Below are positions 1 to 11,391 of a DNA stretch of 11,391 bases, one piece after another. Source of the DNA: Bacteroidota bacterium (GTDB taxonomy: Bacteria > Bacteroidota > Bacteroidia > Bacteroidales > GCA-2748055); assembly GCA_024244665.1 (NCBI GenBank), contig JAAEOI010000262.1, positions 1 to 11,391 of the forward strand. The letters run 5' to 3'. Made by a program: the position numbers and the translations under genes. The first letter of the stretch is position 1. Each line of letters opens with the position of its first letter. The notes under the pieces are model-generated. The model worked only from the letters and a program-made list of their open reading frames with translations. It was not told where the DNA came from and ran no database searches.

Positions 1-820
1 GTATTTTCAGGAAGATTCCGGCTGCCTCCTCTACTGTGGAGCCTCCAAAAATCTCACCGGGCTCCACCCGCGTAAAACCAATATCGGCAGGCACAAGCGT
101 CCTCTCGGTCTGAAGTGTCAGTGCTTTAAAGGACCCTGTCAGTGATATTTCATCGTAACCGTCAAGGGAGTGTATGATGCAATACTTCTTCCCCGACTCC
201 TGGTAGAGATAGTGGTATAGTCTGGCCACATCGAGACTGAAGACTCCTACCATCTGATTTCCCGGAGAGGAGGGATTTACCATGGGGCCCAGCATATTGA
301 AAAAAGTTTTAATCCGCAGGCTCCTGCGAACCGGAGCCACATTCTTCATGGCCGGATTAAACAGCGGGGCATGCAAAAAACAGATATTGTAACGGTCAAT
401 CTCCCGCTTCAGGCGGTCGGGATCGCTGGAAAAAGAGTAGCCGTAATATTCCAGCACATTGGACGATCCACAGGCCGAGGAGACACTGTAGTTGCCATGC
501 TTTGCCACCTTCTCCCCTGCCGCGGCCACCACAAAGGAAGTGAGCGTGGAGATATTGAAGGTGTTCTTCTCATCCCCACCGGTACCGCATACATCAATTG
601 TATTAAACTCCGACAGGTCGACAGGGCTGCACAGCTCCAGAAGGGCATCCCGAAAACCTGTCAGTTCCTCCACTGTAATGCTGCGCATCAGGTAGACAGA
701 GATGAATGCGGCGATCTCCGGGTCGTTGTACTTTCCTCCCGCCATGTTGGTCATGATCAGCTTTGCATCATCCCTCCCCAGGGTCCTTTGATCGAATAAG
801 TATTGTAATGTGTCTTTCAT
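1..820 (-). CDS. trpD: Anthranilate phosphoribosyltransferase, partial (C-terminus beyond left edge)
   Basis: The enzyme transfers phosphoribose from PRPP to anthranilate, the second step of tryptophan synthesis, in the cytoplasm. The start is the ATG at 820-818, and the frame stays open for 273 codons to the window edge. The family is usually about 330-345 residues, so roughly 60 C-terminal residues lie outside. Visible motifs are the PRPP-binding glycine loop GTGGDEKNTFNIST (residues 79-92), KHGNYSVSSACGSSNVLE (107-124, the family's KHGN region), the anthranilate-side segment HAPLFNPAMKNVAPVRR (150-166), NMLGPMVNP (175-183) and the Mg-binding DEISL (223-227). The central helix reads SACGSSNVLEYYG where many homologues have S(K/S)SGSADVLEALG, an ordinary variation. 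It lies 31 bases downstream of trpG on the same strand and is surely in the same operon, under the attenuator at 2870-3000. It is a separate gene, not fused to trpG as in enteric bacteria. Confidence 0.95.
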   Translation of the reverse strand, partial: MKDTLQYLFDQRTLGRDDAKLIMTNMAGGKYNDPEIAAFISVYLMRSITVEELTGFRDALLELCSPVDLSEFNTIDVCGTGGDEKNTFNISTLTSFVVAAAGEKVAKHGNYSVSSACGSSNVLEYYGYSFSSDPDRLKREIDRYNICFLHAPLFNPAMKNVAPVRRSLRIKTFFNMLGPMVNPSSPGNQMVGVFSLDVARLYHYLYQESGKKYCIIHSLDGYDEISLTGSFKALTLQTERTLVPADIGFTRVEPGEIFGGSTVEEAAGIFLKI

Positions 821-851
821 AATCAACCCGCTTTGCACGTGTTATTGGTAA

Positions 852-1424
852 CTATTTACCATTCAACCAATTTAAGATTATTCTACCGCCATACTCGGTC
901 AGCACCGATTCGGGATGAAACTGGACCCCTCTTACATCGTGCTCCCTGTGCCTGATAGCCATAATATAACCTTCATCATTCTCCACGTTTACCTCAAGTT
1001 CACCTGGAAGGGTTTCCGGCTCCACAACCCAGGAGTGGTACCTCCCAGCATCAAAATCGACCGGGACACCCTCCAGGAGATAATCGCCCTCAATCACCTG
1101 CTTCATCTGCCCGGTGACTCCGTGGTACACTGTGGAGAGATTAAAGATCGACCCGCCATATGCCTCGGCAATGGCCTGATGGCCCAAGCAGACACCCAGG
1201 ATGCTTTTGGTGGAACCGTACCTCTTAATCAGATCCAGGCTAATGCCCGCCTCCTCAGGGATCCCGGGGCCCGGACTGATTAGGATTTTATCATACCTGT
1301 CAACCTCATCCAGTGAGATCTGGTCGTTCCGGAAGACATCTACAGGCTTCTTTATCACCCTCTCAATGTACTGGACAAGGTTATAGGTGAATGAATCGTA
1401 ATTATCAAGTACCAATATTTTCAT
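852..1424 (-). CDS. trpG: Anthranilate synthase component II (glutamine amidotransferase)
   Basis: This class I glutamine amidotransferase releases ammonia from glutamine and passes it to TrpE. From the start chosen here it is 190 residues, normal for a stand-alone TrpG. The N-terminus MKILVLDNYDSFTYNLV is the family's typical beginning. The oxyanion-region motif ISPGPGIPEEAG, the nucleophile in LGVCLGHQAIAEAYGG (Cys79) and the catalytic His/Glu in VQFHPES (His170, Glu172) are all present, so it should be active. An upstream in-frame ATG at 1442 would add six residues (MINSKQ) and overlap the end of trpE by 11 bases. I prefer the ATG at 1424 because it fits the family N-terminus and leaves 7 bases after the trpE stop, but neither start has a clear Shine-Dalgarno sequence. 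A PabA role in folate synthesis is possible for such proteins, but the position between trpE and trpD argues for TrpG. Confidence 0.95.
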   Translation of the reverse strand: MKILVLDNYDSFTYNLVQYIERVIKKPVDVFRNDQISLDEVDRYDKILISPGPGIPEEAGISLDLIKRYGSTKSILGVCLGHQAIAEAYGGSIFNLSTVYHGVTGQMKQVIEGDYLLEGVPVDFDAGRYHSWVVEPETLPGELEVNVENDEGYIMAIRHREHDVRGVQFHPESVLTEYGGRIILNWLNGK

Positions 1425-1431
1425 CTGTTTA

Positions 1432-2850
1432 CTATTTATCATGGTTCAGGCCCTGGGCCATTTTTATGGCCGATTTTAAGGCCGCCAGTTTGTTGTTCAC
1501 TTCCTGGAGCTCTCCCTCTTCGGTAGACTCGGAGACCACGCCAGCACCTGCCTGGTAGTAGAGTACATGGTCACGAGAAAGAAAAGAGCGGATCATAATC
1601 GCATGAGTGATATCTCCATTAAAGCGGATCAGCCCAATGGTACCGCCATAATATCCCCTGCGTTTCCTTTCATAACGGTCGATCAGCTCCATGGCCCTGT
1701 ACTTCGGGGCCCCTGACAGGGTGCCAGCCGGAAAGGACTCGGCCATAATCCGTATGGTATCAGCATCTTTCGGTAGGGTCCCCGAAACTTTCGAAACCAT
1801 ATGGATCACGTGGGAGTAGAACTGGATCTCACGGTAATGCTCTACGGTTACCTTGTTGGTGGTCCTGCTAAGGTCGTTTCGTGCCAGGTCAACCAGCATC
1901 ACATGCTCGGCATTCTCTTTGTCATCCTCCGCCAGTTTTGTGGCAAGCTCCTGGTCCTCACGATCATTTCCTGTCCGCCGAAAGGTACCTGCAATGGGAT
2001 TAATGGTTGCCTTACCGCTTTTCACCTCGATCTGTGCCTCCGGCGAGGAACCAAAGAGCCTGTAGCTCCCATAGTCGAAGTAGAAGAGGTAGGGTGATGG
2101 ATTGATGGAACGAAGGGCCCGGTAAACATTAAACTCATCTCCGGTGAAGGATTGTGAGAACTGCCTGGAAAGGACAATCTGGAACACATCCCCCCTGAAG
2201 CAATGCTCCTTCCCCTTGCTCACCATGTTGCGAAAAATTTCATCAGTCAGATTGGACTCTTCACTACCGGTCAGATCAAAACCATATGTGGCGATGTTTC
2301 GGTTGTGCAGCAGGGAGCTTACATTGTCAATCTCACTCTCCCTGCCGTTAACAATGTTCTCGTAAAGCGTAAGCTCATTGGAAAAATGGTTGATGGCCAG
2401 AACAAAGCGGAAAAAATTGTAGCGCACCTCAGGAATCTCCTCCTTTTCAGGCTGGGAAGAATGGAATGTGATATCTTCGAAGTACTGAACTGCATCATAG
2501 GTGGAGTAACCAAACACTCCGTCCACCATCATATCCTCCGGCCCCGATATAATCTCAAATGAGGATATAAAGCTGTTGATCTGCTCTACCACCCCATTCT
2601 CAGCGGTGATATTTGTCTGAACAGGCTCCTCTCCGGGTACTGACGTAGTGCAGCGGCCGTGGTGCACCATCAGCTCAGCCACCGGATCCATACAGATGAA
2701 AGAGAAAGAATTCTCCTTGCTATGGTAATCCGAACTCTCCAGCAAGAGGGAATTCGGATATATATCTCTCACTTTCAGATAGATACTGACCGGCGTAATG
2801 ATGTCGGCAAGAATTCTTCGGGATTCAACCCTGACGTCTGTTTTTGTCAT
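1432..2850 (-). CDS. trpE: Anthranilate synthase component I
   Basis: This subunit converts chorismate and ammonia (from TrpG) to anthranilate, the committed step to tryptophan. From the ATG at 2850 it has 472 residues, typical of the family. Residues near 35-39 (LLLES) and the NPSPYLFYF segment (250-258) match the tryptophan feedback-binding site, so end-product inhibition is expected. The catalytic C-terminal domain shows INPIAGTFRRTG, the AEHVMLVDLARND block with the conserved His326, FPAGTLSGAPKYRAMELID (393-411), RGYYGGTIG and the NNK near the end. The frame extends upstream to a GTG at 2916, but those 22 codons are the attenuator terminator, so the internal ATG is the true start. No Shine-Dalgarno sequence is visible; the 5' region is AT-rich, as is common in Bacteroidota. 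It is the first structural gene after the Trp-rich leader. IAGTFRRTG replaces the usual IAGTRPRG, a modest deviation. Confidence 0.96.
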   Translation of the reverse strand: MTKTDVRVESRRILADIITPVSIYLKVRDIYPNSLLLESSDYHSKENSFSFICMDPVAELMVHHGRCTTSVPGEEPVQTNITAENGVVEQINSFISSFEIISGPEDMMVDGVFGYSTYDAVQYFEDITFHSSQPEKEEIPEVRYNFFRFVLAINHFSNELTLYENIVNGRESEIDNVSSLLHNRNIATYGFDLTGSEESNLTDEIFRNMVSKGKEHCFRGDVFQIVLSRQFSQSFTGDEFNVYRALRSINPSPYLFYFDYGSYRLFGSSPEAQIEVKSGKATINPIAGTFRRTGNDREDQELATKLAEDDKENAEHVMLVDLARNDLSRTTNKVTVEHYREIQFYSHVIHMVSKVSGTLPKDADTIRIMAESFPAGTLSGAPKYRAMELIDRYERKRRGYYGGTIGLIRFNGDITHAIMIRSFLSRDHVLYYQAGAGVVSESTEEGELQEVNNKLAALKSAIKMAQGLNHDK

Positions 2851-2869
2851 TTTTTCAATTTTATAGCAT

Positions 2870-2898
2870 AAAAAAAGGCTTCCGCCGAAGCGGAAACC
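2870..2898 (-). terminator. Attenuator terminator hairpin of the trp leader
   Basis: Read on the minus strand, arm GGTTTCCGC (2898-2890), loop TTCG (2889-2886) and arm GCGGAAGCC (2885-2877) form nine pairs with one G-U, capped by a UUCG tetraloop. Seven T follow directly (2876-2870). This is a textbook intrinsic terminator, and it lies 19 bases upstream of the trpE start codon. It is therefore positioned to stop transcription before the operon rather than after a gene. Confidence 0.93.
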
Positions 2899-2980
2899 CT
2901 GAATATTGTATTGCACAATAGAGGCTTAACCTATGCTCCGGTTTGTCGAAAATAGATTTGCCACCACCAATATGTGCAAT
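2894..2980 (-). promoter_or_regulatory. Competing RNA stems of the trp attenuator
   Basis: Two alternative folds are visible on the minus strand. Segment 1, ATTGCACA (2980-2973, just before the Trp codons), is perfectly complementary to TGTGCAAT (2917-2910). Segment 2 (2927-2916, AAGCCT then TATTG) can instead pair with segment 3: TATTG (2920-2916) with CAATA (2908-2904), and AAGCCT (2927-2922) with GGGTTT (2899-2894, one G-U internal and one at the end). The second fold takes away the 5' arm of the terminator. A ribosome stalled on the Trp codons would cover segment 1 and free segment 2 for the antiterminator. A ribosome that reaches the leader stop would cover segment 2 and let the terminator form. 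The pairings are read by eye; energies were not computed. Confidence 0.75.
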
Positions 2981-2996
2981 TTGATGTCATCTGCAT
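2931..2996 (-). CDS. trpL: trp operon leader peptide with three consecutive Trp codons
   Basis: This is a 21-codon open frame from the ATG at 2996-2994 to TAG at 2933-2931. Its sequence begins MQMTSNCTYWWW, so Trp residues 10-12 are encoded by TGG TGG TGG at 2969-2961, flanked by other aromatic residues (Tyr9, Tyr15, Phe16). A second ATG at 2990 could also serve as the start; there is no clear Shine-Dalgarno sequence. The gene ends 80 bases before trpE, and the terminator hairpin lies between them. Its role is regulatory: the speed of translation over the Trp codons reports charged tRNA-Trp to the folding of the downstream RNA. Three rare Trp codons in a row in so short a frame, in exactly this position, are hard to explain otherwise. 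Confidence 0.9.
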   Translation of the reverse strand: MQMTSNCTYWWWQIYFRQTGA

Positions 2997-3010
2997 CTGT
3001 TTACAAAGCT

Positions 3011-3042
3011 CAAATTAAAAGAAAGATTTCTATTAATCCAAA
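3011..3042 (-). promoter_or_regulatory. Putative Bacteroidota-type promoter of the trp operon
   Basis: On the minus strand, TTTG (3042-3039) is followed after 20 bases by TTAATTTG (3018-3011). This resembles the Bacteroidota housekeeping pattern TTTG - about 20 bases - TAnnTTTG, with one mismatch in the -7 box. Transcription would start near 3004, just before the leader peptide ATG at 2996, giving a leader RNA of about 135 bases up to the terminator. This fits the attenuator but has not been tested. Confidence 0.5.
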
Positions 3043-3080
3043 TTTGATTACTTTCGACTTGAAATTTTCGAGGACTGCTC

Positions 3081-3860
3081 ATGGCAAAAAAATACTTCAG
3101 GAACATCGCTCTGTTTTTCACCATATGGGTGATAGTCATGGTTATATACGCAGTATCTGGAAAGGTAACCAGTTTCGATTATCTCTGGAAATTTTTTCTG
3201 CTTCCTGCTCTATTTCTATCCGTTCTCGCTGCCGCAGCCACAAGTTTCGAATACCTTTTCAAGGTCAGGAATGGAGTCAACTGGATCTTCCTGTTAGTAG
3301 CTGTCGGGCTTGACCAGGGAATAAAGGCCTGGCTCTTCTCCCTTGATTGGGAGTCCATTTCCATTCCGCTCATCAAACCAGTTTTTTATATCGAGCCCAC
3401 ACAGAATACCCTTGGCTCCTACCTGTGGGTACTGCTTAGTTTAAAGGAGGGATCACACCTGCTCAACATCATCCTGTTCAGTCTTATCGGTGTCCTCTTT
3501 ATCGAGATATGGCGCTTCTATGTAAGCAGGAAGCGGAACAGTTTCTGGATCAATGGATTTATACACCTTTTCATGGCCGGACTGGCAGCCAATCTGATCG
3601 ACAATGCCTTCTGGGGAGGATCACTGGATTACATCACCATCAAACCCTTCTACACCTTTGATTTGAAGGATCTCTACATCACCCTCTGTGAACTCTTCCT
3701 GATCACTGAGCTCATCGACAACAGGCTGCTTAAAAGATTCCTGAGCATGCCCAAGGAGGACAGCAGGCGAATCAATAAAGACTTTATCGGGTTTATCAAG
3801 AAAGATTTCGGGATCGGTAAAGGCAAAAACAAAAACGAGGACCAGGAGAAACCTGGTTAA
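3081..3860 (+). CDS. LspA-like (signal peptidase II family) membrane protein, extended
   Basis: This 259-residue polytopic membrane protein resembles signal peptidase II, the aspartyl protease that cleaves prolipoprotein signal peptides. The family landmarks appear in order: LDQGIK (Asp78, Gln79, Lys82) for the usual DQxxK; PTQNTLGSY (107-113) in place of the usual NxGAAF motif; then AGLAANLID (Asp174) and YTFDLKDLYI (Asp197), which correspond to the two catalytic aspartates in NxIDR and FNxAD. Normal LspA has about 160-200 residues. This one has about 70 extra N-terminal residues with two hydrophobic segments (roughly 8-25 and 36-55) and a charged, Lys-rich tail (about 219-259). The Arg after NLID is Asn here, and the GG before it is MAGLAAN. 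An LspA fold is likely, but the substrate may differ, and the genome may hold a canonical lspA elsewhere. CGAGGA at 3068-3073 is a plausible ribosome-binding site. It is transcribed divergently from the trp leader. Confidence 0.7.
   Translation: MAKKYFRNIALFFTIWVIVMVIYAVSGKVTSFDYLWKFFLLPALFLSVLAAAATSFEYLFKVRNGVNWIFLLVAVGLDQGIKAWLFSLDWESISIPLIKPVFYIEPTQNTLGSYLWVLLSLKEGSHLLNIILFSLIGVLFIEIWRFYVSRKRNSFWINGFIHLFMAGLAANLIDNAFWGGSLDYITIKPFYTFDLKDLYITLCELFLITELIDNRLLKRFLSMPKEDSRRINKDFIGFIKKDFGIGKGKNKNEDQEKPG
3835..3857 (-). terminator. Weak hairpin after the FMN-binding gene, possible terminator
   Basis: ACCAGG (3841-3846) and CCTGGT (3852-3857) form a perfect 6-bp stem with a 5-base loop. On the minus strand it begins at the stop codon of the FMN-binding gene and is followed, after five bases, by two runs of five T broken by one G (3835-3825). 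It lies inside the 3' end of the convergent LspA-like gene. The stem is short and the T-run is offset, so termination is only a possibility. Confidence 0.35.
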
Positions 3861-4384
3861 AGTCCCCCGGACGACCTTAGTTTATCCATGACCAGGTAGC
3901 ATCTCCTGATATCCTCTACTATTGATGTTGCCGAAATCGTCGCCCCTGATATGGAATCGACCTCCTTACCCAGTCTCATCTCCTCACCCCGGTATCCGCT
4001 GAACTGATTCAGCCATCCTTTACTGCAAATGCCAGCTCCATGTGAGGAACGATAGGTGGTAACCATAACACTCATAACAGAGAGATCTTTGGTGAATATG
4101 ACCGAATAATCAAAATAATCATACCTCCCTTTGGCACGGGTGGAGATTACATAACCCAGGACTCCGCCCGAACTGTTAATGGCCCACAGCTGATCTCCCT
4201 CCTTATACAGGGCTTCACTGCCGGTCACCGCACCGGCAACAGGAATCTCGGTGAACACAGGGCCGGGGCTAAATAGTTTCGCCACCCGCTTTTTCACCTT
4301 CTTATCCAGTTCTGAAGGAAAGGCTGCACCAACAACTGAGGTCAGAAGAAACAGCAAAACAACACTTAAGTATATCTTTCTCAT
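3857..4384 (-). CDS. Secreted FMN-binding domain protein (covalent flavin motif)
   Basis: The protein has 175 residues from the ATG at 4384. Residues 1-20 form a signal peptide (basic MRK, hydrophobic core, VVGA), so it acts outside the cytoplasm. The rest is an FMN_bind domain like those of NqrC and RnfG. Its C-terminal part has HGAGICSKGWLNQFSGY and the flavinylation motif DSISGAT (143-149), where family knowledge places FMN on the Thr (Thr149) through the transferase ApbE. ApbE is not in the window. The frame extends upstream to an ATG at 4501, but that part lies inside the porin gene and precedes the signal peptide, so it was rejected. The gene follows the porin by only 5 bases and is almost certainly co-transcribed with it. 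The role is probably electron transfer in the periplasm or at the envelope; the partner is unknown. Its stop codon interleaves with that of the convergent gene in TTAA (3857-3860). Confidence 0.85.
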   Translation of the reverse strand: MRKIYLSVVLLFLLTSVVGAAFPSELDKKVKKRVAKLFSPGPVFTEIPVAGAVTGSEALYKEGDQLWAINSSGGVLGYVISTRAKGRYDYFDYSVIFTKDLSVMSVMVTTYRSSHGAGICSKGWLNQFSGYRGEEMRLGKEVDSISGATISATSIVEDIRRCYLVMDKLRSSGGL

Positions 4385-4389
4385 AGCAA

Positions 4390-5562
4390 CTAAAACCAGA
4401 TTGCCACTCCTGCATTGAACTTCTGACTGGATACACCAGAGCCCTGATTCCTCAAAACCTGGTAATCGGCCTTCAGCATCGCTCCCCTTGCCATTTTCCA
4501 TCCAATACCAAAGGTGATATCAGTGTGGTCAAGGGAGGGATTCAGGGTTGTCCCCGGTTCCACAGCAGCGTGGGTATTATACTGCTCGAACCTGATAAAG
4601 GGGATCAACTCGGTCTGAAAACTCTCCAGCGAATGAAACAGGTTATATGCTACCTCGCCATACCAGCCGGCCATAGCGCTCCCCAGGTCACTTCCTGCAA
4701 ATAAATTATACTGGTCCGTGTTTGACACCAATCCGTAATTAAACTGTCCCCTGAGGCTCAGACCACCCAGGGTATATCTGGCATCAGCCCCCAGCATGCT
4801 TAAACCAACCACTGATGAATCAGCAGTTGCCAGAGCGGGTCCATCTGACTTATCAATACCATGATAGAGAGAGGACTGGCTTTTACCGCCGTAAGCAGAA
4901 ACACCCAATTGCAGTCCGCTGATCCCAAAATAATTAACCCGGAATGTCAGGTTTGGTGCACTTATATATGATTCGGCTCCCTTCTGCCGGCCCTTTCTGA
5001 AACCATTGGCTCCACTCAGATTAGGAGCCTCGTCATACCCGTTAAATCCATTCATCAGATACAACTGGTAAGAGAGGGAGGCCGATGGGAAAACACCGGT
5101 GAAACCGGCCCCGATTTCACGCCAGGTAGTAGGGACAATATATTTATCCAGGTTCGGCCTTTCCACACCGTTAAAGGTGGAAGGCTCATGATATTCGTTG
5201 ATAATGCCCATGGGGACAAGCATTAAACCTCCCCTGAATTTTAACCATGGAGTAATCTCATGCTGAAGGAAGGCCTGTTCTACAAATACCTCCTTTACAT
5301 GCTCAAACTCCAGCTCCGTCACAAACTGGGTCTTATCGGAAAATTTATAGCGGAATAACAGCACCAGTCTGTGCACATCCAGTGTTCCGTTCTGAAAACT
5401 CTCCTCTGATACAGGCTGATTATAGTCGATCTGTCCGTATCCCCCTATGGTCAGTCGATCCTCTTTCTGCATCATTCTCTCCGCAGTATTCCCGGAATCC
5501 TGTCCAAATCCAATAGCAGCCATCATGACAAAAATGGCCATCACACATTGTCTCATCTCCAT
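4390..5562 (-). CDS. Outer-membrane beta-barrel porin
   Basis: This 390-residue protein has a signal peptide (about residues 1-20, ending GFGQ). A mature part follows with many alternating aromatic/hydrophobic strands, for example LTIGGYGQIDYNQ, LVLLFRYKFSDKTQFVTELEFEHV at the start of the barrel and FNAGVAIWF at the very end. The terminal Phe is the usual outer-membrane insertion signal. The pattern (strand with an early Gly-Tyr-Gly, then EHV...VEQAFLQHEITPWLKFRGGLMLVPMG) resembles phosphate-selective-porin-like or OprP-like barrels of Bacteroidota, but the substrate cannot be read from sequence. The ATG at 5562 was chosen; a second ATG two codons on is equally usable. It heads a two-gene unit with the FMN-binding protein 5 bases downstream, suggesting an envelope redox or respiratory function rather than simple nutrient uptake. 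That link is inference. Confidence 0.75.
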   Translation of the reverse strand: MEMRQCVMAIFVMMAAIGFGQDSGNTAERMMQKEDRLTIGGYGQIDYNQPVSEESFQNGTLDVHRLVLLFRYKFSDKTQFVTELEFEHVKEVFVEQAFLQHEITPWLKFRGGLMLVPMGIINEYHEPSTFNGVERPNLDKYIVPTTWREIGAGFTGVFPSASLSYQLYLMNGFNGYDEAPNLSGANGFRKGRQKGAESYISAPNLTFRVNYFGISGLQLGVSAYGGKSQSSLYHGIDKSDGPALATADSSVVGLSMLGADARYTLGGLSLRGQFNYGLVSNTDQYNLFAGSDLGSAMAGWYGEVAYNLFHSLESFQTELIPFIRFEQYNTHAAVEPGTTLNPSLDHTDITFGIGWKMARGAMLKADYQVLRNQGSGVSSQKFNAGVAIWF

Positions 5563-5586
5563 TTGAATTATTGATTAATAGTGAGA

Positions 5587-5631
5587 CAAAGCTATGGCAA
5601 TTTGAGGCCAGTAACACGCCTATAAGGCGTG
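5587..5631 (-). promoter_or_regulatory. Putative porin promoter with overlapping palindrome
   Basis: On the minus strand, TAGCTTTG (5594-5587) matches the Bacteroidota -7 consensus TAnnTTTG exactly and would start transcription about 18 bases before the porin ATG. Twenty bases upstream, where the -33 element should be, there is no good TTTG. Instead there is a perfect palindrome, CACGCCT-ATA-AGGCGTG in plus-strand reading (5615-5631). A protein binding this site could block or replace -33 recognition. There is no T-run beside it, so it is not a terminator. Confidence 0.4.
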
Positions 5632-5642
5632 AGGCAGAACCA

Positions 5643-5714
5643 TTCTAAATAAGAATAATAGATGAAGGCTGATAATCTGGAATTTATACACGGAGGCGCC
5701 TGGCTTATTTAGAA
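5643..5714. repeat. 11-bp inverted repeat in the lipoprotein-porin gap
   Basis: TTCTAAATAAG (5643-5653) and CTTATTTAGAA (5704-5714) are exact reverse complements separated by 50 bases. In the minus-strand transcript the pair begins 8 bases after the lipoprotein stop codon and could fold as a long-looped 3' structure. There is no T-run after it. With the promoter-palindrome region it accounts for most of the 160-base gap 5563-5722, where no further gene is seen. Confidence 0.45.
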
Positions 5715-5722
5715 CAGAATAC

Positions 5723-6229
5723 CTAATTATGGGGATGCTCAACGGCGGGTTGCACCGGGTATTTCTCAAAGATTGCCGTGGCCACCTTGGGGAAATTTTC
5801 TGCCCGATCAGCAGGGTCACCGGCCAACTCACCCACAGCAGCGCCATGCCATACATGTTTTTGCATTTGCACATCAAACATATCCACAGCGATGGCGCGT
5901 TCCATATAGGACCTGGGGGGGTAATAGTAGTAAGAGTGGTCCATTGACTGCTTGTGATAAACTGTAATCTGAATTGTTACATCGGGTTGCTCCTCTGAAA
6001 ACCGGAATCCCCTCTGCTCTATCTCCCGGGCAAATGCGATGCGGATCCTTTCAAGCTCCATGCCGGTGATTGTCTTCTTGTTGCCATCAGTGAAATCCAG
6101 AAAGGTGTATGTTTTATATGATTCGAAATGTGCTGAATCCTCCAGATCTGTATAAATCCGGACCGATGCGCCGCAACTGGTGAAGATCACTGCGGACACC
6201 AATGCCAGTAATATGAAAATCCTTTTCAT
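5723..6229 (-). CDS. DUF4136 domain lipoprotein
   Basis: This 168-residue protein starts with a lipoprotein signal (MKRIFILLAL..., lipobox FTSC, Cys19). It is therefore predicted to be lipidated and anchored in an envelope membrane. The mature part fits DUF4136: SAHFESYKTYTFLDF near residues 32-46, a helix ERIRIAFAREIEQRGFRF, PDVTIQITVY, and a late strand pair RAIAVDMFDVQMQKHVWHGAAVGEL. The biochemical function of DUF4136 is not known. A Tyr-rich stretch (HSYYYYPPRSY) sits in the middle. AGGAG at 6237-6233 before the ATG is one of the clearest Shine-Dalgarno sequences in the window. The short-chain dehydrogenase ends 48 bases upstream on the same strand, so co-transcription is possible, though no functional tie is evident. 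Confidence 0.82.
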   Translation of the reverse strand: MKRIFILLALVSAVIFTSCGASVRIYTDLEDSAHFESYKTYTFLDFTDGNKKTITGMELERIRIAFAREIEQRGFRFSEEQPDVTIQITVYHKQSMDHSYYYYPPRSYMERAIAVDMFDVQMQKHVWHGAAVGELAGDPADRAENFPKVATAIFEKYPVQPAVEHPHN

Positions 6230-6277
6230 CTTCTCCTCTTTTGGTTATGAAGGAAAAGATGCAAATACTATGCCACG

Positions 6278-7204
6278 TCAGTTGACCGAGAACCTAATCC
6301 CGGTGAGATCTTCGGATACCCCCCAGAGTTTCCTGGCAGCTTCAGGGTTTACCCGTTTGGAATCGGGCATCTCCCTGGCCGGCCATCCCTTCAGCTTGAG
6401 GCTGCCCGAGGGACCGTAGAATGCGCCCTGTTCAACTCCAGGGGCTGTTGCCGCGTACAATGAGGGAAGAGCTCCCATCTCGCCTGGCTGTGCAATAATT
6501 TTGTTGACCAGGGTAAAAAGTCCTGCCTTTCGTTTTGAACCGGCCATCATCATACCTTTGGCCTGTAGGGAAGTATCCGCATAACCCGGATGAGCAGCAG
6601 CCACGGTTACACCTGAACCTGATGCCCCCAGTTTACGGGCCAGCTCTGTGGTAAAGAGCAGATTGGAAAGCTTACTCATTCCATAGGCACCCCACTTGCT
6701 GTATCCCTGGTCCCAGTTAATATCATGGAATCTCACCTTTCCAAAGCGGTGGGCAAGACTGCTTACATTGACTATCCTCGCCCATTCTTTATCACGCATT
6801 CCGGGCCAGAGTAGTGCGGTGAGGGCAAAATGCCCCAGGTGGTTCACTCCGAACTGCATCTCAAAACCATCACTGGTAAGCAGGTAGGGAATAGCCATCA
6901 ATCCCGCATTGTTAATCAACAGATCGGGGCCTCCATTTGCATCAAGGTATTTCAAGGCAAAACTACGAACCGACGAGAGGCTGGAGAGGTCCAGCTCCCA
7001 CAATTCCGGTTCAGCCTCCGGACTACAGGCCAGTACCTTCTGCCTTGCGGCTTCACCCTTCTTCAGGTTCCTGCAAGCCATAATCACCCTGGCACCCCTT
7101 CGGGCCAGTTCAAGGGAGGTGTGGAACCCCAGGCCGCTGTTTGCTCCTGTAACCACAACACTTCTTCCCGTCTGCAAAGGTATATCCGCCCCGGTCCACT
7201 TCAT
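6278..7204 (-). CDS. Short-chain dehydrogenase, retinol-dehydrogenase-like
   Basis: This is a 308-residue classical SDR, a cytoplasmic NAD(P)-dependent oxidoreductase. Features in order: TGANSGLG nucleotide-binding loop (19-26); ACRN with Arg45 after the second strand, suggesting NADP(H) preference; DL (72-73); NNAG (98-101); NHLGHF with Asn121; the catalytic Ser in VNVSS (148-149); and Tyr174/Lys178 in YGMSK. All catalytic residues are present. The spacing and the motifs FGVNHLGHFALT, AAHPGYADTSLQ and the longer C-terminus place it with the RDH11-14/WW-oxidoreductase-like group, whose bacterial members mostly have unknown substrates. The name does not imply that retinol is used. It is divergent from the CarboxypepD_reg-like gene at 7310 across a 105-base gap and may be the first gene of a unit with the DUF4136 lipoprotein. 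Confidence 0.88.
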   Translation of the reverse strand: MKWTGADIPLQTGRSVVVTGANSGLGFHTSLELARRGARVIMACRNLKKGEAARQKVLACSPEAEPELWELDLSSLSSVRSFALKYLDANGGPDLLINNAGLMAIPYLLTSDGFEMQFGVNHLGHFALTALLWPGMRDKEWARIVNVSSLAHRFGKVRFHDINWDQGYSKWGAYGMSKLSNLLFTTELARKLGASGSGVTVAAAHPGYADTSLQAKGMMMAGSKRKAGLFTLVNKIIAQPGEMGALPSLYAATAPGVEQGAFYGPSGSLKLKGWPAREMPDSKRVNPEAARKLWGVSEDLTGIRFSVN

Positions 7205-7309
7205 AATTCAACTCTTATTTTTATAAAACAATTATGATCCGATAGGGTAAAACCCACCCATGTGCATCTTCATAATAGAGAGTCCGAAATTAGTATAATA
7301 AACCATATC
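7205..7309. other. Divergent intergenic region between SDR and CarboxypepD_reg-like gene
   Basis: This 105-base AT-rich gap must hold the start signals for both flanking genes. A small hairpin GGGT-AAA-ACCC (about 7245-7255) and a TATAAT-like hexamer (about 7293-7298) are visible, but no convincing -33/-7 pair was found on either strand. Confidence 0.3.
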
Positions 7310-8602
7310 ATGAAAACAATGAAAATATTCAAAGGAAGCTGGCTTGTAATGGGATTACTGATGCTCAGCACTACTGTTCTTGCCTATACCGGGAATGAGG
7401 ATGAATTTGTTGATACTGTCAATTTCGACGCCTATTACGGTAAGGTGGTTGATGGCCTTAGCGGGCGATATCTCCCCTTTGCCACTGTAGAGGCCATGGG
7501 CAGTAACATTGCAACTGTATCCAATATCGATGGTGATTTCATCATTAAGATAGCCAAGGATTCAAAAGTGTCGGAGCTCAAGGTCTCCTACATTGGTTTT
7601 AGAAATAAAACCGTTAACCTTACACAGTTCAAGAGGGACAAGACGAAAAACATAACACTGACCCCAAGTTCCGTGCAACTTGAGGAGGTCGTCATACGTC
7701 CACAGGATGCCATGAAGCTCATCCATGATGTCCTCAAGAATATCCGGGAAAACTACAGTACCGAACCCATGATGATGAGGGGATTCTACAGAGAGACCAT
7801 CCAGAGGGGAAGGAACTACGCCTCCATCTCGGAAGCTGTGGTTGATATCTATAAGGGAAGCTATATAAATGACTTTCAGGTGGACCAGGTTAAACTGTTC
7901 AAGGGACGAAAGAGTGCAGACGTTGAAAAAATGGACACCGTTCTCTTCAAGGTCCAGGGTGGGCCAAGCACTGCAATCCTGCTGGATGTGATAAAGAATC
8001 CCTATATCCTTCTCTCGCCCGATTACGTTGATATTTACAATTTTAACCTGAGCGATATAATCGCAATCGATGACAAACTGCACTATGTGGTCTCCTTCAA
8101 CCAGAAAGAATATATAGATGAGCCCTATTATAACGGCAAGTTTTACATCGATATGCAGAAGCTGGCGATCAGCGAAGTCGAATTTGAACTGAATACAGAG
8201 AATAAGGAGGAGGCAGCCCGCCTCTTTATCCAGAGAAAACCCATGGGGATGAGGATCATTCCGGAAAAAGCAGCCTACCGTGTAAAATACACCATTGAGG
8301 ATAATCACTGGTTCTTCCGTTACGCAAGGGCAGAGGTAAAGTTCAAAGTAAGCTGGAAAAAGAAATTCTTCCACACCACATACTCTACCATGTCGGAGCT
8401 GGCTATCACCGACCGTACCTATGAAGGAATAGAAAAATTCTCCGGTAAAGAACGCTTCAAGTCAAGCGATGTATTAAACGATAAGGTCTATATATTCTTT
8501 GACCTGGGATTCTGGGGCGGATACAACGTCATTGAGCCCGACCAGTCAATCGAGAGCGCCATCAGGCGACTGAATCGCAAATACCTGAAGAGAAACGGTT
8601 AA
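7310..8602 (+). CDS. Secreted CarboxypepD_reg-like protein of unknown function (paralogue A)
   Basis: From the ATG at 7310 the protein has 430 residues; an ATG at 7319 is also possible. The start at 7262 would put 16 unrelated residues before the signal peptide and was rejected. The signal peptide is about residues 1-25 (MKTMKIFKGSWLVMGLLML..., cleavage near VLA). Residues about 43-118 form a CarboxypepD_reg-like beta-sandwich (GKVVDGLSGRYLPFATV..., NIDGDFIIKI, LKVSYIGFRNK), the domain often found at the front of SusC-type receptors. After LEEVVIRP comes a long domain (about 125-430) that I cannot assign: MRGFYRETIQRGRNY, EAVVDIYKGSY, KGRKSAD, LLDVIKNP, YVVSFNQK and YIDMQKLAISEVEFELN. The same domain recurs in the gene at 10268, so the two are paralogues. 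There is no TonB-receptor plug or barrel and no lipobox. It is probably periplasmic or outer-membrane associated. Confidence 0.8.
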   Translation: MKTMKIFKGSWLVMGLLMLSTTVLAYTGNEDEFVDTVNFDAYYGKVVDGLSGRYLPFATVEAMGSNIATVSNIDGDFIIKIAKDSKVSELKVSYIGFRNKTVNLTQFKRDKTKNITLTPSSVQLEEVVIRPQDAMKLIHDVLKNIRENYSTEPMMMRGFYRETIQRGRNYASISEAVVDIYKGSYINDFQVDQVKLFKGRKSADVEKMDTVLFKVQGGPSTAILLDVIKNPYILLSPDYVDIYNFNLSDIIAIDDKLHYVVSFNQKEYIDEPYYNGKFYIDMQKLAISEVEFELNTENKEEAARLFIQRKPMGMRIIPEKAAYRVKYTIEDNHWFFRYARAEVKFKVSWKKKFFHTTYSTMSELAITDRTYEGIEKFSGKERFKSSDVLNDKVYIFFDLGFWGGYNVIEPDQSIESAIRRLNRKYLKRNG

Positions 8603-8705
8603 GCGTCTGGATAACACAATAATTGTTTTAAACGCTGTCTCCCTAATTATGTAACTTTACCGTCCAGTTACATTACAACCGGAGGCAGCGCTTTTAAACT
8701 AAACC
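8603..8705. repeat. Nested inverted repeats upstream of the ECF sigma gene
   Basis: Outer arms CGCTGTCTCC (8633-8642) and GGAGGCAGCG (8681-8690) make ten pairs with one G-U as RNA. Inside them ATGTAACT (8649-8656) and AGTTACAT (8666-8673) are exact reverse complements with a 9-base spacer. A further small palindrome, ACAAT-A-ATTGT, lies at 8616-8626. A TAACTTTA box (8652-8659) in the inner left arm resembles a Bacteroidota -7 element but has no good -33 partner. CTTTT follows the outer right arm (8691-8695), so as RNA the structure could also act as a terminator for the upstream gene. GGAGG at 8681 is too far from the ATG at 8706 to be its ribosome-binding site. Confidence 0.6.
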
Positions 8706-9254
8706 ATGATTCTGAAAGAACAACACCAGCTGAGAAAAATCCGAAAGGGAGACATCGATGCTTTCGAAAAACTTTTTTTCAGCTTCTATCCCGGGTTGTT
8801 GAGATATGCTGAGACACTGGTAAGAAAGTCCGAGATTGCCGAAGAGATTGTACAGGATGTGTTCTATAATGTATGGAAAAACAGAGACTCCATCAGAATC
8901 ACCCAGAGTTGGAAAAGCTACCTCTACCGTGCGGTATACAACAACTCAATGATGTACCTGAGGAAGAGACGCAGGGAGTTCAGCCTGGAGGAGAGCCTGT
9001 TTACGGAACAGGAGGGAGACTCTCCTGATCCCTTTCAGGAACTGGAGTACCAGGAAGTGTCGGCTATTGTTTCAGACATCCTTGGCGTGCTGCCTGAACG
9101 AACCCGTGAGATTTTCCTGCTGAACAGACAGGAAGGCTTGAAATACAGGGAGATTGCAGAGCAACTTTCCATCTCTGTAAAAACTGTGGAAGCGAATATG
9201 GGCAAAGCACTAAAAGCATTGAGAAGTAGCTTGGAAAAATACAGAAATGAGTAG
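8706..9254 (+). CDS. ECF RNA polymerase sigma factor (Bacteroidota expansion type)
   Basis: This 182-residue sigma-70 family factor has only regions 2 and 4, which defines the ECF group. Region 2 spans about 16-88, with FEKLFFSFYPGLLRYAETLV, the core-binding EIAEEIVQDVFYNVWKNR and a basic RKRRR end. Region 4 spans about 120-178, with LPERTREIFLLNRQEGLKYREIAEQLSISVKTVEANMGKALKALR containing the DNA-binding helix-turn-helix. It matches the family abundant in Bacteroidota that pairs with FecR-type anti-sigma factors. The anti-sigma gene follows after 6 bases. Its activity should depend on release from that partner. The target promoter is unknown; the nested repeats just upstream and the downstream STN-protein gene are candidate targets. 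No close Shine-Dalgarno sequence precedes the ATG at 8706, which is the first ATG in frame. Confidence 0.93.
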   Translation: MILKEQHQLRKIRKGDIDAFEKLFFSFYPGLLRYAETLVRKSEIAEEIVQDVFYNVWKNRDSIRITQSWKSYLYRAVYNNSMMYLRKRRREFSLEESLFTEQEGDSPDPFQELEYQEVSAIVSDILGVLPERTREIFLLNRQEGLKYREIAEQLSISVKTVEANMGKALKALRSSLEKYRNE

Positions 9255-9260
9255 AGAGCC

Positions 9261-10259
9261 ATGAAGAAAAAAGAAGAGATATGGGTCTCCATGGCCAGGT
9301 ACCTTGCCGGTGAAATGGAGATGAAAGAGGAGATTGAATTCAGAAAGAGGTCTGAGAAAGACAGCGATCTGCAAAAAGAACTGGACCAAATGGAAAAGAG
9401 CTGGAAATATTTTAATGATCATCCATCGCCGGATGATGGTGATCCCGGAAGTGCATGGAACAAACTGCGCGACCGGCTGGAGGCCGACGGCTTGCTTGAC
9501 AAATTTCACTCCGGAGCCGGGAAACGACGCATTATACCAGCCCTCAGGATCGCTGCATCGATCCTGGTCATTCTGGCCATAGGGGTCCCTTCCCTCTGGT
9601 TTGCGCTGAACCGTAGCGAGGATAGCCAGGCCACCCTGCAACACTTCTCCGAAAAGGGTGTCACCACCATCGACCTTCCCGACGGAAGCCGGGTCTTCCT
9701 CAATGAAGGATCTGAGATCACCTACCCGGGCAGTTTTGACCAGGAGAGGGAAGTTAAACTGGAGGGAGAAGCCTTTTTTGAGGTAATGTCCGATCCGGTC
9801 AATCCGTTTACTGTAAGGTCGGGCCGTGTTGTTGTTTCCGTACTGGGAACCTCCTTTAATATAAAAGAAAGAGGCCGGGAAGACAATGTTGAAGTGTTCG
9901 TGGAGACCGGGAAAGTAAGAATGTCCATGGATAATGCAGATGAGTTTATCACACTTGAACAGGGCGACCTGGGTAGGGCCGGAACCTCTTCCATGGCCAG
10001 CGGGGAACAATCCGATCCAAATTATATTGCATGGAAAACAAAAGATTTTAAATTTGTAGACGAAGAACTTGGTAAGGTCCTCCGTGAACTTGAAGAGTCA
10101 TACCATGTGGAGATCCGTACCGAAGGCATCCGGCTTAGCGAGTTGAGAATTACTTCCACCTACAGGGAGCAGTCCATCGATTCAATCCTGGAAACCATTG
10201 GTGCGGCATTCGGACTTAACGTTAACAAAAAAGAGGAGCTCTACTACCTGAAACCCTAA
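9261..10259 (+). CDS. FecR-type transmembrane anti-sigma factor with DUF4974
   Basis: This 332-residue inner-membrane protein has a cytoplasmic sigma-binding segment (1-90), one transmembrane helix (about 91-116, IIPALRIAASILVILAIGVP...), a periplasmic FecR domain (about 132-226: LPDGSRVFLNEGSEITYP, VKLEGEAFFEV, NPFTVRSGRVVVSVLGTSFNI, VETGKV) and a C-terminal DUF4974 domain (about 258-330: FKFVDEELGKVLRELEESYHVEI, SILETIGAAFGLNV). In the known FecIR systems the periplasmic part senses the STN domain of an outer-membrane receptor and controls release of the sigma factor. DUF4974 itself is distantly STN-like. It sits between the sigma gene (6 bases) and the STN-containing gene (8 bases downstream), a tight three-gene unit. 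Nothing is truncated. Confidence 0.93.
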   Translation: MKKKEEIWVSMARYLAGEMEMKEEIEFRKRSEKDSDLQKELDQMEKSWKYFNDHPSPDDGDPGSAWNKLRDRLEADGLLDKFHSGAGKRRIIPALRIAASILVILAIGVPSLWFALNRSEDSQATLQHFSEKGVTTIDLPDGSRVFLNEGSEITYPGSFDQEREVKLEGEAFFEVMSDPVNPFTVRSGRVVVSVLGTSFNIKERGREDNVEVFVETGKVRMSMDNADEFITLEQGDLGRAGTSSMASGEQSDPNYIAWKTKDFKFVDEELGKVLRELEESYHVEIRTEGIRLSELRITSTYREQSIDSILETIGAAFGLNVNKKEELYYLKP

Positions 10260-10267
10260 AGGAGCCC

Positions 10268-11391
10268 ATGAGGCATCGCCTGGCACTTCTTCTGCAGATT
10301 GTGATCCTGCTGACCTCCGTAGCACTGGCCGGACAGGACTCTATTCCTGAGCTCCGCATCACTCTTGACCAGAGGAACAGAACAGTCAACCAGGTGTTGG
10401 ATGAAATTACCCTTCAAACCGGCTACTATTTCACCTACAATGCAGCCATTATCCAGGGAAAAGAGAAGGTCCGGCTCCACTTCTCCAACCTTTCCCTGGA
10501 GGAGGCACTCGACCTCTTACTCCATGATCCCGCCTTTGACTACCGGGTGATAGGGCGGAATATTGTCATTTACAGGAAAAATGTGAGTCCCCCCTTACCG
10601 GTGGTGCAGAAGATTGACCGTGCCATCCTCCGGGGCAGGGTGGTTGACTCCCGGTCAGGAAAACCACTCCCCTACGCAACCATAGCCCTCTACGGATCAT
10701 CTCTGGGTTCCATCACCAATGCATCAGGGGAATTCTCATTTAAAATACCCACCAACCTGGCCGATCCAATCCTGGGAGTATCATTTATGGGGTACAAAAG
10801 AATCCTCATGCCGGTAAACTACCCCATTGATAAGGAGCTGATCATCAGATTGAAAAGGAAGACCATTCCCCTCCAGGAGGTAATTATCAGGTACGCCGAT
10901 CCTGTCAAGATCTTCTCTGAGGCAATCGACCGGATAGGTGAAAATTATATGCTGGAACACTCGGCCATGACAGCCTTTTACAGGGAGTCGGTGAAACGAA
11001 ACGACCACTGTATGGTCTACACCGAAGCTGTGCTTGATGTTGCAAAAGGGCCCTATACGAACATCTCTTCCAAAGACCAGGTCAGCATCCGAAAAGGTAG
11101 AAAGATAACTGACCTTGCCACCGAAGATACATTAATTATCAAGCTGAAGTCAGGGATTGACGCCTCCCTCAGCCTGGACGTGATCAAAAGTCGGCCCGAC
11201 TTTCTCTCGGAGGGTTTCCTTGATCTATATGACTTGGATTTCACCGATGTGATGACCTATGGGGAACGCCTGGTTTACGTGATCAGCTTCCGCCAGAAAA
11301 GTCACATCACCGACCTGATGTTCAGGGGCTCCATATACATCGACCGTGAAAACCTGGCCATCCTGGCAGTGGACTTCGAATTCAACCCTGA
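10268..11391 (+). CDS. STN + CarboxypepD_reg-like protein (paralogue B), partial at right edge
   Basis: The frame is open for 374 codons from the ATG at 10268, which is preceded by AAAGGAG (10258-10264), a good ribosome-binding site overlapping the anti-sigma stop. A signal peptide covers residues 1-21 (...SVALA). Residues 28-104 form an STN domain (LRITLDQRNRTVNQVLDEITLQ, GYYFTYNAAII, SLEEALDLLL, YRVIGRNIVIYRK), and 120-197 a CarboxypepD_reg-like domain (LRGRVVDSRSGKPLPYATIAL, NASGEFSFKIP, VSFMGYK). From LQEVIIRY (202) on it matches the unassigned domain of the gene at 7310: FYRESVKR, TEAVLDVAKGPY, KGRK, LDVIKS, YVISFRQK, YIDRENLAILAVDFEFN. By comparison with that protein about 140 residues are missing at the edge. 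No TonB-receptor plug follows the CarboxypepD domain. The likely role is the periplasmic signal input for the FecR protein just upstream; what it senses is unknown. Confidence 0.85.
   Translation, partial: MRHRLALLLQIVILLTSVALAGQDSIPELRITLDQRNRTVNQVLDEITLQTGYYFTYNAAIIQGKEKVRLHFSNLSLEEALDLLLHDPAFDYRVIGRNIVIYRKNVSPPLPVVQKIDRAILRGRVVDSRSGKPLPYATIALYGSSLGSITNASGEFSFKIPTNLADPILGVSFMGYKRILMPVNYPIDKELIIRLKRKTIPLQEVIIRYADPVKIFSEAIDRIGENYMLEHSAMTAFYRESVKRNDHCMVYTEAVLDVAKGPYTNISSKDQVSIRKGRKITDLATEDTLIIKLKSGIDASLSLDVIKSRPDFLSEGFLDLYDLDFTDVMTYGERLVYVISFRQKSHITDLMFRGSIYIDRENLAILAVDFEFNP

Follow-up and report, generated by a model that had tools for sequence, protein, structure and literature searches.

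A Trp-codon leader before trpEGD in a Bacteroidota genome, and probable pairing of leader ends with terminator loops in trp attenuators of the phylum

What decides whether transcription enters the trpEGD genes of this Bacteroidota bacterium, and which RNA strands take part in the decision? The stretch of DNA analysed here (the window, 11,391 nucleotides) carries the three genes on its minus strand. A sequence-only reading had placed before trpE a promoter-like sequence, a leader peptide with adjacent Trp codons, a 1:2 stem, a 2:3 antiterminator, and an intrinsic terminator, and had interpreted them as a ribosome-mediated trp attenuator. All of these elements are present on the minus strand in the order claimed. 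The Trp-run open reading frame (ORF), the mutually exclusive predicted folds, and the terminator are kept in the close clade and across the phylum, and the leader is by far best read as a ribosome-mediated trp attenuator. The same reading had singled the leader out as a clear attenuator in Bacteroidota; it is still best understood in that way, but the type has already been described there as Rfam family RF01692. The features are as follows.

3042-3039, minus strand: TTTG, -33-like promoter element, read in the sequence; TTTGGA is kept in 14/14 clade members
3018-3011, minus strand: TTAATTTG, -7-like element, 20 nt from the -33 element, 7/8 match to TAnnTTTG
2996-2931, minus strand: leader peptide ORF, MQMTSNCTYWWWQIYFRQTGA, with stop TAG at 2933-2931
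2990-2988, minus strand: inner ATG, probable conserved start of the leader ORF from the alignment of relatives
2980-2973, minus strand: strand 1 of the 1:2 hairpin base, AUUGCACA, from predicted folds and clade pairing
2969-2961, minus strand: three adjacent Trp codons, read in the sequence
2951-2947, minus strand: R, UUUCG, pairing with CGGAG at 2940-2936 in the predicted naked fold and so hiding S
2941-2935, minus strand: S, CCGGAGC, predicted outer strand of the antiterminator, 22 nt from the start of the last Trp codon
2924-2904, minus strand: inner part of the predicted antiterminator, CCU 2924-2922 with 2900-2898 and a hairpin of UAUUGUG 2920-2914 with UACAAUA 2910-2904
2917-2910, minus strand: strand 2 of the 1:2 hairpin base, UGUGCAAU, from predicted folds and clade pairing
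2900-2875, minus strand: terminator hairpin 3:4 with loop UUCG, 2900-2890 paired with 2885-2875
2891-2885, minus strand: D, GCUUCGG, loop of the terminator with its flanks, pairing with S in the predicted fold
2876-2870, minus strand: run of seven T, read in the sequence
2850-1432, minus strand: trpE, starting at 2850, Pfam Chorismate_bind and Anth_synt_I_N
1442-852, minus strand: trpG (GATase), Pfam
838-2, minus strand: trpD, running off the window, from the ORF list and Pfam

The promoter-like sequence is of the Bacteroidota type: its boxes are close to the consensus quoted for the phylum, TTTG / TAnnTTTG (PMC7366714), and a sigma-70 promoter scan of the leader region found 0 sites. Judged from these boxes, the leader transcript would start near 3004. 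The promoter sits in the gap between the operon and a divergent gene (3081-3860, plus strand) with a signal peptidase II (Peptidase_A8) domain; elsewhere in the window, at 8706-10259 (plus strand), an ECF sigma factor is followed by a FecR-type anti-sigma gene. The ORF of 21 codons and its Trp codons stand as first read, but the peptide itself probably has 19 residues and starts at the inner ATG, since relatives align to that codon at 2990. The 1:2 stem that had been proposed (8 bp) is present as the base of a larger hairpin, which also holds 2967-2964:2921-2918, 2962-2960:2925-2923, 2958-2952:2934-2928, and 2951-2947:2940-2936. Folding energies, a check suggested at the outset, are -25 to -28 kcal/mol for the leader up to the terminator, which includes the 1:2 hairpin, -17.4 kcal/mol for the terminator, and -19.1 kcal/mol for the antiterminator fold predicted with a stalled ribosome. 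The terminator, its UUCG loop, and the seven T are in place as described.

The window leader is well supported as a trp attenuator and ordinary in kind. Leaders of this kind are already known as RF01692 (Bacteroid-trp), which Weinberg et al. 2010 give in their Table 1 as a Bacteroidete tryptophan peptide leader RNA (PMC2864571). The window resembles this family in belonging to Bacteroidota, in being cis-regulatory, and in having a Trp-codon leader ORF before trp genes. The RF01692 model gives no match at E<=5 in the whole window or at E<=10 in 2850-3060; the family cut-off is 49 bits. At the gathering score it is found at 1/17 loci, where it matches the trp leader of L077, and it exceeds the cut-off in 29/41 genomes of the family to which L077 belongs. 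The model ends in the 5' arm of the terminator, whereas the predicted antiterminator of the window uses the loop and the 3' arm; the model therefore cannot carry the pairing of S with D (S:D). In the Escherichia coli trpL leader, as outlined in PMC1183508 and PMC5373646, a Trp leader peptide and a 1:2 hairpin accompany an antiterminator that competes with a terminator, and a ribosome at the stop codon hides a strand of the antiterminator. The window shares these traits, including the predicted masking by a ribosome at the stop codon. However, region 2 of E. coli pairs with the 5' arm of the terminator, whereas S is predicted to pair with the loop and 3' arm. An Rfam model search found no match to the Trp_leader family RF00513 in the window. 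For Flavobacterium psychrophilum, also a member of the phylum with structured leaders before amino-acid operons, a passage of PMC9723704 describes strong clues for leader-peptide attenuation; that passage gives clues only, without the anatomy or antiterminator of a trp leader.

The closest TrpE proteins come from uncultured Bacteroidales genomes (L001-L003, 82-80% identity), and TrpE is found at E<=1e-100 in 22/28 genomes of the GTDB family of L001's genome. The leader is common to the window and 13 relatives with TrpE identity of at least 75%. These are the 14 loci at that identity less L096, whose contig ends at trpE; L093, L095, L098, L107, and L109 are the genomes of L001-L005 and were dropped before alignment, and L106, L108, and L110-L113, which have WWW leaders with other terminators, were left out of the alignment and counts. 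The proposed conservation check was borne out, with the Trp run TGGTGGTGG kept in 14/14 sequences. Terminator pairs are formed in 98.0% of cells, with three pairs showing double changes, and the 1:2 base helix in 80.0%, with its core pairs kept. Covariation was found for part of the proposed pairings: five pairs of 1:2 and 3:4 are double-changed, compared with a shuffled mean of 2.4 (15/500 shuffles reach five, kinship ignored), but none was found in the 2:3 segment of this 14-sequence alignment, because segment 3 hardly varies. The columns of the inner antiterminator hairpin are 98.6% paired, without double changes, and for the 2':3 segment own and swapped partners behave alike (-6.85 vs -6.68). 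Counting from the first base of the last Trp codon, the motif CGGAG lies 22-23 nt downstream in 14/14. An indel in L100 and L101 shifts it into another reading frame while its bases and distance are kept, so CGGAG is conserved as RNA rather than as peptide. The loop of the terminator reads CTTCGG in 13/14 sequences and CTCCGG in L105, which still pairs with CCGGAG. CGGAG could alternatively be kept for its hairpin with UUUCG, and CUUCGG as an ordinary stable tetraloop.

Trp-run leaders are common before trpE in Bacteroidota. We surveyed the regions upstream of trpE at 77 named Bacteroidota loci and in the window, 78 in all, for a short ORF within 350 nt in which two or more of three codons are Trp; L030, L036, and L054, with too little upstream sequence, were excluded from the counts. 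Such a leader is present in 71/78 regions, compared with 2/78 on the opposite strand and 66/1,560 dinucleotide shuffles, and it has a terminator behind it in 62/78, compared with 0/78 and 0/1,560, respectively. Among nine amino acids tested, none other reaches 71; Phe is next with 60, as AT-rich DNA with its many TTT codons would lead one to expect. That only 62 regions have both the leader and the terminator could be taken to mean that the Trp-rich ORF is accidental and that the terminator is constitutive or otherwise controlled, by Rho, an RNA-binding protein, or a T-box. Against this stand the excess of Trp-run ORFs over the opposite strand, the result of the Rfam search, in which neither a T-box nor another leader family matched the window significantly, and the fixed distance of S from the Trp codons in relatives; we consider an accidental ORF highly improbable. 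Seven trpE loci (L033, L039, L045, L060, L063, L066, and L075) have no Trp-run leader within 350 nt, and one of them, L039, has a terminator as well as a leader-like ORF that contains a single Trp codon.

To identify the antiterminator, we matched the sequence that follows the Trp codons of each leader against the 5' arm of the terminator (2:3) and against the loop and first bases of the 3' arm (D). Classical 2:3 pairing throughout the phylum, which had first been assumed, was not supported by shuffles: in a first set of 62 loci, p<=0.05 is reached by 2:3 in 4 (three of them tandem elements), where about 3 are expected. The S:D test was undertaken because shuffles did not support 2:3 in this set, and here S:D reaches the same threshold in 32/62. 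The idea that S:D is universal in the phylum was dropped in turn, as a second set of 68 new loci shows both designs (S:D 23/68, 2:3 28/68; L173, L212, L226, and L236, being the genomes of L077, L071, L032, and L056, had been removed). Among 140 loci combined, 47 have S:D only, 27 have 2:3 only, 7 have both, and 59 have neither. A further 28 RF01692 loci give S:D in 23 and 2:3 in 0; they derive from 33 loci, of which L263, L275, L283, and L291 have no analysable leader and L289, which has the same leader as L069, was counted once.

The S:D complementarity exceeds that of control segments. With dinucleotide shuffles it holds in 48/140 loci and in 21/29 RF01692 loci (the 29 include the L069 duplicate). 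The corresponding counts are 4/140 and 2/29 for the stretch before the Trp codons, 5/97 and 0/29 for the stretch after the terminator, and 9/140 and 2/29 for reversed D. When only the loop is considered, at least four Watson-Crick pairs are found in 63/140 loci, compared with 24.6 for shuffled loops; since a control segment taken from the start of the ORF reaches 41, part of this excess is compositional. The S:D pairs are of 25 different kinds, for example GTCGTGA:TCACGAC, ACCGAGAGTT:AACTCTCGGT, CCGAGTAAGT:GTTTACTCGG, and GTTGGGATGA:TCATCCCGGT, and swapped partners reach the energy of the true pairs in 0/5,000 permutations (kinship ignored). An antiterminator whose outer helix joins the end of the leader ORF to the terminator loop and 3' arm is probably present in many Bacteroidota leaders, including that of the window.

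In the window alone, S (2941-2935) can pair with 2891-2885, yet p for S:D is 0.16-0.2, above 0.05, and among the 14 clade members L105 alone reaches p<=0.05, for both pairings. A purely classical switch would pair region 2, AAGCCU at 2927-2922, with GGGUUU in the 5' arm of the terminator, leaving S and D as a hairpin arm and a tetraloop. This 6-bp match is indeed present, and the method recovers 2:3 where it is known, in E. coli trpL (2:3 p=0.02, S:D p=0.997). Sphingobacteriaceae leaders (L187, L189, L237-L256) also show it, in 16/21 loci at p<=0.05 compared with 3/21 for S:D, so that the classical design exists within the phylum. However, the match in the window is no better than in shuffles (p 0.35-0.40), 2:3 is at the expected level in the first set and absent from the 28 RF01692 loci, and CGGAG is kept in all 14 clade members despite the frame change. 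We therefore regard a purely classical switch in the window as unlikely.

The position of S is consistent with release by a ribosome on the Trp codons. Measured from the first base of the last Trp codon, S starts at a distance of 18-23 nt in 42/47 loci with S:D only and of 19-25 nt in 28/28 RF01692 loci. S overlaps the stop codon or lies directly next to it in 35/47 S:D-only loci (10.9 expected with uniform placement) and in 16/28 RF01692 loci, so S keeps its distance to the Trp codons more strictly than that to the stop.

How the pairings would exchange is suggested by equilibrium folding of partial transcripts, in which the ribosome edge was set at an assumed 13 nt. The mean probability that S is unpaired in the 47 loci is 0.27 in naked RNA, 0.62 with a ribosome on the last Trp codon, and 0.38 with one on the first. 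When the RNA is extended base by base, S:D reaches a probability of at least 0.5 in 46/47 loci with a stalled ribosome and in 18/47 without one; in the window its peak is 1.0 and 0.08, respectively. The stalled window fold is one long hairpin with the outer helix 2941-2935:2891-2885 and inner helices 2931-2930:2893-2892, 2927-2926:2896-2895, 2924-2922:2900-2898, and 2920-2914:2910-2904. The 2:3-region fold put forward earlier thus survives as the inner part of a longer predicted antiterminator that extends from 2941 to 2885 and takes in the terminator loop. With a ribosome at the stop codon, S is removed and the terminator is predicted to form. The folds are mutually exclusive, with the terminator predicted without a ribosome or with one at the stop and the antiterminator with a stall on Trp codons.

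Taken as a mechanism, RNA without a ribosome would form the large 1:2 hairpin, the tip of which (UUUCG:CGGAG) would hide S and let the terminator form. With ample Trp, a ribosome would reach the stop codon (2933-2931) and cover S, and the terminator would again form. When Trp is scarce, the ribosome would halt on 2969-2961 and break the 1:2 hairpin, leaving S exposed; once the polymerase has made the terminator loop, S could pair with D (CCGGAGC:GCUUCGG) and close the long antiterminator hairpin, whose inner helices would also hold the 5' arm of the terminator (2924-2922:2900-2898). This structure would block the terminator until the polymerase clears the T run. The basis of this mechanism consists of the parts of the leader, their conservation, complementarity above controls in relatives, and predicted switching. 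We infer the transcription start, the stalling of the ribosome, the kinetic order of events, and the effect on regulation. On this basis the leader is quite likely a ribosome-mediated transcription attenuator of trpEGD with the S:D outer helix as its antiterminator.

The completed terminator beats S:D at equilibrium in 40/47 loci, so antitermination by S:D must be kinetic and the pairing may be transient; in the stalled window the terminator overtakes only 7 of the 9 nt after D is complete. The greater stability of the final terminators would also suit a real S:D pairing with another role, in polymerase stalling or in an unusual pseudoknotted terminator. We judge such a role improbable, because S lies about 20-22 nt beyond the Trp codons, where stalling would expose it, and this fits antitermination directly.

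Beyond the window, we lean towards the view that many Bacteroidota trp attenuators have as antiterminator strand the last part of the leader ORF, set about 20-22 nt beyond the final Trp codon, which pairs with the terminator loop and incoming 3' arm and, once a ribosome has stalled, caps the loop before the terminator nucleates, that such loop capping coexists in the phylum with the classical design and, in the family of L009, with a tandem arrangement, and that the window belongs to the loop-capping group. The S:D design looks new: in the open-access literature searched, we found no description of an S:D or loop-paired antiterminator in Bacteroidota trp leaders. The window leader serves as an entry to what looks like a phylum-wide variant antiterminator. 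If true, loop capping is a second solution to a control problem that is otherwise solved by pairing with the 5' arm, and may account for the joint variation of terminator loops and leader ends. The findings also suggest extending RF01692, since its model stops inside the terminator and misses lineages like that of the window. Attenuation requires a ribosome that keeps pace with RNA polymerase. To our knowledge, the extent of ribosome-polymerase coupling in Bacteroidota has been little studied; leaders found throughout the phylum with S at a near-fixed distance from the Trp codons make it directly testable.

A very conserved second Trp-codon leader lies 230-400 nt upstream of trpE in L009 and its relatives (L114-L165) and is absent from the window. 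It has the form CAATATGGCT...AGCCATATTG, encodes a peptide ..IWLPWWGLLT, and usually has its own terminator together with a classical antiterminator whose strands covary. Tandem attenuators are reported for Salmonella mgtCBR (PMC3641672). A model of the element (R1, E<=0.01) matches 53/80 genomes of the GTDB family of L009's genome; trpE is downstream of 51/54 matches, and most genomes searched have a single copy before trpE. As a sequence pattern, the element is found in 2/393 genomes of the order, including L009's own. Among 57 second elements, 40 have their own terminator and 17 have none, and 15 have no in-frame start. In the 24 long forms, strand B pairs with terminator arm C at -10.71 compared with -8.33 for swapped partners (0/2,000 permutations, kinship ignored), so a classical 2:3 attenuator fits these forms better. 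The element, which resembles a three-way junction, had been considered as a riboswitch; a second classical Trp attenuator is the better fit where it has its own start and terminator. Short forms without start or terminator are found in L130, L131, L136, L139, L142, L144, L146-L148, L150, L153, L157, L161, L162, and L164. They keep much of the element sequence, those of the L130 type nearly all of it, a retention that a peptide leader would not explain.
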